Source: Terriglobia bacterium (GTDB taxonomy: Bacteria; Acidobacteriota; UBA6911). From it: a DNA stretch of 64,000 nucleotides. The stretch is from positions 1 through 64,000 of the forward strand of contig JAIQGI010000034.1 in the NCBI GenBank assembly GCA_020072565.1. The letters are read 5' to 3'. A program made the position numbers and the translations under genes. Below are positions 1 through 64,000 of this stretch, in pieces (the first letter of the stretch is position 1; each line of letters opens with the position of its first letter). The notes beneath the pieces are model-generated. The model was not told where the DNA came from. It did no database searches and saw only the letters and a program-made list of their open reading frames with translations.

Positions 1-304
1 CCCGCTCGCATCGGCGAAGGCGGATTTCAATTAAGCTGATCCGGCGAATGAGGACCTTCTGAGCCGTGGATACATCACCACCCAGGTCCGCTATAAGGTC
101 GTTCTCCAAGTGGTCGCGCTCCCTTTCCTCCTCGGGACTCAGGCGAGGAGAGTAGGCGCCGTGCCTGAGACCCTTCTGGTTCCCGGGCGGACCACCGGCG
201 CCGAACCTGCCTTTGGGCTTTGAAGGAGGAATTTCGTCCTCTTTCTGCTCCCCAGGCGCACCCGCTGGTTTGTCCCTGCTTTCATCATCTTGTGTCATAA
301 GCAT
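1..304 (-). CDS. Partial HGAYS-motif protein, possibly terminase small subunit-like
   Basis: This reading frame runs off the left edge, so only about the first 101 residues are visible. The N-terminus is hydrophilic and disordered-looking (many Gln, Asp, Glu, Pro), followed by a Gly/Pro-rich GNQKGLRHGAYS segment and a charged helix rich in Glu and Arg. That segment resembles the GNxxAxxHGxYS motif common in phage-associated proteins, including some terminase small subunits; this link is motif-level inference only. Two in-frame ATGs are possible: 304 (with AGG a few bases upstream) and 298. The gene follows the HTH gene on the same strand with a gap of about 20 bases, so they probably share a transcript. 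The C-terminal part outside the window is needed for a firm call. Confidence 0.5.
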   Translation of the reverse strand, partial: MLMTQDDESRDKPAGAPGEQKEDEIPPSKPKGRFGAGGPPGNQKGLRHGAYSPRLSPEEERERDHLENDLIADLGGDVSTAQKVLIRRISLIEIRLRRCER

Positions 305-325
305 TTACCTGTTGTGACCCACGAA

Positions 326-634
326 TTAGGTATTCTTTTCCTCTGCCAAAGCCCGCTTTTTCGCCGCCTGGAGCAACCCACGAAGACCGCCAACCGGCGC
401 CGGTGTTGCTTCCCTGGTTTCAGCGTGACGCTCCATGAACTTGTCGAGGATAGAGCGCCGGAAGTACAGCATTCCGCCAACGCGATACCGTTCGATTTCG
501 CGGAGACCCTCCAGCTTCCGGGGAGACATGCCGAGGTACTTCGCCGCTGAGCGCTTCGGCAGGTAGGCATCTCCCATCAGGAGCGCGACCACCTCCTCGA
601 CATGAATCAGTTTCCCGGATAGTTCAGGGCTCAT
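326..634 (-). CDS. Excisionase-like helix-turn-helix DNA-binding protein
   Basis: A 102-residue protein with a central HTH_17/MerR-like segment at about residues 24-72: YLPKRSAAKYLGMSPRKLEG is followed by a wing-like stretch (YRVGGMLYFRRSILDKFMERH). This layout, with the final helix ending in xFMERH, is typical of excisionase-family and AlpA-like proteins, which bind DNA in phages, integrated elements and plasmids to control excision or transcription. The tail (residues 73-102) is basic and alanine-rich. It lies between the repeat-rich putative origin and the partial HGAYS gene, all on the minus strand, so it could act on the repeat block. Functional role (excision versus transcription control) is not decided by sequence. 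Confidence 0.7.
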   Translation of the reverse strand: MSPELSGKLIHVEEVVALLMGDAYLPKRSAAKYLGMSPRKLEGLREIERYRVGGMLYFRRSILDKFMERHAETREATPAPVGGLRGLLQAAKKRALAEEKNT

Positions 635-877
635 GGTTCCTCAACCATTCAGGCGCCGGTCCTGCGTTTGTCTCTACCAGTCCAACCATCACGTGATAGT
701 GGACACTTTCTTTCTCTGGACACTGGACAGTCCCCCTCTAAAGAGGGGGGGACTTGTCCACTGATGTTATTGGACAAGCCTGTGGACACTCTGTCCACGC
801 TTGTATCTACTTGAGATGTCAACACTTCACTTACCTTTATAATTCCTGTGTGGACACCATGTGGACACTCTGTCCAA

Positions 878-902
878 TGGACACTTTTTCGAAGAGTGTC
901 CA
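878..902. repeat. Palindrome copy 1 in the hexamer cluster
   Basis: Inverted repeat with arms TGGACACT (878-885) and AGTGTCCA (895-902) around a TTCGAA-containing centre. Its core is identical to the second copy at 992-1018. Two near-identical palindromes about 115 bases apart suggest a dimeric protein binding site. Confidence 0.7.
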
Positions 903-991
903 CTGGCACAGTTCTCAGCCAGCAACTTGTTGAAGCAACGCAACTTTCCCCCATTCCGGTAGGGTAGTTATCCGGCCATTTCTCTTGTCCA

Positions 992-1018
992 GTGGACACT
1001 TTTTCGAAGAGTGTCCAC
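992..1018. repeat. Palindrome copy 2 in the hexamer cluster
   Basis: Inverted repeat with arms GTGGACACT (992-1000) and AGTGTCCAC (1010-1018) around TTCGAA. It shares its centre and inner arms exactly with the copy at 878-902. A further TGTCCA follows at 1023, so two half-sites lie side by side. Confidence 0.7.
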
Positions 1019-1054
1019 AAAGTGTCCACAGCCGGGAAAGTTTCCCTGATCGAA

Positions 1055-2707
1055 TTAGCCAACTCGTTGTAACAGAGCAACTTTGCCACCTTCCAACAAG
1101 GTAAATGAGCGGTTATGCCTCTGGACGGTCTTGTAGATGGTGTCCTTCTTGACGTCCATCGCTTCCGCCACGTCGTCCACCAGTAGGGCGCCGCCGCGCA
1201 ACAGGTGAGCCATCCGCTCGCGGATCGTCATCTTGTCTGCCAAGTCGGGGGTGTCGGCGGGATTCTCTCTGGTGAAATAAGTGCGGTCGGAAGTGAACTC
1301 GATTTTGAACCCGATTGGTGGAAGGAGACGCCCCAGGTTCGCCTTGCGATTGAAGAAGCCAACGGATAGCGTCTGGCCGTCGAGTAATGCATCGGCAAGC
1401 TTGACGTAGTAGGTGCACCGAGCACCGTTGTGCCAGAAGACGGACCCGAAGGGTTTTTGATCGGCTCCATCGGCTTTGCTGACGTGGGCGATATGAAGCG
1501 AGCCCACGCCAATCTGACGGACGGCCCGGAAGTACCTGCCGGCTACCTCTGCGGCTTCCGGAGGTCCATCACAGGCAAAGGCAATGGAATCATACAGGGC
1601 GTAATCGATATGCTCATCACGAACGATACGCCGCAGCCGGTCAGCTTCGTAAACCAGGGGCCGCTCACAGCGCGCGTAAGAGATCCTCGGCATTGCCTTG
1701 CCGAAGAGACGTTCGAGACGATCGCGGTGATCCTCGCCTGCCAACTCCCAGTCGAAAAATGCAACCGAAAGACCCTGCTGCACCAGGCGGCCGGCCGTAT
1801 ACAACCCGTGATACGATTTGGCTGCGCCTCCGTCACCAAATTCAATGGTCGGATGCCGGCGCGGCAGGACCAGGCCGTCAACGCTGATTGCATCGTCCGC
1901 GTTTGGTCTTTCCAATTCGCGCAAGTCAACCGCCGGCTGCCCGGCGCGTTCCGCTCCCAAAACACGCTGGCACAGTTCTTCGAGGTATCCCGACCAGTCC
2001 AATTCCTTCGTGTTGGATCGATCTGTCAGCAACTTGGCGCGCTCCGAACGGGCTCGGGCTGAAGACAGATTGAAGTCAGCGACGGACACAACGCCGTCAT
2101 AGGTTCGCACTCCAGGCAGCTTGCAGCGAACGCACAACTCCCCGATTAGTTCGTTATGCTCGCGTCGCAGCCGATCCGCGTCAAAAACGATTCCGAGTTG
2201 CGGCAGGCTGAGGGTGTATCGATCTTCTGCGAGCTGTTCGAATTTGTGCGCCTGGGGCTCGGGCGAGATGCGTTGAATTTTCTGCAGGTCGCAGATTAGC
2301 TTTTCTCTCGCCGCATCCGGATCAGATCCGTTATCGGCTGCCTTCGCCAGCGCCGCTTTAATGACTTCCCGGGTCTTTCGCGCATCCGCGACTTTCCGGA
2401 CCGTCTCGGCATACGCCGCCGCGTTCGCGCCGCATCCGCCACTGTCGGTCAGACTGCAGACATACGCGGCCCCGCCGGCCTTGTCGAGTTCGCCCGCCGC
2501 GCTGAGTGCCGCAACAACCGTTCCGGGATCAACGACACCCTCAGCCTCGAAAAGGTTGAGAGCGGTACGAAAAATGATGCCATGCGCTTGTGAGAGATCT
2601 TCAGGTTCGATGATCGAAGCGGCTTTCTCCAGGCAGTCAGGCTCGCGCAGAATAGCGCAGAGCCGCGTCCGTTCCGCTTCGGAATTGAAGGGCTGGGCCG
2701 TGCTCAT
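1055..2707 (-). CDS. Replication protein with DnaB N-domain and RecA-like ATPase domain
   Basis: A 550-residue protein, starting at the ATG whose first bases overlap the TGA of the upstream small gene (ATGA, 2704-2707); an earlier in-frame ATG at 2728 would overlap that gene more. Residues 1 to about 130 resemble the helical DnaB N-terminal domain (E-x-x-x-L-C-A-I-L start, then LSQAHGIIFRTALNLFE). The middle (about 265-470) looks like a RepA/AAA_25-type RecA fold with a Walker A-like GDGGAAKS and a Walker B-like YALYDSIAFAC. The second Gly of the canonical loop is Ala. The C-terminal 60 residues form an HTH-like segment (VDDVAEAMDVKKDTIYKTVQ). Such proteins unwind or initiate at origins in plasmids and satellites; the neighbouring iteron-like block fits. 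No primase motif is seen. Confidence 0.75.
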   Translation of the reverse strand: MSTAQPFNSEAERTRLCAILREPDCLEKAASIIEPEDLSQAHGIIFRTALNLFEAEGVVDPGTVVAALSAAGELDKAGGAAYVCSLTDSGGCGANAAAYAETVRKVADARKTREVIKAALAKAADNGSDPDAAREKLICDLQKIQRISPEPQAHKFEQLAEDRYTLSLPQLGIVFDADRLRREHNELIGELCVRCKLPGVRTYDGVVSVADFNLSSARARSERAKLLTDRSNTKELDWSGYLEELCQRVLGAERAGQPAVDLRELERPNADDAISVDGLVLPRRHPTIEFGDGGAAKSYHGLYTAGRLVQQGLSVAFFDWELAGEDHRDRLERLFGKAMPRISYARCERPLVYEADRLRRIVRDEHIDYALYDSIAFACDGPPEAAEVAGRYFRAVRQIGVGSLHIAHVSKADGADQKPFGSVFWHNGARCTYYVKLADALLDGQTLSVGFFNRKANLGRLLPPIGFKIEFTSDRTYFTRENPADTPDLADKMTIRERMAHLLRGGALLVDDVAEAMDVKKDTIYKTVQRHNRSFTLLEGGKVALLQRVG

Positions 2708-2898
2708 GCGCGCTCCATTCTGCAGCACTTCAGCTGTTGGACGAGCTCAGCTTTTTCCACAAAGAGGCGGCTGGCTTCTCTCTTATCCCCTCGGCGCTCC
2801 GCGCGTTTTATTGCGCGCGTGAGAGCGTGCCCGATTACCTGTAAGTGTTCAAAATTCCCAGGCCCTTGACTCCAAGATATTGCTCGCTGTATCTTCAT
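2704..2898 (-). CDS. Small basic protein upstream of the replication gene
   Basis: A 64-residue protein of unknown function. The middle is strongly charged (RAIKRAERRGDKREASRLF) and the end carries two Cys. Its TGA overlaps the ATG of the replication gene by the 4-base ATGA arrangement, so translation is probably coupled. It may be a copy-control or accessory replication factor, but only position supports that. The region upstream of its start is covered by a candidate antisense RNA. Confidence 0.5.
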   Translation of the reverse strand: MKIQRAISWSQGPGNFEHLQVIGHALTRAIKRAERRGDKREASRLFVEKAELVQQLKCCRMERA

Positions 2899-2901
2899 GT
2901 T

Positions 2902-2953
2902 GCTGCCCGTTTAGATTTCGAGCCCTACCGTTTCCCGCGGTTGGGCTCTTTTG
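2902..2953 (+). ncRNA. Candidate short antisense RNA over the replication leader
   Basis: On the plus strand, TTGACT (2866-2871) and TATCTT (2890-2895) are separated by 18 bases. About 50 bases further lies an intrinsic-terminator-like hairpin (GAGCCCTACCG at 2920-2930 with CGGTTGGGCTC at 2938-2948, one mismatch) followed by TTTTGTT. The predicted RNA would be complementary to the leader of the minus-strand small gene/replication gene. This matches the layout of counter-transcribed RNAs that limit plasmid replication. No open frame fits. The call is inference from architecture only. Confidence 0.3.
2920..2953 (+). terminator. Hairpin plus T-rich tail
   Basis: An 11-bp stem with one mismatch and a 7-base loop, followed by TTTTGTT, in the leader of the replication genes. 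On the minus strand the same hairpin would form in the mRNA leader and could influence translation. Confidence 0.5.
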
Positions 2954-2979
2954 TTATGCGTAGGCCTCCCCCTTGGGGC

Positions 2980-3168
2980 TCATGCACGGACCCCCTCCTG
3001 CTGCTCGGCAGTCCGGCGTGGCAACGGCTGATGCTCGGGCCATTCGCCGGGGTGCATCCGCAGAATCAGCCGCTCCAGGAAAAATTTGAGAAACTGGGGA
3101 TCGCGCGTAGTCAGGATTGCGCGATCCTTCCCACCTTTCCGGCTCTCGACCAGTGCTATGTAAATCAT
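2980..3168 (-). CDS. Small protein of unknown function
   Basis: About 62 residues from ATG 3168 (a GTG at 3177 is in frame but sits too close to the GGAG at its 5' side; GAGGG precedes the ATG). The sequence MIYIALVESRKGG, then RAILTTRDPQFLKFFLERLILRMH, looks like a compact alpha/beta unit with an amphipathic helix, followed by a charged tail. It lies between the 435-residue gene and the replication genes on the same strand. No family recognised. Confidence 0.45.
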   Translation of the reverse strand: MIYIALVESRKGGKDRAILTTRDPQFLKFFLERLILRMHPGEWPEHQPLPRRTAEQQEGVRA

Positions 3169-3296
3169 TTCCCTCACTCTCCTTTACCCTGTAGGTGAGC
3201 GGTGTGACAGTTTTCGAGGGTTTGGAAAGCCGGTGTCAGGCGTAATTGCTTGGAAGGTTTGGAGTAAAAATTTTTTCGGGAAATTTGCGGATGAAG

Positions 3297-4604
3297 CTAC
3301 TTTTTGGACTTGCCTCTGATGCGGGAGAGTATCTTGCGTTCATTGGCGGGATTGATCTGCATGGGCCCCTGGGCGGCCTTGCGGGCTTCTTCAAATGACA
3401 AACCTGGATCATTCCACAAGGTGTTCCACAGCCTCAGGATATATCGTCTCTCTTGCAAGGGCAGGAGGTCGATCTTTTCCGCTAGAATCTTTTTTTCGTC
3501 GGTATCCGTCACAGCCTCGATAAACGGAAACCCCATTCGGTAGCCGCCGGAACCGCCTTCAAGGGCATCATCTGCGGATTCGGGATTGATATAATCCTCG
3601 AAGGGCTCGGCCTCGATCTTCTTCTGGCCCTCTTTTCTACAATTCAATCGTAGATCTTCCAAATGAATCAGCGTGGCATCCTCGCCGTTGTAGCTCCAGC
3701 CCGCGAGGTCTAAAACGTCTTTGGCAAAATCTTGCTGAGTTTTGTCTTTGAGCCATTCCCAGTACTCGATCAAGGGAAGCGCTGACGGGGCAACAAGGGC
3801 CTTTCTACCATCTGCCGTCTTGAGATATCTCGTCCTATTAATCCGTCTCTGAGCCGGTGTCGCTTCTTTGTCGCGCTGACTGTATAGGGACGCCAACAAA
3901 AGTTGCCGCGCTTGTGCTTTGTTGAGTTCTCCTTCTGCCATCATTCGCCGAAACGCGGCGCTGGCTTCCGGGTTCTCAAGCTTCAAAGGGATTCTTGCTA
4001 CCAGCCGTCTCGCTGCTGTCAGCCTCCAGGCATCGGGCGGGGTTTGGATTCCTTCATACGATCCGACTACGTGACGGAAAACGTACCTCGCTGCGATGGG
4101 TCTGGGTATGCCCCTGAAGATTTGCATTTCCTGATACAGGCGGAGACGGTCCAGTGTGAGTCGGCTTATCGGAAGGATGTCGAACAGCTGTAAGTCAGGA
4201 ATTAAAAACTGTGCTTCCAGCATGCCCACCAACAAAAGCGTCATCAAGACCGGGTGGCACCAGCAGTCATCGAAATAAGATCGGACTGGATAAATCACCT
4301 CCTTGGGGTCTGCGCGGTGCTTGTCAGGCTTCCATGCCTCTGTTTCCGCAATTTCAATCTCTACCGGTTCGAAAATCTTGATGATCTGAAACAAGTCCTC
4401 CATCCGATAAATCGCTCTAATTCCGCGCTGCTCGCGTGCATAGAGATACAGTTTTGAAAACTCTTCCGCGGTCTTAATCCATTTGGCGTTCTCAATCAGC
4501 CATTCATAGGGGAGCGGGTCAAAACTGTCCGGGAAAGAAATGCCAACCGCACCTTCCGGCGAATTGTCCTCGTGTTGGTTATCTCGCCGCTTCTTGCGGT
4601 CCAT
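3297..4604 (-). CDS. Unknown 435-residue protein of the island
   Basis: No family recognised. The protein is soluble and rich in Arg, Leu and Glu. Residues 1-60 are charged and end in YEWLIENAKWIKTAEEF. The middle has many helical stretches with Trp and Pro. An acidic, low-complexity stretch (EGGSGG area, about residue 350) precedes the last 70 residues, LPLQERRYILRLW...LSFEEARKAA...NERKILSRIRGKSKK. These loosely resemble a sigma-region-4-like helix-turn-helix with a basic end. That resemblance is weak and I treat it as a hint of DNA binding only. Upstream on the same strand, before the mobile element inserted, was the small membrane protein gene now at 8857-9123. Confidence 0.6.
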   Translation of the reverse strand: MDRKKRRDNQHEDNSPEGAVGISFPDSFDPLPYEWLIENAKWIKTAEEFSKLYLYAREQRGIRAIYRMEDLFQIIKIFEPVEIEIAETEAWKPDKHRADPKEVIYPVRSYFDDCWCHPVLMTLLLVGMLEAQFLIPDLQLFDILPISRLTLDRLRLYQEMQIFRGIPRPIAARYVFRHVVGSYEGIQTPPDAWRLTAARRLVARIPLKLENPEASAAFRRMMAEGELNKAQARQLLLASLYSQRDKEATPAQRRINRTRYLKTADGRKALVAPSALPLIEYWEWLKDKTQQDFAKDVLDLAGWSYNGEDATLIHLEDLRLNCRKEGQKKIEAEPFEDYINPESADDALEGGSGGYRMGFPFIEAVTDTDEKKILAEKIDLLPLQERRYILRLWNTLWNDPGLSFEEARKAAQGPMQINPANERKILSRIRGKSKK

Positions 4605-4706
4605 GCGTCGCCTCCGTCGCGACTCCGAAGGGGATGCCCGGCAGGCGGCTCGGAATGCCGCCGTTCGCCTGCGCTGGCTAGCCGGGCACAGCCTATTCTA
4701 TCACTG

Positions 4707-4714
4707 AAAGATTG
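4707..4714. repeat. Left target-site duplication
   Basis: AAAGATTG directly abuts the left inverted end of the IS1-type element and recurs at 8908-8915. Duplication of 8 bases fits IS1-family insertion. Confidence 0.85.
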
Positions 4715-4731
4715 GGTAGTGGGTCATTTTG
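4715..4731 (+). repeat. Left terminal inverted repeat
   Basis: GGTAGTGGGTCATTTTG, reverse-complementary to 8891-8907 without mismatch. The first bases resemble the GGT-start of IS1 ends. Confidence 0.85.
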
Positions 4732-5557
4732 ATTTTTGCTCAGTCAAAAGCGCGATGTCACGGACCGTCAAAGAACTGCCGATCAGTCCCGCTTCCATCG
4801 CAGGCGTGACCCTGAGCGTCTGATGGATTCGCACGAAATTGTAATAGAAGAAATGCAGGCTGATCGCGTGCATCAGGTTCTCGACCTTCTTGGAAAAGGC
4901 ATTTGTCAGTCGCGTAAATCGGCGCATGTTCATGCGCATGGTTAGGTTTTGCCGCTCCACATAGCTTGTGGAAATGTGCTTCTGATCTGGATTGCCGGTG
5001 ATCGCGGTTGCCCTGGTTCCGATGCATACGGCGGGACTATAGCGCGTTTCTTCCTGAACCGTTCCATAAAGCTTCACAAGCATGGCGTAGTCGATGTCGG
5101 CACCAAAAGCATCCTCAACGGCATCCAGATAAACCTTGTGGCCATCTGTGGTGAGCTGGATACGATTGCGTAGCCTTTCAGCAAGGTCATGGATGAAAGC
5201 ATAGGCGCTCTGCGCGTTGCGATTGGCGACGTTCCAAGAGACACAAAGCTTGCTGTCAGCATCGATAGCCGTCCAGGTCCAGACATCGCCCCACCCAAAA
5301 ACGCCCTTGGCGTACTCTGGCACGTTCTTTTCCTTGGCTCGGCAGAAGGACCAAATCTCATCGCATTGCACGCGTTGGGAGCGCACATCGCGCACCTTGC
5401 GGTCATGGAAATCAAGGCATGCTGCGCCGACTTCGGCCAGGAGCTTCAGGACTGCGCCCTTGCTGTGGCCTGTCATGCGGCAGGTTGCGCGGATGGAATT
5501 GCCTTCTACCAAGGCCGAAATGATCTGTGTTTTTTCGTCTACACTTAGTTTGTTCAT
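4724..5557 (-). CDS. IS1-family DDE transposase
   Basis: A 277-residue single-frame transposase. Residues 5-42 form a helix-turn-helix (VEGNSIRATCRMTGHSKGAV) for end recognition. The catalytic triad is visible: D66 in QCDEIWSF, D138 in TTDGHKVY and E201 in YVERQN, which is the arrangement of the IS1-type DDE domain. Length is close to other single-ORF IS1 relatives; no frameshift is needed. The TGA lies inside the left terminal repeat. The gene has a strong promoter at 5564-5592. It looks intact, and the perfect ends and duplication suggest recent activity. Confidence 0.92.
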   Translation of the reverse strand: MNKLSVDEKTQIISALVEGNSIRATCRMTGHSKGAVLKLLAEVGAACLDFHDRKVRDVRSQRVQCDEIWSFCRAKEKNVPEYAKGVFGWGDVWTWTAIDADSKLCVSWNVANRNAQSAYAFIHDLAERLRNRIQLTTDGHKVYLDAVEDAFGADIDYAMLVKLYGTVQEETRYSPAVCIGTRATAITGNPDQKHISTSYVERQNLTMRMNMRRFTRLTNAFSKKVENLMHAISLHFFYYNFVRIHQTLRVTPAMEAGLIGSSLTVRDIALLTEQKSK

Positions 5558-5563
5558 GGTGAT

Positions 5564-5592
5564 ATTATGCTTGACCGCTCAAGCATTGTCAA
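5564..5592 (-). promoter_or_regulatory. Transposase promoter with palindromic spacer
   Basis: On the minus strand, TTGACA (5587-5592) is separated by 17 bases from CATAAT (5564-5569), close to the sigma-70 consensus. The spacer contains the palindrome GCTTGA/TCAAGC around GCGG (5570-5585), a likely binding site for the transposase or a repressor. Confidence 0.65.
5568..5581 (+). repeat. Internal copy of the 14-base direct repeat
   Basis: TGCTTGACCGCTCA here lies in the transposase promoter and recurs at 8872-8885, 22 bases from the right end. The two copies bracket the cargo. Confidence 0.75.
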
Positions 5593-5653
5593 CATAAATC
5601 GACATGCGGGGATTGATTTTTTTCAATTCTTTAGCCGATAATACCTAGAGTCT

Positions 5654-5729
5654 TGGAGCGGGCGGTCGGACTCGAACCGGCAATGTCGGGATGGAAAGCC
5701 ACGCGTTTTGCCTGTTAAACTACGCCCGC
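5654..5729 (-). tRNA. tRNA-like gene, probably tRNA-Gly derived (anticodon ambiguous)
   Basis: On the minus strand a 76-base cloverleaf can be drawn. The acceptor stem is perfect (GCGGGCG with CGCCCGC), then U73 and an encoded CCA. The D stem is GTTT/AAAC, and the T arm is GCCGG-TTCGAGT-CCGAC with one mismatch. The acceptor and U73 are of glycine type and TCC is present. An extra T shifts the 7-base anticodon loop to read TTC, and the anticodon stem has a mismatch. This may be a decayed glycine tRNA, a loop-altered tRNA, or a tRNA-like decoy. A tRNA of this kind on a small IS is unusual. Confidence 0.55.
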
Positions 5730-5733
5730 AAAA

Positions 5734-5761
5734 GGGGATAGGTTGATCGATACCTATCCCC
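5734..5761 (-). terminator. Hairpin, possible terminator of the 260-residue gene
   Basis: Ten-base perfect arms (GGGGATAGGT 5734-5743, ACCTATCCCC 5752-5761) with an 8-base loop. Read on the minus strand it is followed by TTTT, just before the tRNA-like gene. Confidence 0.45.
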
Positions 5762-5786
5762 AACTCGTTTAGACTCAAGATTTAGC

Positions 5787-5814
5787 TTGACAATGGTGGC
5801 GGGCGTGCTAGAAT
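5787..5814 (+). promoter_or_regulatory. Candidate promoter of a short RNA
   Basis: TTGACA (5787-5792) and TAGAAT (5809-5814) with a 16-base spacer, on the plus strand. No protein gene follows before the terminator at 5861. Confidence 0.45.
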
Positions 5815-5820
5815 GCACAC

Positions 5821-5891
5821 GAAGCCATATAAGTTCGCCAAGAACATTTGGTTTCACCCGGGCCGTGTTTCAGCACGGCCTTTTGCTTTTT
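5821..5891 (+). ncRNA. Candidate small RNA of about 70 bases
   Basis: A near-consensus promoter (5787-5814) is followed after about 45 bases by a rho-independent terminator (GGCCGTG 5861-5867, CACGGCC 5874-5880, then TTTTGCTTTTT). The transcript would start near 5821 and end near 5891, converging on the 260-residue gene whose stop is at 5890. The transcribed part has no ribosome-binding site and start pair. Such a unit could be a regulatory RNA or simply a relic. Confidence 0.4.
5861..5891 (+). terminator. Rho-independent terminator
   Basis: Stem GGCCGTG/CACGGCC, loop TTTCAG, then TTTTGCTTTTT. Orientation of the T-run supports the plus strand. Confidence 0.65.
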
Positions 5892-6672
5892 AGCTCTTCT
5901 TGCTTTCCCTACGTTTTACGTATAATTCTAAAATCCCATTTAAATAATCAAGATCTTCACGGTCAAACTCCAGGGGTACCATTACCGATCTTGTTCCATC
6001 TAGAATAACCGGAAAGCTATCAACGAGATACGGCATAGCCTTCGGTACAACGTGAGATGCTAATGGGCCGATAGCGTTAGGACTATCGACGGGGGGAGTA
6101 TCAGACTCTCTTGGCAATGGCATTTGGACCCCTCCATTCAAACTGGAAGAGGGCATCTGAAGTACTCGAATCTTGCCGCCTTCGTCTTTCAGAATCCCGG
6201 CCATCCTTCCAGATTGCTTGAAGGATTCTACCCATTTTTCTCGATGTTCGGAAGAGATTTTATAGTCCCGTTGCAATGTATTCGCAAAAAACGTGTCCTC
6301 GGGCAGATAGCCTCCACGGTACTTTTCGTGTAGCGCCCTGTAGAGTGGAATTGCATTGAAGGCGGTAAGGACCATCTCGCGATGTTCTTCGTCGGACGAA
6401 GGCGCAACAATGGCCTGGCCGGAAGCGGTTAGAGTGACAGATCTCTTGTCTGTGCGAATTAGTCCGAAGCCTCTCATAGCAACGAGTTTCATCTGAAATC
6501 CGCTACTTTTGACAGTCGTACCCATAGAGGAAGCAAGATCATCTGGATGAATAGATCCTCCAGACTTATCGTAAATGAGCTTTGCCAGAGCGATGGCATC
6601 TTTTAAGTCTATGGTCGGAGGAGCACTACTCGCCGTTCTGGGCATATCAGTTTGGCCTCCACGTAAGGGCAT
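5890..6672 (-). CDS. Unknown cargo protein with winged-helix-like N-terminus
   Basis: A 260-residue protein with no family recognised (an ATG at residue 10 is an alternative start). Residues 20-90 look like a winged helix: LKDAIALAKLIYDKSGGSIHPDDLASSMGTTVKSSGFQMKL, then LGLI-type strand (GFGLIRTDKRSVTLTASGQAIV). A second helical part follows to about residue 165, then a Pro/Ser-rich linker and a compact C-terminal domain (SFPVILDGTRSVMVPLEFDREDLDYL). The N-terminal arrangement resembles proteins that test chromatin or DNA state through paired winged helices, but this is fold-level inference. It is cargo of the IS1-type element and its own transcription unit, facing the NYN gene across a 265-base gap. 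Confidence 0.6.
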   Translation of the reverse strand: MPLRGGQTDMPRTASSAPPTIDLKDAIALAKLIYDKSGGSIHPDDLASSMGTTVKSSGFQMKLVAMRGFGLIRTDKRSVTLTASGQAIVAPSSDEEHREMVLTAFNAIPLYRALHEKYRGGYLPEDTFFANTLQRDYKISSEHREKWVESFKQSGRMAGILKDEGGKIRVLQMPSSSLNGGVQMPLPRESDTPPVDSPNAIGPLASHVVPKAMPYLVDSFPVILDGTRSVMVPLEFDREDLDYLNGILELYVKRRESKKS

Positions 6673-6765
6673 TATGAAGAGTTATTCTGTGAGTGTCAAG
6701 AATAGACTGAATAAAAATGTGAGCGAGTTATTCTGCGATGACCGTTTTATAGAAAAAAATCCTGC

Positions 6766-6794
6766 TTGACGCGGGGGTTCGATCCGATGAGAAT
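6766..6794 (+). promoter_or_regulatory. Candidate promoter upstream of the NYN leader RNA
   Basis: TTGACG (6766-6771) and GAGAAT (6789-6794) are separated by 17 bases on the plus strand. The -10 element matches the consensus at four of six positions. Confidence 0.35.
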
Positions 6795-6800
6795 AATGTC

Positions 6801-6909
6801 ATTGAAGCCCATCAACGGGACTCTTCTCTGCATGGGAAGAGGAAATGCCTGTTGATTATTGAATCCCCAGGGGGTGCGCTAATTCCAGCGATACCCCCTG
6901 TATTTTTTA
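6801..6909 (+). ncRNA. Candidate structured leader or small RNA ahead of the NYN gene
   Basis: The region folds into two hairpins. The first pairs ATCAACGGG (6811-6819) with CCTGTTGAT (6848-6856) and, nested inside, CTCTTC (6821-6826) with GAAGAG (6836-6841). The second is a terminator: CAGGGGG (6868-6874) with CCCCCTG (6894-6900), then TATTTTTT. The NYN gene starts 29 bases after the T-run. It could be an attenuating leader for the NYN gene or an independent small RNA. The order promoter, structured RNA, terminator, RNase-like gene also recalls type III toxin-antitoxin loci, though no tandem RNA repeats are seen. Confidence 0.4.
6868..6909 (+). terminator. Rho-independent terminator before the NYN gene
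   Basis: Stem CAGGGGG/CCCCCTG with a 19-base loop, then TATTTTTTAT. It sits between the candidate RNA and the NYN gene, so read-through would set NYN expression. Confidence 0.6.
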
Positions 6910-6937
6910 TGGCCCCTCGTTCGGCGACTGGGTTCTT

Positions 6938-7537
6938 ATGCGCATAAGAGTTTTTGTCGACTACTGGAATTTCCAGCTCTCCCTAAACCACAAAGACGCC
7001 GATGGCCGATTTAAGGTTGATTGGAGAGGGCTAGGTCCTTGGCTAGCCAAAAAGGCCGCAGAAGTCGTTGGATGCCCTAGCTACACCTTCGATGGCGTTA
7101 TTATCTATGCCTCTTACAACCAGCAAACTGACGAAGGACGGAAGTTTAACAATTGGGCAACAACCTGGTTGGATCGTCAGCCAGGGATCAATGTCAGATG
7201 TTTGGTTAGAAAACCAAAATCCCTTCCTAGATGTCCGAGTTGTTATAAGGAGATAGCCGATTGTCCTCACTGCAACGTTAGCATTGCTGCCACGGTCGAG
7301 AAGGGTGTCGATACTTTAATCGCAACCGATCTAATTCGTCTGGCTTGGGAAAACGCCTACGACATCGCGGTGATAGCCTCCTCTGATAGTGATTTGGTGC
7401 CAGCAGTGGAGTTTATCGTGCAGAAGGGGTTAAAAATAGTACAAGCTGGATTCCCTCCCATTGGCGTAGACCTTGCAACGGCAAGTTGGGCGTCGTTTGA
7501 TGTTGGACGAATCAGAGATGAAATAAAGAGACCGTAG
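6938..7537 (+). CDS. NYN-domain (PIN-like) ribonuclease with internal zinc ribbon
   Basis: A 199-residue protein with the acidic pattern of NYN/PIN-fold metal-dependent RNases: D8 in VFVDYWN, D125 and D131 in KGVDTLIATDL, and D150/D152 in ASSDSDLVPA. A four-Cys zinc ribbon, CPSC (99-102) and CPHC (109-112), is inserted before the second acidic motif, as in some NYN subfamilies. The core is complete, so it is probably active. It follows a structured RNA and terminator and is followed by a convergent small gene. In this cargo setting it could be a toxin, a defence RNase or an RNA-processing enzyme; the sequence does not decide. Confidence 0.82.
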   Translation: MRIRVFVDYWNFQLSLNHKDADGRFKVDWRGLGPWLAKKAAEVVGCPSYTFDGVIIYASYNQQTDEGRKFNNWATTWLDRQPGINVRCLVRKPKSLPRCPSCYKEIADCPHCNVSIAATVEKGVDTLIATDLIRLAWENAYDIAVIASSDSDLVPAVEFIVQKGLKIVQAGFPPIGVDLATASWASFDVGRIRDEIKRP

Positions 7538-7543
7538 ACTGAT

Positions 7544-7792
7544 TTACGTCTTTTTTCTGGCTTCTTTCCATCTTGCTTCTGCCGCCTTCTTAGCGATCTC
7601 TTTCCGCTTCCTGGCAGATAGCTTTGCAGCCCTAGCCTTCCCGCCCTTCAGCCCTCCTAGGCGGCCCAAGGCAACGGCAGCAGGATTCTTGCCAGTCTCT
7701 TCCGGCGCGGGTTTGACTTCTTCGGTCGCATCCTTGACGATGGATGCGGCCATGCGGTTGATGTCGATGGACCTTCTTGAGCGCTTTAGCAT
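7544..7792 (-). CDS. Small basic KGGKARA-motif protein
   Basis: An 82-residue Lys/Ala/Arg-rich protein. The core ALGRLGGLKGGKARAAKLSA, followed by RKRKEIAKKAAEARW, is a widespread but uncharacterised motif in small bacterial proteins, often carried on plasmids and islands. High charge suggests nucleic-acid binding. It ends 7 bases from the NYN stop (convergent) and starts 98 bases from the divergent toxin-antitoxin operon, so it could share that control region. Confidence 0.65.
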   Translation of the reverse strand: MLKRSRRSIDINRMAASIVKDATEEVKPAPEETGKNPAAVALGRLGGLKGGKARAAKLSARKRKEIAKKAAEARWKEARKKT

Positions 7793-7857
7793 GCTCCAAG
7801 TGTCACGCCGAAAAAGGAAAAAATCAAGGACAACTTTTTAAAACTTAAAAAAACTCA

Positions 7858-7884
7858 TTGCAAGGCGTCGATTTGCCGTAAAAT
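7858..7884 (+). promoter_or_regulatory. Candidate promoter of the toxin-antitoxin pair
   Basis: TTGCAA (7858-7863) and TAAAAT (7879-7884), 15-base spacer. The start site would fall close to ATG 7891, giving a very short or absent leader. The spacer is short, so confidence is limited. Confidence 0.3.
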
Positions 7885-7890
7885 AAGGCG

Positions 7891-8445
7891 ATGAGACTTC
7901 CATTCAATGAGGCAAAATTGACGCAGGCTGCGGCCCGTTTGCTGAAGCTTAATCAGGGAAAAATGAACTATATGTCTCTGATAAAAATCCTCTATCTTGT
8001 TGACCGCACAGCATTATTGACTTGGGGACGGCCCGTCACCACCGATTGTTACGTTTCCATGGACAAGGGGCCAGTTCTGAGCAAAACCCTCGATCTCATA
8101 AACGAAAAAAGGGAACCAGGCACAGATAGTTTTTGGGCAAGACACGTATCCGCACCAAGGAATTATTCTATAATGCTCTTGAGGAATCCTGGTACAAGCG
8201 AACTGTCAAGAGCAGAAGAAGGCCTCATCCAAGCAGTTTTCATGGAGCATCAATCGAAGACTCCATGGGACTTGGTTAAATTCGTTCACAGCCTGCCAGA
8301 ATGGCAAGATCCAGAGGGTAGTGCTATTCCTATTACCTATGCTGAGATCCTAAGAGCGGGAAAAAAGACAGATTCTCAAGTCTTGGAGATTAAAGAGGAA
8401 TTGGATTCTCTCTCCGCCCTTCACGACATTATTTGCTCTCATTGA
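7891..8445 (+). CDS. panA: Panacea-domain (SocA/DUF4065-like) antitoxin
   Basis: A 184-residue protein with the hallmarks of the Panacea domain: MNYMSLIKILYLVDRTALLTWGRP near the start, then YVSMDKGPVLSKTLDLI, and TPWDLVKFVHSLPEW towards the end. Proteins of this family neutralise diverse toxins encoded next to them. The gene starts just after a candidate promoter and is followed after 7 bases by a PemK-like protein, giving the usual antitoxin-then-toxin order. The C-terminal 30 residues (QVLEIKEELDSLSALHDII) form a helix that could contact the toxin. It is cargo of the IS1-type element, where it could stabilise the element. Gene symbol is used for the family. Confidence 0.82.
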   Translation: MRLPFNEAKLTQAAARLLKLNQGKMNYMSLIKILYLVDRTALLTWGRPVTTDCYVSMDKGPVLSKTLDLINEKREPGTDSFWARHVSAPRNYSIMLLRNPGTSELSRAEEGLIQAVFMEHQSKTPWDLVKFVHSLPEWQDPEGSAIPITYAEILRAGKKTDSQVLEIKEELDSLSALHDIICSH

Positions 8446-8452
8446 AGATTCG

Positions 8453-8854
8453 ATGCTTAAATGTGGCGACACCATTGAAATGACGGGGTCGACACTAAGC
8501 CTTCTCCATTTGTGGATCATCATCACAGATCCTTCCCAAGATAACGGAACTGCCGTTATGGTCACCATTACAACGCGCCGAACGCATTCCGATACGACAG
8601 TTATTTTGAAGCCTAGCGATCACCCCTACATCAAGCACGATTCTGTGGTCATGTACGCCGACGCTCAGATTCTTGACACGAAGATTATTGAAAGAGAAAT
8701 CCACGACAGAAACCCGAATGTTAAGGCCCATTACTGTTGCTCAAATGTCCTCATGAAAAAGATCAAAAAAGGCCTGCTGGATTCACCGAACACACCTAAC
8801 AAGGTTTTGACCTATTGCAAAAACTCCTGGAACCTTTCTGACACAGACCCATAA
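8453..8854 (+). CDS. Probable toxin partner of the Panacea antitoxin (PemK/MazF-like fold)
   Basis: A 133-residue protein starting 7 bases after the antitoxin stop. The first 80 residues fit an SH3-like barrel as in PemK/MazF relatives: GDTIEM, then HLWIIITDPSQ, then VMVTITTRRTHSDTTVILKPSDHPYIKHDSVVMYADA. This strand pattern with a conserved HPYI/HDSVV segment occurs in toxins paired with Panacea antitoxins. The C-terminal part (VKAHYCCSNVLMKKIKKGLL) is helical and basic. The RNase residues of MazF are not obvious, so activity is unknown. Confidence 0.65.
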   Translation: MLKCGDTIEMTGSTLSLLHLWIIITDPSQDNGTAVMVTITTRRTHSDTTVILKPSDHPYIKHDSVVMYADAQILDTKIIEREIHDRNPNVKAHYCCSNVLMKKIKKGLLDSPNTPNKVLTYCKNSWNLSDTDP

Positions 8855-8856
8855 AG

Positions 8857-9123
8857 TCAAATCTTCTTTTCTGCTTGACCGCTCATTTTCCAAAATGACC
8901 CACTACCAAAGATTGCCCGCACGGTGACGACAAGAAACCCGATCCCAAGAGCGAGCCAGAAAGCGACAGCCATACCAGTGATGTGTTTCTCGAAGAGCCT
9001 CTGCCTCCTGTCGATCATTCCCACCACCAGCAGCACAAGCATGGTGACGCAGAAAAATAACACTCCCGCGTCTGAAAGAACGTGCTTCGCAACCATCCAA
9101 AGGCCTTCAGCGATGTGTTGCAT
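8857..9123 (-). CDS. Small two-helix membrane protein, 3' end replaced by the element
   Basis: From ATG 9123 (preceded by AAAGGAG, 6 bases away) the frame gives 88 residues: a short N-terminal helix, then two hydrophobic segments (GVLFFCVTMLVLLVVGMI and MAVAFWLALGIGFLVVTV) separated by a basic loop (DRRQRLFEKH). The last 15 residues (after RAIF) are encoded by the right end of the IS1-type element. Without the element the protein would end RAIFQ, so the change is only to the extreme tail and function may survive. It was probably followed directly by the 435-residue gene. Function unknown. Confidence 0.6.
   Translation of the reverse strand: MQHIAEGLWMVAKHVLSDAGVLFFCVTMLVLLVVGMIDRRQRLFEKHITGMAVAFWLALGIGFLVVTVRAIFGSGSFWKMSGQAEKKI
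8872..8885 (+). repeat. Terminal copy of the 14-base direct repeat
   Basis: TGCTTGACCGCTCA, identical to 5568-5581. Recombination between the two copies would delete the cargo and leave an IS of about 889 bp. Confidence 0.75.
8891..8907 (-). repeat. Right terminal inverted repeat
   Basis: CAAAATGACCCACTACC, perfect inverse of 4715-4731. Confidence 0.85.
8908..8915. repeat. Right target-site duplication
   Basis: AAAGATTG, identical to 4707-4714, directly after the right inverted end. Confidence 0.85.
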
Positions 9124-9151
9124 GTCTGCTCCTTTCGGGTGCGTCCAGGGT

Positions 9152-9193
9152 GCAGGGTGCGTTCTATTTTGCCGGAAAACGCCCGCACCCTGC
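9152..9193. repeat. Ten-base perfect inverted repeat near the island edge
   Basis: GCAGGGTGCG (9152-9161) and CGCACCCTGC (9184-9193) with a 22-base loop. It lies between the small membrane protein start and the truncated pirin gene, at the probable junction of island and chromosome. Confidence 0.6.
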
Positions 9194-9232
9194 GCTAATA
9201 AGTCCTGTAAATTCAATGCCTGCAACGCCCGG

Positions 9233-9838
9233 ATGGAACTGCTTAATCCCGGGTCGGTCCAGTGGATGACCGCCGGCAGGGGGATTATTCACAGTGAGAT
9301 GCCTGAAATCAGTGACGGTTCGGTTTGGGGGTATCAGCTGTGGATCAACCTGCCCTCGAGGCTGAAAATGATCGAACCGCACTATCAGGACATCCCGGCT
9401 TCACGCATCCCCGTCATTGAGTGGCAGGGAGCGCGAGTGAAGGTGATTGCGGGCGATTTCCATGGCAGCAACGGGCCCGCCCAGTCCCGCTTCCCGGTGC
9501 TCTACTTCGATGTCGATCTTTCACGGGACCACACCTTTTCGCATCCAGTTCCGCAGGAGATGAACTGCTTCTGCTATTTGTACGAAGGGGCAATCACTCT
9601 GGGTCCGGAAGAACAGCCTCGCGACGTGGGTGCCGATTCGGCAGCGGGCCGCATGATTGTTCTGGGAGATGGTGATTCATTGCTGATCAGGGCAACATCG
9701 GAGAAAGCCGGCTTCCTGCTCGTCGCCGGCAACCGCATCGGTGAACCGGTAGCCAGGGCTGGGCCCTTCGTGATGAACACCCGGGAGGAACTATATCGGG
9801 CCTTCGAAGATTATCGAAGCGGACGCCTGGCTACTTGA
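9233..9838 (+). pseudogene. Pirin-family protein lacking its N-terminal third
   Basis: From about ATG 9233 the frame encodes 201 residues that match the middle and C-terminal parts of pirins: GSVQWMTAGRGIIHSEMPE, then YQLWINLPSRLKMIEPHYQDI, and a C-terminal cupin with VMNTREELYRAFEDYRSGR. The N-terminal cupin with its metal-binding His residues (the HPHRGF-type segment) is missing; the upstream sequence shows no sign of it. A full pirin is about 280 residues. Pirins are quercetinase-like or redox-sensing nuclear/cytosolic cupins; this remnant is unlikely to be active. The break lies where the minus-strand island ends, so island insertion or a linked deletion probably caused the loss. Confidence 0.75.
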
Positions 9839-9845
9839 GAATTAC

Positions 9846-9907
9846 GGGGTCGGATCTGCGAGAGTCAAAATCCGCCGGGAGTTTTTGACTTTTGCATATC
9901 CGACCCC
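9846..9907. terminator. Nested hairpin between convergent genes
   Basis: Outer arms GGGGTCGGAT (9846-9855) and ATCCGACCCC (9898-9907) are perfect; inside, AGTCAAAA (9863-9870) pairs with TTTTTGACT (9882-9890). It lies between the pirin remnant and the convergent secreted-protein gene and could stop transcription from both sides. Confidence 0.55.
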
Positions 9908-9953
9908 CATTTATGTGGAGGCGAGCGCAATACCGATTTCCGGGATTTTGGCT

Positions 9954-12296
9954 TCAGCGGAAGGCTTGGGGAGGAATCGCCGAGAGCGCTGAGTTGTTGT
10001 GCGTACCAAACAGGGCAAAACTCGCGATCGGCTGGTCGGCCTTGACCTTGATGTATCCGGAGGTCAGGTTGAGCCCCTTTAAATCGGGAAGATTGCTTAA
10101 CACCAAGGTCTTCGAGCGGTTCCCCGCAAGGGCGTCTGTATTGGCGGCAAGCCTTACTCCCTGGCTGTCGTAGACTTCCACGGTGATGCCGACCTGCGTG
10201 TCGGCAGGATTGAGGATTGCGATCCCGGTGTAGTAGGTGGCGTCGGAGGTGAACTGGCTGAAGACCACCTCATCCTGAAGTTTCGAGATCAGCGGGAGTG
10301 CCGTGGCACAGCTCTGCTGCGCGTCGCCGAAGGAAACGCCACCCGCCAGCCTGACGCCGCTGCTGGATATCCTGACATAACCTTCGCGCAGGCCGGCATC
10401 CGGATCGACGAAAAAATTCTGGGCGTCGATGTACAGTTTTCCATGGGGCACGATGGATTGCACGCGCGCAATCGAATTCCCGGCCGTGTCGGTAAACTCA
10501 AATTTTATCGTGCCCGGCTGATTGTCCAGATTGACGACCGAGAGTGTCGATCGCCAGTTGCCGCCCACGGCATACTGCGGGGCGTAGAGTATCGGGGCTC
10601 CGCTTCCGGCATCCTGGCCCCCCATTGCCTTCAGATAGCGCCCTGCGCCTCCCCAAAGGAGCAGCGGAACCACCGGATGGTCTGCAGTGGCTCGCAGATA
10701 ATCTCCGTCTCTCATGCCGGCCGGAAAGAGACTGGTCAGGGGCTCGATCAGGGCCCCGCTCCCCTGGAGGATTCGAATCGCAGCGGGAGCGCGTGCGATT
10801 CCGCCTGAATCGATAAGCTCGAACCTGACTATGTTGCCATCGTTGCCGGCATTGGCGACCTGGATCATCGCAAAACCCGCACTGTCGGCAATGTCGGGCA
10901 GGATGAATGAACTGGTGCCGAGCAGGACCGCATTCGCGCCGTCAAAGACAGACAGGGCATCATCGAAAATCAGAAAAAAGCCGGATATGTTGGGGCCGGT
11001 ACTGTCGACCCGAAACCAGCCCACTCGATCCTCCGTCGCGATCTGATCGCCGAAGATCTGAAAATCCAGCCGCGGGAGCTGGGCTCGGGCTGGCAGCGGC
11101 AGCAGTTTCGGGTTTTCTATGCCCGGGCCGTTGATCAGGTTGCCGGTTTTGTCCAAGGCTGTAAATGTCAGGGTCTCGTCGACGGCATCGAGATTTGTTA
11201 CTGCGACTCCCGTAAAGACTCTGCTGCCGGGAGCCATGGTGCTTCGATCCCTGTCGACGAGCGCCGGAAACAGCAGAAATGATGCGATCTTCTCGTCCCT
11301 GAGGAACCATGGTTTCGCAGTGCTGTCGCTCTTGAGGAAGTCGAGCAGCAACCGTGCGACCTTCTCGCGCGCCCCGGGTGAGGCTGGATGAGTGCCGTCA
11401 CTGGAAGAGAGGTCCGAGCACTTGTAGATCAGGCCGTCGCGACGGGCATTCAGGCCGTCGGCCCACAAATAGGGTCCCCATGCGAGCCAGGGCGACTTGA
11501 CGGGGCCGGCCTCCGCATTGAAGTTCAGCGCTGCCGATCCATTGATTTGATCCTCGATCAGCCATTTAACCGCGAACCCGGATTGATAGGCGTAAGGCTC
11601 AGGATTGAGCGCGGTCGAGGCATATCCTGCGTAGATGCGGCTGGACCAGTAGGCGAGCCGGATATTGGGGAAATGCGCTGTCAGGATTTGCGAAATAGTG
11701 ACAAATTCATTTTTCAAAGCGAGCGCATCACCGGGGAAAGATCCTGTCGGCTGTGCATCCGCTTCCTTCACCCAGGCTGCCTGGACCTGAGCTGCAGTCA
11801 CACCGGCCGCCCCCAGGCGCGCGTCGACGGTAGCCCAGTATTTCTGTCCATTCGGATTTGTGAGATCTGAAATAATGCGCGCGGTCATCCCGCCCTGAGC
11901 GCCGTCCACAATCACCAGCTTGGGATTCTTGACTGGATCTGCATCGGCCATGGGTTTAAAAGTGGAAAACTCCATGGTGGTGTTGGACATGCCGACAGAG
12001 ATCAAAACGATCTTGCCCTGGGTGTCATCGGGCAGTCCACGGGCATCGAGCGGGCGGAGCGCGCGTGCGGCGGCAAGCCCCGCCGCCTCATGGGCGGCCG
12101 GACGCATGTTGCTTCCTCCCGGATAGAGTCCGCCCTGTTTTCCCTGATAATAGCCGGCTCCGAGATCGGTGAGCGGGATCAGGCCTACGGATGTCCTGGT
12201 GCAGTCCGACGGATTCGCTCGAACGGCAAACACGGCCAGGCTCAAACAAAGACCGGCTGAAAGTGCGGATAGGCGCGTCTGTTTCATGGTATTCAT
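9954..12296 (-). CDS. Secreted SGNH-hydrolase-like protein with C-terminal beta domains
   Basis: A 780-residue exported protein (signal peptide about 1-27, ending AVRANP). Residues 95-330 look like an SGNH fold: VGMSNT (candidate nucleophile Ser104) and the DGTHPASPG motif near residue 300, which supplies the Asp-x-x-His pair of GDSL/SGNH enzymes. The rest is beta-rich and holds several similar modules (for example GVAVTNLDAVDETLTFTALD and GIAILNPADTQVGITVEVYD), each like an immunoglobulin-like surface domain. Such proteins may act as esterases on surface or extracellular polysaccharides. Substrate is unknown. It follows the aldolase/SDR gene on the same strand after 90 bases. Confidence 0.6.
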   Translation of the reverse strand: MNTMKQTRLSALSAGLCLSLAVFAVRANPSDCTRTSVGLIPLTDLGAGYYQGKQGGLYPGGSNMRPAAHEAAGLAAARALRPLDARGLPDDTQGKIVLISVGMSNTTMEFSTFKPMADADPVKNPKLVIVDGAQGGMTARIISDLTNPNGQKYWATVDARLGAAGVTAAQVQAAWVKEADAQPTGSFPGDALALKNEFVTISQILTAHFPNIRLAYWSSRIYAGYASTALNPEPYAYQSGFAVKWLIEDQINGSAALNFNAEAGPVKSPWLAWGPYLWADGLNARRDGLIYKCSDLSSSDGTHPASPGAREKVARLLLDFLKSDSTAKPWFLRDEKIASFLLFPALVDRDRSTMAPGSRVFTGVAVTNLDAVDETLTFTALDKTGNLINGPGIENPKLLPLPARAQLPRLDFQIFGDQIATEDRVGWFRVDSTGPNISGFFLIFDDALSVFDGANAVLLGTSSFILPDIADSAGFAMIQVANAGNDGNIVRFELIDSGGIARAPAAIRILQGSGALIEPLTSLFPAGMRDGDYLRATADHPVVPLLLWGGAGRYLKAMGGQDAGSGAPILYAPQYAVGGNWRSTLSVVNLDNQPGTIKFEFTDTAGNSIARVQSIVPHGKLYIDAQNFFVDPDAGLREGYVRISSSGVRLAGGVSFGDAQQSCATALPLISKLQDEVVFSQFTSDATYYTGIAILNPADTQVGITVEVYDSQGVRLAANTDALAGNRSKTLVLSNLPDLKGLNLTSGYIKVKADQPIASFALFGTHNNSALSAIPPQAFR

Positions 12297-12386
12297 CGCC
12301 CGCCCCCTAGCCTCAATTGAGTTACATTACCGGCGCACAAAATGAAGGCGGCAGCCAGCCGCGCACTCCACGGCCGGAGCATCCCG

Positions 12387-14495
12387 CTACCGCGGGGTTG
12401 CATCGGGGAGGCCGCCATCGACGGGTATCGTGGCCCCGGTTGAAGGTGTCTGGCGTGTAGCAAAGAACAAAACGGCGTTGGCCACGTGCCGCGCGGTGAC
12501 GCGCGCCTTGAGAATATTGCGGCTGCGGTAATGCTCCTCGAGTTCTTCGGCTTTGAGGCCCTTGGAGCGCATGCGGTCGGGGCCGACTTCCGCCCACAAG
12601 CCGGACTTGCGCGTTCCGCTGGAAAAAACGGCGTCGGGCGCGACCATGTTGACGCGCACATCGATGGCGCCGAACTCAAGGCTGGCGATGCGCGCAAGCT
12701 GATGTGCCGCGCATTTGGTGGCGCTGTAAGCGCCGAACTTGGCACCGGGCGCGAAGACATTCTTGGTCGAAATAAGAACGATGTCGCCGCCCGTGCCCTG
12801 CGTCCGGAAGTGGCGTCCGGCCGCTCGCAGGACCAGGAGTGTGCCCTCCGTGTTGACCCGCTCCAGCCGGCGAAACGCCTCCAAGTCCATCTCCTCGAGC
12901 GAGGAGACCAATGCCACACCTGCACTCACCACCACGAGGTCCACGCCGCCCCAGGTGCTGCTGATGACGTCAAACGCCTGTGCCACAGACTGTGGATCGG
13001 TCACGTCGAGCGGCACCCCGATGATGTGGGGGCCGAAGGCGGGGCTCAGCTCGTTGGTGAGGGACGTAAGGTTTTCGACTGCAAGGTCCGTGGCTGCCAC
13101 ATTGCACCCCTGTTCGAGGAGCGCCTGGCAGATGCCGGATCCGATCGCGCCTGCGGCACCCGTGACCAGCGCCACATGACGGCCCAGGGGGAGTTCTGGT
13201 TCCGCCGTGAGCTTGGCATGCTGAAGGGGGCGGTACTCCATGTGGAACAGGTCGCTCTCATCACTCCCGAGGTAAGTTCCCATGGCGGCGATCTGCGCTT
13301 TGACCGACAGCGTATGCTCGGCGATGTCCCGCACGATGCCGGAGGCGTAAACATTCTTGCCTGAGCAGAACGCTCCGATCCCGGGCATGAGGATCAGGCG
13401 GGGGAAGGAATCGAGGCGCGTTACCCCCTTGGGCATTTGACTGCTGTGCCGCTCGATGTAGGCATCGTAGGATGCCGCATAATCACGAATCCCCGTCGCA
13501 ATCTGCTCCCGCAAGTTCTCGATACGGTCGTAATCAGGATGATCGACCCACAAAGGCAGTGCCTTGGTCCGTATCAGGTGATCGGCAGTAAGCGGAGGTG
13601 TGAGCGCGAACTCCCGGCCGTGGTCCGAGTCGACGAAGTCGAGCACCGGGCGTGTGATCAGAGGCTGAAGGATGGTGCGCGCGTAGGGCCGGTCCGGATC
13701 GCCGCTCGGCAACGCGAGCAGCCCGCGCACGGACGGCGCGATTTCGACATATCGCTTCCTGGCGACGTCGAGCGGTGTGGATACTTGGACCACCAGCGGA
13801 TGACGCGCATGCCGGGTGAGGTACTCTTCCGCCTTGGTGATGAGGGAAATGGTCGCTTCATAGGACTCGCGCGCCGTGTCGCCCCAGCTCACCAGCCCGT
13901 GACACATCCACACCATGGCGTTGCTCTGCGGCTTCGCAGCGAACGCGTCGGCGGCGGCTCGCGCGAGCTTGAAACCCGGGGTGATGTAGTCCAGGATCAA
14001 CACCTCCGGACCCAAAGCCTCGCGCACCAGGCTCTCTCCTTCCCGCTGGTTGGTGAGGGCTAGAATCGCGTCGGCATGCGTGTGATCGATGAACTTCTTC
14101 GGAATAAATGCATGCGCCAGTGTCTCGATCGACGGGGCGGATGCACGCGAGTTGCAGAGGTGGGTTTGGAACTCGTTGCGCATGTCCTCATCGGTGAGAT
14201 CCGGCAGCGCGCGCAGTCTCTTCAGATGTTCGAGGTCCAGGGCTGTGTAGCCTTCGGGTTCGATGGCGGCCATGTTGATTCCCGAAGCCTTCACGAAAAT
14301 GATTGAGCGGTTTTCCCCCAGGATGTTGGTAAGCGAGGTTTTTACCGAGTTGTTGCCGCCGCCATGAAGGACTAAACGATCGTCGGCCCCGATCAACGCT
14401 CCCAGATAGGTGCGCAGGGCCAGATCCTCGCCCCACCTGGGCCCATAGCGTTCAATATATTCCGCGGCTTTTGTGTCCGACCATCTGCTTTCCAT
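12387..14495 (-). CDS. Bifunctional class II aldolase / short-chain dehydrogenase (RhaEW-like)
   Basis: A 702-residue fusion. Residues about 20-240 form the zinc-dependent class II (fuculose/rhamnulose-type) aldolase: GGGNNSVK, the metal-binding HTHADAIL and WMCHGLVSWG. Residues about 430-700 form a short-chain dehydrogenase: VTGAAGAIGSGI nucleotide motif and YSATK catalytic pair. Proteins of this fusion cleave L-rhamnulose-1-phosphate (or a related sugar phosphate) to dihydroxyacetone phosphate and lactaldehyde and then oxidise the aldehyde. Neither rhamnose kinase nor isomerase is in the window, so the substrate here is uncertain. It lies 14 bases after the LsrF-like gene on the same strand. 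Confidence 0.85.
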   Translation of the reverse strand: MESRWSDTKAAEYIERYGPRWGEDLALRTYLGALIGADDRLVLHGGGNNSVKTSLTNILGENRSIIFVKASGINMAAIEPEGYTALDLEHLKRLRALPDLTDEDMRNEFQTHLCNSRASAPSIETLAHAFIPKKFIDHTHADAILALTNQREGESLVREALGPEVLILDYITPGFKLARAAADAFAAKPQSNAMVWMCHGLVSWGDTARESYEATISLITKAEEYLTRHARHPLVVQVSTPLDVARKRYVEIAPSVRGLLALPSGDPDRPYARTILQPLITRPVLDFVDSDHGREFALTPPLTADHLIRTKALPLWVDHPDYDRIENLREQIATGIRDYAASYDAYIERHSSQMPKGVTRLDSFPRLILMPGIGAFCSGKNVYASGIVRDIAEHTLSVKAQIAAMGTYLGSDESDLFHMEYRPLQHAKLTAEPELPLGRHVALVTGAAGAIGSGICQALLEQGCNVAATDLAVENLTSLTNELSPAFGPHIIGVPLDVTDPQSVAQAFDVISSTWGGVDLVVVSAGVALVSSLEEMDLEAFRRLERVNTEGTLLVLRAAGRHFRTQGTGGDIVLISTKNVFAPGAKFGAYSATKCAAHQLARIASLEFGAIDVRVNMVAPDAVFSSGTRKSGLWAEVGPDRMRSKGLKAEELEEHYRSRNILKARVTARHVANAVLFFATRQTPSTGATIPVDGGLPDATPR

Positions 14496-14509
14496 CGAGG
14501 CTCTCGATC

Positions 14510-15394
14510 TTAGCGCTTTTGTTTCTTCAGCGTCTGATAGAGGTCATATGCCTGCTCGGGCTTCATGAGCTCATGGACCACTTTCCGTACCGCCTGAATC
14601 ATGGCGGCCGGCGCATCCGACTGGAAGATGTTGCGCCCCATATCGACACCCGCCGCTCCCGCGTTGATCGCGTTGCAGGCCATTTTCAGCGCCTCCAATT
14701 CGGGCAGCTTCTTGCCGCCCGCCATGACCAGCGGAACCGGGCAGGAGGCGGCGACGGTCTCAAATCCCTCGGCGCAATAGTAAGTCTTTACGAAGTGAGC
14801 TCCAAGCTCGGCGCAGATCCGACAGGCAAGGCGCAGATACTTGGCATCACGCGTCAGTTCCTTGCCTATCGCGGTGACGCCCAGGACCGCAACCCCATGG
14901 CGATTTCCAAGATCCACCATGCGTGTCAGGTTGTGCACGGTCTGGGTCTCGTATTCCCCGCCTATGTACACCTGCACGGCCACCGCCGAAACATTGAGCC
15001 TGACGGCGTCCTCGATGTCGACCGCGAGCTGTTCGTTCGACAGCTCCTTCAGGATGCTGGCTCCGCCCGTCGCCCTTAAGACGATGCCATTCGTATAGGA
15101 GGGAGGGATGGTGGAGCGCAGCATGCCGCGCGTAAGCATGAGTGCGTCGGTGTAAGGCAGCAGCGGCACGATGCTGACGTCCACCCGTTCCAAGCCGGTC
15201 GTGGGTCCCTGGAAGTAACCATGATCAATGGCCAGCATGACGGTACGAGCCGAGGCAGGGCTGAAAATGCGCGCGAGGCGGTTTTGCATTCCCCAATCGA
15301 GTGAGTTTGAGCCCTTGAGAAAAAATGCCTCGCTACGGGCCGGGATGTCGGTGTAAAAGTCTTTCGTGGCGGCAGAGCCGTCCATGTCAGCCAT
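14510..15394 (-). CDS. lsrF: LsrF-like class I aldolase/thiolase
   Basis: A 294-residue protein of the DeoC/FbaB/LacD superfamily, closest in motif to LsrF, which cleaves the phosphorylated autoinducer-2 product 3-hydroxy-5-phosphonooxypentane-2,4-dione with CoA. DHGYFQGP is the conserved N-terminal motif, and [12 protein letters not shown] carries the Schiff-base Lys. The length matches LsrF. No lsrACDBGK genes are nearby, so the enzyme may serve another sugar phosphate together with the aldolase/dehydrogenase downstream. The start ATG is followed by an acidic lead ([13 protein letters not shown]) typical for this family. Confidence 0.8.
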
Positions 15395-15751
15395 CTTCTC
15401 TTTCCTTTCACATACTGCTGCGTGTTAAATGTGCAGGCCGTCGTTCGCGGAGGGCCTTGTCAAAGATAGATTCTTCCGGGCTTGGTTTCAATGGTTTTTG
15501 CCTGTCTCCGACCCCAACGGCTCAACGCAGAGGAGGCGGGAGCTGTCAGCCTCGAACGCGAACTCTCCCCGCTCTCTGCTCAACTCCCCATCCTCTGCGT
15601 TGAGCTGGTGCATTTCACCATTATTTTCGAAGGAGTCTCGCATACACCGAGGCGCACCCAACGACGCATGAACATGACCAAGTGGGCCAATTTCACCGAA
15701 CTGTTTTCAGGTTGGAGGTCGGATGTGGGAATTTTCGGGTTGGCTCTTGAT
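15395..15751. other. Gap with one palindromic repeat, no gene
   Basis: The gap of 357 bases separates the LsrF-like gene start and the rubrerythrin-like gene end. Its main content is the long inverted repeat at 15521-15604. The stretch nearest 15395-15430 should hold the promoter for the aldolase operon, but no clear -35/-10 pair is visible. No convincing open frame. Confidence 0.6.
15521..15604. repeat. Dispersed palindromic repeat, AACGCAGAGG family (copy 1)
   Basis: Arms CTCAACGCAGAGGA (15521-15534) and TCCTCTGCGTTGAG (15591-15604), perfect over 14 bases. Related copies occur at 29286, 47797, 55206, 59349 and 63855. Confidence 0.8.
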
Positions 15752-16387
15752 TCAGGGCCGCAGGAACTGTTCGCGCTCGGTCTCCAGGATGCTGACGTGC
15801 TCTTCTTCCTCGGCTGCGAGTTCCCGGTAGATCTCCTTTTGCGGCCCGGGTTCAAAGGCATCGGCGCGCGCCTGGAAATGGTCACGCGTACGCCGTTCCA
15901 TGGCGATTGCCTTGTCATAAACCGCGAGAACATGACGTTCGGCGTCGGCAAAATCGATGCCTCTGAAGATCCATTGGGACAGCAGGGCTTCCGCACGGTC
16001 GGGCAGCTCCCGCAGCTGCGGATCGAGGTGGATGTGGTACTTGTCCTCGAGTTCATCCAGGTGGTCTTGTTCCTTGTGGTAGAGCTCGTCCAGGATAGCA
16101 TGCAGTTCCTGGTTGGCTGTCCGCTGCATGGCGAGCCGGTAGAACTGGTACATGTCGATCTCGTACTGCACGGCTTCACGCACAATGGCGACCTGATCCG
16201 GATGCGCGCCCTTATATCCTTCGACCACTTCGTTTTCGCCGCCGCACAGGAAACACCTGCCGTAGGGTACGACGAAACCGGTCGAGAGCTTGCCGCAGGC
16301 CTTGCACTTCCACGTGTACCTCACCTCGGCGCAGCAGACACTGTCGTCCTCGATGACCTGATGACATTTGGGGCAGGTTGAAGCCAT
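15752..16387 (-). CDS. Rubrerythrin-like ferritin-domain protein with N-terminal zinc ribbons
   Basis: A 211-residue protein starting at ATG 16387 (GGAGG lies 7 bases upstream; a GTG at 16390 is too close). Residues 1-52 carry four CxxC knuckles (CPKCHQ, CCAE, CKACGK, CFLCGG), a rubredoxin/zinc-ribbon-like head. Residues about 70-210 are a ferritin-like four-helix bundle with the EIDMYQFYRLAMQ, EQDHLDELEDKYH and EEEEHVSILETE helices that supply Glu/His iron ligands. Such proteins act in peroxide defence or iron handling. It lies 23 bases downstream of the NfnAB-type gene on the same strand, so that oxidoreductase could be its electron donor. Confidence 0.75.
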   Translation of the reverse strand: MASTCPKCHQVIEDDSVCCAEVRYTWKCKACGKLSTGFVVPYGRCFLCGGENEVVEGYKGAHPDQVAIVREAVQYEIDMYQFYRLAMQRTANQELHAILDELYHKEQDHLDELEDKYHIHLDPQLRELPDRAEALLSQWIFRGIDFADAERHVLAVYDKAIAMERRTRDHFQARADAFEPGPQKEIYRELAAEEEEHVSILETEREQFLRP

Positions 16388-16410
16388 CACAATTCCTCCA
16401 TGAATGGTCG

Positions 16411-18807
16411 CTATTCGGATTCCACCTGCACATTCAGTGCTGCAGGTTGCTGCAACCCGAGGTACTGAAGCATGCCGCGGGCGGCACGCCGGCCGGCTCC
16501 CATGGCCAGAATCACGGTAGCTGCGCCGGTGACGATGTCGCCGCCGGCGAAGAGTCCCGGCACGGAAGTCATGCCTGTAGCTTCGTCGACTTCAATGTAG
16601 CCCCAGCGGTTCACCTTGAGGCCGGGTGTGCTTTGCGCAATGATGGGGTTTGCGGTGGTGCCGAGAGCGCAGACCACCATGTCGACGTCAAGGATGTACT
16701 CACTGCCGGGCTTCGGGACCGGGCGCCGGCGGCCTGAATCGTCCGGTTCACCCAACTCCATCTCAACGACCTCCATTCCGGTCACCCAGCCGGCATCGTT
16801 GCCGAGGATGCGCACGGGGTTGGTGAGCCACCTGCAGATCACCCCTTCTTCGATGGCGTGGTGGAGTTCCTCAGCCCGCGCCGGGGATTCCTTGATGCTG
16901 CGCCGGTAGACCAGGTAGACCTGCTCGGCGCCCATGCGCAGCGACACGCGCAGCGCGTCCATGGCGGTGTTGCCGGCGCCGATGACCGCCACACGCTTGC
17001 CCATGCCCACCGGCGTGTCGTAAAGCGGCTGCCGGAATCCTTGCATGAGGTTGATGCGTGTCAGGAGTTCGTTGGCTGATACAACGCCGTTGTATGATTC
17101 GCCGGGTATGCCCATGAATTTAGGGCTGCCTGCCCCGGTGCCGACGAAGACGGCGTCAAATCCCATCTCGCCCATGAGTTGAGGTATGGTGAAAACCTTG
17201 CCGATGATACGATCGAGCTCAAACTTCACCCCTCTCCTGGCAAGGGCATCGATTTCAATATCGATCGTGTCATTGGGGAGACGAAACTCCGGAATGCCGT
17301 ATTTGAGGACGCCGCCGGCGACGTGCAGGGCCTCAAAAACCGTCACATCGACTCCTGCCTTGATCAGGTCTCCTGCACAAGCGAGGCCGGCGGGCCCGGA
17401 GCCGACGATGGCGGCCCTCAGGCCAGTGGGTTTCACTTCAGGAGCCTTGTCCCATCCGCGGCCGGCGGCAAAATCAGCAACGAAACGCTCCAGCCGGCCG
17501 ATAGCCACCGGCTCCAGCTTGTTGCCGACCACGCAGGTTGCCTCGCACTGGACTTCCTGGGGGCAGACCCGCCCGCACACGGCCGGGAGGGCGTTGGCAT
17601 CTTTGAGAATGCGATAGGATTCCTGCAGATCCTTGCGGGCAAGTGCTGCGATGAAACCCGGGATGTCAATCGTGACCGGGCAACCGGGAACGCATTTGGG
17701 TTTCTTGCACTGGAGACAACGATCGGCCTCGACAAGAGCCATGTCCAGATTGTATCCGAGTGCGACTTCATCAAAGTTGGTCACGCGCCTCCCAGCGGGC
17801 TGCTCGGGCATCGGCGTGCGCTTGGGCGCGATGGTGCGGATGCTCTTGACCACGCGCGGCGCGTCCGGTTCCGGAGGAGGAACCGGGGTCGGAACGGCAG
17901 GGATTTCTGCGGAGAAAGCGCGCTGGCGTGCCTGCACAATGGCGGGATTCGTGCCGCCCTGTCCGAAACTGGCCAGTTTCTCCGCTTCGGCGCGGTAGCG
18001 TTTCAGGCACTCCTGCTCCTCGCATTCAAAACGCTTCTGGCGCAGCATCAGCTCGTCGAAGGCTACGGCGTGCCCGTCAAAGTCGGGCCCGTCGACGCAT
18101 GCGAATCGCACCTTGCCGCCTACCGTGACGCGGCACGATCCGCACATGCCCGTGCCGTCGACCATGATCGAGTTCAGGCTGACCATGGTGCGGATGCCGC
18201 GCGCACGTGTGAGCTCGGAGCAAGCCTTCATCATCGGCAGAGGGCCGATGGCAATAACTTCTTCGATGTCACTATGATCCTTGAGGACCTGCTCGAGTAC
18301 GACGGTGACAAAGCCCTTGGTGCCGAATGTGCCGTCGTCGGTTGCTACCCGGAATTCGTCCGAAAACCGCGAGAAGCGGTCGTCCCAGAACATGAGGTTC
18401 TTGCTGCGAAAGCCGATCACGGAAATTGTGTAGGAGCCAAGTTCCTTATGTCGCCGCAATTGCGGGAATACGGGAGCAACCCCGAGGCCGCCTCCCACGA
18501 GCACGGCTTTCCTCACCTTCTCGAGATGAGATGCCACACCCAGCGGGCCAATGAAATCAAGAATCGACGCGCCCTCCGGCATAGCCATCATCTGGAAGGT
18601 GGTCTTGCCGACCGCCTGGACGACAATCGTAACTGTGCCGCGTCCGCGGTCGAAGTCTGCGACCGTAAGCGGGATGCGCTCCCCGGTTTCGTCGATCCGA
18701 AGCATGACAAAATGCCCCGGCTGGCAGGCCTGTGCCACGTCGGGTGCCAGGACCTCCCATAAGAACGTTACCGGGCCGAACTGCTCTCGCTTGATGATCT
18801 GATACAT
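16411..18807 (-). CDS. Fused NfnAB/SudAB-type flavin oxidoreductase
   Basis: A 798-residue fusion starting at ATG 18807 (AAGGGG upstream). Residues 1 to about 265 match the NfnA/SudB ferredoxin-reductase half: FAD and NAD(P) binding (AVLVGGGLGVAPVFPQL) and a [2Fe-2S] site (GTGMCGSCRVTVGG and FACVDGP). After a Pro-rich linker, residues about 350-790 match NfnB/GltA-type NADPH-dependent glutamate-synthase small subunits: CLQCKKPKCVPGCPV and CGRVCPQEVQCEATC for [4Fe-4S] clusters, then GSGPAGLACAGDL and GAGNTAMDALRVSLRMGA dinucleotide sites. In other bacteria the two halves are separate subunits that bifurcate electrons between NADH, NADPH and ferredoxin. The fusion should keep a fixed 1:1 ratio. 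Confidence 0.85.
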   Translation of the reverse strand: MYQIIKREQFGPVTFLWEVLAPDVAQACQPGHFVMLRIDETGERIPLTVADFDRGRGTVTIVVQAVGKTTFQMMAMPEGASILDFIGPLGVASHLEKVRKAVLVGGGLGVAPVFPQLRRHKELGSYTISVIGFRSKNLMFWDDRFSRFSDEFRVATDDGTFGTKGFVTVVLEQVLKDHSDIEEVIAIGPLPMMKACSELTRARGIRTMVSLNSIMVDGTGMCGSCRVTVGGKVRFACVDGPDFDGHAVAFDELMLRQKRFECEEQECLKRYRAEAEKLASFGQGGTNPAIVQARQRAFSAEIPAVPTPVPPPEPDAPRVVKSIRTIAPKRTPMPEQPAGRRVTNFDEVALGYNLDMALVEADRCLQCKKPKCVPGCPVTIDIPGFIAALARKDLQESYRILKDANALPAVCGRVCPQEVQCEATCVVGNKLEPVAIGRLERFVADFAAGRGWDKAPEVKPTGLRAAIVGSGPAGLACAGDLIKAGVDVTVFEALHVAGGVLKYGIPEFRLPNDTIDIEIDALARRGVKFELDRIIGKVFTIPQLMGEMGFDAVFVGTGAGSPKFMGIPGESYNGVVSANELLTRINLMQGFRQPLYDTPVGMGKRVAVIGAGNTAMDALRVSLRMGAEQVYLVYRRSIKESPARAEELHHAIEEGVICRWLTNPVRILGNDAGWVTGMEVVEMELGEPDDSGRRRPVPKPGSEYILDVDMVVCALGTTANPIIAQSTPGLKVNRWGYIEVDEATGMTSVPGLFAGGDIVTGAATVILAMGAGRRAARGMLQYLGLQQPAALNVQVESE

Positions 18808-19223
18808 GTTGCCGTTCCCCTTGGTCCCCTGCATGAATCCAAAACCGGTAAGTATAGCAAACCTCTGGCCCAAAGAGGTACAACTGACGCGGATTTTTTA
18901 CCGTTCAGACAGTAATGAGGTTGGCGTTGCCACGGGGAACACACGGACTGGGATCTGGACCTCGACGTTGACGTGGACTCAGGGAATCCAACCCAGCCGC
19001 GGAGAATAAACCTGAGACAACGGGAATGCAGGATCCTCCAGTTCCACGTCAAAGTCCGGGTCCAAGTCCAAGTCTACGTTTCGCGGCAGGTTTCCGCTCT
19101 CGGTGTCTGAATGGCTGCTGTCTCAGGAAAATGATTGAAAGGGCAGTCTGAAAGCGCTAGGCTCGGACCGCTAATTCCTATAGATCGGTATCCGATAGAT
19201 CCGTTTCCGAGGAGAAGCTCGAA
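18808..19223. other. Intergenic region between divergent genes
   Basis: The gap of 416 bases lies between the starts of the NfnAB-type gene (minus) and the first M16 gene (plus), so it must contain two promoters. A low-complexity part (19020-19080) has repeated GGTCCAAGTCC-like and GACGTGGACTC-like words. Nothing else was recognised. Confidence 0.5.
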
Positions 19224-20777
19224 ATGCTACATCGACGATTTGCACCCCCAATTGTTTTGCTTTTGCTGGTTCTGGGCCTCGGGCTCACCCCGCTTGCGGC
19301 ACAGCAAACCAGCCTGATGAACAAGGTGATCGAACGTACGCTGCCCAATGGGCTCAAGGTCCTCATGGTCAAGGATTCGGTTGCGCCCCTGGTGAGTTGC
19401 TACCTCGCGTACCGTGTCGGTTCAGTGAACGAGCGGCCCGGGATCACCGGCATCTCGCACATGCACGAGCACATGATGTTCAAGGGCACCCAGACGATGG
19501 GGATCAAGCCGGGCACGTTCGAGAAGGATAATGAATACAACCGGCAGATCGACGCCCTGGAAGCCCAGATCGTCAAGGAGGAGTCCAAGATCAAAGGGCG
19601 TGATGACGCCAAGATCGTTGCGCTCAAGAAGCAGGTGTCCGACCTGATCACGAAAGAAAAGGCCGAGACGATCGCGAGCGAGGAAATCTGGAGCGCCTAC
19701 CAGGAGGCGGGAGGCACCGGCCTCAATGCCTCAACGGGGAGCGAGATGACTCACTACTATGTGACGCTCCCCAGGAACAAGGTGGAACTGTTCCTGGCGC
19801 TGGAGGCGGACCGGTTGGTGAATCCCGTGTTCCGCGAGTTCTATTCCGAGCGCGACGTGCTGGTCGAAGAGCGCCGGATGAGCGAAAACAGTCCGGGCTT
19901 TTTCTTCAACGAGCAGCTCAACGCCACCTTCAACGCGGCCACTCCATACACATGGTCGGTAGTCGGGTGGATGTCCGATCTCAGTCATATCACCAAAGAT
20001 GAGCTGAAGGCCTATCGTGCGCAGTTTTACCGTCCCGACAACGCGGTGCTGGTGCTGGCGGGCGATATCGACGTTGAGCCGACGATGGCGCTGATCACCA
20101 AATACTTCGGCTCGATCAAGAACCCTCCTGGCACGGCGCCGCGCGTGCGCACCGAAGAGCCCTCACCCGAATACTACCGCAAGGTCAATGGCCCGGATTT
20201 CAAGGTACCCTATATTGAGAAGCGCGTCATTGGCAAAGCCGCCACCAACCCGTACGTCACGATCATGTTTCACATCCCACCGGTCTGGCACGACGACGTG
20301 GCGGTTCTGTCGATGTTGGGCCAGGTGATGAGCGCGCGCACCGGCAAAATGTATCTGGACATGGTGCTGAAGAACGAGCACGCCACCGCTGTAATGGCTG
20401 CGGCATCCACCTCGGAATACAGCGGCAGTTTCCGGCTGCAGGCGCAGGCCAAGGAGATCAAGAACGAGCCGGTCATCCCAATGGACCAGCTCGAGAAGGA
20501 GCTATGGAATTACATCGAGGATGCCAAGGTGACGCCGTGCGATGACCTGGTGCTCCAGCGGGTGAAAAACTCGTGGGAGGCCTCCTATCTCCGCGGCCTG
20601 GCAGGTACCAACATCGCCGGATCACTGGAGAGAATGGAAATCATTTACCGGTGGCAATTTATCGAGGAGCAGTTCAACCAACGCATGGCCGTGACACCGG
20701 CGGATCTGATGCGGGTTGCCAAAAAATACCTCACCCGGGAAAACAGCGTCACCGGCGTGCTGGAGCGGGAAAAGTAG
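19224..20777 (+). CDS. M16-family zinc peptidase, active subunit (pair 1)
   Basis: A 517-residue exported protein (signal peptide about 1-27). The inverted zinc motif HxxEH is present as H79-M-H-E82-H83, with a downstream Glu in the ERDVLVEERRM segment. An insertion of about 60 residues (about 95-155), coiled-coil-like and Lys/Glu-rich, follows the motif. M16 proteases of this type degrade peptides or process exported proteins, usually as a complex with a second M16 protein that lacks the zinc site, encoded here 28 bases downstream. Start chosen by the GAGGAG box nine bases upstream, conserved in the second copy at 22570. Confidence 0.87.
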   Translation: MLHRRFAPPIVLLLLVLGLGLTPLAAQQTSLMNKVIERTLPNGLKVLMVKDSVAPLVSCYLAYRVGSVNERPGITGISHMHEHMMFKGTQTMGIKPGTFEKDNEYNRQIDALEAQIVKEESKIKGRDDAKIVALKKQVSDLITKEKAETIASEEIWSAYQEAGGTGLNASTGSEMTHYYVTLPRNKVELFLALEADRLVNPVFREFYSERDVLVEERRMSENSPGFFFNEQLNATFNAATPYTWSVVGWMSDLSHITKDELKAYRAQFYRPDNAVLVLAGDIDVEPTMALITKYFGSIKNPPGTAPRVRTEEPSPEYYRKVNGPDFKVPYIEKRVIGKAATNPYVTIMFHIPPVWHDDVAVLSMLGQVMSARTGKMYLDMVLKNEHATAVMAAASTSEYSGSFRLQAQAKEIKNEPVIPMDQLEKELWNYIEDAKVTPCDDLVLQRVKNSWEASYLRGLAGTNIAGSLERMEIIYRWQFIEEQFNQRMAVTPADLMRVAKKYLTRENSVTGVLEREK

Positions 20778-20805
20778 CGGCGGCGCCGCACTTTCCGGAA
20801 AGGAT

Positions 20806-22374
20806 ATGACGATGCTCAGACGAATCTACACTTCATCGCTGATTCCGGCCCTGCTTGTGCTCGCGGTAGTAACCGCCGCAATCGCACAGGCGCCCCAAGG
20901 CGCGCAGACGCCGGCCAAAGGCGTGCAGACGCCCGCGAAGACCGCAGTGGTGCCCCAGGGACCACGCCCGGAGCGGTTAAAATATCAGCCGCTCAACTTT
21001 AAGCCCCCCAAGGCTGCCGACTATCGGAGGACGCTCTCGAACGGCCTCGTGGTTTACATCGCTGAAGATCACGACATCCCATGGTTCAATGCGTCCATGA
21101 TGGTCAAGACCGGACCATTTCTCGAGCCTAAGGACAAATTGGGAGTGGCCAGCTTCACTTCCATTGTCATGCGCTCGGGCGGCACCACTACCATGACGGG
21201 TGAGCAAATCAATGAGCGCATGGATTTTCTAGCCGGGTCCGTTTCACCAAACGGCCTGTCCATCCATATGCGGCACCTCGACGAGGGGCTCAAGATCTGG
21301 ATGGATCTCCTGACCAATCCCGCTTTCCCGGCGGATAAGCTCCGGCGCGAGAAGGACTTGGCGCTGCCTTCAATCCGGAACCGCAACAAGAACGTCTCGC
21401 AGGTCGGCAGCCGGGCCTTCAGCCAGCTCATCTACGGGGAAGACTCGCCGATCACCGCCGAGAGGACCGAGGCCGGCGTCAACAGCATAACGCGCGACGA
21501 CCTGATTGCATGGCACAAGAAATATTGGGGCGCCAACAATGCCATTCTGGTGGTTACCGGCGACTTCAAAGAGGCTGAGATGCTGCAGAAGCTGGAGGCC
21601 ACGCTGGGGAAGTGGCGCACGGCAGAAAAGGCGGTGCCGCCGATCCCCAAGGTGCAACAGGTAGCAAAGGCGGGCGTTTACATGGTCCAGCCCGAGGTGA
21701 TCCCCAACCAGGGTATTATCCAGATCGGCCACCTGGGGATCACGCAGAACGATCCGGACTATCCGGCAGTCGACCTGATGAACTATACCCTGGGGGGCGG
21801 CTCATTCTCCTCGCGTATTACAAAAGTGGTGCGCACCGACAACGGGCTAGCCTACACGGCCATGTCGAGCTTTCCGGGAGGAGTGCTGTATCCCGGATCA
21901 TTCATGGCCTTCTGCCAGACCAAGAACTCGACGGTCGTTTTCGCCGCTCAGCTGATGATGGACCTCATCGAGGGAGTGCGGGCAGGCCAGGTGAGTGAAA
22001 AGGACCTCAGCTTTGCCAAAACGGCGCGGTTGAACTCCTTCCCGTCGAGATTCTCCTCGCGCAGCGCCATTCTGCAGAATTTTGCGTCTCTGGAATATAA
22101 CGGCCAGCCGATGGATTACTACGACACCTATGTGGCCAAGTATGAGAAGGTGACGCTTGCAGACATCAAGCGCGTGGCGCAGAAATGGCTGCAGCCGGAT
22201 AAGTTGATCATCATGGTGGCCGGCAATATCGAAGAATGCCGGGCCGGAGCGGACAAACTGCTGCCGAACCAGCCGACCATCGATGCCATGGCGGCCAGGT
22301 TCGGCGGCCGTACGATCGACGGACTGGCCAAGAAGTACGGAGACGGCACGGTGCACATCGTGCCGCTCAAGTAG
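20806..22374 (+). CDS. M16-family non-catalytic partner (pair 1)
   Basis: A 522-residue exported protein from ATG 20806 (GGAAAGGA seven bases before). The signal peptide ends near AIAQ, followed by a Pro/Ala/Thr-rich stretch (AQAPQGAQTPAKG). The M16 fold is recognisable (RTLSNGLVVYIAEDHDIPWF, YTLGGGSFSSRITK, NGLAYTAMSSF), but the position of HxxEH reads FTSIVMRSGGT, so no zinc site exists. This is the usual inactive half of heterodimeric M16 peptidases. It probably forms a clamshell with the upstream active subunit in the periplasm. Its gene overlaps nothing and shares the operon with the active subunit. Confidence 0.85.
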   Translation: MTMLRRIYTSSLIPALLVLAVVTAAIAQAPQGAQTPAKGVQTPAKTAVVPQGPRPERLKYQPLNFKPPKAADYRRTLSNGLVVYIAEDHDIPWFNASMMVKTGPFLEPKDKLGVASFTSIVMRSGGTTTMTGEQINERMDFLAGSVSPNGLSIHMRHLDEGLKIWMDLLTNPAFPADKLRREKDLALPSIRNRNKNVSQVGSRAFSQLIYGEDSPITAERTEAGVNSITRDDLIAWHKKYWGANNAILVVTGDFKEAEMLQKLEATLGKWRTAEKAVPPIPKVQQVAKAGVYMVQPEVIPNQGIIQIGHLGITQNDPDYPAVDLMNYTLGGGSFSSRITKVVRTDNGLAYTAMSSFPGGVLYPGSFMAFCQTKNSTVVFAAQLMMDLIEGVRAGQVSEKDLSFAKTARLNSFPSRFSSRSAILQNFASLEYNGQPMDYYDTYVAKYEKVTLADIKRVAQKWLQPDKLIIMVAGNIEECRAGADKLLPNQPTIDAMAARFGGRTIDGLAKKYGDGTVHIVPLK

Positions 22375-22390
22375 CCCTCGGTTTGAATCA

Positions 22391-22438
22391 GCCACGAAAT
22401 GCACGAAAAAAGCGAATTCTTTTCGTGCATTTCGTGGC
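22391..22438. repeat. Dispersed palindromic repeat, CCACGAA family (copy 1)
   Basis: Arms GCCACGAAATGCACGAAAA (22391-22409) and its perfect 19-base complement (22420-22438), 10-base loop. It lies between the two M16 pairs and could also act as a terminator. Similar words recur at 25888 and 29192. Confidence 0.85.
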
Positions 22439-22569
22439 CCGCCTCCACGTTCCTGCCGTGCTCTCCACGCCTGCCGGCGAAGCTCCTGAAAATGATTGAA
22501 ACTGCGCTTCAAAAGGGCTAGGCTCGGCGGGAAAAATCCCTTAGAACCGCTTTCGAGGAGATGGTCGAG

Positions 22570-24123
22570 ATGACACGTCGACGATACGCACCCATAATTC
22601 TGTTGCTTCCGCTGGTTCTGTGCGTCTGGGTTTTGCCCCTGGCGGCTCAAGAACTCAGCATCGCAAAGCAGGTAATTGAAAAGGATCTTCCCAACGGGCT
22701 GAAGGTTTTGATTGTCAGGCGGCCGGAAATCCCGACCGTGCGCTGCACTCTGGCATTCCGCGTGGGATCGGTGAACGAACGCCCCGGCATCACCGGTATC
22801 TCCCACATGCACGAGCACATGATGTTCAAGGGCACCCAGACGATGGGGATCAAGCCGGGCACCCTCGCGCTGGATAATCAGTTGAACGCGCAGATTGATG
22901 CTCTGGAAGCCCAGATTGTGAAAGAGGAAACCAAGGTGAAGGGGTGCGACGAAAACAAGATCATCGCGCTCAAGAAGCAGGTGTCCGACCTGATCGCGAA
23001 AGAACGAGCCGAGACGATCGTCAGTGAAGAGATCTGGGGCGCTTACCAGGAAGCGGGCGGCACCGGCCTGAATGCTTCGACCGGGAATGAGGTGACCCAG
23101 TACTATGTGACGCTGCCCAAGAACAAACTGGAACTCTTCATGGCCCTGGAAGCCGACCGGCTGGTGAACCCGGTTTTCCGTGAGTTTTATGCGGAACGGG
23201 ATGTGCTAGTGGAAGAACGCCGGATGAGCGAAAATGGCGCCGGCTTCTTCTTCAACGAACAGCTGAACGCGACTTTCTATGCCGCCACGCCCTACACCTG
23301 GGAGGTGGTGGGCTGGATGTCGGATCTCGCTCACATCACCAAAGATGAGCTGAAGGCCTATCGCGCCCAGTATTACCGTCCCGACAACGCCGTCATGGTG
23401 CTGGCAGGCGGGGTGGACGTGGAACCTACCATGGCGTTGATTACCAAGTACTTCGGTTCGATCAAGAATCCGCCGGGTTCGGCTCCCCGCGTGCGCACCG
23501 AGGAGCCCTCGCCTGAATACTACCGCAAGGTCAACGGCCCGGATTTCAAGGTGCCTTATATTGAAAAGCGCGTGATCGGAAGGGCTGCCACCAATCCGTA
23601 TGTCACGGTCCTGTTCCACATCCCGCCGATCTGGCATGACGACATCTCGGCCCTGTACATGCTCGGCCAGGTGATCAGCAATCGATCCGGCAAGATGTAT
23701 TCGGAGATGGTGATGAAGAATGAGCACGCGACTTCCGTAAGCGCCAGCGCCTCGGAGTCCGAGTATGACGGCCGGTTTACGTTTCGGGCAACGGCCAAGG
23801 AGGTCGCGAACAACACCGTGATTCCTCTGGATCAGCTGGAAAAGGAACTGTGGACTTACATCGAGGATGCCAAAGTCACGCCGTGTGACCCGCAGGTGCT
23901 CCAGCGGGTAAAGAACCGCACGGAATCTGCCTTCCTGCAGAGTCTGGCAGGCACCGGCATTGCCGGGCAGCTGATGCGGATGGAAATCGCCTACAAGTGG
24001 CAGTTCATCGACGAACAGTTCAAGCAGCGCATGGCTGTGACACCGGCGGACCTGATGCGAGTGGCCAAGAAATACTTCACCCGGGACAACAGCGTGACCG
24101 GCGTGATGGAGCGGGAAAAGTAG
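22570..24123 (+). CDS. M16-family zinc peptidase, active subunit (pair 2)
   Basis: A 517-residue exported paralog of the gene at 19224, the same length when started at ATG 22570 (the ATG at 22561 lies inside the position equivalent to non-coding leader in pair 1). It keeps HMHEH and the following Glu segment, plus the same lysine-rich insertion (residues about 95-155). Sequence identity is high over long stretches (for example ISHMHEHMMFKGTQTMGIK). A tandem duplication of the two-gene unit is the simplest origin. Some positions differ in the substrate-cavity region, suggesting altered specificity. Confidence 0.87.
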   Translation: MTRRRYAPIILLLPLVLCVWVLPLAAQELSIAKQVIEKDLPNGLKVLIVRRPEIPTVRCTLAFRVGSVNERPGITGISHMHEHMMFKGTQTMGIKPGTLALDNQLNAQIDALEAQIVKEETKVKGCDENKIIALKKQVSDLIAKERAETIVSEEIWGAYQEAGGTGLNASTGNEVTQYYVTLPKNKLELFMALEADRLVNPVFREFYAERDVLVEERRMSENGAGFFFNEQLNATFYAATPYTWEVVGWMSDLAHITKDELKAYRAQYYRPDNAVMVLAGGVDVEPTMALITKYFGSIKNPPGSAPRVRTEEPSPEYYRKVNGPDFKVPYIEKRVIGRAATNPYVTVLFHIPPIWHDDISALYMLGQVISNRSGKMYSEMVMKNEHATSVSASASESEYDGRFTFRATAKEVANNTVIPLDQLEKELWTYIEDAKVTPCDPQVLQRVKNRTESAFLQSLAGTGIAGQLMRMEIAYKWQFIDEQFKQRMAVTPADLMRVAKKYFTRDNSVTGVMEREK

Positions 24124-24151
24124 CAGCGGCGCCGCACTTTCCGGAAAGGAT

Positions 24152-25813
24152 ATGACGATGTTCAAACGATATTTTACCTTATTGCTTATGCTGGCCGTGC
24201 TCGCATTCGCGGTGGCTGCCGGGGCTATCACACAAGCCCAGCAGAATGCGCAGGCACCCACGAAAGCCGCGCAGGCACCCACGAAAGCCGCACAGACGCC
24301 CAAAGGTCCGCGCCCGGAGCAGTTCACCTACCCCCCTCTCAACTTCAAAATCCCGAAGGCCGCGGACTTCCGGACGACGCTGTCGAACGGGCTTGTCGTC
24401 TACATCTCGGAGGATCACGAGATTCCCTGGTTCAACGGCACGCTCATGGTCAAGACCGGACCATTTCTTGAATCTAAAGACAAGCTGGGTGTGGATTCCT
24501 TCACCTCCTCGGTCATGCGTTCGGGCGGCAGCACCACCATGAGTGGCGATCAAATTACCGAGCGCATGGACTTCCTCGGAGGAAGCCTTGGCGGCGGTGG
24601 TGGCGCCGGCGGCAGGGGCGGCGGCAGAGGAGGAGGTGGCGGCGGCGGGGATGCTAAGAGCCTCTCGATCCATATGCGCTACCTCGACGAAGGCCTGAAG
24701 ATCTGGATGGATGTCCTGAGCAGCCCGGCCTTCCCGGAAGACAGGCTTAGACGCGAAAAGGACTCGGCGATCCCCCCGATCCGAAACCGGAACCGGGATG
24801 TCGGCACTGTTGCCGGCCGGGTCTATGAGGAACTGATCTACGGGAAAGACACGCCGATCACCGCCCAGAGGACCGAGGCCGGGATCAACGGTATCACGCG
24901 CGATGATCTGGTCGCCTGGTACAACAAATATTGGGGCGCTAGCAACGCCATCCTGGTGGTCTCGGGCGACTTCAATAAGGCTGATATGCTGAAAAAGCTC
25001 GAAGCCACCTTCGGGAAATGGCGCAAGGCGGAGAAAGCCGTCGTGCCGGTTCCGAAGGTTCAGCAGGCATCAAAGGCCGGCGTTTACATGGTACAGCCGG
25101 AAGGGGCCAGCCCGAACCAGGGCATCATCCGGATGGGGCATCTCGGCCTGAAGACGGACGATCCCGATTATCCGGCGGTCGACCTCATGAACTATATCCT
25201 CGGCGGAGGTTCGTTTTCCTCCCGCATCACCAAAGTCGTGCGCACCGACAACGGACTCGCCTACTCGACCAGCTCGAGCTTCGGAGGCGGTGGCGGCAGA
25301 GGCGGTGGCGGTGGAATCTTGTACCCCGGGACGTTTACGGCGTCCTGTCAGACGAAGAACTCCACCGTGGTGTTTGCCACACAGCTGATGATGGATCTGA
25401 TTGAAGGGATGCGCAACGGGGATGTCAGCGAAGCGGATCTGAAAATGGCAAAATCCGCCCGCATCAATGCATTTCCCTCGCAGCCCATTTTCCAGGACAT
25501 CGGCGCCATCGCGCAGGCTTTTGCGAGCCTCGAGTTCAACGGACGCCCCGCGGACTATTATGAGACTTACCTGGCCAAGTACGAAAAAGTGACGCTCGCC
25601 GACATCAAGCGAGTGGCGCAGAAGTACCTGCGGCCGAGTGACATGGTCATCATGGTTGCCGGCAACATCGAGGAATGCAGAGCAGGAGCCGACAAGCTGC
25701 TGCCCAACCAGCCGACGATCGACGCCATGGCAGCCAAGTTCGGAGGCCGAACCATCGACGGACTGGCCAAGAAATACGGAGACGGCACGGTGCATATCGT
25801 GACGCTCAAATGA
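24152..25813 (+). CDS. M16-family non-catalytic partner (pair 2) with Gly-rich loops
   Basis: A 553-residue exported paralog of the gene at 20806, with the same 28-base gap and almost identical leader before it. It again lacks HxxEH (FTSSVMRSGGS at that place). Unlike its paralog it carries two Gly/Arg-rich insertions: residues about 146-168 and about 378-389. The gaps in the paralog show they are true insertions; they are encoded by G-rich DNA. The repeated AQAPTKA units after the signal peptide are also expanded. Likely periplasmic partner of the pair-2 peptidase. Confidence 0.85.
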   Translation: MTMFKRYFTLLLMLAVLAFAVAAGAITQAQQNAQAPTKAAQAPTKAAQTPKGPRPEQFTYPPLNFKIPKAADFRTTLSNGLVVYISEDHEIPWFNGTLMVKTGPFLESKDKLGVDSFTSSVMRSGGSTTMSGDQITERMDFLGGSLGGGGGAGGRGGGRGGGGGGGDAKSLSIHMRYLDEGLKIWMDVLSSPAFPEDRLRREKDSAIPPIRNRNRDVGTVAGRVYEELIYGKDTPITAQRTEAGINGITRDDLVAWYNKYWGASNAILVVSGDFNKADMLKKLEATFGKWRKAEKAVVPVPKVQQASKAGVYMVQPEGASPNQGIIRMGHLGLKTDDPDYPAVDLMNYILGGGSFSSRITKVVRTDNGLAYSTSSSFGGGGGRGGGGGILYPGTFTASCQTKNSTVVFATQLMMDLIEGMRNGDVSEADLKMAKSARINAFPSQPIFQDIGAIAQAFASLEFNGRPADYYETYLAKYEKVTLADIKRVAQKYLRPSDMVIMVAGNIEECRAGADKLLPNQPTIDAMAAKFGGRTIDGLAKKYGDGTVHIVTLK

Positions 25814-25887
25814 CATTGCCCGATGCGACGCATCTCTGGCGGTCGCATCACTGTTTATTGAATTCAAAGGCAGCCCCGAGCGGCGCG

Positions 25888-25917
25888 AATTTCACGAATG
25901 CCTCCATTCGTGAAATT
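25888..25917. repeat. Dispersed palindromic repeat, CCACGAA family (copy 2)
   Basis: Arms AATTTCACGAATG (25888-25900) and CATTCGTGAAATT (25905-25917) with a 4-base loop; a further CATTCGTGGC follows at 25923. It lies after the M16 operon and is followed by a T-rich stretch, so it may terminate it. Confidence 0.8.
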
Positions 25918-26030
25918 TGCACCATTCGTGGCTGCTTTTCATTTTTGAGAGGTGTTTTCGCAGTAGAAAATCTCGCGGTTCCCGCCATGGCATGAAATAT
26001 TGACGTGTGCTGCGAAACAATAGGGTCGCC

Positions 26031-26588
26031 ATGAGAAAACGCAAGTTGTGGATGGCCCTCCTTGTGGTTCTCGCTGTTATGCCCGCGTTGTTCCTGGTGC
26101 TGGCCCAGAAATCGCTGAAGGGATTCCAGGGTTTGCACCCGGGAGACGCTGTTCCTCATGCCCGGTTGCAGCCCGTGGGCCGGTCTTCGATTGATACCGG
26201 CTCCTGGCGCGGCTCACCGACCTTGCTGGTCGTTTTCCAGCCCGGCTGCGAGTCCTGCCGGCTCGAGATTCGCAGCCTGGCCTCCATCGCACCTTCGTTC
26301 CCCGAGGTGAGAATCGCGCTGCTTTCGACCGGTTCCGACTCCGGCGGAATGCGGGCGCCGTTTCCTATTTACATCGATCCAGAGGGCAGGTTTCTTGCGA
26401 AAGTGCGGAAATTGGTCACTCCTGCGCTTTACTGGATTGATCCAGCAGGACAGGTGCGGTACGCGCGAACGGGTCAACGCAACGCCCATGACGAAGAAAT
26501 GCTCTTCCGCAAGATGCTCGGGGGAGACCGGCAGCGAGTCGACGCCGGCTTTTCGGACATTTTGACCCCGGTTCCTGCGCGAGACTGA
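26031..26588 (+). CDS. Membrane-anchored redoxin (TlpA/AhpC-like)
   Basis: A 185-residue protein from ATG 26031 (an upstream GTG at 26007 is in frame). One N-terminal transmembrane segment (LWMALLVVLAVMPALFLVLA) is followed by a thioredoxin-like fold. The active-site motif is FQPGCESCRLEI, a CxxC pair, and the region GQVRYARTGQR is the usual late strand. It probably reduces or oxidises disulfides outside the cytoplasm. It precedes a C39-type peptidase gene by 19 bases, a pairing that suggests a shared export or maturation task. Confidence 0.7.
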   Translation: MRKRKLWMALLVVLAVMPALFLVLAQKSLKGFQGLHPGDAVPHARLQPVGRSSIDTGSWRGSPTLLVVFQPGCESCRLEIRSLASIAPSFPEVRIALLSTGSDSGGMRAPFPIYIDPEGRFLAKVRKLVTPALYWIDPAGQVRYARTGQRNAHDEEMLFRKMLGGDRQRVDAGFSDILTPVPARD

Positions 26589-26607
26589 TAGGCCTGATCT
26601 CCGGTCC

Positions 26608-27147
26608 GTGGTGGCGACTATGGCCTCGGTGACAACTGCAGCCAGCGCCCTATGGTTTCCCCACCACTTCCTGGGCGGGGCCCGATACCTGGGACGTGAG
26701 GGGGTCTTCTTCCAGCAGGCGCACAACGATTGCGGGGGCGCGGCGCTGAAAATGATCTTCGATCACTTCGGCATTTCTTTGGATTACGGGCTGCTTCTGC
26801 AGCGTTTGGCTGACGGACCGGAGGGCACCACCATGCTGAGTATCAAGAAACTCGCCGAAGCGGAGGGCCTGCTTTGCGCTGGCTGGCGGCTGGCCCTTCA
26901 GGATCTGCACGATATCCCGCTCCCGGCCGTTCTGTTGCTGCGCCGCAACCACTTTGTCGTTATGGCAAGTCGGAGTCCTGCGGCAGAAATACAGATACTG
27001 GACCCGGTCCGGGGCAGGCTCGGAATATCGGTCTGCAATCTCCAGACGGTCTGGAGAGGAGAAATCCTGCTTTTTTGCAGCCCGGGAAGGGGTGCCTGGC
27101 AACGCGGTCGCTGGTTTGGCCGGCGGAATCACCGTCGGACCGGTTGA
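26608..27147 (+). CDS. C39-family cysteine peptidase domain protein
   Basis: A 179-residue protein (GTG 26608; ATG 26620 is an alternative). The peptidase C39 motif is clear: QQAHNDCGGAALKMIFDHFG with catalytic C42, RRNHFVVM with the His and ILDPVRGR with the Asp. An N-terminal hydrophobic patch may anchor it. Typical C39 domains cleave Gly-Gly leader peptides at ABC exporters; here no ATPase or membrane domain is attached, so it is a stand-alone C39 protease. It lies just after the redoxin gene, likely the same transcript. A small peptide substrate was not found nearby. Confidence 0.75.
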   Translation: MVATMASVTTAASALWFPHHFLGGARYLGREGVFFQQAHNDCGGAALKMIFDHFGISLDYGLLLQRLADGPEGTTMLSIKKLAEAEGLLCAGWRLALQDLHDIPLPAVLLLRRNHFVVMASRSPAAEIQILDPVRGRLGISVCNLQTVWRGEILLFCSPGRGAWQRGRWFGRRNHRRTG

Positions 27148-27202
27148 TCCACAGGAATCACGAGAGCTGGTTTGTTTCCGTGCTTCTGAATGAGTTGCCT
27201 GC

Positions 27203-27982
27203 ATGCTCCGCAAATCGGCGCGCACTCCCAGATTTTCGTTCCAACGTGGTGTCAAAATGGTAAAGCCGCGAGGTTGGGTTGCCGCCCGGACTTCAACTTT
27301 CTTCGAAGTAATCCATGCGCCGCGGTCGGCCTTTGCGCGCGATTTCGACGGACCGAGCTATCTGCTGCCGTTGTGCATTCTCGGTTTGTCATTTGCGCTG
27401 CTCGTGCTTCTGCAGGCGCCCTGGAGTATCGAATGGGCCGGCCGTCAAATGCGGGCCGCGGGCACACCTCAGGATCAGGTGGCCGCGGGAGTGGACTTGA
27501 TGTGGAGCACGCAACGATGGGCAGCGGCCTTCATGCCGCTGCTGCTTTTTCTCAGGTGGTTTTTGTTCGCATTAACGCTCTGGCTCACGTCCCAGCTGTT
27601 TCTGGCCAAGGCTGATTTTTCGCGCGTGCTGAGCGTCGTCGCGTACTCGTACATCCCGATTCTCTTCAGGGACACGACCCTTCTGCTGGTCCTCTGGCTG
27701 CGGGGCAAAGAAGCTCTCAATCATCCGGAGGCTTTGAATATCGCGATCGGCTTCAACCTGCTGATGCCGCGCCTGCCGCCGGCCTGGTCCTTCCTGCTCG
27801 GGAACATCAACCCTTTCGAGTTTTGGTACGTGATCCTGCTCACGGTTGGCCTCTCCAGAGTGGCGGCGACACGCTGGCAGAGGGCACTGGCCATGACGCT
27901 TCCCAATTGGCTCTTCGCCCTTTTCATTCAGTTCGGGTTCGTTTCGCTGGGCCTTTCTGCGCGCGCAAGCCTCAGCCAGTAA
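27203..27982 (+). CDS. Yip1-family membrane protein
   Basis: About 259 residues (the true start may be ATG 27257, giving 241). A soluble N-terminal lead with FFEVIHAPRSAFARDFDGPSY is followed by five hydrophobic segments (LLPLCILGLSFALLVLL, FMPLLLFLRWFLFALTLWL, SVVAYSYIPILFRDTTLLLVLWL, FWYVILLTVGLS, LAMTLPNWLFALFIQFGFVSL). This is the arrangement of the Yip1 domain. Bacterial Yip1 proteins are common in Acidobacteriota but their role is unclear. No operon partner is evident; the redoxin/C39 pair lies upstream on the same strand. Confidence 0.6.
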   Translation: MLRKSARTPRFSFQRGVKMVKPRGWVAARTSTFFEVIHAPRSAFARDFDGPSYLLPLCILGLSFALLVLLQAPWSIEWAGRQMRAAGTPQDQVAAGVDLMWSTQRWAAAFMPLLLFLRWFLFALTLWLTSQLFLAKADFSRVLSVVAYSYIPILFRDTTLLLVLWLRGKEALNHPEALNIAIGFNLLMPRLPPAWSFLLGNINPFEFWYVILLTVGLSRVAATRWQRALAMTLPNWLFALFIQFGFVSLGLSARASLSQ

Positions 27983-28047
27983 GAGCGCATTTGCATTCTG
28001 ACGAGCCCGTCCTTTTATGAGTGCGGATGCTTATGTGCGACGACGTC

Positions 28048-28142
28048 CTTGGAGTGCGTACGCTTGCTGGTGGTTGAGAGGCGCGGCCTAGCAGACACGC
28101 CCACCACACTTTGAGGGAGTCAGCAAGTTACCGCACTCCAAG
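28048..28142. repeat. Large nested inverted repeat (CTTGGAGTGCG family)
   Basis: Outer arms CTTGGAGTGCG (28048-28058) and CGCACTCCAAG (28132-28142) are perfect. Inside, GCTTGCTG and CAGCAAGT are roughly complementary, then GTGG with CCAC. The rest of the 27983-28373 gap holds no gene. Such arm-within-arm units resemble miniature repeats dispersed in related genomes; a single copy is present here. Confidence 0.7.
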
Positions 28143-28373
28143 GCCGAGAACATGTGGGTACCTTTGAAACACTGTGCACTATATTTGACGTCGAATTCAC
28201 ACAAAAAGTTCACGAAATGTTGAACGACTGCTCAGTGAGCTGCTGATTACACCTTCCATATCCCGCCTTGAGGTGAGAAAATGCCGGACGCGTATGGAGC
28301 TTCTGGGGTGACACGGGTTTTTTTCTCAGAGGTGCGGCTGTCCACAACCGAACGGGGTGTTGCGGGAGGCTTT

Positions 28374-29156
28374 ATGTTCTGCAGGTCTTTAAAAGTATCG
28401 GTGGTTTTTCTGTCTCTTGCGGGAGCTCTGGCCTGGGCTCAGCGGACCGGGCGGGAGGGCATTCCGCCGGAGCTCTGGAGTCCTGTCGCCACCTTTTCGA
28501 TCCTCGGCTTCGACCCGGCGAGCGGAGAACTCGGAGGCGCCGTCCAATCCCGGGTTTTCTCGGTCGGCAACGGAGTGCTCTGGGCCGAGGCTGGTGTCGG
28601 AGCTGCTGCAACCCAGGCCTTTGTGGATGTCAGCTATGGACCTCAAGCACTCGAGTTGCTGAAGAAGGGTTTGGCTCCCGATGCGATCGTAAGACAAATC
28701 TGGGAATCCGATCCTGATCCACAACCCGGCAATTGGTCAAAGCAGGGCAGGCAGTTCGCAGTCATGAACCCCAAAGGAGAATATGCCGCTTATACGGGCC
28801 CGAAGGCGACTCCATGGGCGGGGAACAAGGGGGGCAAGTTCTGCACGGCCCAGGGCAACATCCTCGCCGGGGAAGCGGTTGTCACCGACATGGTCAAGGC
28901 GTTTGAAGACACTCAAGGCCACCTTGCCCTCCGGCTGCTCGCCGCATTGGAGGCGGGTCAGGCTGCGGGCGGTGACAAGCGCGGCATGGAATCGGCGGCC
29001 ATGTTGATCGTCAAGAAGAATGGCGGCGTGTGGTTGCACAACGACGTGGTGCTGAGGCTGCAGGTGGATGATAATCCCGAACCGATCAAGGAGTTGCGCA
29101 GGCTCGTGGAAATGGCCGTGAAGCAGTTCCGGCTCGGGGCCAGGCAGCAGAAGTAG
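28374..29156 (+). CDS. Exported DUF1028 (Ntn-hydrolase-like) protein
   Basis: A 260-residue protein from ATG 28374 (GGGAGG seven bases before). The signal peptide (residues 1-22, ending ALAWAQ) is followed by the DUF1028 core: PVATFSILGFDPASGELGGAVQSRVFSVGN and GVGAAATQAFVDVSYG. DUF1028 proteins have an Ntn-hydrolase-type fold; the residue following the mature N-terminus is proposed to act in catalysis, but the activity is undefined. A later part (QGNILAGEAVVTDMVKAFE) is conserved in the family. No partner genes are evident. Confidence 0.75.
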   Translation: MFCRSLKVSVVFLSLAGALAWAQRTGREGIPPELWSPVATFSILGFDPASGELGGAVQSRVFSVGNGVLWAEAGVGAAATQAFVDVSYGPQALELLKKGLAPDAIVRQIWESDPDPQPGNWSKQGRQFAVMNPKGEYAAYTGPKATPWAGNKGGKFCTAQGNILAGEAVVTDMVKAFEDTQGHLALRLLAALEAGQAAGGDKRGMESAAMLIVKKNGGVWLHNDVVLRLQVDDNPEPIKELRRLVEMAVKQFRLGARQQK

Positions 29157-29208
29157 TCTGTTCCGAAAACAACTCCTCGAGAACGGAAAGCGGCCACGAA
29201 TGACACAG

Positions 29209-29235
29209 ATTTCACGAATGGCGTATTCGTGAAAT
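29209..29235. repeat. Dispersed palindromic repeat, CCACGAA family (copy 3)
   Basis: ATTTCACGAAT (29209-29219) and ATTCGTGAAAT (29225-29235), preceded by GGCCACGAATGACACAG at 29192. The AACGCAGAGG repeat follows at 29286, so two families lie side by side in this gap (29157-29487), which has no gene. Confidence 0.75.
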
Positions 29236-29285
29236 TCGTACAATTTGCCCACAGATCCGTGCCATTTAGGCAAGAAAAGCAAAAG

Positions 29286-29361
29286 ATCAACGCAGAGGTC
29301 GCAGAGGTCGCGGAGAGAAGTCATGCAGAAGCGAAAATCCTCTGCGTCCTCTGCATTGAGG
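29286..29361. repeat. Dispersed palindromic repeat, AACGCAGAGG family (copy 2)
   Basis: CAACGCAGAGGTCGCAGAGG at about 29288 is complementary to the CCTCTGCGTCCTCTGCATTG at 29339-29358 with few mismatches; the middle part is unrelated. Confidence 0.75.
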
Positions 29362-29487
29362 CTTTAAGTTGCAGATATTCCGCGCCGTGCCATTCGTGGC
29401 TGGCTTTTACCGCCTCCATTTTCATGTGTCACTGGGTGCGGCCCGGCGCATGGGGGGCTGCTTCCACTTCGCAGGGAGGTTCGTCTG

Positions 29488-30579
29488 ATGCGTGCACTTT
29501 CCACATTTGCGCTATTGTGGTCTCTCACGGGACCGGTCTTTGGCGGCCAGGGCGGTGCCAACTTTCCGAACCTGACGGAAGGGGATTATGTCATCGAGAA
29601 CTTCAAGTTCGTGAGTGGCGAGACCCTGCCGCAGCTGAGGCTTCATTACACCACGATTGGAATGCCGGCGAAGGATGCATCGGGCGTGGTGCAGAATGCG
29701 GTGCTGATCATGCACGGCACCACCGGCAACGGCCGGAGTTTCCTTCCGAACAACCAGTTCGCAGGCGTGCTGTTTCGCACCGGACAACTCCTGGACGCAT
29801 CCAGGTATTACATCATCCTGCCCGACGCCATCGGGCACGGCAGGTCGAGCAAACCGAGCGACGGACTGCACATGCGCTTCCCGCATTACACCTATGACGA
29901 TATGGTGGCGGCGCAATATCAAATGCTGACCAGGCATCTGGGCGTGAACCACATGCGGCTGATCATGGGCACGTCCATGGGCGGCATGATGTCGTGGGTC
30001 TGGGGCTACATGTATCCGGACTTCATGGATGCGCTGATGCCCCTGGCTAGTCTGCCGGTCGAAATCGCAGGCCGCAACCGCATGATGCGCAAGATGATGA
30101 TCGACTCGATACGAAATGACCCGGAATGGAAAGACGGTGAATACCAGAGCCCGCCGCGCCGCGGCCTGATCGGCGCCATCAACGTGATGCTCTTCATGGT
30201 CAGCAGTCCGTTGCAGTGGCAGAAGGCGGCCCCTACCCGGGTGGCAGCCGAGGCGTTCCTGGAGAGCAGAACCAACGCTTATCTGAAATCGCTGGATGCG
30301 AACGACATGATCTATCAGTACGACGCGTCCCGTGATTACAACCCGGCGCCGCACCTGGAAGAAATCAGGGCGCCGCTCTATGCCATCAACTCCGCCGATG
30401 ATCAGGTCAACCCGCCGGAACTCGGCATCCTGGACAAGGAAATCAAACGCGTCAAGCGCGGCCGTTACATTCTGATCCCGATCAGCGACCAGACCAGCGG
30501 GCACGGCACCCACTCGAATCCCGCAATCTGGGGTAAGTATCTGGGCGAGCTGCTGGCCGGATCCGGCAAGAGACCATGA
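29488..30579 (+). CDS. Exported alpha/beta hydrolase, MetX (homoserine O-acetyltransferase)-like
   Basis: A 363-residue protein with a signal peptide (residues 1-19). The alpha/beta fold shows the oxyanion and nucleophile regions: LIMHGTTGNGRSF, PDAIGHGRSSKPSD, and the nucleophile elbow MGTSMGGMMSW. A late Asp (NSADDQVNPP) and His (TSGHGTHSN) complete the triad. The length and order are those of MetX-family acyltransferases/hydrolases. Export argues against a role in methionine synthesis; a hydrolase acting on small esters is more likely. Substrate unknown. Confidence 0.72.
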   Translation: MRALSTFALLWSLTGPVFGGQGGANFPNLTEGDYVIENFKFVSGETLPQLRLHYTTIGMPAKDASGVVQNAVLIMHGTTGNGRSFLPNNQFAGVLFRTGQLLDASRYYIILPDAIGHGRSSKPSDGLHMRFPHYTYDDMVAAQYQMLTRHLGVNHMRLIMGTSMGGMMSWVWGYMYPDFMDALMPLASLPVEIAGRNRMMRKMMIDSIRNDPEWKDGEYQSPPRRGLIGAINVMLFMVSSPLQWQKAAPTRVAAEAFLESRTNAYLKSLDANDMIYQYDASRDYNPAPHLEEIRAPLYAINSADDQVNPPELGILDKEIKRVKRGRYILIPISDQTSGHGTHSNPAIWGKYLGELLAGSGKRP

Positions 30580-30643
30580 AGGCAGAGGCGAACGAGCAGG
30601 CCACGAAGCTCAACCGAACCGCGAAATCGCAGAGGATGTGATT

Positions 30644-31291
30644 ATGCAGAAACCCCCGTTTGAGGTGATCAAGGAACTTGAGGGATGGACGCTGTTCTGG
30701 GCTCGGCTGGAGTTGGTGTCCGGCGGAGGAGCGCAGTTGGCCGCCCTGCGCTCCGAAGTGGTTCGCAAGATCCGGGCCCGGCTGACGATGGAGAGTCTTG
30801 CCGGCCACCCGACCGTGAATGCTCTGCGCAAGCTGTTTCGGGCGGCGGGCTGCGATCCCACGCGTTATCGTCCGTCCTCGGAAGCTCTGTTGCGCAGAGT
30901 TCTGAAAGGGGAGGAGTTGCCGGCGCTGCACCCGCTTGTCGACATCAACAACTGCTTGTCCGCGGATCTGGCGGTACCTTGTTGCGTTATGCGCGAAGGC
31001 ACCTTCACGCCGCCGCTTGTTTTCCGGGCCGGGCGGGAGGGGGAGAGCTACGAGTCCTTGCGCGGTCCCTTCAACCCGGCGGGCAAGCCGCTATTGACCG
31101 ACGCTCTCGGCGCCCTCGACGCACCCATCACCGGAAACGAGAGGGTCAAAATCGTTCCGGAAACAGAGATCGCCTGGCTGGTGGCTTATCTTCCCGAGCA
31201 GGCAGTGACCGCTGAGTCGGCGCGCGATGCACTTCTACAGCTTCTGGAAGCGGCTCCCGTAGCGCGGGCTTCCCAGTTCTCTGCGTCCTGA
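30644..31291 (+). CDS. B3/B4 tRNA-binding-domain protein
   Basis: A 215-residue protein from ATG 30644 (AGAGG seven bases before). Its features match the B3/4 domain of the phenylalanyl-tRNA synthetase beta chain found alone in many bacteria: HPTVNALRKLFRAAGCDPTRYRPSSEALLRRVLKG, then LVDINNCLSADLAVPC and ITGNERVKIVPETEIAWLVAY. Free-standing relatives are thought to bind or edit tRNA or amino acids; the editing residues cannot be checked here. It lies 64 bases after the MetX-like gene. Confidence 0.72.
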   Translation: MQKPPFEVIKELEGWTLFWARLELVSGGGAQLAALRSEVVRKIRARLTMESLAGHPTVNALRKLFRAAGCDPTRYRPSSEALLRRVLKGEELPALHPLVDINNCLSADLAVPCCVMREGTFTPPLVFRAGREGESYESLRGPFNPAGKPLLTDALGALDAPITGNERVKIVPETEIAWLVAYLPEQAVTAESARDALLQLLEAAPVARASQFSAS

Positions 31292-31320
31292 ACGGCTTTA
31301 AATTGAGCAGGTGGCAAGAA

Positions 31321-31380
31321 ACGCCAGGGCGCGAAGACGCAAGGAGATCAGTTTTTCCTGGCGGTTTCGCGCCCTGGCGT
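31321..31380. repeat. Palindromic repeat, GCCAGGGCGCG family
   Basis: ACGCCAGGGCGCGAA (31321-31335) and TTCGCGCCCTGGCGT (31366-31380) are perfectly complementary over 15 bases, 30-base loop. It lies between convergent genes and can double as a terminator. Confidence 0.8.
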
Positions 31381-31397
31381 TCTGCCGGTCTTTAGGA

Positions 31398-33062
31398 CTA
31401 TGGCTTTATCTGAATCAGAACAGACTGCAGGATGGCCTTGGTCTTCTCATCCTGTACGAAGGCCGCAACCGAGAGATCCTTCGGGTCGATCGCATACTTC
31501 TTTTCAGTGAAGGTGAAGGTGTTGCCGCGATGGCCGCCCGCTTCGTATTCGTCGAGGTGTTTTTTTATCGCGGCGCTGATGGCATCGAGATCGAAATCCC
31601 AGGTGCAGGTTTGGGACTCTTTGGATTTGATGCTGACGCCGGTGCCATCGGTGCCGGCCATGCTGCGCACGACCATCGGATGAAAGCGGACGCCATTCTC
31701 GCCCGTGTAGCGCAGCTTTCCCTCTACCAGCACGATATGGAGCTTGAGGTCGGGAGATTCACTCGTCACCTTGTCCACGACGACACTGGTCTTGACCGTA
31801 CTGCCGCTCATCACCGCATTGAGATTCAGTCTTGCCCCTGCGGGAACTTCTAACTTCTTCTCGATTTCCTTCGTGATTCGATCATATACGCCTTTCGTTG
31901 CGTTCCTCGCGCCGCCGCCTACAGTAGTCGCTCCATCGATAGCAAGTGTCGGGACCCCCCTCTCGGCATAATACTTGAACCGTGCCGTTGTCTGCGGGGT
32001 GGTCATGGGATCGGGTTGGGGAATGTGCTCGTGGTACATGATCACGACCAGTTCCCGGGTGCTATATCTCTCTCGCGCCAGATCGGCGGCCAGATCGGCC
32101 GCGACACACGGCGGGCAGCCCGAGCCGGTGAAGACCTCGGCGAGCACGACGCGATCAGTGCGCTTGGCCGAAGCTTTGTAGGGCTCAACTTCAAACGGCG
32201 GTGGGTTGAGTTCCACATACTTCGTGTCCAGCGTCTCTTCGAGCCCGGCCAAGGATCCGTTGTGAGACTTGGCGTAGAGTGTGTTCAATGCCTGGCGCGC
32301 GGCTATTGGCATCTTGGCGGCTGCTGCCGCATTGATGTAGGCCGCGAGCGCATTATGGCTGTCCCCGCGTTTGTTGTAGACCTCAGCAATGGCGAGAGAT
32401 GCCGTTGCGAGCTGCGGATTGGCCGCCAGCGCATCCTTGAGGCTTTTCTCAGCCGCATCGAGCTTCCCCTGCTTCAGATAAATGCGCCCCAGGGTCACCT
32501 GCAAATTGGTCTTGAGACGGCCGAGGTTCGCCTGGGGGTTTGCATTCCCACGAGCGTTCGGATTCGCCGGAGTACTCGGATTTGTCTGCGGGGGAGGATT
32601 CGCCTGCGATAGTGCTTGTTCGCCCTCGATCAGCGCCAGGCCCGCGCTCGCGAACGTTTCCGCCTCATTAAGCAGGATGCCGGCATCGCTTAGCTGGCTG
32701 CCCAAAGAGTTAAACAGGTTGGCCTTCATCTGGACCTGGGCCGGAGCCTTGTCGACGGCCTTGTAGGCTTGCTCCAGGATTCTAGCTTTTTGATCAGGGT
32801 AATTTTTGACCAGCGTATCAAAAATGGCCTGATAGGCTGAGAAGACCATCGTGCTGTCCGGAAAGTCCTTTGCGAACTTGTCCAGCGCCTCAATCTTTTT
32901 GTCGGGTTCCTTGATTGCGGCGGCCTCGGCATAAGCCTTGCGATCCGGCGCCATTTGGGGCGGAGTCCCCTGAGGCGGGTTCTGACCCGACGCCGAGACC
33001 ACAAATGCCGCCAGCACCAGAACCGGCAACAGGCTGAATAACAATCGCAATGCTTTCTTCAT
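31398..33062 (-). CDS. Exported protein with TPR repeats and thioredoxin-like CxxC domain
   Basis: A 554-residue protein from ATG 33062 (AAAGGAG 7-8 bases upstream). The signal peptide ends near VVSASGQ. Residues about 40-280 are Ala-rich helices including TPR-like units (LKTNLQVTLGRIYLKQGKLDAAEKSL), interrupted by an Asn/Pro-rich linker (residues about 158-180). Residues about 300-400 form a thioredoxin-like part with the motif GSGCPPCVAADLAAD near residue 315. The rest is a beta-rich domain. CxxC suggests a periplasmic thiol-disulfide role in folding or in making a cofactor-bound protein. It converges with the B3/B4 gene across a palindrome. Confidence 0.7.
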   Translation of the reverse strand: MKKALRLLFSLLPVLVLAAFVVSASGQNPPQGTPPQMAPDRKAYAEAAAIKEPDKKIEALDKFAKDFPDSTMVFSAYQAIFDTLVKNYPDQKARILEQAYKAVDKAPAQVQMKANLFNSLGSQLSDAGILLNEAETFASAGLALIEGEQALSQANPPPQTNPSTPANPNARGNANPQANLGRLKTNLQVTLGRIYLKQGKLDAAEKSLKDALAANPQLATASLAIAEVYNKRGDSHNALAAYINAAAAAKMPIAARQALNTLYAKSHNGSLAGLEETLDTKYVELNPPPFEVEPYKASAKRTDRVVLAEVFTGSGCPPCVAADLAADLARERYSTRELVVIMYHEHIPQPDPMTTPQTTARFKYYAERGVPTLAIDGATTVGGGARNATKGVYDRITKEIEKKLEVPAGARLNLNAVMSGSTVKTSVVVDKVTSESPDLKLHIVLVEGKLRYTGENGVRFHPMVVRSMAGTDGTGVSIKSKESQTCTWDFDLDAISAAIKKHLDEYEAGGHRGNTFTFTEKKYAIDPKDLSVAAFVQDEKTKAILQSVLIQIKP

Positions 33063-33425
33063 GGAAGCGCTCCTTTCCTCTCCGGCACGCGCAGATTGCC
33101 ACATGCTTATAGGCTATTCTCTCCGCTGACGCAAGTTGATTCAGGGGGCCCTATCTGCAATTGTCGACAATCCGGCGAAATATCGACGATTGCAGATGCG
33201 GCCCGCTTCTGTAAGGCACAATTTGCCGGGTCGCCTGTGGAAACTATGAAATGCACGGAACACAAGAAAACAGTTTCGTTTGTTTCATGGTTGCTGGTTT
33301 GGTTTTGGGCGCCAGGCTGCGCCGCGTTGTCTGTGTTGAGTTTTCGACTTTCTATCCGGCACGTTTGGCAATAAACTGTCCTTCTGTTTTGCCTTTTGCC
33401 CATTGCTGAGGATCAGGAGTCGTCC

Positions 33426-34529
33426 ATGCTTCGAGATGCCTGCAAGCACGGCCTGCCGGTAGTGCTGCTTTTATTTGTCTCTCTTGCCGCTACCTCTTTA
33501 TCCCAGGTATCCACCGAGAAGGAGGCCAGGGATATCTTTCAAAAGTTGATCGCGGTGGCGGGAGTTTCTTTTCATGAAGACAAGGTGCGGGAGGAAATCA
33601 AGGGGCTTCTGCCCAGGGATGTGAAGCCTGTCGTGGATGAAATAGGCAACCTCGTCGTGATTCTCGGCTCCGGGAAGCCGGAGATCATGTTTATCGCGCA
33701 CATGGACGAGATCGGACTCGAGGTGACGGAGATCAGCCAGGACGGCACTCTCAAGACAAGGGTGAGGGGAGGATCTTATTCGACCATCTGGGAAAGCAAA
33801 GTCGTCAAGATCCACACGAAAACGGGTGTGTTGGACGGCATCATCGTGCCCAGGAAGAGCTATCGGGAACAAACTCCCGCCGACCATTCCGGCAACGATC
33901 TGGTTGTGTACGTCGGTTCAAACAGCAAGGCGGCGACCGAAGCCCTCGGAATTGCACAGGGAGACTTTATCGTCCAGCCGAAGAGAATTATTTCCCTCGG
34001 TAAGTATAAGACGGCCGCAGGTTCGACGGACGACCGGGGCGGCTGCACCGCCCAAATTCTCGCGCTTCGGCGGCTCATGGGAAAAACTCTGCCCAAGACC
34101 GTGGGCTTTGCCTGGGTAGTACAGGAAGAAACGGGCCTGAGCGGTTCTCGCGGGCTGACGAAGACGTATTCGCCCAAATATGTCCTTGCCGTCGACACGT
34201 TCGTCTCGTCGGACGCCCCCTTTGATCCCAAAAACATCGGCTACGCGCCCCTCGGAAAAGGTGCAGTGCTCAGGGTTTTCGACAACAGCAACATCACTCC
34301 CCCTGATGTGTTCGACAGGATCAGAAGAATCGCTGAGGTCCGAAAGATCCCTGTGCAGTGGGGGATCACGAGCGGAGGCAACGACGGATCCGTTTTCCTG
34401 GCGGAGGGGTCGATCGATGTCCCGCTGTCCTGGCCGGGAATCTACTCCCATTCCTACGTGTCGGTGATGGACATCCGGGACATGCTTGCCCTGTCTGATC
34501 TGATTGTCGGGATTTCGGAGTCTTTCTGA
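33426..34529 (+). CDS. Exported M42-family metalloaminopeptidase
   Basis: A 367-residue protein from ATG 33426 (CAGGAG six bases before). The signal peptide (about 1-27) makes it unusual, as most M42 enzymes are cytosolic. Metal ligands and base are visible: HMDE (H92-D94), TDDRGGC, QEETGLSG with the catalytic Glu pair, VLAVDT and the final SHSYVSVMD. All these are the M42 set, so the enzyme should bind two metals and act as an aminopeptidase. A degenerate paralog follows 31 bases downstream on the same strand. Confidence 0.85.
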   Translation: MLRDACKHGLPVVLLLFVSLAATSLSQVSTEKEARDIFQKLIAVAGVSFHEDKVREEIKGLLPRDVKPVVDEIGNLVVILGSGKPEIMFIAHMDEIGLEVTEISQDGTLKTRVRGGSYSTIWESKVVKIHTKTGVLDGIIVPRKSYREQTPADHSGNDLVVYVGSNSKAATEALGIAQGDFIVQPKRIISLGKYKTAAGSTDDRGGCTAQILALRRLMGKTLPKTVGFAWVVQEETGLSGSRGLTKTYSPKYVLAVDTFVSSDAPFDPKNIGYAPLGKGAVLRVFDNSNITPPDVFDRIRRIAEVRKIPVQWGITSGGNDGSVFLAEGSIDVPLSWPGIYSHSYVSVMDIRDMLALSDLIVGISESF

Positions 34530-34560
34530 CAGGCGGCACTTTTCCCAGGCGGAGGAGCAG

Positions 34561-35649
34561 GTGAATATCTTCAAACATCCTTTGTCATGCATCGTCTTTC
34601 TTATCATGTGTACTTGCGCGGCCTCGGCGCAGCAGGCCGCCCCGAAGCTCAAAGACGCCTTTGTCAGATATGCAAGTGTGCAGGCGGTCACAGGTCGCGA
34701 GTCGCAGTTCATCGGGTTTCTGAAAAGCCAACTCCCAGCCGGCGCCAAATCCGAAATAGACAACATGGGCAACCTGACCGTGCAGATCGGCGACACTGCT
34801 CCTCAGCTTCTGGTGGTCACGGCGGTGGATGAGCCCGGCTTTCTTGTAACGGATATTACCGACGACGGCTATTTGAGAGTCACATCTCCGGGCGGAAGAG
34901 CGCCGAGCACGCTGTTTATTCAGTTCCACGAAGGACACTATGTAGATATCGCGGCCAGGGGCGGGGTGATCCACGGCGTGGTTGCGCTTCCGTCCTCCCA
35001 CCTGGTCAGAGGACGCAGGGAGAACCTGACGCTGGATCGCTTTCTGATCGACATCGGCGCGCGTTCCCGGCAGGAGGCACTGGCGACGGGAGTGCAGATA
35101 CTCGACCCGGTGACCGCGGTAAAAGACATTGCCTCTCTCGCGGAAAATCGCCTCGCCGGTCCGATGTTGAGCCGCAAATTTGGAGCCTTCGCACTCCTGG
35201 AAGCGCTGAAGGGATACGGTGTGAAGGCAGGCAAGAGTGTTGTTTTTGCCTGGACTACCCAGAGCGGGATGAGCAACTCGGGGGTGGCTCGACTGGCGCG
35301 GAGGTTCTCTCCCAGACAGGTGCTGGTAGTGGGAGGGTTTCAGCGCTCCGCCGCCCGTGACGCCAAGGAACCATCAGAAATCCTCGACAGCGGCGTCCTG
35401 GTTCCGGACGGAACCTCGCCGGGCGGCGCGAGCCAGCTTCTTCGCTCATCCACGGCTGTTGCAGGACCGGGGATTAAACTCACGCCTGCGCCGGCCGGCG
35501 CGCTTCCGGAAGCCCGGGCCTTCACAGCAAACGCCGATGTATTTGCTGCGGCTATTCCCGTCGCATATCCCGGCAGCCTGGTTGAGACGATCGACCTGGA
35601 CGACCTGCAGCAGTTGATTGAATTCATAAAAATCGTCGTCGGCCTGTAG
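34561..35649 (+). CDS. M42-like protein without metal ligands
   Basis: A 362-residue protein from GTG 34561, chosen because GGAGGAG lies just upstream and the following residues form a signal peptide (SCIVFLIMCTCAASAQ). The fold and order follow the gene at 33426, but the metal motifs are lost: HMDE is replaced by TAVDEPG, DDRGGC by AENRLAGP and QEETGL by TTQSGM. It is probably non-catalytic, perhaps a partner of the upstream enzyme. The pair repeats the active-plus-inactive pattern seen in the M16 operon. Confidence 0.75.
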   Translation: MNIFKHPLSCIVFLIMCTCAASAQQAAPKLKDAFVRYASVQAVTGRESQFIGFLKSQLPAGAKSEIDNMGNLTVQIGDTAPQLLVVTAVDEPGFLVTDITDDGYLRVTSPGGRAPSTLFIQFHEGHYVDIAARGGVIHGVVALPSSHLVRGRRENLTLDRFLIDIGARSRQEALATGVQILDPVTAVKDIASLAENRLAGPMLSRKFGAFALLEALKGYGVKAGKSVVFAWTTQSGMSNSGVARLARRFSPRQVLVVGGFQRSAARDAKEPSEILDSGVLVPDGTSPGGASQLLRSSTAVAGPGIKLTPAPAGALPEARAFTANADVFAAAIPVAYPGSLVETIDLDDLQQLIEFIKIVVGL

Positions 35650-35683
35650 CTTCACCAGCCGGGTCGCTGTTTCCGGACGCTTG

Positions 35684-36781
35684 TCAATCGGTCGATTTTT
35701 CGGCGCGGTAGCCTGTGCGCGCGCGGACTTTGGCCCCGGACACATCGACTTTGACCCGGAGGCGGCGAAAGGAGCCATCGCGTTTCTGGTTGGCCGGGTA
35801 ATAGCAAAGAGTGTACTGGCGGCGCAACTCCGTGGCAATTTGCGAGAAAGCGTCCTTGAGACTGACGATGGTCTCGGCGTGATAGAGCCTGCCGCCGCTG
35901 TGGCTGCTCAGATTGCCTAGATACTTGACGGCGCGACCATACAGTGTGCTGAAGCTGACGTACCCCGGTGGCAGGGGCACGTGGAAGCGGTCGGACATGC
36001 CGTCTTTCCTGGTATCGTACTGAATCGCGTAGACGAGTACATCGGATTTTTCGATCGTGGCCAGAGTGTCCGCCGAACCCGCCTCCAAACTCTCGTTATC
36101 CACGCCGTCTGTAAAGAGCACAATCGCCTTGCGCCCTGGAACACGGCTGAGGCGCCTTTTCGTGACAAGGTTCAGCGCGTCGTACAGCCGGGTCCTGCTG
36201 CCCGTGTTGTGTGCCCGGAGTATGGATTGGCGCAGCCGGGCACGGTCCACGGTAAAGTCTGAATCAAAGTAAACCTCACTGTCAAAAGACACGATCATGA
36301 GGCGGTCTTGCGGTCGCAACGCGTCCACAAAAACAGATGCAGCATTCTGCATTTCTTCGAGCTTGAAGTGCGTGCTGCCCGAACTGTCGATCATGAGAAC
36401 CACGTTGAATGGGTCAACTTCGGGAATGAGTCTCTCGATCTTCTGCTCCACCCCATTTTCGAAAACGTGAAAGTCCGATTCCTTCAGATCCGGAATGTAG
36501 TTCCCCTTGCTGTCGGCGACAATCACAGGCACAGTGACCAGCGAGACATCCACCTTGATGATCTGCCTGCCGATTTCCTGCCTTCGTCCCGATAAAACGC
36601 GTGCGCTCCCGCCTGCCGGCAAGGCAGTGACCGCGGGATAGTCTCCCATGCCAGCATAGAGAGGCCGTGAGCCCCTCAGGAGTGCGAGGAAGGGAGTTGC
36701 GAGCAGGGCAATGAAAACGAGATGCGCCATGGCGGTTGCGACCGGCCGAATGCGCAATTGCGTCAAGCTGTTGCTTTTCAC
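35684..36781 (-). CDS. VWA-domain protein of the Acidobacteria-type family
   Basis: A 365-residue protein with a hydrophobic N-terminal segment (HLVFIALLATPFLALL). The VWFA domain starts after VDVSLVTVPVIVADSKGNYI and contains the MIDAS pattern DSSGST (near residue 130), plus VLFTDGVDN. These features and the lead sequence (FHVFENGVEQKI) define the VWFA-related family that is greatly expanded in Acidobacteriota, and support the taxonomic guess. The function in this family is unknown; metal-dependent protein binding outside the cytoplasm is likely. Confidence 0.85.
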   Translation of the reverse strand: MKSNSLTQLRIRPVATAMAHLVFIALLATPFLALLRGSRPLYAGMGDYPAVTALPAGGSARVLSGRRQEIGRQIIKVDVSLVTVPVIVADSKGNYIPDLKESDFHVFENGVEQKIERLIPEVDPFNVVLMIDSSGSTHFKLEEMQNAASVFVDALRPQDRLMIVSFDSEVYFDSDFTVDRARLRQSILRAHNTGSRTRLYDALNLVTKRRLSRVPGRKAIVLFTDGVDNESLEAGSADTLATIEKSDVLVYAIQYDTRKDGMSDRFHVPLPPGYVSFSTLYGRAVKYLGNLSSHSGGRLYHAETIVSLKDAFSQIATELRRQYTLCYYPANQKRDGSFRRLRVKVDVSGAKVRARTGYRAEKSTD

Positions 36782-37255
36782 TAGTATTTTCGAAGCTCCA
36801 ACCTGAATCAGTCTACAATCATACCGATCGGCGTAGCCAACCTAAAATGTGTCGGCGCCGTTTACAATGCCGTTGTAGCGCTAACTCCTGCATTGAGTGG
36901 CGTTAACATTCTCCCGGTCTGGTTGTCCCGCCGGCCGGTGTCGGAGTCTTTTACAATCCTTCAATTCGCACCGGGCAGCAACCTGCCGATTTTGCCTTGC
37001 CAAGCAACTCACTAAGCCCAATGAATGCAGTGCGCTACGGGCCCATTCGGGAGATGCCGCGCCTTCAGCTTGCTTTTGTGGCCCCCGAATTGCCAATAAC
37101 CAACGTGGCAGCTTAGCAAACAGCTTTCGACAACGCAGCATTCCCCCCGAGCTGCCTTCTTCGAATAGCCCAGTTGGCGGCTGAACGCGTGACAAGCAGG
37201 CGCGCTGCTTGTCACGCGGTTCAAACCTTGTACCTCCGATCCGTCGAGGAAGGTC
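36782..37255. other. Intergenic region with one strong hairpin
   Basis: The gap of 474 bases lies between the VWA and matrixin genes, which diverge. Apart from the hairpin at 37186-37218 no structured element or gene was recognised. Short open frames on both strands between 36881 and 37195 have no family and no ribosome-binding site. Confidence 0.5.
37186..37218 (+). promoter_or_regulatory. Perfect 14-bp hairpin in the leader of the matrixin gene
   Basis: CGCGTGACAAGCAG (37186-37199) pairs with CTGCTTGTCACGCG (37205-37218), loop GCGCG. It ends 38 bases before ATG 37256. No T-run follows, so it is not a simple terminator; a protein binding site or an mRNA structure is likely. Confidence 0.6.
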
Positions 37256-38098
37256 ATGAAAGTGATCGCAAGCATCTCCCTGATTGCCTTGTCACTTGTT
37301 TTCTTTCCTGCTCCTGACGCGTCGGCTTTGACCGTCGTAGCCAGTTTCATTGGGGGCAATCCGCCTGCCAACGCGGCCGGCGGTGGCAACCTGCAGGATA
37401 TTGTGAATGCAGCGGCTCGGATTTGGGAATCGGCCTATTCTGATCCGATCGCAATTACTCTCTACTTCGGGTGGGCTCCGGTTGGCGACGCCGGGACTCA
37501 CGCTCTGGTCGAACAGGGCGGCACCCCGAATCGGGAAATTATCGGAGTCATCCTTTTTGACAACAGCGGCTCGGTCCCCTATTATCTGGATCCGACCCCG
37601 GATTCCAACGAGGAGTACGAACTCCGCACGGAGCAGTACCAAAATCTGGGCGGCGGTTTCATCAATGTGGCGCAGGTTTTCAGCAGTCCGGTTGGGGATG
37701 CTGTCGGGCATACCGACCTGCTGACGGTGGTTCTTCATGAAATCGGGCATGCCATGGGTCTGTGCGCCGCCAACCTGTCGTTCGTAGAGGCTGCGGGGCA
37801 GGGCGTCATCCGCATCAACCCCGGCCGTCCCTATGCGGGAACAGTAATTCCGCTCGCGACCAACAAGGCCGGCATCACATCACACTTTGACCCCCTGAAA
37901 ATCACCTACGGTTCTGTGATGGCAGGGATCAGCGGCGACGAACGCAGGATAACGTCCGCACTGGATATCCTTGCCAATGCACAAATAAGCGGCTTCACGA
38001 TAGAGAGCACCAATCCGACCCAATTCACCCAATCCAGGGTATCGCCCTCTCGCGGCGCCGGCCGCATCGAAGCGGGCTTGCGGGTGGAGCGCAAATAG
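37256..38098 (+). CDS. Exported matrixin-like metalloprotease
   Basis: A 280-residue exported protein (signal peptide about 1-24). The zinc motif HEIGHAMGL gives H161, E162 and H165. The third ligand of standard metzincins (ten residues after the first His) is absent because the position reads Ala; H210 in ITSHFDP may replace it. A Met-turn is possible at SVMAG (about 221). The surrounding beta-rich fold is compatible with a matrixin-like catalytic domain. Activity is probable but not proven. It is alone, with a strong hairpin in its leader. Confidence 0.68.
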   Translation: MKVIASISLIALSLVFFPAPDASALTVVASFIGGNPPANAAGGGNLQDIVNAAARIWESAYSDPIAITLYFGWAPVGDAGTHALVEQGGTPNREIIGVILFDNSGSVPYYLDPTPDSNEEYELRTEQYQNLGGGFINVAQVFSSPVGDAVGHTDLLTVVLHEIGHAMGLCAANLSFVEAAGQGVIRINPGRPYAGTVIPLATNKAGITSHFDPLKITYGSVMAGISGDERRITSALDILANAQISGFTIESTNPTQFTQSRVSPSRGAGRIEAGLRVERK

Positions 38099-38181
38099 CA
38101 GATAATCATCAAAAGGGTTATCCGTGCCGGGATGCCAGGAAACCTGGGTTTAGTCGCGGCCGCGTGTCTCGGCGGCCCAAG

Positions 38182-39219
38182 TCAGTCGAGGATTCGCTTC
38201 AGAATCTCCCCAAAACCAAACTTGTCGGCGCTGCCGGAACGGATAGCGTCTTCCAGATACGCCAACGCGCCCGGGAGGTTCGGGTACCGGGCCTGGTAGG
38301 CGTTGACGACCTTCTGCAATTCGGAGAAAACGTGGAAGGGGTTTCTTTCCTGTCTCCAGATCGACCTCAAGTCTGCGATGGTCTTTTGCATATGCTGGTT
38401 CTGTCGCTCCCGATTGAAGAAATCGCGCAAAACCAGCGCCGCCTCGACCACGGACCCCGGAGCGGCTGCCGACTGATCTGTTTTTGAAGCTGGTTGTCCG
38501 ACGATGATCGGCCCTTTCTTAGGCAGCGGTTCGGCCTGCGCGTGCGGGGGCACAGGCGGGATGCTTGGAGCCGGCACATCAGTCACAGCCTCCCGTTTCT
38601 CATTTTCGCTTCCGGGGGGAACCACCTTCTCCTCTATCGCTACGCTCACCGGCGTTGCAGTGATCTCGTGCACGAGGTCCCCGTCTACCACCACCTCGAA
38701 GGTTCCCTTGTTTGTGTCAAAGATCAGGCCGTGGATTTTTACCTCTCGCGGCACGAGTCCGGATTTATGCAGATAATCGATGCTGCTGAGGAGATTGTCG
38801 CGGATGCTGGCAAAGGCGCCGAACCAGGCCCGGAGGTCTTCATCGCCAAATACGCTGCGCGGGATGCCGGCCTTGCGGAAGTTGTCCGTAACCTCAGAGA
38901 CCGAAAAGCCTGACATGCCACAATCTGTGTGCCCCACGATCACGATTTCCCTTGCATTCTTGGCATAGAGCGCAACCGCTAGGGACCGCAGCGCATCGGG
39001 GACCTTCGCGGAAAGCTGGTTTCCGGCCGTGCGGATCATCACCACCCTGTGCCGCGGCAGTCCCAGGGCGGGTTCAAGGAATCCTGTGAGCCGGGGGTCG
39101 ATGCACGCGATGACGACAAACGGCTGTCCGTCAGGATCAAGGAATCGAGGCGTTCCAGCGAGGAAGCTCTTGTTGGCTTCACCGATCTGGCGCAACAAAG
39201 TAGATTCGGTCATGGCCAT
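38182..39219 (-). CDS. Beta-carbonic anhydrase with C-terminal extension
   Basis: A 345-residue protein. The N-terminal 190 residues form a beta-class carbonic anhydrase: ACIDPR with C39, D41 and R43, and GHTDCG with H97 and C100, the zinc ligands. The rest (about 155 residues) is a Pro-rich linker (PPVPPHAQAEPLPKK) and a helical domain (HMQKTIADLRSIWRQERNPFHVF) not found in normal carbonic anhydrases, of unknown function. It may tether the enzyme or add oligomer contacts. No operon partner is apparent. Confidence 0.82.
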   Translation of the reverse strand: MAMTESTLLRQIGEANKSFLAGTPRFLDPDGQPFVVIACIDPRLTGFLEPALGLPRHRVVMIRTAGNQLSAKVPDALRSLAVALYAKNAREIVIVGHTDCGMSGFSVSEVTDNFRKAGIPRSVFGDEDLRAWFGAFASIRDNLLSSIDYLHKSGLVPREVKIHGLIFDTNKGTFEVVVDGDLVHEITATPVSVAIEEKVVPPGSENEKREAVTDVPAPSIPPVPPHAQAEPLPKKGPIIVGQPASKTDQSAAAPGSVVEAALVLRDFFNRERQNQHMQKTIADLRSIWRQERNPFHVFSELQKVVNAYQARYPNLPGALAYLEDAIRSGSADKFGFGEILKRILD

Positions 39220-39344
39220 CCCGTTCCGTGGGTTTATGCAATCAGTTCGCCGCTATTCTAATCCATATGAATCTGAAATTCCCTAGAGTCTTTGCGCCAT
39301 TGAGTTTTCTATCCATCGAGGGGAGGTGTACCGCCGCCTTCGAA

Positions 39345-40580
39345 TCAGGCGCTGCGCGCGATCGCCATCAGGGTTATGTCGTCCTTGAGCCGGGCCGGGC
39401 CGCAGAACCGGAGCACGTCGCTCACCAGTTCATGGATGAGCTCGCCGGGGGGTAAGGAGGCGTGCGCTTGCAGAAATGCCGCCACCCTCGGCTCACTGTA
39501 CTCCTCCTCCTGCAGATTGAACGCTTCTGAAATGCCGTCTGTGTAAAGCAGCAGGCGCTCTCCCGTATCGATTTGCGCAGTCCCGGTTTCGAGGATCAAA
39601 TTCGGGTCGATGCCCAGAACCAGGGAAGTAGCGGGGAGGCGTTCGAGGTCATGCCCCTTGCGCATGAGCAATGGGGCGTTGTGGCCTGCGTTCACATAGA
39701 GGAGGTCTCCTGCCATCGTGTCGAGTTCGCCGTAAAACAGCGTCACCAGACTGCTTGCCGGAATATTGGCGCAGAGGTAGCTGTTGAGCTTCGCGATCAG
39801 ATCCGCGCCCCGATGTCCGGCCGCCAGCAGGGTGCGCAAGCTGCCCTGCAGCAGCGCCATCAACAGGGCCGCCGGCATTCCTTTTCCGGCAACGTCGCCC
39901 ACAACGACTCCGACGCGATTGTTGTCGAGCTCGATGATGTCGTAATAATCGCCGCCCACGGTATTGGCGGGCCTCATATAGCAGTGAATGGCGATGCTGT
40001 TCTGATAGAAAGGCCCCGGTGGCACGAGACCGAACTGGATCTCCCGGGCGATCTCCAGGTCCCCTTTCAAGTCGAGCTTGTCACGGAGTTCCATAAGCAA
40101 GAGTAGAAAGAAAATGGCAAAAGCGCAGAACAGCCAGAAGGCTCCGGAGCTGGAGGATACGTCGGCCGACCGGGTCTCGAAAATCAGGAGCTGGATCCAT
40201 CCCAATAGGAACGCGAAAATGGCCACTGCGAACGCGATGCGACGCGCAGGACTGAGCCTGTAAGCCAGGGCAATGAACACCTTCCATGCGATTGACGGAT
40301 AGCGCTTGTGCCAGGGGAGAGGTTTCAAGGCGGCAAAGTCGATTTCGCGCGTGAAGAAGCGGAAGGTCTCGCGCGGGTCGTGCTTGACGAGATTGGTCAA
40401 TTCCTCACGGGTGACCCCTCTGGTAAACAGGTCCTGGAGGCTCGAGAAGACGGAATCCAGGGTGCGAGCCCCCTTCCGCGTCGAGGCCTGCTCAGGGCGG
40501 GGGCTAGCCCCATTCTCGAAGCGGGCGGTGAAGTCGGCCAGGCGCTGGCTGAAGTCCGAGAACTGTTTCTTTAAGGTCAT
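39345..40580 (-). CDS. Membrane-anchored SpoIIE/RsbU-type PP2C phosphatase
   Basis: A 411-residue protein from ATG 40580 (CAGGAG six bases upstream). One transmembrane segment pair is at about residues 115-165 (IAFAVAIFAFLLGWIQLLIF, AFWLFCAFAIFFLLLLM). The catalytic part (about 180-410) has the PP2C motifs GGDYYDI, VGDVAGKGMPAALLM, YVNAGHNAPLL and DDITLMAIA with metal-binding Asp residues. Such proteins reverse anti-sigma-antagonist or HPr-type phosphorylation in stress responses. The kinase-cyclase-TPR gene ends 75 bases upstream on the same strand, so the two could act in one signalling unit. Confidence 0.85.
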   Translation of the reverse strand: MTLKKQFSDFSQRLADFTARFENGASPRPEQASTRKGARTLDSVFSSLQDLFTRGVTREELTNLVKHDPRETFRFFTREIDFAALKPLPWHKRYPSIAWKVFIALAYRLSPARRIAFAVAIFAFLLGWIQLLIFETRSADVSSSSGAFWLFCAFAIFFLLLLMELRDKLDLKGDLEIAREIQFGLVPPGPFYQNSIAIHCYMRPANTVGGDYYDIIELDNNRVGVVVGDVAGKGMPAALLMALLQGSLRTLLAAGHRGADLIAKLNSYLCANIPASSLVTLFYGELDTMAGDLLYVNAGHNAPLLMRKGHDLERLPATSLVLGIDPNLILETGTAQIDTGERLLLYTDGISEAFNLQEEEYSEPRVAAFLQAHASLPPGELIHELVSDVLRFCGPARLKDDITLMAIARSA

Positions 40581-40655
40581 GGTCGGCTCCTGAGAAACGC
40601 GGTCCTCGACTTGCACCCCATTGTGCCTGAATGCAATGTCAGATGGTATCTGACC

Positions 40656-43600
40656 TCATCTGCCGGTGGCCGAGAGAGTCTTCTCCAGGCTATGAGCATC
40701 CTTGTTCAGAGGGAGGTCTGGGTCGGCCCCCTTCCAGAGTGCGAGGAATTGCCCCAGGACGCGAAGCGCCTTTTCCTGTTGGCGCCGGGCAAGATAGAGC
40801 CGCGCCAGCTGGACGTGCGCGGCAAACCAGGGCTGCTGAGCCTCCCAGCCGTGCGCCTGGCTGCGCATGCCCAGGAGCGCCTCATAGGATGAGATCGCGT
40901 CATCCGGCTTGCCGGCAATCTGCTGGGCTCTGGCCAGGCTTTCCAGAGTAAGCGGTGATCGCTGTTCGCGGTCGGCGAGCAGGAGGAGCCCGGTTGCTTT
41001 CACAGGGTTTCCGAGCGCGAGCTGGAGTTCGCCCTCCAGACGATGCAGGTCACTATTTTGTTGGGAGTCGTTGGGATTAAGCTTCTCCTGGATCTCCTTC
41101 TGTATCCTTGCAGCCTTCTCCGTAGAGCGACCGCGAGCGTAACCGACCCCAAGGCGCGCGCTCAGCCAGGTCACCGGAGGAACCATCCTCAGACACGTGG
41201 CGGCTTTGTCGAGCTCGCCTTGGGATCCGGCCAGATCACCCTGGCCGTCGAGGAGGATGGACATGAAAAGATGATTGCGGGCCTCGCTCAATGTTGCTTT
41301 ACCGGAGGCGTTCAGGAGAAGCGCCTCCTGCAGCTTTGGCTTGGCGTCGCGATACTTCCCTTGATAGAGATCCAGCAGGGCCAGCGAGCGCAGCGCGTTT
41401 GGTTTCATGGACGCAGACGCCAGCGCCTGCGAAAACACCTGGCGGGCTTTTGCAAAGTCTCCCGCGGATGCGAGGGTAAATCCATATTCATGGTTGAGGT
41501 TGCCGCTGGTCACCCAGGACGGTTCGAGTTGGAAGGCGCGATCGTACGACGACAGCGCCTCCTGGGATCGATCCTGCAGGGAGTAACAGGTGGCGAGATT
41601 GATGTGAGCCCCTGCCCAGTTGGGTGCAACCCGGAGCACCTCCGTGAACTGCTCGATGGCTTTGTCGATCTCCCCGTGATCCCGCAGCAGATTGCCGTAA
41701 TTGTACCGTTGGGCCACACCGTCCGGATAGGAACTGAGATAGACGTCGTAGAGATTACGGGCCGTCTCGAACGTCCCGAAATTGCTTTCGTACTCCAGCC
41801 GTATGCTCTGCCGCTCCCGGTCGGTCGTGCGATCGGCGACGCTGAGCGCCTTCTCGAAGTGTGCCTTGCCTTCGGGTTGATTGTTGAACACAAAGCTGCA
41901 GAAATATACGCCTAATGCCGCATGCGCCATGGCAAAATCCGGGTCCTGCTTGACGGCAGATTGCTGCAGCTCCAGTGCGGATTCGTATTCTCCCTTACCC
42001 CACATTACCAGTGCTTCGGAGTATGACTTCAGCGCCTGCAGTGACGGGGTGGTCACCCTCGCCAGCGGCATGTTGCTGACTTCGATCTGTGAAAAAGACT
42101 CTCCCAATCCTTTGCGTACGGAGGCGGCGACGGCATCGAGAGCCGGGAGAATATGGTCTTCATCCGCAGCTTGCTCGGCGTAGGACCGCACGGCCCCTCC
42201 CGTCCGGGGATCCACAATCCGGGCGGTCAGCACAAACCTGTTGCCGACCTTGCCGATGCTGGGGCAGATGAGGCCGCGGATGCGCTCTCTCACACAAACG
42301 ACGAGCCCGACCTGCTCGTCCACAGCGACATCCGGTTGTTTCCCCATGCGCTTCAACACCTCCGGCATGCGCGATTTGGGAAAGACATTCGCGTGTCGGG
42401 ACTGGGCCATGCTGACTGAAAAAGCTGTCCCCAGAGACTTGTCGAACATCTGATTTCCAGTCTCGTTCTCGAAATCCGAGATCAGAATCCAGTCGCGGGC
42501 GGAAAAGGAGAGAACAGGTCGAGGGGAGAGCGTCCACAAAATCAGGATCACGGAAGCCACAAGAGTGAGCGCGGCTGCAAAGCCGAGCAACCACTGGCGG
42601 GAACGAGACACAGGCAACCAGCCCCAGCCTCGTTCTGCGGATGCTTCAGATTTGCTGCCTGTCATCGCCGGCGGTGCAGCGGGTGATTTGCCGGCAGACA
42701 GCTGGCCGGCGGCAGATGGTTGTCCTGCCGGCCCCGCCTCAACGGCGGCCCTTGCACCCGGAATCGACGGGGTTTTCACCCATGGGAGGGCGAGGCGGAA
42801 AACTCGAAGCGGCCGCTCGATTTCTTCGAGTTGAGGCTTGTCGACAATCTCCACGAGGGGGAATTCAATTTTGTTACGTACCTGATGAGCAACGTCCTCT
42901 GAAATGCAGATTCCGCCCGGTTCCGAAAGAGGTTTGATGAGCGAGGCGAAGTTGACGCCGTCGCCGAACACGTCGTTGTCGCGCCGCAGAACGTCGCCGA
43001 GGTGCAAGCCGATCCGCAGTTCTATGCGCCGGTCCGGTGGAACTGTCGAGTTGCGCTCCGCGAGCGTCTGCTGGATATCGATGGCGCACTGGGTCGCCTG
43101 CAGGGCGCTCGAAAATTCCACCAGGAAACCATCCCCGATCGTCTTGATTTCCTGCCCGTTGTGCCGGGGAAAGATAGGACGCAGCAGCCGCCAGTGCTCT
43201 TCCAGGAGTTGCATGGCGAGGGCTTCGTTCCGCTGGATCGCTGCTCCATACCCCGCTATGTCCGTCACCATGATCGCTTCCAGGCAACGCCCCTCTTTGC
43301 GCGAACCTTCCGCTCGCACCAACCGCAGGTCCGCCATGAGATCGCGGAAGCTCTGATAGCGATCACTGGGATTCCGGGCCAGCGCTTTCCTGATGAGGTG
43401 GTTCAGAAGAGACGAAATTCCCGAAATGTTCTGGATCGAGATCGGATCATCGCTAAGGATCGCATGCGCCGTTTCTGCGACGGACGATTTCCGGAACGGG
43501 TGGGAGCCGGTCAGCAGTTCGTAAAGAACTATTCCAAAGGCGAAGATGTCGGATCGGGCATCGACTTCCTGTCCGCGCAACTGCTCGGGGGCCATATAGT

Positions 43601-44144
43601 CGATGGTGCCCACAATGGCTCCGCGCGCGGTGAGGGATGTAGAGGCCGTTTGAGCGTCGACATCGGCCGGCAATCCCACCAGCTTCGCCACCCCGAAGTC
43701 CATCACTTTGATGTGGCCGCTGCGCCCGAGCATGACGTTCGCGGGCTTGAGGTCCCGGTGCACGATGCCGTGATCATGAGCAACCTGCAGCGCTTCCGCA
43801 ACTTCTGTCGCCACATGGATTAGATCACCGAGGGGCAGGGGACCCTCGACAAGGCGGTCCTGCAAAGTCCTGCCTTCGATGTACTCCATTGCGATGTAGT
43901 CGTGATCGTCGCACTCGTCAGCTTCATAGACCTTGCAGATGAACGGGTGGTCGAGAATTGCGGCAGATTTGGCTTCCCGGAGGAGCCGCTTCCTTGCCGA
44001 CGGATCCTTGCGCAACTCCTCGGGCAGCAATTTTATTGCCACCTTGCGATCGAGACGAGTATCAAGCGCAAGGAATACTTCACCCATGCCTCCCTGCCCT
44101 AATTTCTCCAGAATGCGGTAGTGAGATAGTGGCCGGCCAATCAT
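40656..44144 (-). CDS. Ser/Thr protein kinase fused to a class III nucleotidyl cyclase-like domain and TPR
   Basis: A 1,162-residue protein from ATG 44144. Residues 9 to about 275: Pkn2-type kinase with G-loop GQGGMGEV (16-23), K38, HRDLKPAN (H129-D131) and DFG (149-151), so it should be active. Residues about 285-455: a class III adenylate/guanylate cyclase domain with both metal Asps (TDIAGY and GDGFLVEF), but the Asn-x3-Arg motif near GVNFASLIK lacks the transition-state Arg. A transmembrane segment ([21 protein letters not shown]) lies near residue 530. The remainder is a long periplasmic TPR array. This architecture is common in Acidobacteriota and neighbours; loss of Arg suggests a sensing rather than catalytic cyclase domain. 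Confidence 0.88.
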
Positions 44145-44289
44145 AGGTGGCCCCCGCAGTGAGAGGTTCACATCAAGGTTACCTTGAACAGAAAGCATTA
44201 TACGAAATAATCATTGGCGAGACCATTGGTTCCACCGGCCTCGCCGCGATCTCAGCGAACACCGCGTGGAGAGCCTTCGGACTATGAAA

Positions 44290-44721
44290 TCAGTTCTGCT
44301 GGCTTTGCCACCGTCCGCGGATCCTGGTCTCTGCGGCCAGGAAAACCGCCGGCACGAGGAACAGGGTATCGCGCGCGATTGTCAGAAAAGAGATCCGGTC
44401 GCCGGGGCCAAAGCAGCCGCAATCCGCGTCGATGCCGCGGAAATAGGTGACGGCCAGGATGACGCTGAACATGAAAAGCAATCCAACCGTGGCCGCAGCA
44501 ACATAGCGCGTCTGCCAGCCGACCAGTAACAGGGCCCCCAGTGAGACTTCGACCCAGGGAAGATAGGTGATGATGGGCAGGATCAGGCTTTCGGGGAACA
44601 GTTGATAGGTTGTGAGCGTCGCGGCAAATTGCAGAGGCGACTGAAGCTTGATATAACCGCTGTAAAGGAAGATCCCCGCCAGGACGATGCGGCTAACCCA
44701 ATTCAGAGCGCGAAAAACCAT
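44290..44721 (-). CDS. MauE/DoxX-like membrane protein
   Basis: A 143-residue protein (ATG 44721; ATG 44751 is an alternative). Four hydrophobic segments are seen (VLAGIFLYSGYIKLQ, LPIITYLPWVEVSLGALLLVGW, VGLLFMFSVILAVTYF, TLFLVPAVFLAAE). The loop DCGCFGPGD between segments three and four is the MauE signature, with a Cys pair that may take part in disulfide transfer. MauE acts in maturation of methylamine dehydrogenase, and relatives occur near redoxins. No mau genes are present here. It ends 92 bases before the kinase gene start region on the same strand. Confidence 0.72.
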   Translation of the reverse strand: MVFRALNWVSRIVLAGIFLYSGYIKLQSPLQFAATLTTYQLFPESLILPIITYLPWVEVSLGALLLVGWQTRYVAAATVGLLFMFSVILAVTYFRGIDADCGCFGPGDRISFLTIARDTLFLVPAVFLAAETRIRGRWQSQQN

Positions 44722-44873
44722 AGTCGAAACCTGTTGTCGGAAGCACGGCATCTTAAAAAACCAACGCCGGCCCCTGAGGCCGGAACTAAATGATACACAA
44801 AGGATCGGGTTTTGAATACAATGAGCCGACAGCTGATCTCCGTTACTCGATACTTGCCCAGGGAGAAACGCCC

Positions 44874-45446
44874 ATGTCTGTCTCACTCGTCTATGGCCTG
44901 AGCTTTTTGGTCGGTCTCGGCTATGCTGTGATCGTCGGTTTGGCGGGACATCTTTTCGGCGGCGACGGTCACGATCTCCATATGGATGTCGGAACGGATC
45001 TGCCGATCTCCCCGTTGAGCCCAACCGTGGTTGCCACGTTTCTCACCGGATTCGGCGGCGGCGGGCTCCTGGCGAACTCCTATTTTCAACTCTCGGTGGG
45101 CAAAGGTGTGCTGGTGGCATTGCTAACGGGGATCTTGCTCAGCGGCGGAACCTTCGGCGTGCTGACTCTGCTCTTCAAAAACACGCAAGCGGGAAGCGAG
45201 TACTCGATCGACGACATGATCGGCCGTGTGGTTCAGATCATTACGCCCATTCCTGAGAATGGCACCGGCGAGGTCGCGCTCGTCGCCAAGGGAACGCGCA
45301 TTATCGGGCCGGCGCGATCCGAGGATGGTAAGGCTGTTCCGCGCAACACGCCCGTGGAGATTGTCCGAGTGGTTGGAAACGTATATTACGTTCGCCTTGC
45401 CGCAAAATCCGCGGCACGGCCATCCGAGGGAACTGTTCAGCATTGA
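44874..45446 (+). CDS. NfeD-family membrane protein
   Basis: A 190-residue protein from ATG 44874 (AGGGAG upstream). Two or three N-terminal hydrophobic segments (VYGLSFLVGLGYAVIVGLAGHLF, VLVALLTGILLSGGTFGVLTLLF) are followed by a short beta-barrel region (DDMIGRVVQIITPIPENGTGEVAL) typical of the NfeD OB-fold C-terminus. NfeD proteins partner flotillins. The flotillin gene starts 23 bases downstream, which supports this pairing. Confidence 0.78.
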   Translation: MSVSLVYGLSFLVGLGYAVIVGLAGHLFGGDGHDLHMDVGTDLPISPLSPTVVATFLTGFGGGGLLANSYFQLSVGKGVLVALLTGILLSGGTFGVLTLLFKNTQAGSEYSIDDMIGRVVQIITPIPENGTGEVALVAKGTRIIGPARSEDGKAVPRNTPVEIVRVVGNVYYVRLAAKSAARPSEGTVQH

Positions 45447-45469
45447 TATGACTTCCATGAGGTAAGACT

Positions 45470-46939
45470 ATGTTTACCGACATCAACGTGGTCTTGGTCA
45501 TTGCAGGCCTTGCGCTCGCGTTCATCCTGGCCGTGTATGCGGTGGCGCGCCGCTACAAGAAGGTCGGCCCCAACCAGGTCATGATCATTTCCGGCCGCAA
45601 GTACAAGATCAAGACCGCGGACGGGCGCACCGACGAAGTCGGATTCCGCATCCGGCGCGGCGGCGGCGCCTTCATCCTCCCGCTGGTCGAAAAAATCGAC
45701 CTCTTGAGTCTGGAGATCATGACCCTGGATATCACGACCCCGGAGGTCTACACCCGACCCGGTGTGCCGATCATGGTCGAGGGGGTAGCGCAGGTGAAAG
45801 TGGGCGGAGACGAGCAGTCCATCCGCACGGCCTCTGAGCAGTTCTTAGGCAAGACTCCCGAGCAGATCAAGGAAATTGCGATGCAGACCGTCGAAGGACA
45901 CCTGCGTGCCATCGTGGGCACGATGTCGATCGAAGACATTTACAGGAATCGCGACCAGTTTGCTTCGTCGGTCCAGGAGGTTGCAGTTTCCGACCTCGCC
46001 AACATGGGCATTCAGATCGTGTCGTTTACCTTGAAGGACATCCGGGACCAGCATGGCTATCTCGAGGCGCTGGGCAAGCCGCGCACGGCTGAGGTAAAAC
46101 GAGACGCAACCATTGCGCAGGCCGAGGCGGATCGCGATTCAACCATTAAATCCGCCATGGCGCGTCAGGCGGGCGAGACGGCCAAGTTCCAGGCGGAAAC
46201 CCAGATTGCCGAAGCTCAGAAGAATTTCCTGCTGCAAAAAGCCGGGTTCGATGCCTCGACCAATGAAGCCAAGGCGCAGGCGGACCTTGCTTACGACCTG
46301 CAGCGTTACAAAACGAACCAGCTGTTGAAGCGCGAGGAAGTGCAGGTCGCGGTCATCGAGAAGGAGCAGCAGATCGTCGTGCAGGAGCGCGAGATTCTAA
46401 GGCGTGAAAAAGAACTCGAAGCCACGGTCAAGCGCCAGGCCGACGCCGAGCGCTACAAGATCCAGACAGAGGCCGAAGCCAATCGCTTCAAGTTCGAAAC
46501 CGAAGCGCGCGGCCAGGCGGAGGCACAAAAGGCGAAGGGTTTTGCGCAAGCCGAGGTCGTAAAGGCGACCGGTACCGCCGAGGCGGATGTCGTCGCCCTC
46601 AAGGGTTCAGCCGAGGCGCAGGCGATGGCCAAGAAAGCGGCGTCCTGGAAAGATTACAACCAGGCGGCCGTGGTGCAGCTCATCCTGCAGGCTCTGCCGG
46701 AAATCGCTCAGGCGATCGCCCAGCCGCTGGCCAAAACGGAATCCATCACGATCGTCAATACTGGAGGTGACGGTTCCGGGGCCGGTGCCGGCAAGGTCAC
46801 ACGCGATGTTGCCGAGATCATGGCCCAGCTGCCGCCGATCGTCGAGAACCTGGCCGGAATCGATCTGAAGAAGCTCATCGACCTGGTTCCGCAGCTCAAG
46901 GCCGACCAGCCAAAGAAGCCCGGGGCTGACACAAAGTGA
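45470..46939 (+). CDS. floT: Flotillin-family membrane scaffold (SPFH) protein
   Basis: A 489-residue protein. An N-terminal hydrophobic segment (VVLVIAGLALAFILAVYAV) is followed by the SPFH domain (residues about 30-200: GPNQVMIISGRKYK, DIYRNRDQFASSVQEVAVSDL, MGIQIVSFTLKDI) and a long coiled-coil region with EAxA/AExQ-type repeats (AQAEADRDSTIKSAM and similar), as in FloT/FloA proteins that form membrane microdomains. The Gly-rich C-terminal part (GGDGSGAGAGK) is usual. It probably works with NfeD from the preceding gene. Confidence 0.87.
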   Translation: MFTDINVVLVIAGLALAFILAVYAVARRYKKVGPNQVMIISGRKYKIKTADGRTDEVGFRIRRGGGAFILPLVEKIDLLSLEIMTLDITTPEVYTRPGVPIMVEGVAQVKVGGDEQSIRTASEQFLGKTPEQIKEIAMQTVEGHLRAIVGTMSIEDIYRNRDQFASSVQEVAVSDLANMGIQIVSFTLKDIRDQHGYLEALGKPRTAEVKRDATIAQAEADRDSTIKSAMARQAGETAKFQAETQIAEAQKNFLLQKAGFDASTNEAKAQADLAYDLQRYKTNQLLKREEVQVAVIEKEQQIVVQEREILRREKELEATVKRQADAERYKIQTEAEANRFKFETEARGQAEAQKAKGFAQAEVVKATGTAEADVVALKGSAEAQAMAKKAASWKDYNQAAVVQLILQALPEIAQAIAQPLAKTESITIVNTGGDGSGAGAGKVTRDVAEIMAQLPPIVENLAGIDLKKLIDLVPQLKADQPKKPGADTK

Positions 46940-47016
46940 GGTGTGAAGAAAGCAACGATTCCGTTTTTCCACATCCTGCATCGCCGCCGAAGTGGAAAGG
47001 CGGAAAGTCCCCATCT

Positions 47017-47736
47017 TCACTTTTTTAGTTTGTCGATCTCGTCCTGAATCCGGCGCGCACCGGCCTCGTCCCCCTTCTTTCGCATCCAATCGCGCGCCTG
47101 TTCGAGTTTTTGCATCACGGCGTCGAACTCCTGCTGATGATCTTTGCGAAACTGCTCCAAGCTCTCCTTGGCTTGCTTCGTTCCTTCCTCAGCCATAATC
47201 TTCAGCTGCACAAGGGCGGCTTCGACTTCCTTCCGATAGGGTGATTGTTTGTACTCTTCCAGAAGTTGCGCGGCCTGATCTTTGAGCTGCTGCCAGTACG
47301 CGAGGGTGAGCTGTTTCCCTTGCTCCACCAAGGTAGGCTTCGGAGGGCTGATTCCTTGAATCCTCTCGCCGTCGGCAAAGGCAGGGCCGGGTTCGGAAGG
47401 GGTCTCGACTTCGATGGCGTTGCTGCCGACGAGTCCGAAAAGCGCCGCCCGCTTCAGCGTGAATTGGGTGCCGCGGGTAATGCGCGCCGCATAATCTTCG
47501 TTCAGTCGGACCGTGACCCCGATCTGATTGTCGACGAGGGGCTCAATCTTCACCACCCTGCCCACCACGTAGTTGTGCCAGACGACCGGGTCCTCCCGCT
47601 TCAGCTCGCCGATATCGGGGAAAAGGACCACAAGCGTCCGCGGACCGCCGCTGACCAGAAGCCAGATCAGAGCCGCCAGCGCGATGACGGCCGCGCCTAC
47701 GCTCAGCCACAGCCCCCTGTTTTCTCTAAAAGACAT
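47017..47736 (-). CDS. MCE/MlaD-domain lipid-transport protein
   Basis: A 239-residue protein with one N-terminal transmembrane segment (LWLSVGAAVIALAALIWLLV). Residues about 30-115 form the MCE domain (VVLFPDIGELKREDPVVWHNYVVGRVVKIEPL, then GTQFTLKRAALFGLVGSNAIEVE). The rest is a long coiled-coil-like helix (about 130-239) rich in Lys, Glu and Gln. MCE proteins bind lipids and form periplasmic rings or tunnels for transport between membranes. The usual ABC permease and ATPase genes are not adjacent, so this one is an orphan. Confidence 0.75.
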   Translation of the reverse strand: MSFRENRGLWLSVGAAVIALAALIWLLVSGGPRTLVVLFPDIGELKREDPVVWHNYVVGRVVKIEPLVDNQIGVTVRLNEDYAARITRGTQFTLKRAALFGLVGSNAIEVETPSEPGPAFADGERIQGISPPKPTLVEQGKQLTLAYWQQLKDQAAQLLEEYKQSPYRKEVEAALVQLKIMAEEGTKQAKESLEQFRKDHQQEFDAVMQKLEQARDWMRKKGDEAGARRIQDEIDKLKK

Positions 47737-47796
47737 GGCAACCTCCGCTGAGGTCTGGAATTAAGTGCCATCATAGCACTACGACGGCAAAAAAAT

Positions 47797-47882
47797 CTCA
47801 ACGCAGAAATCGCGGAGATCGCGGAGAACTGGAATGTCTTTAAGGTCTTTTTCTCTGCGGTGTCCGCGGCCTCTGGGTTGAG
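47797..47882. repeat. Dispersed palindromic repeat, AACGCAGAGG family (copy 3)
   Basis: CTCAACGCAGAAATCGCGGAG (first arm) is complementary with mismatches to CTCTGGGTTGAG and TTTCTCTGCGG of the second arm. It lies in the 335-base gap upstream of the M14 gene, which has no other feature besides the likely promoter. Confidence 0.65.
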
Positions 47883-48071
47883 CGTGCGCCTGCAGGTGAG
47901 CAGCAGAAATTTGTGGCATTCGCAGGGCGGGAGTTTTATCTTGTCCCTTCAGTCTTTTGGGCCGCTGGCGACAAGGCCCGGCAAATCCCCGCGATTGGCT
48001 GCCGCGGGGGAATGCCGGCAGCAGCGGACTGGCCGTTCCCGATCCTGATCCGTCATAAAAGGAGACAGCTT

Positions 48072-50030
48072 ATGAAAAGAACCGTAAGAGCCCTAATACT
48101 GGCTTGTTGTGTGCTCTCGCTCGCCGTCTTGAGCGACACTCCCGCCCAGGTGCAAGCCCCCAAGGACGGCCAGTCCAAATTCTGGATCGTTCCCGGCCTG
48201 CGCCAGGGTCCCAGCTATTTTCGTCGCAACATCCTGAAAGAGACCACGCCCCTTGTGGAAGGGGTCATGGATTTCAAGCACTACCATAAGTACACCGAGC
48301 AGGTCGAGTTTTTCAAGAAGTGGGAAAAGCAGTATGCCGATCTGGTCGACCTGTACGTGGTCGCGCAGAGCTATGGGGGCATTGATATCTACCAGCTGAC
48401 TGTGACCAACAAGAAGACCGGCAAGGCCACCGACAAACCTGCCATGTACATCGAAGGCAACCGCCATGCAGGGGAAGTCACCGCGGCCGAATCGGCGCTC
48501 TGGATGTTGAACTATATGCTCACCAATTACGGAAAGGATAAGGAAGTTACCCGCCTTCTGGACAACTTCACCTTCTATTTCCGGCCCTGCAACAATCCCG
48601 ACGGCAGTCTTCTCTATCTGGAGACGGCCCAGACTTTGCGCAGCACAATTCATCCTTATGATGACGACGGCGACGGCCTGCTCGATGAGGACCCGGCCGA
48701 TGATATCGACGGCGACGGCTTCATATGCCAGATGCGCATCAAGGTGCCCATGGGCCAGGGAGATTCCATTATTGATCCCCGTGATCCGACCGGCCGCCTG
48801 ATGAGGCGGGTCCAACCGCCGCAGCAGGGCGATTACCGGGTGATATCCGAGGGAATCGACAACGACAAGGACGGCCGTGTCAACGAGGATGGTATCGGTG
48901 GGCTCGATCTCCACCGAAACTACGTTGAGAACTGGCGGCCCATGACGGAAGAGACCGAGCGTGGATTTACTCAGGGCGGTGCCGGCGAGTACCCCCTGTC
49001 GGAAATCGAAACCCGCTCCGTGGTGACGTTCCTTTTATCCCATCCGAACGTATCGGTTGCCAACTCGATGGATACCACCGTCCCCATGCATCTGCGGCCG
49101 CCTTCCACGTCACCCAGCGATGAGCGCATGTATCCGGACGACCTCGATCTTTACAAAACCTTCGATAAAAAAGGGAAAGAGATTACCGGCTACGCAAGGG
49201 CGGGCGACGTTTATATGGACTATAGCGGCGGCCGCGGCAGCCCGCTGTTCGGTCACGGTCCCGATTTCGGCTACTGGTACTATGGCGCCATCTGGTACGG
49301 GGATGAGCTCTATGACGGTGGCCGCTCCATCGGCGATTACAACAAGGATGGTGTCACCGATGACTTGGACCGGCTGCAATACAGCGACAAGGAACTCAAA
49401 ATGCCTCGTTTCCACCCCTGGAAGAAGGCCATTCATCCTGACTATGGCGAGGTGGAAGTAGGCGGCTTCGACGGCAAGTTCATGAGCCAGAACCCGCCCC
49501 CCGAAAAGCTTGAAGAGTGGGCGGAAAAAGAGGCACGCTTCAACCTGATGCTGGCGGCCAGCCTGCCGCACGTTGAAATGCAGGAACCGAAAATCACCGG
49601 CCAAGGTGACGAATACACGATCGAGGTCAATGTTCAAAACCAGGGCTTCATTCCCACGGCCCTGCGCCAGGCCCAGCTGGTCAAGATCGTGCGGCCCGAC
49701 ACTGTTTCCCTGGTATTCCCGCCGGGAATGATGCAGGCGATGGGAGGACGGGGAGGGTTCGGAGGCCGGGGAGGCGGCGGAGGCAGAGGCGGTCGCGGCG
49801 AGGCTCCGCCGGCTCAGCCCGCGACTCCGAGTCAAGACAAGGTGACCATGGTGGAGCCGCAGGGCCGGCCCGTAGTCACGATTGACCGTCTCGCCGGCAA
49901 TGAAGCCAAGCCGGCGACCTTTAAAGTTCGCCTCAACGGCATTGCCGGCACCGAGTGTACGGTACGCTACGCTTCTACCCGCGGCGGTGTCGTTGACAGG
50001 AGGATCTTCATCGGCAAGAAGCAGGACTAG
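48072..50030 (+). CDS. Exported M14-family zinc carboxypeptidase with calcium-type repeats
   Basis: A 652-residue exported protein (signal peptide about 1-26) from ATG 48072 (AAAGGAG eight bases before). The zinc motif is NRHAGEVTAAE (H-x-x-E), followed by RPCNNPDGS with the substrate Arg/Asn. Two Asp-rich loops (DDDGDGLLDED, DIDGDGF) and one DNDKDGRVNED resemble EF-hand or thrombospondin-type calcium sites, inserted in the catalytic domain. Near residue 560 is a Gly/Arg-rich stretch of about 20 residues, followed by a beta domain. This suggests extracellular, calcium-stabilised peptidase activity. A terminator-like hairpin follows at 50055-50081. Confidence 0.82.
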   Translation: MKRTVRALILACCVLSLAVLSDTPAQVQAPKDGQSKFWIVPGLRQGPSYFRRNILKETTPLVEGVMDFKHYHKYTEQVEFFKKWEKQYADLVDLYVVAQSYGGIDIYQLTVTNKKTGKATDKPAMYIEGNRHAGEVTAAESALWMLNYMLTNYGKDKEVTRLLDNFTFYFRPCNNPDGSLLYLETAQTLRSTIHPYDDDGDGLLDEDPADDIDGDGFICQMRIKVPMGQGDSIIDPRDPTGRLMRRVQPPQQGDYRVISEGIDNDKDGRVNEDGIGGLDLHRNYVENWRPMTEETERGFTQGGAGEYPLSEIETRSVVTFLLSHPNVSVANSMDTTVPMHLRPPSTSPSDERMYPDDLDLYKTFDKKGKEITGYARAGDVYMDYSGGRGSPLFGHGPDFGYWYYGAIWYGDELYDGGRSIGDYNKDGVTDDLDRLQYSDKELKMPRFHPWKKAIHPDYGEVEVGGFDGKFMSQNPPPEKLEEWAEKEARFNLMLAASLPHVEMQEPKITGQGDEYTIEVNVQNQGFIPTALRQAQLVKIVRPDTVSLVFPPGMMQAMGGRGGFGGRGGGGGRGGRGEAPPAQPATPSQDKVTMVEPQGRPVVTIDRLAGNEAKPATFKVRLNGIAGTECTVRYASTRGGVVDRRIFIGKKQD

Positions 50031-50054
50031 ACGAAACACTCATCGATATATCGA

Positions 50055-50081
50055 CAAGGGCGAACCTGGTGTTCGCCCTTG
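50055..50081. terminator. Hairpin between convergent genes
   Basis: CAAGGGCGAA (50055-50064) and TTCGCCCTTG (50072-50081), perfect 10-base stem with a 7-base loop. No T-run follows; it lies between the M14 gene and the cusA-like gene. Confidence 0.5.
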
Positions 50082-50158
50082 CCCCGGAACCACGAAACAC
50101 ACCAAAGACGTGCGACGGGTCCCGCAGTCGCATCGGTCTCATGACTCGGTGATCCTTG

Positions 50159-53100
50159 TCATGCCGTCAGTGACTTCCTGACCTCGAAGTTCCACTTCCA
50201 GATCTCGTAAATCGCGGGATACACCACCAGTTCCAGCAGAAACGATGTGAAAATCCCGCCGATCATCGGCGCCGCGATCCGCTTCATGACATCCGAGCCC
50301 GTCCCGGTGGCCCACAGGATCGGGACCAGCCCGAGGAACGTGGTGGCAACGGTCATGAACTTCGGGCGGATGCGCTTAGCGGCTCCGTGGATGATGGCGT
50401 CGCGCAGCTCGGAGAGGCTGCCCAGCCGTCCCTCCTTTTTCGCCTGTTCGTAAGAGAGGTCGAGGTAGAGCAGCATGAACACGCCGGTCTCGGCGTCGAC
50501 CCCGAGCAGTGCGATCAGCCCGACCCAGACGCCGATGCTCATGTTGTAGCCCAGCAGGTAGAGAAACCAGATCGCCCCGATTGCGGAAAAGGGAACAGCC
50601 AGGATGACGATCAGGGTCTTGGTGATTGCCCGCGTGTTGAGGTACAGGAGCAGGAAAATCAGGAACAGTGTCAGCGGCACGACCAGCGTCAGCCGCTGCT
50701 TGACCCGCTGCATGGCCTCATACTGGCCGCTCCAGAACAGGGCATATCCGGGCGGCAGTTGCACCTTGCTCCTCAGGATCAGATCCGCCTCTTCGATGTA
50801 GCTTGCCGGGTCGCGCCCGGCGATGTCCACATACACGTAGCCGGTCAACAGGCCATCTTCGTTGCGCAACATCGATGGCCCGGCGGTGGCGCGGATCTCG
50901 GCGAGCTGTCCAAGCGGGATCTGTCTTTGCCCTTCTCCCACCGGCACCAGCACCCGGCCCAGCGCTCCGAGGTCGGACCGGAAATCGCGCATGTAGCGGA
51001 CGTTGACGGGGTAGCGCTCACGTCCCTCGACGGTGGTCGTGACATTCTCTCCGCCGATCGCGTTTTGCACCGCACTTTGAGCTTCGTCGATGCTCAGCCC
51101 GTAACGGGCCAGCTCTTCACGATTCCAGGCAAAATCGAGAAAGTATCCGCCCCCGGTGCGCTCCGAAAACACGTTCCGGGTTCCTCGAACGTCGGGCAAC
51201 AGCGCTTCGACCTGAGTGCCGATTTCCTCGATCGTCTGCAGGTCGGCGCCGGAGATCTTGAGCCCGATCGGGGTGCGCATCCCCGTAGTCAGCATGTCGA
51301 TCCGGCCTTTGACGGGCATGGTCCAGGAGTTCGAGACTCCCGGGAGCTTGAGAGCTTCATTCAACTGATTGACCAGTTCCTCCTGCGAGATGTGATCAGG
51401 CGTGATGCGCCGGAAGATGGGTTTGATCCACTCGGGCGCCCAAGAGGAGTACCAGGTCCCGATCCTGCGCCACTCGTTGTCGGGTTTGAGGGTGATGACG
51501 GTTTCCAGCATCGAGAGGGGCGCCGGGTCGGTCGGCGTTTCGGCTCGGCCGGCCTTGCCCAGCACGCGATCGACTTCCGGGAATTGCTTGATGATCCGGT
51601 CGGTGATCTGCAGCAGTTTTTGGGCCTCGCCGATGGAAATGCCCGGCATGGTGGAAGGCATGTACAAGAGCGAGCCCTCAGCGAGTGGCGGCATGAATTC
51701 CGAGCCGAGCTTCAGGTAGACCGGGATTGTAAGGACGACCAGCGCGCAGGCCACCCCGATGACGCTCCACTTCCAGCGCAGCGACCAGGCCACAACCGGT
51801 TCGTAAAGGCGGATCAGCCGGCGGCTGATCGGATGCTTGTCTTCAGAATGAATCGTGCCGACCAGAAGGGCGTTCGCGGCCTTGCGCAGCCAGGCCGGGC
51901 GGAACTCAAAGTTCTTGAGGTGGGTGAACATCAACCGCAGAGCCGGATCGAGCGTGATCGCAAGCGCCGCTGCCACGATCATCGACAGGTTTTTCGTATA
52001 CGCGAGCGGCTTGAACAGGCGCCCTTCCTGCGCTTCCAGTGTCAGCACCGGGAGGAACGAAACCGCGATCACCAGGAGCGCGAAGAAGCTGGGTCCGCCC
52101 ACTTCCTTGACAGCGTTGATGATGACGGTGCGGTAGTCCTCTTTCCGGTCGGTGCGCTGCCAGTATTCGAGCTTCTTGTGCGTCTGCTCGACTACGACAA
52201 TCGCGGCATCCACGAGCGCCCCGATCGCGATGGCGATCCCCCCCAGAGACATGATGTTGGATGTGATCCCGAGAAACCGGAACGGGATGAACGAGATCAG
52301 CACTGCGATGGGTATGGTGATGACGGGGATCACAGCGCTGGGGAAGTGCCAGAGGAAGATCAGGATGACCAGCACCACGGTGATGATGACCTCGATCAGG
52401 GTGGACTTCAGGTTGTCGATGGAGCGCCGGATCAACTCGGAGCGATCGTAGATGGGGACGATCTTTACGCCGTGCGGAAGGCCGGGTTCGATCTGGCGTA
52501 TCTTCGCCTTGACGCGCTCGATGACGTCGAGCGCATTCTCTCCCTGCCGCATCACCACGATGCCGGAGACGGTTTCGCCGGTGCCGTCCAGGTCGGAGAC
52601 TCCTCGGCGCAAATCCGGGCCCAGCACGACCTGCCCGACGTCCTTGACGCGAATCGGGGTGCCGTTATCGCTGGCGATCAGAACGATATTCTCAATGTCG
52701 TGGATCGAGCGGGCATAGCCGAGGCCGCGCACCATGTACTCGGTGCCGCCGAACTCGATCAGGCGGCCGCCGACGTCATTGTTGCCGCCGCGCACGGCTT
52801 CCACGACGCGGTTGATGGCGATTCCGTAAGCTTGGAGCCGGTTGGGATCCACATTCACCTGGTACTGCTTGCCGAATCCGCCTATGGGTGCGACCTCGGC
52901 GACGCCCGGGACCGACTTGAGGTAATAGCGGAGGTACCAGTCCTGGTAGGAGCGCAGTTCCGCAAGGCTGTGCTCGCCGGAATTGTCGACAAGGACGTAC
53001 TGGAATATCCATCCCAGGCCCGTGGCGTCGGGGCCGAGTTCGGTTCTCACGCCGTCGGGGAGGCGGGCCAACACGCCGGAGAGATATTCCAGCGTGCGCG

Positions 53101-53419
53101 AGCGCGCCCAGTAGATATCGGTGCCGTCCTCGTAGACGACATATACGTAGGAGTAGCCGAAATCGGAAAACCCGCGGACCGCCCGTACCCGGGGTGCGCC
53201 CAGCATTGCCGTAACAATCGGATACGTGACCTGGTTTTCGATGATGTCGGGGCTGCGGTCCCAGCGCGAATAAACGATCACCTGCGTATCGCTCAGATCC
53301 GGAATCGCATCGAGCGGCGTGTGCGTCATCGACCACCACCCACCTATAGCGGCGGCCAGTGCCAACGCGATAATGATGATCTTGTTATTTGCGGAGAATT
53401 CGATAATACGATTAATCAT
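50159..53419 (-). CDS. cusA: CusA/CzcA-type heavy-metal efflux RND transporter
   Basis: A 1,086-residue inner-membrane protein of the heavy-metal-efflux (HME) RND family. It starts with the conserved helix MINRIIEFSANNKIIIIALALA and DAIPDLSDTQVIVYSRWDRSP, and has GALVDAAIVVVEQ in transmembrane segment four and GVWVGLIALLGVDAETGVFMLLYL near the end, which are typical of CusA/SilA. The periplasmic porter part contains the Met-rich stretch and two large domains. It extrudes metal ions such as Cu(I)/Ag(I); the exact metal is inference. The adaptor (53656-55116) and a YHS protein lie upstream on the same strand. No CusC-type outer-membrane channel is visible. Confidence 0.9.
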   Translation of the reverse strand: MINRIIEFSANNKIIIIALALAAAIGGWWSMTHTPLDAIPDLSDTQVIVYSRWDRSPDIIENQVTYPIVTAMLGAPRVRAVRGFSDFGYSYVYVVYEDGTDIYWARSRTLEYLSGVLARLPDGVRTELGPDATGLGWIFQYVLVDNSGEHSLAELRSYQDWYLRYYLKSVPGVAEVAPIGGFGKQYQVNVDPNRLQAYGIAINRVVEAVRGGNNDVGGRLIEFGGTEYMVRGLGYARSIHDIENIVLIASDNGTPIRVKDVGQVVLGPDLRRGVSDLDGTGETVSGIVVMRQGENALDVIERVKAKIRQIEPGLPHGVKIVPIYDRSELIRRSIDNLKSTLIEVIITVVLVILIFLWHFPSAVIPVITIPIAVLISFIPFRFLGITSNIMSLGGIAIAIGALVDAAIVVVEQTHKKLEYWQRTDRKEDYRTVIINAVKEVGGPSFFALLVIAVSFLPVLTLEAQEGRLFKPLAYTKNLSMIVAAALAITLDPALRLMFTHLKNFEFRPAWLRKAANALLVGTIHSEDKHPISRRLIRLYEPVVAWSLRWKWSVIGVACALVVLTIPVYLKLGSEFMPPLAEGSLLYMPSTMPGISIGEAQKLLQITDRIIKQFPEVDRVLGKAGRAETPTDPAPLSMLETVITLKPDNEWRRIGTWYSSWAPEWIKPIFRRITPDHISQEELVNQLNEALKLPGVSNSWTMPVKGRIDMLTTGMRTPIGLKISGADLQTIEEIGTQVEALLPDVRGTRNVFSERTGGGYFLDFAWNREELARYGLSIDEAQSAVQNAIGGENVTTTVEGRERYPVNVRYMRDFRSDLGALGRVLVPVGEGQRQIPLGQLAEIRATAGPSMLRNEDGLLTGYVYVDIAGRDPASYIEEADLILRSKVQLPPGYALFWSGQYEAMQRVKQRLTLVVPLTLFLIFLLLYLNTRAITKTLIVILAVPFSAIGAIWFLYLLGYNMSIGVWVGLIALLGVDAETGVFMLLYLDLSYEQAKKEGRLGSLSELRDAIIHGAAKRIRPKFMTVATTFLGLVPILWATGTGSDVMKRIAAPMIGGIFTSFLLELVVYPAIYEIWKWNFEVRKSLTA

Positions 53420-53490
53420 ATGAGTCCGTGAATGTCGTGTCTGTTGTGCGGGGCCTGTGCTTCGAGTTCCTGAACAGGCCGGAGCGCCGG

Positions 53491-53655
53491 CTATTTCCTG
53501 ACGTATTTCTCGGGACTCTTGTCAAACTGCGCCTTGCAGGAGTCGGCGCAAAAGTAATAGGTGACCTCCTTATATAGGCTCGTCCTGCCCACTGCCTTGG
53601 CTTTGTCGCGGTCCACGTCCATGCCGCACACAGGATCCTTGCATTTGTCGGACAT
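53491..53655 (-). CDS. Stand-alone 54-residue YHS-domain metal-binding protein
   Basis: A short gene between cusA and cusB on the same strand. The protein has the YHS signature: DPVCGMDVD near the start, then YYFCADSCKAQFDKSPEKY, with metal-binding Cys residues. Its ATG directly follows the cusB TAG, with an AAGGGG box in the 3' end of cusB. Its sequence resembles the C-terminal YHS domain of CusB, so it may be a duplicated metal shuttle handing metal to the pump. Such proteins are commonly missed because of their length. Confidence 0.85.
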   Translation of the reverse strand: MSDKCKDPVCGMDVDRDKAKAVGRTSLYKEVTYYFCADSCKAQFDKSPEKYVRK

Positions 53656-55116
53656 CTATTTCCCCTTGATGGCAGCTTTCGCCGGTGCCTTTTCCGCGTA
53701 CTGCTTCGGATTCTTGTTAAACTTCTGTTCGCAATCGTCGGAGCAAAAGTAATAGGTCTTCCCCTGGAAGTCTGTTTTTCTGCCTGCCGCGATTGCTTTG
53801 CTCAAGTCTATATCCATGCCGCAAACCGGATCCCTGGCCGCCTCTCCATAGATTCCCGTGGCCGCAGCCTTCATGCGGCTCTCAGAGTCGATCAGGAAGG
53901 TGCCCGAGACGACGATTCGTTCGCCCGCGTTGAGTCCCGACCGGATTTCCACCCGGTTGTCAAACCGCCACCCCGTTTCCACGGTGCGCGGCTCGAAGAA
54001 TCCGTTGCCGCGATCGACAAAAACCGTCTTGCGCAGCCCGGAGTCCACCAGCGCGTCCGCGGGGACGACGAGAGTTGCCGGCATATACACCGACATTTCC
54101 ACGTCCACAAACATCTCGGGTCGGAGGACATACGCGGGATTATCCACTTCGAGTCGTACCTTGAAGGTTCGGGTGGCGGCGTCGAACTGGGGCAGAACAT
54201 CGCTCACTCGAGCCGTGATCTTCTCATCGGGCTCACCCGGAGGCTTCACGACGGCAGTCACCCCCGGACGAATGTCTCTGGCCTCCGTCTCAAAAACATC
54301 CGCGACCACCCAGACGTGGCTGAGATCCGTAATTCTGTAAAGCTCGAAATTTCGCTCGAAGCGCAGGTTGGGGAAAATGTTGCGGGCCACCACAAACCCC
54401 TTCACCGGCGCCCTGACCTCGATCTCCTGGGCAGGCGTGCGGCTGCGCTCGATCTCCTGCAATTGGGTCGCGCTCATGCCGAGAGCCATGAGGTTCGCTT
54501 CGGCCGCCTTGATCTGAATGTTTGCCGCACTGACCTGATTCTCGGACCCCTCGGCAGTTTTGTACCGTTCCAGAGTGTTAACAGCAAAAAAGAGCGCCTG
54601 CTCACCCGCCAGCAGGTCTCGGCTATAATAGGTTGCGAGGACCTGGTCGTTCTCGACGAGGCTTCCGGTGGTGCCGCCCCGCAATGCCCGCACCCAGCCG
54701 TCAGTGGGCGTGATCAGGCGATAGATACGGTTTTCGTCCATCGTCACCCGCCCGACAAGCCGGATCGCGCGCGTCCCCGACACACGCTCCGCCGTGGCCA
54801 CGCGCACACCGATCACTTGCTGTCTTTCCGGGCTGACTCTCGCCGACCCTGGAGGCATGGATGCCGACGCTTGTTCAGATGAATCGGATCCTGGCGCTCC
54901 GTCGGCATAAACGGGCTCGAGCGGCATGCCGCAGTCCGGCGCGTTCCCCGGCTTGTCGGATTTATATGCCGGGTGCATCGGATCAACATAATAGAGAATG
55001 CGGCGGCTTCCGGGAGGGTCAGGCTTGCCTGATATCCGGCGGTAGTGCCAGGAACCGGCCAGAAACGCTCCTCCCAATAGAAGAGCCGAAAGAAGCCCGT
55101 ACACAACTTTCTTCAT
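53656..55116 (-). CDS. cusB: CusB-type periplasmic adaptor with C-terminal YHS domain
   Basis: A 486-residue protein with an N-terminal signal/anchor (VVYGLLSALLLGGAFLAGSW). An HMBD-like segment (YYVDPMHPAYKSDKPGNAPDCGMPLEPVY) binds metal near the N-terminus. Membrane-fusion-protein core: barrel/lipoyl parts around GWVRALRGGTTGSLVENDQVL, a helical hairpin, then AVVKPPGEPDEKI. The last 60 residues are a YHS domain (DPVCGMDIDLSKA, then YYFCSDDCEQKFNKN). A YHS domain fused to CusB is found in some bacteria and could receive metal from chaperones. It is the first gene of the efflux operon. Confidence 0.85.
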   Translation of the reverse strand: MKKVVYGLLSALLLGGAFLAGSWHYRRISGKPDPPGSRRILYYVDPMHPAYKSDKPGNAPDCGMPLEPVYADGAPGSDSSEQASASMPPGSARVSPERQQVIGVRVATAERVSGTRAIRLVGRVTMDENRIYRLITPTDGWVRALRGGTTGSLVENDQVLATYYSRDLLAGEQALFFAVNTLERYKTAEGSENQVSAANIQIKAAEANLMALGMSATQLQEIERSRTPAQEIEVRAPVKGFVVARNIFPNLRFERNFELYRITDLSHVWVVADVFETEARDIRPGVTAVVKPPGEPDEKITARVSDVLPQFDAATRTFKVRLEVDNPAYVLRPEMFVDVEMSVYMPATLVVPADALVDSGLRKTVFVDRGNGFFEPRTVETGWRFDNRVEIRSGLNAGERIVVSGTFLIDSESRMKAAATGIYGEAARDPVCGMDIDLSKAIAAGRKTDFQGKTYYFCSDDCEQKFNKNPKQYAEKAPAKAAIKGK

Positions 55117-55703
55117 TATGAGTTTCCACCTCTCTCAGTCGAATAGTCTTCGTCGCACTCAGCAGCCGGGTCTTTGCTCCAAAAATACTATTGAAACATA
55201 AAAGATTAACGCAAAGAAGGCGCGTCGGGGAGTAGCGAGCGCAGAGATTTCGGGATTGAGCATGTCAAAACCCTGCATCCTCCGCGTTGAGATGCCCAAG
55301 GTGGTCAAGAGATTTCACCGGCGAACAAGAGATACGGTACCTGCTCGTCGTTTCAGCCTACAGGCGCACTTTATATCGGCATACCTGGATCTCGCCGGCT
55401 TCAGGTTGCCAGCCGCCGCTTCATGCTGATGATGAAACGATGCTCCTATTTTTTCGATCCTCAGGCGGCAGGCTAATATGATCGCAAACGATATGTAACT
55501 AGGGAGTTCCCTTGGTTTTGCAGCGGACATCCCCTAGAACTTTCGTGGCCGGGGCAAATCATCAAATCCCTTAACGCCGGTCAGTGAAATTCCGCATCGG
55601 CCACTATCAAACCAGCGCTTGGGGGAAACCTGCTGATCCGATGGAAGGGGGTTTGCTATACTATGCAGCCTGCGAAAACATCCGCATTACGAAAGGAGCT
55701 GGA
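55117..55703. other. Intergenic region between divergent efflux operon and FKBP gene
   Basis: The gap of 587 bases contains a degenerate AACGCAGAGG-type repeat at 55206-55292 and no recognisable gene. Promoters for the cusBA operon and the FKBP gene should lie here. A metal-responsive regulator gene was not found in the window. Confidence 0.5.
55206..55292. repeat. Dispersed palindromic repeat, AACGCAGAGG family (copy 4, degenerate)
   Basis: TTAACGCAAAGAAGGCGCG and CATCCTCCGCGTTGAG retain the family outline, with several mismatches. Confidence 0.5.
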
Positions 55704-56399
55704 ATGAAAACTCGGTGGATGACGGTGCTTGCAATGGGGCTGCTTGCCGGGATCACCGCCGCGCAGGACACTGCGGTGCTCAAGGGCCCGAAGGAGAAGC
55801 GGAGCTACGCTCTCGGCATGGATCTCGGGAACCAGCTTCGGAGGCAGGCCGTGGAAATTGATCCGGATCTCTTTCGTCAGGGTCTCAATGATGCCCTTTC
55901 CGGAAGCAAACCGCTGCTGACCGAAGATGAGGTTCGTGCCACGATCACCGAACTGCAGAACGAGCTGATGAAGAAACAGGCGGAGGCAGCGAAGATGCTC
56001 GCGGAGAAAAACAGGAAAGAGGGGGAGGCATTTCTGGCTGCGAACAAGGCCAAGGAGGGGGTGGTCACCCTGCCGAGCGGCCTTCAGTACAAAATCTTGA
56101 CGGCGGGCAACGGACAGAAGCCCACGGCCGATGACACGGTCGTCTGCAATTACCGCGGGACCTTTATCGATGGCACGGAGTTCGCCAGTTCCTACAAGGG
56201 CAACCAACCCGCGCCTTTTGCGGTCAAGGGCGTCATCAAAGGCTGGACCGAGGCCCTTCAACTCATGCCTGTCGGATCCAAATGGCAGCTCTTCGTCCCC
56301 TCCAACCTTGCCTACGGCGAGTCCGGCAGAGGGCCCGCCATCCCGGGGAACGCGACGCTCATTTTCGAGGTGGAACTGATCTCCATCCAGGGCAAATAG
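55704..56399 (+). CDS. Exported FKBP-type peptidyl-prolyl isomerase
   Basis: A 231-residue protein from ATG 55704 (AAAGGAG upstream). The signal peptide ends near GITAAQ. The N-terminal part (SYALGMDLGNQLRRQAVEIDPDLFRQGLNDAL) is the helical dimerisation domain of Mip/FkpA-type proteins. The C-terminal part is the FKBP fold: VVCNYRGTFIDGTEFASSY, VIKGWTEALQLMPVGSKWQLFVPSNLAYGESG and AIPGNATLIFEVELI, with the usual Asp, Trp and Tyr positions of the active pocket. It likely assists folding of exported proteins. It lies divergent from the efflux operon. Confidence 0.87.
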   Translation: MKTRWMTVLAMGLLAGITAAQDTAVLKGPKEKRSYALGMDLGNQLRRQAVEIDPDLFRQGLNDALSGSKPLLTEDEVRATITELQNELMKKQAEAAKMLAEKNRKEGEAFLAANKAKEGVVTLPSGLQYKILTAGNGQKPTADDTVVCNYRGTFIDGTEFASSYKGNQPAPFAVKGVIKGWTEALQLMPVGSKWQLFVPSNLAYGESGRGPAIPGNATLIFEVELISIQGK

Positions 56400-56596
56400 G
56401 GATGCGGCAAATTTCGTCTTTTTGACGGATGTCGCCGGGTCGCTATTTCAGGTGCAGTTTCTCATGCGCGGGGCACAGGTATGCGGTCTCCCAGTCCGGA
56501 CCGCGACGTTGAATGAACATTCCCGCAATGCTACCATAGGGGCGCTTCGGGGCCGACCCGGTCTTGCCGTGAACTCACAGAGAGCAGGAGCAGGAA

Positions 56597-57382
56597 ATGT
56601 CCGAGTTCCAAAAGCATCTTTATCTGATCCTCTATCCCAATGAAGCGCTGGTGGCGTCGCAGCTGTCACCGGAGGCATTCGGCAAGCACTACTCGATCGG
56701 CAGCCCGCGGCACTTCCAAGGCAAGGTGATCTTTGCCGAGGTGGACATTAACTACCGAAACGAATACCTGCGCATCGACGAGTACCTGAGTCAGACCGAG
56801 AAGGCGGGCGGACCCAAGCGCACCAAGTTTGTGAAGTCCTACCGCGTGCTCGAACACGTCGACTTCTCCGCCCTGCACAAACTGTATCTGGTCTCGACGG
56901 ACGGGGCGGTGTTGGGACTGGACAAGGGTGAAGAACCGGTGAGCCCGCGGAAGGAAAACCATTTGCGCGTGTATCAGGAGATTTGTCCGCTGCGGCTGCT
57001 GGTGGCCTCCAATCTCGACCCACACGAATTCGGCAGTTACATTACCAAGGAGTCGTGGTCCAAAGGTGCGCCCAGGATTTTCTTCACTCAATACGATATC
57101 AATGTCGAGGAAATCGTCAGCCGCAACGAAGTGCATGCGTTCGGCACGGGGCCCTTGCCCAATGTGAATCCTGCAAACCTGCCTGCGGCCCTTCAGGAGT
57201 TGACGGCTGATCCCACCAAGAAGACCAAGACGGTCAGCCTCAATCCCAGCCTGGACGTGATGAGCTACAAGTCGATCCAGCCCGGGTTCTGGTTCGCTGA
57301 TGGGACGTCGATCGTTTTTTACCGCATGCCCACGATGGATGAGTTGCACTACAAACACTACCACTGGTGGCGCCACCTTTGA
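56597..57382 (+). CDS. Unknown 261-residue protein with internal duplication
   Basis: No family recognised. The start ATG 56597 has GGAG 10 bases before it. The protein is soluble and contains two related halves: ALVASQLSPEAFGKHY followed by GKVIFAEVDINYRNEY in the first, and LLVASNLDPHEFGSYI followed by APRIFFTQYDINVEEI in the second. Both halves share an xxVASxLxPxxFG and a xxFxxxDIN core, so the domain is duplicated or forms a pseudo-dimer. The C-terminus ends with aromatic residues (HYKHYHWWRHL). The function is unknown; it is upstream of the RraA-like operon on the same strand, separated by 169 bases. Confidence 0.6.
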   Translation: MSEFQKHLYLILYPNEALVASQLSPEAFGKHYSIGSPRHFQGKVIFAEVDINYRNEYLRIDEYLSQTEKAGGPKRTKFVKSYRVLEHVDFSALHKLYLVSTDGAVLGLDKGEEPVSPRKENHLRVYQEICPLRLLVASNLDPHEFGSYITKESWSKGAPRIFFTQYDINVEEIVSRNEVHAFGTGPLPNVNPANLPAALQELTADPTKKTKTVSLNPSLDVMSYKSIQPGFWFADGTSIVFYRMPTMDELHYKHYHWWRHL

Positions 57383-57551
57383 TCCTGCACGGGGCGCGCC
57401 CATGTGCCTGAAAAACTCATGCATCTCTGTTTGGCAAACATCGATATCGCAATCGGAGCTCTTAGCGGGCAAGAGCCGATAGCGATTGCGATACCGATGA
57501 TTTGTGCTTAACAGTTTTATCTATGAAGTGGAGAGCCTATTAGATGGAGGA

Positions 57552-58238
57552 ATGACTATTCATATCACAGGGAAAATCGGATTCAGGATACTCAGCGAGG
57601 TGCCTCGTCCCGAGGTGGCACTGGTCGCGCAGTATCGGGGGCTGGCCTCGCCCAATCTGGCTGACGTCATGGGCAGGTTCCACTTCATGGATCAGGGCAT
57701 CCGGATGAGGACTGGTGTGCCGCTATGCGGCGTCGCAGTGACCGTCATCGCGCGGCCGGGCGACAACCTCATGGTGCACAAGGCCATGGAAATCGCCGGT
57801 GCCGGAGATGTGATCGTTGTGAATACATGCGGCAACACGACCAGCGCAGTCTTCGGCGAACTCATGGGCAATTCCGCAATTGCGGTCGGTTTGGGAGGAC
57901 TCGTCGTCGACGGTGCGATCCGTGACGTCGAAGCACTCGCGGAGTTGCGCTTTCCGGCATTCAGCCGCTCTGTCTGTGCGGGCGGCTGCGACAAGGACGG
58001 CCCCGGGGAGATCAATGTCCCGATCGCCTGTGGAAACACTGTCGTCATGCCCGGCGATATCCTCATCGGTGACGCGGACGGCGTGGTCGCCGTTCCTCGC
58101 GAGGACGCCGAAGAGGTGCTGAGGCTGGTCAAAGTGCTCATAGAACGCGAGTCCAGGCGAATCGAAGAGATTCGCAGCGGCAAGATTTTCAAGGGTGAGA
58201 TCAACGACACGCTCAGGTCCAAAGGCGTGATTCCATGA
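57552..58238 (+). CDS. RraA-like aldolase/decarboxylase (HMG aldolase family)
   Basis: A 228-residue protein from ATG 57552 (TGGAGG upstream). The RraA/HMG-aldolase fold is seen in PNLADVMGRFHFMDQGIR, then the GxxxxR/D site as GGLVVDGAIRDVEALAEL, and GDILIGDADGVVAVPREDAEEVL. Members cleave 4-hydroxy-4-methyl-2-oxoglutarate (HMG) to two pyruvates or decarboxylate oxaloacetate. Unlike RNase E inhibitor RraA, the conserved Arg-Asp pair for catalysis is intact. It is the first gene of the operon and its last bases overlap the aminotransferase gene (ATGA at 58235-58238). Confidence 0.8.
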   Translation: MTIHITGKIGFRILSEVPRPEVALVAQYRGLASPNLADVMGRFHFMDQGIRMRTGVPLCGVAVTVIARPGDNLMVHKAMEIAGAGDVIVVNTCGNTTSAVFGELMGNSAIAVGLGGLVVDGAIRDVEALAELRFPAFSRSVCAGGCDKDGPGEINVPIACGNTVVMPGDILIGDADGVVAVPREDAEEVLRLVKVLIERESRRIEEIRSGKIFKGEINDTLRSKGVIP

Positions 58239-59326
58239 CCCTCCTGCTCATGACTCCCGGACCGACGCGTGTCCCCGACCGTGTGCTCGCGGCTGGTGCG
58301 ACGCCGATGATCCACCATCGGACGGAGGAATTCTCCAGGATTCTCGCATCCACACTTGAACGGCTCCGCCCTCTGTTCGGGACCGCTGGCGATGTGCTGC
58401 CGGTGCATGCCACCGGCCGGGGCGCACTCGAAGCGGCCGTAACCAACTTGTTGTCGCCCGGCGATGAGGTGTTGGCTTGCTGCAACGGCCTGTTTGGTGA
58501 AATGTGGGCCAAGATCGCTCAAAAGTTCGGCATCGTCGTCCACCGCGTCTGTTGCGATTGGGGAACCTCGGCTGATCCGCTTCTGATCGAAGCGGCGCTC
58601 GAAGCCCATCCCCACAGCCGTGCCGTGATTCTCGCTCACAGCGACACGTCGACCGGCGCGTTGAATGATGTGGCCGCGATAGCAGGCGTGACCGGTCGCA
58701 CCGGCGCACTTTTCATGGTGGACGCCGTCAGTTCGCTCGGCGGTGCACCTTTTCGCTTTGACGACTGGGGCGTGGATGTGGCGGTGACCGCCTCACAGAA
58801 ATGCCTGATGTCGAGCCCCGGGCTCTCCTTTGTGGCGTTGAGCGAGAAAGCGTGGAAGGCGCACGAAGCATCGCGTCTGGCGTGCTCGTACTTCGATTTT
58901 CCGGCGATCAAGCGCATGCTGGCCCGTCCCAAACCGGAAACCCCCGGGACAACGCCGGTTCACCTTTTGCTTCAGGTCCACGCCGCGCTGGGACTGATCG
59001 AAGCAGAGGGCCTCGAAAACGTGTATGCGCGCCATGAGGAGATGGCCCGGTTGGCTCGCGAGGGAGCGCGCGATCTCGGAATGTCGCTGCAATGCCCCGG
59101 CCTGAAACGGTTCTCTCCGACGTTGACGGCAATCAGGGTGCCGGATGGCATTTCGCCCCAGTCGATCCGCGACCAGCTGAAGGCACGCGGCATCCTCACG
59201 GCACGCGGGCTGGGAGGCTACGAAGCAACCAGCTTTCGGATCGGCCACATGGGCGATATCCGTCCCGCGGACGTTCGGCGCACCCTGGACGCACTTGGAG
59301 AAGTCGTTGGGGCACTGGGGCGATAG
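58235..59326 (+). CDS. Class V aminotransferase (alanine/serine-glyoxylate type)
   Basis: A 363-residue PLP enzyme. Its start overlaps the preceding gene by 4 bases (ATGA). Motifs fit AGXT-type class V transaminases: MTPGPTRVPDRVL at the start, HRTEEFSRIL, ATGRGALEAAVTNLLSPGDE, DAVSSLGGAPFRFDDWGVDVAVT and the PLP Lys in ASQKCLMSSPG. The C-terminal part (GLGGYEATSFRIGHMGDI) is the usual substrate-contact region. Natural donors for the family include serine, alanine or aspartate-like amino acids, with glyoxylate or pyruvate as acceptor. The context points to an amino acid that enters this operon's pathway. Confidence 0.82.
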   Translation: MTLLLMTPGPTRVPDRVLAAGATPMIHHRTEEFSRILASTLERLRPLFGTAGDVLPVHATGRGALEAAVTNLLSPGDEVLACCNGLFGEMWAKIAQKFGIVVHRVCCDWGTSADPLLIEAALEAHPHSRAVILAHSDTSTGALNDVAAIAGVTGRTGALFMVDAVSSLGGAPFRFDDWGVDVAVTASQKCLMSSPGLSFVALSEKAWKAHEASRLACSYFDFPAIKRMLARPKPETPGTTPVHLLLQVHAALGLIEAEGLENVYARHEEMARLAREGARDLGMSLQCPGLKRFSPTLTAIRVPDGISPQSIRDQLKARGILTARGLGGYEATSFRIGHMGDIRPADVRRTLDALGEVVGALGR

Positions 59327-59348
59327 TGTCAGTGAAATGCAAAGGACT

Positions 59349-59412
59349 GCCGCAGAGGGTGCAGAGAATTCGGAGTTGAGGCTGGAATTGCTGTGCGTCC
59401 TCTGCGTTAAGC
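59349..59412. repeat. Dispersed palindromic repeat, AACGCAGAGG family (copy 5)
   Basis: GCCGCAGAGGGTGCAGAGAA and GTGCGTCCTCTGCGTTAAG lie in the gap between the aminotransferase and hydratase genes. It is a partial palindrome inside the operon, so transcription must pass through it or restart after it. Confidence 0.6.
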
Positions 59413-59512
59413 TTCTGAAGCGTGGGGTAATTTTCATGTGCATGGGTGTGCCATTGCGCATGGGTGGCGGCTTTAGATTCGTTATCCTTCGATCTGGATG
59501 CGGTAGCAGGGC

Positions 59513-60784
59513 ATGACGGGCAAGACCATCAGCGAGAAGATACTGTCGGAAAAGTCGGGGCGGGACGCACGGGCCGGCGACCTCGTGGTCTGCGCGGTCG
59601 ACTACGCAATGGCTACGGACGGCTCGGCTCCCATGGCGATCGACTACTTCGACGAAATGGGGGGATCCCGGGTATTCGATCCGGATCGGATCGTCTTCGT
59701 GATGGACCATTACTGCTCGCGCGCTCACTCGAAAACCTCGGAACTGCAGAAACGGATGAGGGCTTTTGCGCAGAAGCAGGGGATCGGCGTCCACGATGTG
59801 GGCGCAGGCATCTGCCATCAGCTGATGATAGAGACCGGACGGACCCGACCGGGTGGCCTTCTGGTCGGGGCAGACAGCCACTCAGTGACGGGCGGCGCGC
59901 TGAACGCGTTTGCGACTGGGATCGGTTCATCAGATCTCGCCGCCACAATGATCTGCGGGCGCATATGGCTGAAGGTGCCGCAAACGATCAAAGTCACGCT
60001 TACGGGCCATCCGGGGTCGGGCATATACGCGAAAGATATGGCGCTGGCGCTCGCGGGTATGCTTGGTGCCGATGGCGCCGCCTACCAGACGCTCGAATTC
60101 GACGGACCTGCGGCGACCGGATTGGATGTCGAGGACAGGCTCGTTCTCAGTAACATGTCGGTCGAGATGGGGGCGAAAGCGGGCATCTTCAAGGCCGACC
60201 GGAAGACTCTCCAATATCTCGGGGCGCGCACGGCGGCGCCGCTCAGACCGGTCGAAGCCGATGCCGATGCCCGGTACAGCCGGGAGATCACACTGGAGGT
60301 GTCGGAGCTCGCTCCCATGATCGCACGGCCGCACGCGGTGGATAACGTGGCCGCCATCGGCACTTCAGCAGGCACACCGGTACAAATGGTCTTCCTGGGC
60401 ACATGCACGGCGGGCAGAGTGCGCGACTTTCATCAGGCCTTGCGGATCCTTAATGCGGTCGGGCGCATCGCGCCGGGAGTGCAACTGGTCGTGACCCCCG
60501 CTTCCACAGAGGTCGAAGCAGAGCTGAGACGGGACGGGACGCTCGACCGGCTTGCGGCCCTGGGCGCGACGATCCTGCCGCCGGGATGCGGTCCTTGTTG
60601 CGGCACTGCCGGCCCCACACCGGCGGATGGGGTGAACGTGATGTCTACGGCCAATCGCAACTTCAAAGCCCGGATGGGGAACGCAGCGGCTTCGATCTAC
60701 CTCGCATCGCCGGCCGCCTGCGCGGCTGCCGCAGCGACGGGCCGGATCACCGATCCGCGTGAGATCGAGGGGCGCTCGAAATGA
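59513..60784 (+). CDS. Aconitase-family (LeuC-like) hydratase large subunit
   Basis: A 423-residue protein with the [4Fe-4S] cluster Cys residues of isopropylmalate isomerase-type enzymes: FLGTCTAGR and GCGPCCGTAG. Other conserved parts: DHYCSRAHSK, ADSHSVTGGALNAFATGIGSSDLA and NRNFKARMG. This size matches the 420-residue bacterial LeuC and homoaconitase-like subunits. The substrate is not leucine-pathway by context, as no leuA or leuB is present. Overlap of the stop with the next start (ATGA, 60781-60784) couples it to the small subunit. Confidence 0.85.
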   Translation: MTGKTISEKILSEKSGRDARAGDLVVCAVDYAMATDGSAPMAIDYFDEMGGSRVFDPDRIVFVMDHYCSRAHSKTSELQKRMRAFAQKQGIGVHDVGAGICHQLMIETGRTRPGGLLVGADSHSVTGGALNAFATGIGSSDLAATMICGRIWLKVPQTIKVTLTGHPGSGIYAKDMALALAGMLGADGAAYQTLEFDGPAATGLDVEDRLVLSNMSVEMGAKAGIFKADRKTLQYLGARTAAPLRPVEADADARYSREITLEVSELAPMIARPHAVDNVAAIGTSAGTPVQMVFLGTCTAGRVRDFHQALRILNAVGRIAPGVQLVVTPASTEVEAELRRDGTLDRLAALGATILPPGCGPCCGTAGPTPADGVNVMSTANRNFKARMGNAAASIYLASPAACAAAAATGRITDPREIEGRSK

Positions 60785-61284
60785 GAATCGCGCTCTCAGG
60801 CAAAGCCAGGTTGCTGGGTGACGACGTCAACACGGATTACATCATTTCGTCCAGCCGGAAGAAGGAAACGCTGGAGGCCGATGCCTTGAAGCGCTATCTG
60901 CTGGAAGCTCTGGACCCGGCCTTTGCTGCGTCGGTCACACCTGGCGATTTGCTGGTGGCCGGCAGGAACTTCGGGTGCGGTTCGGCGATGGAAGTGGCCG
61001 TTACCGTGATCCTGGCCGCAGGGATCAAGGCGGTGCTTGCCCGGAGCTTTTCCCGAACGTACTATCGCAACGCGATCAACAATGGGCTGATCCCGCTCGA
61101 GTGCAACACGGCCGGGATCCGGGAGCAAGATGAGTTGCGCGTCGTGCTCGACGATGCAGGCGTCCGCGTGACGGATCTGACTCAAAGGCGCCAGATAGCC
61201 GGCGTTCCATTGCCCGGCATCATGCTCGATATCCTGAGCGCCGGGGGACTGGTGCCCTATTTCCGGAAGTACCGGACCCTATGA
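60781..61284 (+). CDS. Aconitase-family (LeuD-like) hydratase small subunit
   Basis: A 167-residue protein that matches LeuD-type subunits: LGDDVNTDYIISSS at the start, the GRNFGCGSAMEVAVTVILAAGIKAVLARSFSR core with the substrate-binding segment, and NNGLIPLECN. The small subunit contributes the swivel domain to the hydratase. The last bases overlap the transporter start (ATGA, 61281-61284). Confidence 0.85.
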   Translation: MRIALSGKARLLGDDVNTDYIISSSRKKETLEADALKRYLLEALDPAFAASVTPGDLLVAGRNFGCGSAMEVAVTVILAAGIKAVLARSFSRTYYRNAINNGLIPLECNTAGIREQDELRVVLDDAGVRVTDLTQRRQIAGVPLPGIMLDILSAGGLVPYFRKYRTL

Positions 61285-62579
61285 AGCTGCACACGAAGAT
61301 ATTGATAGGATTGATTTCAGGTGCTGCTGCCGGGGTCGCTTCCCGAGCGGCAGGATTCGCGTGGGCCCAACGCGCGCTTATTGCGATAGAGCCGGTGGGC
61401 ATGGTCTTCGTGCAACTCATCATGATGGTCGTCATCCCGCTCGTGGTGGGGAGCCTTTTCGTGGCGATGGCCTCGCTGGGTGAGGGCCGCAGGCTGGCAA
61501 AGCTGGGCGGGCGAACCCTGGCTTATTTTCTGCTGACAACGATGATAGGATCGATCATCGGACTGTCGCTCGCGCTTCTCGTGCGTCCGGGCGCCGGGCT
61601 CGACCCGGCCATCCGGGATGCTCTGGCGGCGCAATCCGAAGCAAATGCCGGCAATGCGGTGGCTACCGCCAACTCGGCTCCGGGGATAGCCCAGCTGCTG
61701 CTCTCCATGATTCCCCAGAATCCGTTTGGCGCGGCCGCCAGGATGGAACTCCTTCCCCTGGTGATTTCCACCGTCATTTTCGGCGTGGCGGCGAGCCGGA
61801 TTGCGGAAGGGCGCCGTCAGGTGATCGTGCGCTTTTTCCAGGGGCTCAACGACATCTGCATGGTGATCATCGCCTGGGTGATGAAGCTGGCGCCTTATGC
61901 GGTCTTCGCACTGATCGGCGCGACAGTGGCGAGGTTCGGCACCGACCTGCTCCAGCACTTGATCGTGTACTGCCTGGTCGTCTTGGCGGGGCTGCTGCTC
62001 CACATGTTCGGCATCCTGACCCTGGCGCTCAGGTTGCTTGCGCGCGTCAAAGTGGCGGATTTTTACCGCGGAGTCGCCAAGGCACTGCTGGTCGCATTTT
62101 CCACCTCCTCATCCAATGCAACGCTGCCGGTGAGCATGGAGGTAGCAGAGGAGAACCTGGGCGTGCCGGCGGAAGTGGCCGGTTTCGTGCTTCCTCTGGG
62201 CACAACTCTGAACCTCAACGGCGCCGCCGTCTATAAGAGCGTTACAGCTGTGTTCGTTGCCGGAGTTTACGGCCTCACGCTGGGCCTTCCGGGATATGTA
62301 ACGATCATCGTGGCCTCGACGCTGGCCGCCATTACGGGTGTCGGCGTGCCGGGCAGCTCGCTGGTCACAACTCTCATTGTGTTCAATGCGATCGGGCTCG
62401 GCCCTCATGCGGTATCGGGAATCGCGCTCGTGCTCGGAGTGGACCGGTTGCTGGACATGCTGCGCACGACCGTAAACGTAACCAGCAGTCTTACGTGCGC
62501 CGCGTATATTGCCCGAAAAGACAGGGAAGAGAAGCTCCAAGCCGTCAAACAAGCTTCCACAGTTGCAAAGGTCCTTTGA
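61281..62579 (+). CDS. Dicarboxylate/amino acid:cation symporter (DAACS family)
   Basis: A 432-residue membrane protein. Eight or more hydrophobic segments are present, with the typical motifs: VGMVFVQLIMMVVIPLVVGSL, the Ser-rich loop AFSTSSSNATLPVSMEV, PLGTTLNLNGAAVYKSV and the VGVPGSSLVTTLIV loop. These are the substrate- and sodium-binding signatures of GltP/GltT/DctA-like carriers. It is the fourth gene transcribed with the hydratase and the last of the operon, and likely imports the dicarboxylate or amino acid that the enzymes process. Confidence 0.87.
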   Translation: MKLHTKILIGLISGAAAGVASRAAGFAWAQRALIAIEPVGMVFVQLIMMVVIPLVVGSLFVAMASLGEGRRLAKLGGRTLAYFLLTTMIGSIIGLSLALLVRPGAGLDPAIRDALAAQSEANAGNAVATANSAPGIAQLLLSMIPQNPFGAAARMELLPLVISTVIFGVAASRIAEGRRQVIVRFFQGLNDICMVIIAWVMKLAPYAVFALIGATVARFGTDLLQHLIVYCLVVLAGLLLHMFGILTLALRLLARVKVADFYRGVAKALLVAFSTSSSNATLPVSMEVAEENLGVPAEVAGFVLPLGTTLNLNGAAVYKSVTAVFVAGVYGLTLGLPGYVTIIVASTLAAITGVGVPGSSLVTTLIVFNAIGLGPHAVSGIALVLGVDRLLDMLRTTVNVTSSLTCAAYIARKDREEKLQAVKQASTVAKVL

Positions 62580-62641
62580 GTCTTTGAGGTGAGCAAGCTG
62601 CAACGACCCGCCATCCAACTATCCCTTCGTTTCGGAAATAT

Positions 62642-63793
62642 CTATAACCGGCTGATCGCCGCGGCCATGCGGTTGAGGGCGTCGGCGAGGATTTTTCGCG
62701 GGCAGGCAAAATTCAGCCGCACGTAACCTTCGCCGCCTTTGCCGAAGTCGGGCCCGTTGTTCAGCCCCACGCGCGCTTCTCTCAAGAAGAAATCGGCCGG
62801 GTTCCCTGGGATGCCGGCCTCTCTGCAGTCGAGCCAGGCCAGGTAAGTGGCTTCCATCCTGCACATCCGGATCGTGGGCATGCGCGCACGGATATACTCA
62901 GCGAGGAAATCCCGGTTGCCTTGCAGATAAGCCATGACCTGATCCAGCCACTCCTGGCCCTCTCTCAGGGCAGCAAGAGCGGCCACGTGCCCCATGATGT
63001 TGACTCCGGGGACGATCCCGTACGAGGTTTTTTGCCAGGTTTTGCGCAACTCGCTGTTCTTGATGATGGCGTATCCGCACTCCAGGCCGGCGACATTGAA
63101 TGTCTTGCTCGGCGCCATCAGCGTCACGGTTCTGTCGGCCACCTCAGGACCGAGTGCTGCAATCGGGATGTGGCGGCACTCTGAATAAACCAGGTCGCAG
63201 TGGATCTCGTCGGAGCAGATGATCAGCCGACGACGAAGACAAATCTCCGCGATGTTCTCCAGTTCCGCTTGGGTGAACACGCGGCCCACCGGATTATGGG
63301 GATTGCAGAGAATAAATACCCGGGTTTGTTCGGTGATCGACTTTTCAAACTGCTCGAAGTCAATCTCGTAAGAGTCGCCTTTCCTTACCAGGGGCGGGTC
63401 TGCGAGCGTCCTTCCGTGATGCACCGGATCCCTGAGGAAATGAAAATAAACGGGCGGCTGGGCCAGAATCGTCTCTCCGGCTCCGGCGTAAGCCTGAATG
63501 GCAAGGTTTAGGCCCGTTACCACCCCGGGAAGCAAGAGGATCTCTTCCTCCCTTACCTCCCATTGATAGAGTTTTCTCATTCTGTCCTGCACGGCAAGCC
63601 TGAGCGCCTGGGGGGGTCTGGTATACCCGAAGACGCCGTGATCAACCCGCTGGTGCAAGGCACGGATGATAGGCTCCGCCGACCTGAAATCCATATCCGC
63701 AACCCATAAGGGGATCACGTCATCGGGGTACACCCCCCACTTGATGCTGTCCGTGCCGCTTCTTTCTATAACTTGGTCAAAATCGTAATTCAT
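62642..63793 (-). CDS. patB: MalY/PatB-family PLP-dependent C-S lyase/aminotransferase
   Basis: A 383-residue protein from ATG 63793. Class I/II aminotransferase fold of the MalY/PatB group: DSIKWGVYPDDVIPLWVADMDFRSAEPI, FGYTRPPQALRLAV, CNPHNPVGRVFTQAELE, and the PLP Lys in APSKTFNVAGLECGYAI. These enzymes cleave cystathionine or cysteine-S-conjugates (beta-lyase) and may transaminate. It converges on the transporter gene of the preceding operon (62-base gap). No sulfur-metabolism partner is visible. Confidence 0.83.
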   Translation of the reverse strand: MNYDFDQVIERSGTDSIKWGVYPDDVIPLWVADMDFRSAEPIIRALHQRVDHGVFGYTRPPQALRLAVQDRMRKLYQWEVREEEILLLPGVVTGLNLAIQAYAGAGETILAQPPVYFHFLRDPVHHGRTLADPPLVRKGDSYEIDFEQFEKSITEQTRVFILCNPHNPVGRVFTQAELENIAEICLRRRLIICSDEIHCDLVYSECRHIPIAALGPEVADRTVTLMAPSKTFNVAGLECGYAIIKNSELRKTWQKTSYGIVPGVNIMGHVAALAALREGQEWLDQVMAYLQGNRDFLAEYIRARMPTIRMCRMEATYLAWLDCREAGIPGNPADFFLREARVGLNNGPDFGKGGEGYVRLNFACPRKILADALNRMAAAISRL

Positions 63794-63854
63794 CGCATGC
63801 TCTGGGAAAAAACCGGCCACGGATTGCAGAGCGCGAACTGGCCGCGAAAGAAAC

Positions 63855-63890
63855 CTCTACGCAGAACGCGCGGAGACCGCAGAGACCTTC
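63855..63890. repeat. Half copy of the AACGCAGAGG-type repeat
   Basis: CTACGCAGAACGCGCGGAGA then CCGCAGAGACC, resembling one arm of the family. The second arm is not found before the window ends; the rest of 63794-64000 shows no gene. Confidence 0.45.
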
Positions 63891-64000
63891 CACCGCAGAT
63901 GCGCGCCCGGCAGTGTGACAGGATTCTTGCCAGGCGCGAGAAGAGTTGTTTGCCGGTAATTCGGATGAGTTTCTAAGTTGCCCCCTGATAAGAGTGTCAG

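Follow-up and report, generated by a model that had tools for sequence, protein, structure and literature searches.

What might hold together an RraA-like protein, a class V aminotransferase, an aconitase-type hydratase of two subunits (AcnL and AcnS), and a symporter of the SDF family, encoded one after another at positions 57552-62579 of a 64,000-nucleotide stretch of DNA from a Terriglobia bacterium (hereafter, the window)? The initial annotation had assigned these genes to a catabolic route for which it knew of no described pathway, and our literature search for the gene set likewise turned up no paper describing it.

Operon layout and its single interruption

All five genes lie on the + strand. 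The first (57552-58238) encodes a 228-aa protein assigned to the RraA-like class II pyruvate aldolases (PF03737, 140.8 bits for a cut-off of 24.5), with an alternative GTG start at 57504. It is followed by the class V aminotransferase (58235-59326; 363 aa; PF00266, 90 bits), the hydratase large subunit AcnL (59513-60784; 423 aa; PF00330, 300 bits), the small subunit AcnS (60781-61284; 167 aa), and an SDF (DAACS) symporter (61281-62579; 432 aa; PF00375, 367 bits), which is predicted to import acidic amino acids. The folds of these proteins are clear from their sequences. An ATGA overlap joins the aminotransferase to the RraA-like gene at 58235, and two others are found at 60781 and 61281. The earlier description of a single unit with three such overlaps therefore holds for the genes, their orientation, and the overlaps, but not for the junction between the aminotransferase and AcnL, where 186 bp without overlap (59327-59512) form the sole interruption in the operon.

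This gap contains a palindromic dispersed repeat (GCAGAGG...CCTCTGCG) that is predicted to form a hairpin (fold z = -3.1), and partial copies of it, mostly short and weak, occur at ~20 sites in the genome. A second promoter within the gap was considered and rejected, as a promoter scan of the gap returned no promoter-like site. In a relative from the same phylum (genome G256, locus L134), the five genes occur in identical order with spacings of at most ~20 bp, and the repeat is missing. Because that operon is compact without the gap, the 186 bp look like a lineage-specific repeat insertion into a formerly compact operon.

Conservation of the gene set among relatives

The gene set is a conserved module across at least four phyla or classes. 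An aminotransferase gene was found within 4 kb at 25 of the 28 loci of the operon's AcnLS subfamily, compared to 2 of 62 loci of sister subfamilies (Fisher p ~9e-17), and an RraA gene within the same distance at 22 of 28 compared to 0 of 62 loci (p ~7e-16), with the caveat that these p-values overstate independence since the loci are related by descent. Chance adjacency is ruled out by this linkage, and the genes are thus kept together rather than scattered in relatives, the outcome that the initial annotation had named as speaking against a shared route. The module is present in Acidobacteriota, Gemmatimonadota, Alphaproteobacteria, and Betaproteobacteria, with gene order shuffled among them, and the core AcnL clade received a support of 100/100. 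At three loci (L047, L064, and L080), RraA is missing within ~10 kb, which counts against the candidate route outlined below. The carriers of the module are distantly related soil bacteria. We consider it most improbable that ordinary AcnLS genes of the leucine/lysine type, or ordinary genes for glyoxylate aminotransferases, became neighbors here by accident: while every protein does come from a common family, such a reading would have to account for a module with statistical linkage in four or more phyla or classes, as well as for a separate LeuC/LeuD pair in the genome and for the leucine-pathway equivalog cut-offs that the hydratase misses (see below).

Orthologue searches by alignment identified an orthologue in 1 of 395 other genomes of the phylum and in 11 of 298 other genomes of the Burkholderia family, while none was found in 288 other genomes of the Bradyrhizobium class. 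When the large subunit alone was compared to 100 relatives, the search yielded only matches of 47%, which can be regarded as paralogues, because they carry the small-subunit motif GCGSSRE (see below). Plasmid searches yielded one useful locus (L034), and a search for viral relatives found none.

Predicted activities of the hydratase, aldolase, aminotransferase, and symporter

In hydratases of the AcnLS type, the active site is formed by two subunits. Here, both score above the cut-offs of archaeal-type subfamily models (AcnL, PRK00402, 485.9 bits for a cut-off of 385; AcnS, TIGR02087, 139.6 bits for 109), and fall below the equivalog cut-offs for isopropylmalate isomerase (LEU2, 380/611 bits; leud, 113/246) and homoaconitase (HacA, 369/550; HacB, 130/230). 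Translation and alignment indicate that AcnL retains DH, DSH, the Fe-S cluster cysteines, and NRNF..R, and that AcnS retains the catalytic Ser, features shared, along with the subfamily scores, with archaeal-type LeuCD and homoaconitase, including the MJ isopropylmalate/citramalate isomerase (4kp1 and 3vba). Unlike these enzymes, in which the small subunit reads GCGSSRE, AcnS of the operon and of all core relatives reads GCGSAME (GCGSAMEVA in the operon), i.e., the Ser-Arg following the catalytic Ser is replaced by Ala-Met, and its loop carries the motif [ST].RK[KR] (NTDYIISSSRKK in the operon). AcnL of the core group further differs by T35 (Q/H in others), V125, and G/A300 (N in others). Elsewhere in the genome, contig C7 carries a LeuC/LeuD pair, and another pair, LeuCD-like, is found on contig C27; this separate LeuCD, along with the absence of any equivalog match, rules out leucine or lysine biosynthesis for AcnLS. 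AcnLS belongs to an uncharacterised aconitase-family branch from which an arginine that is otherwise conserved has been lost.

Aconitase X acts on substrates without a second vicinal carboxylate, and its equivalent residues, which touch the substrate, are also altered (PMC8184944). By analogy, the loss of the AcnS arginine would be compatible with HMG, which also lacks a second vicinal carboxylate. A search of the literature on 4-methyleneglutamate catabolism and on the role of the aconitase arginine returned nothing direct, and no enzyme of the aconitase family is known to us that hydrates an exo-methylene group. A CHA-type substrate (oxalomesaconate/CHA) for AcnLS and RraA would come with citrate-like chemistry natural for an aconitase, and the loop of AcnS, rich in Arg/Lys, points to a substrate with several carboxylates; yet CHA does have the vicinal carboxylate, which leaves the lost arginine unexplained.

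The RraA-like protein scores slightly below the cut-off of NCBIfam PRK06201 (227 bits for 231) and misses the HMG/CHA equivalog cut-offs (PRK09262, 167.6/179 bits; ligK_PcmE, 147.7/304.5). Nevertheless, it belongs to the PF03737 fold family of the HMG/CHA aldolases (LigK/PcmE/ProA/GalC; PDB 3NOJ) and shares eight of their residues (R40, N71, H75, G101, R123, D124, G144, and K147), including the catalytic R123, the metal-binding D124, and the active-site N71, H75, and K147; T145 is replaced by C, and E199 lies beyond the aligned region. The kept catalytic residues agree with its earlier designation as a candidate aldolase. The characterised relative 3NOJ cleaves HMG and CHA alike, which would suit a CHA-type substrate as well, although no aromatic ring-cleavage genes were seen adjoining the operon. 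HMG/CHA aldolases of the RraA type also decarboxylate oxaloacetate via the same pyruvate enolate (PMC5065237), and the last step could thus be a decarboxylation, with RraA acting as a beta-keto acid (oxaloacetate-type) decarboxylase on the transaminated, isomerised acid. We regard this version as improbable, given that the substrate-contact residues of the aldolase (N71, H75, and K147) are also retained and that a hydratase in the same operon fits an aldol substrate.

The aminotransferase is BhcA/AGXT/PhnW-like without equivalog assignment, the top-scoring model being BhcA (267 bits, far under the cut-off of 650). Outside Burkholderiales, the module aminotransferases belong to two class V lineages, and in Burkholderiales they are swapped for an unrelated class I protein (aspartate-transaminase-like PRK06107, 606/617 bits). 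Since class I and two class V lineages interchange, the module needs a transamination step rather than one specific protein. A PhnW-like aminotransferase could also form the 2-oxo acid of an amino phosphonate or sulfonate, and some loci do include a PhnS-like ABC transporter (L044, L045, and L080), the sulfopyruvate/phosphonopyruvate decarboxylase-like ComDE (L045 and L080), or an aldehyde dehydrogenase resembling phosphonoacetaldehyde dehydrogenase (L045). We nonetheless consider such a substrate very unlikely: the scores are far under the equivalog cut-offs (PhnS2, 148/393 bits; PhnAcAld_DH, 357/636), these genes are missing from the window and from most loci, and a pyruvate aldolase would be left without a role.

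When aligned with GltP and DctA of E. coli, the symporter shows the GltP-type VDRLLDM.RT..N, including the acidic amino acid signature D...LDM.RT, instead of the DctA-type IDRFMSEARA / IDRFMSEARALTN, and these signature residues disfavor the uptake of C4-dicarboxylates. Its best PDB match is an aspartate transporter (E = 2.5e-81). Among SDF/DAACS transporters (GltP, GltPh, and DctA), it is thus GltP-like in signature, yet shares only 30% identity with GltP of E. coli, with NLNG in place of NLDG, and it misses the GltP equivalog cut-off (227/638 bits). The transporter type beside the module changes repeatedly among relatives, and glutamate/aspartate transporters from three unrelated families were detected (SDF/GltP, 623/638 bits; GltS, PF03616, 280 bits; ABC binding protein, 350/375 bits). 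Many relatives, however, use TctC, TAXI-TRAP, and PhnS-like binding proteins without glutamate specificity, which speaks against a glutamate-like substrate. Because of the GltP-type signature and of these GltP, GltS, and ABC proteins in relatives, the symporter probably carries an acidic amino acid, as the initial annotation had supposed. The three glutamate/aspartate transporter types likewise argue for a dicarboxylic amino acid and against a CHA-type substrate, which is favored by the tricarboxylate-type TctC binding proteins at Cupriavidus-type loci and by TcuAB (tricarballylate dehydrogenase, 700 bits for a cut-off of 369) at locus L040; overall, we view CHA as an unlikely substrate.

A candidate route and its relation to known systems

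We lean, if only by a little, towards a general route in which the operon would serve the uptake of a C4-modified glutamate, an acidic amino acid, and its degradation to pyruvate, the order, direction, and substrate of the steps being those we infer. The SDF symporter would bring in the amino acid, and the class V aminotransferase would transfer the amino group of this compound to an acceptor such as pyruvate or glyoxylate (a 2-oxo acid), yielding a 4-substituted 2-oxoglutarate. The Fe-S hydratase AcnL/AcnS would then add water, or shift a hydroxyl, to place OH on C4, and the metal-dependent RraA-like aldolase would split the 4-hydroxy-2-oxo acid into pyruvate and a second 2-oxo acid. Among candidate substrates, 4-methyleneglutamate, converted via HMG to two pyruvates, is the best fit, although only tentatively so, and several other 4-substituted glutamates fit the route as well. 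HMG has been reported as a metabolite of plants and bacteria, and 4-methyl-2-oxoglutarate is a natural product (PMC9939733). The operon might, more speculatively, encode an undescribed full pathway for 4-methylene- (or 4-methyl-) glutamate, in which the route by which plants form these amino acids is reversed to two pyruvates and AcnLS hydrates a substrate without a vicinal carboxylate.

Alternatively, 3-hydroxy- or 3-hydroxy-4-methylglutamate could be transaminated, AcnLS moving the hydroxyl from C3 to C4 in the manner of isopropylmalate isomerase before RraA releases pyruvate along with glyoxylate or pyruvate. Isomerisation by dehydration and hydration is the usual reaction of the aconitase family (PMC8184944), and genes resembling threonine dehydratase/3-hydroxyaspartate ammonia-lyase (L040, L064, and L074) or threonine aldolase (L044) suggest beta-hydroxy amino acids. 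However, such genes are seen at few loci and are absent from the window, and we hold this hydroxyl shift to be rather doubtful. More broadly, some loci encode extra enzymes that a route via HMG would not require (sulfopyruvate-decarboxylase-like ComDE, aldehyde dehydrogenase, HyuAB, TcuAB, and threonine-dehydratase-like proteins), and these may reflect a different or broader substrate.

Through the module, a large number of genes with vague annotations (3-isopropylmalate dehydratase, RraA family, serine-glyoxylate aminotransferase) can be linked to a single conserved and testable pathway that spans four or more phyla or classes, and the AcnS signature (RK[KR] loop and GCGSAME) marks a branch of the aconitases whose active site is altered. 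If the version via HMG is true, it would provide a soil degradation route for plant-derived C4-branched glutamates, for which we found no described genes in the literature, and the hydration of a substrate without a vicinal carboxylate would be a new reaction for the aconitase family.

Compared to known systems, the plain beta-hydroxyaspartate cycle, which supplies the best model for the aminotransferase, has no place for a hydratase or RraA, and it is ruled out by the low BhcA score and by the lack of BhcB, BhcC, and BhcD in the operon. The closer parallel is the lower pathway of gallate/protocatechuate 4,5-cleavage (GalB or LigJ with LigK), which follows the same logic of a hydratase forming a 4-hydroxy-2-oxo acid from which an RraA-type enzyme releases pyruvate. 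In that pathway, however, HMG/CHA aldolase genes neighbor aromatic ring-cleavage genes, whereas the RraA gene of the operon neighbors an aminotransferase and a hydratase that is instead of the aconitase-type Fe-S family, and the precursor would derive from a transaminated, imported amino acid.

Operon layout and distribution of the module

The initial annotation had described five genes at 57552–62579, with an RraA-like aldolase (RraA), a class V aminotransferase, an aconitase-like hydratase, and a symporter among their products. The window sequence and family matches bore this out, placing all five genes on the + strand and showing the hydratase to be of aconitase type with two subunits (AcnL and AcnS) and the symporter to be of the SDF family, and they also confirmed the three ATGA overlaps (RraA/aminotransferase at 58235, AcnL/AcnS at 60781, and AcnS/symporter at 61281). 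The aminotransferase and AcnL are separated by 186 bp, a gap that holds the strong hairpin of a palindromic dispersed repeat (GCAGAGG...CCTCTGCG; 59335–59420). The genome carries ~20 further partial copies of this repeat, most of them short, and the orthologous operon of a same-phylum relative (G256, locus L134) has none. Since L134 carries the identical five-gene set in the same order, at 67–78% protein identity and with ≤~20 bp between neighbours, the most likely origin of the gap is an insertion that interrupted an operon. A scan of this gap identified no promoter-like site, and its terminator-like matches were weak and not above the shuffle background.

Around the operon, the 261-aa protein encoded directly upstream (56597–57382, +) has no Pfam or NCBIfam match, while a PatB-family C–S lyase (62642–63820, −; 470 bits against a cut-off of 340) is convergent with the operon and lies outside the conserved module. 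Judging from translation only, 50159–55116 (−) encodes a CusA/CzcA-like heavy-metal RND efflux pump and a membrane-fusion protein that appears to have a C-terminal YHS-type metal-binding domain.

To survey AcnS, a two-sequence alignment was used as query against one genome per species, yielding 80 loci, to which searches of Burkholderiaceae and the window's own phylum added 12. The subfamily of the window (core) displays '[ST].RK[KR]' in the specificity loop along with 'GCGSAME', whereas its sister groups have 'YKFKTLD'-type loops and 'GCGSSRE'. The genome neighbourhood search proposed in the initial annotation recovered the gene set: within 4 kb of AcnLS, an aminotransferase was found at 25 of 28 core loci vs 2 of 62 sister-group loci, and RraA at 22 of 28 vs 0 of 62, with contig ends cutting three of the six core loci lacking RraA (L039, L046, and L048). 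Core AcnL sequences form one clade (26 rows, support 100/100) spanning Acidobacteriota, Gemmatimonadota, and Alpha- and Betaproteobacteria. Within lineages the module is rare, being present in 1 of 395 further genomes from its own phylum, in 11 of 298 from the Burkholderia family, and in none of 288 from the Bradyrhizobium class, and this distribution suggests horizontal transfer.

A role of the operon AcnLS as the leucine enzyme was rejected, with a separate LeuC/LeuD pair carrying 'GCGSSREHAPW' on another contig (C7, L155). A further LeuCD/homoaconitase-like pair (contig C27, L154 2855–5916) adjoins an isocitrate/isopropylmalate-dehydrogenase-like gene.

REPLACEMENTS: gene order and exchanged aminotransferases and transporters

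The order RraA-AT-AcnL-AcnS-SDF (AT, aminotransferase) is found in the window, L134, and L040, alongside RraA-AT-SDF-AcnL-AcnS (L041), AcnL-AcnS-AT-RraA (L042, L043), and RraA-AcnL-AcnS-AT (L044); Burkholderiales display AcnL-AcnS-AT-RraA or AcnL-AcnS-RraA-AT. Burkholderiales instead have an aminotransferase of class I (606 of 617 bits for an aspartate transaminase model), and the class V enzymes of the module fall into two groups with a mutual identity of only ~37%. Transporters at module loci include SDF, near-GltP (623 of 638 bits), GltS, TctC, TAXI-TRAP, and PhnS-like ABC types, as well as a glutamate/aspartate ABC binding protein (350 of 375 bits). Because unrelated proteins with the same activity replace one another, these exchanges strongly argue that acidic amino acid uptake, transamination, hydration, and aldol cleavage belong together as steps.

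Several individual loci stand out. In Ramlibacter (L045 4914–16657), AcnLS is convergent with a run of genes for a class I aminotransferase, HyuA, HyuB, TctC, ComD, ComE, an aldehyde dehydrogenase, and RraA, apparently a longer form of the pathway with a lactam as its entry point. The Gemmatimonadetes locus (L040 1–15889) combines the module with TcuAB (tricarballylate dehydrogenase), a threonine-dehydratase-like enzyme, an aldehyde dehydrogenase, and MmgE/PrpD. An intermediate AcnS (L080 10004–10483; 'GCGSSME', Ser retained and Arg gone) adjoins ComDE and a PhnS-like ABC transporter, without aminotransferase or RraA, and is possibly a relative with another substrate. Finally, AcnS of Cupriavidus campinensis MJ1 (L034 ~7930–8010) seems to shift frame near its start relative to strain LMG 19282 (L053), through either a sequencing error or a mutation.

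Residue patterns and candidate substrate

In alignment, the symporter motif 'VDRLLDMLRTTVN' resembles 'VDRILDMARTALN' of GltP and differs from 'IDRFMSEARALTN' of DctA. In GltPh, binding of the amino group and side-chain carboxylate falls to the Asp and Arg within this motif. The catalytic motifs of AcnL are intact. Position 35, which by motif would correspond to Q72 of mitochondrial aconitase, is T in 26 of 26 core sequences and Q or H almost everywhere else, and the core has G/A instead of N at position 300. In AcnS, the catalytic S68 is intact, but every core member, including that of the window, has Ala-Met in place of the Ser-Arg that follows. Aconitase X likewise departs from Ser-Arg, its two residues after the catalytic Ser being Cys-Thr in contact with the substrate, and its substrates lack a second vicinal carboxylate (PMC8184944); by analogy with these changed residues and substrates, the window AcnLS may also handle a substrate of this type. 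4-hydroxy-4-methyl-2-oxoglutarate (HMG), without a second vicinal carboxylate, fits such a substrate, while CHA, the other substrate of the HMG/CHA aldolase, does not. RraA retains R40, N71, H75, G101, R123, D124, G144, and K147 of the Pseudomonas putida HMG/CHA aldolase in alignment, and substitutions of R123, G144, and K147 were reported to impair that enzyme (PMC5065237).

In the proposed pathway, the symporter would import an acidic amino acid, the aminotransferase would transaminate it, AcnLS would hydrate the product to a 4-hydroxy-2-oxo acid, and RraA would cleave the latter to yield pyruvate. With 4-methyleneglutamate as substrate, this route would lead to HMG and then to two pyruvates. 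4-methylene- and 4-methylglutamate are found in legumes, tulips, and ferns. According to a published report, HMG is a metabolite of plants and bacteria, and 4-methyl-2-oxoglutarate occurs as a natural product (PMC9939733). The extra genes at some module loci (HyuAB, ComDE, aldehyde dehydrogenase, TcuAB, threonine-dehydratase-like) point to feeder or side reactions that vary from one organism to another, and they leave other C4-substituted glutamates as candidates too.

Relation to known families and pathways

Every operon enzyme belongs to a known family. Based on Pfam and NCBIfam models, the RraA-like protein (PF03737) is nearest to the uncharacterised PRK06201 group and HMG/CHA aldolase, the symporter is nearest to GltP, and the aminotransferase is nearest to BhcA, pyridoxamine-pyruvate, and PhnW transaminases, far under every cut-off, while AcnL and AcnS pass only broad archaeal-type LeuCD/homoaconitase subfamily cut-offs. 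As far as the family libraries and a literature search covering few subscription papers indicate, the gene combination and the AcnS subfamily may be undescribed. The pairing of a lower-pathway hydratase with a pyruvate aldolase is itself of a known kind, and the operon counts as a variant of such systems.
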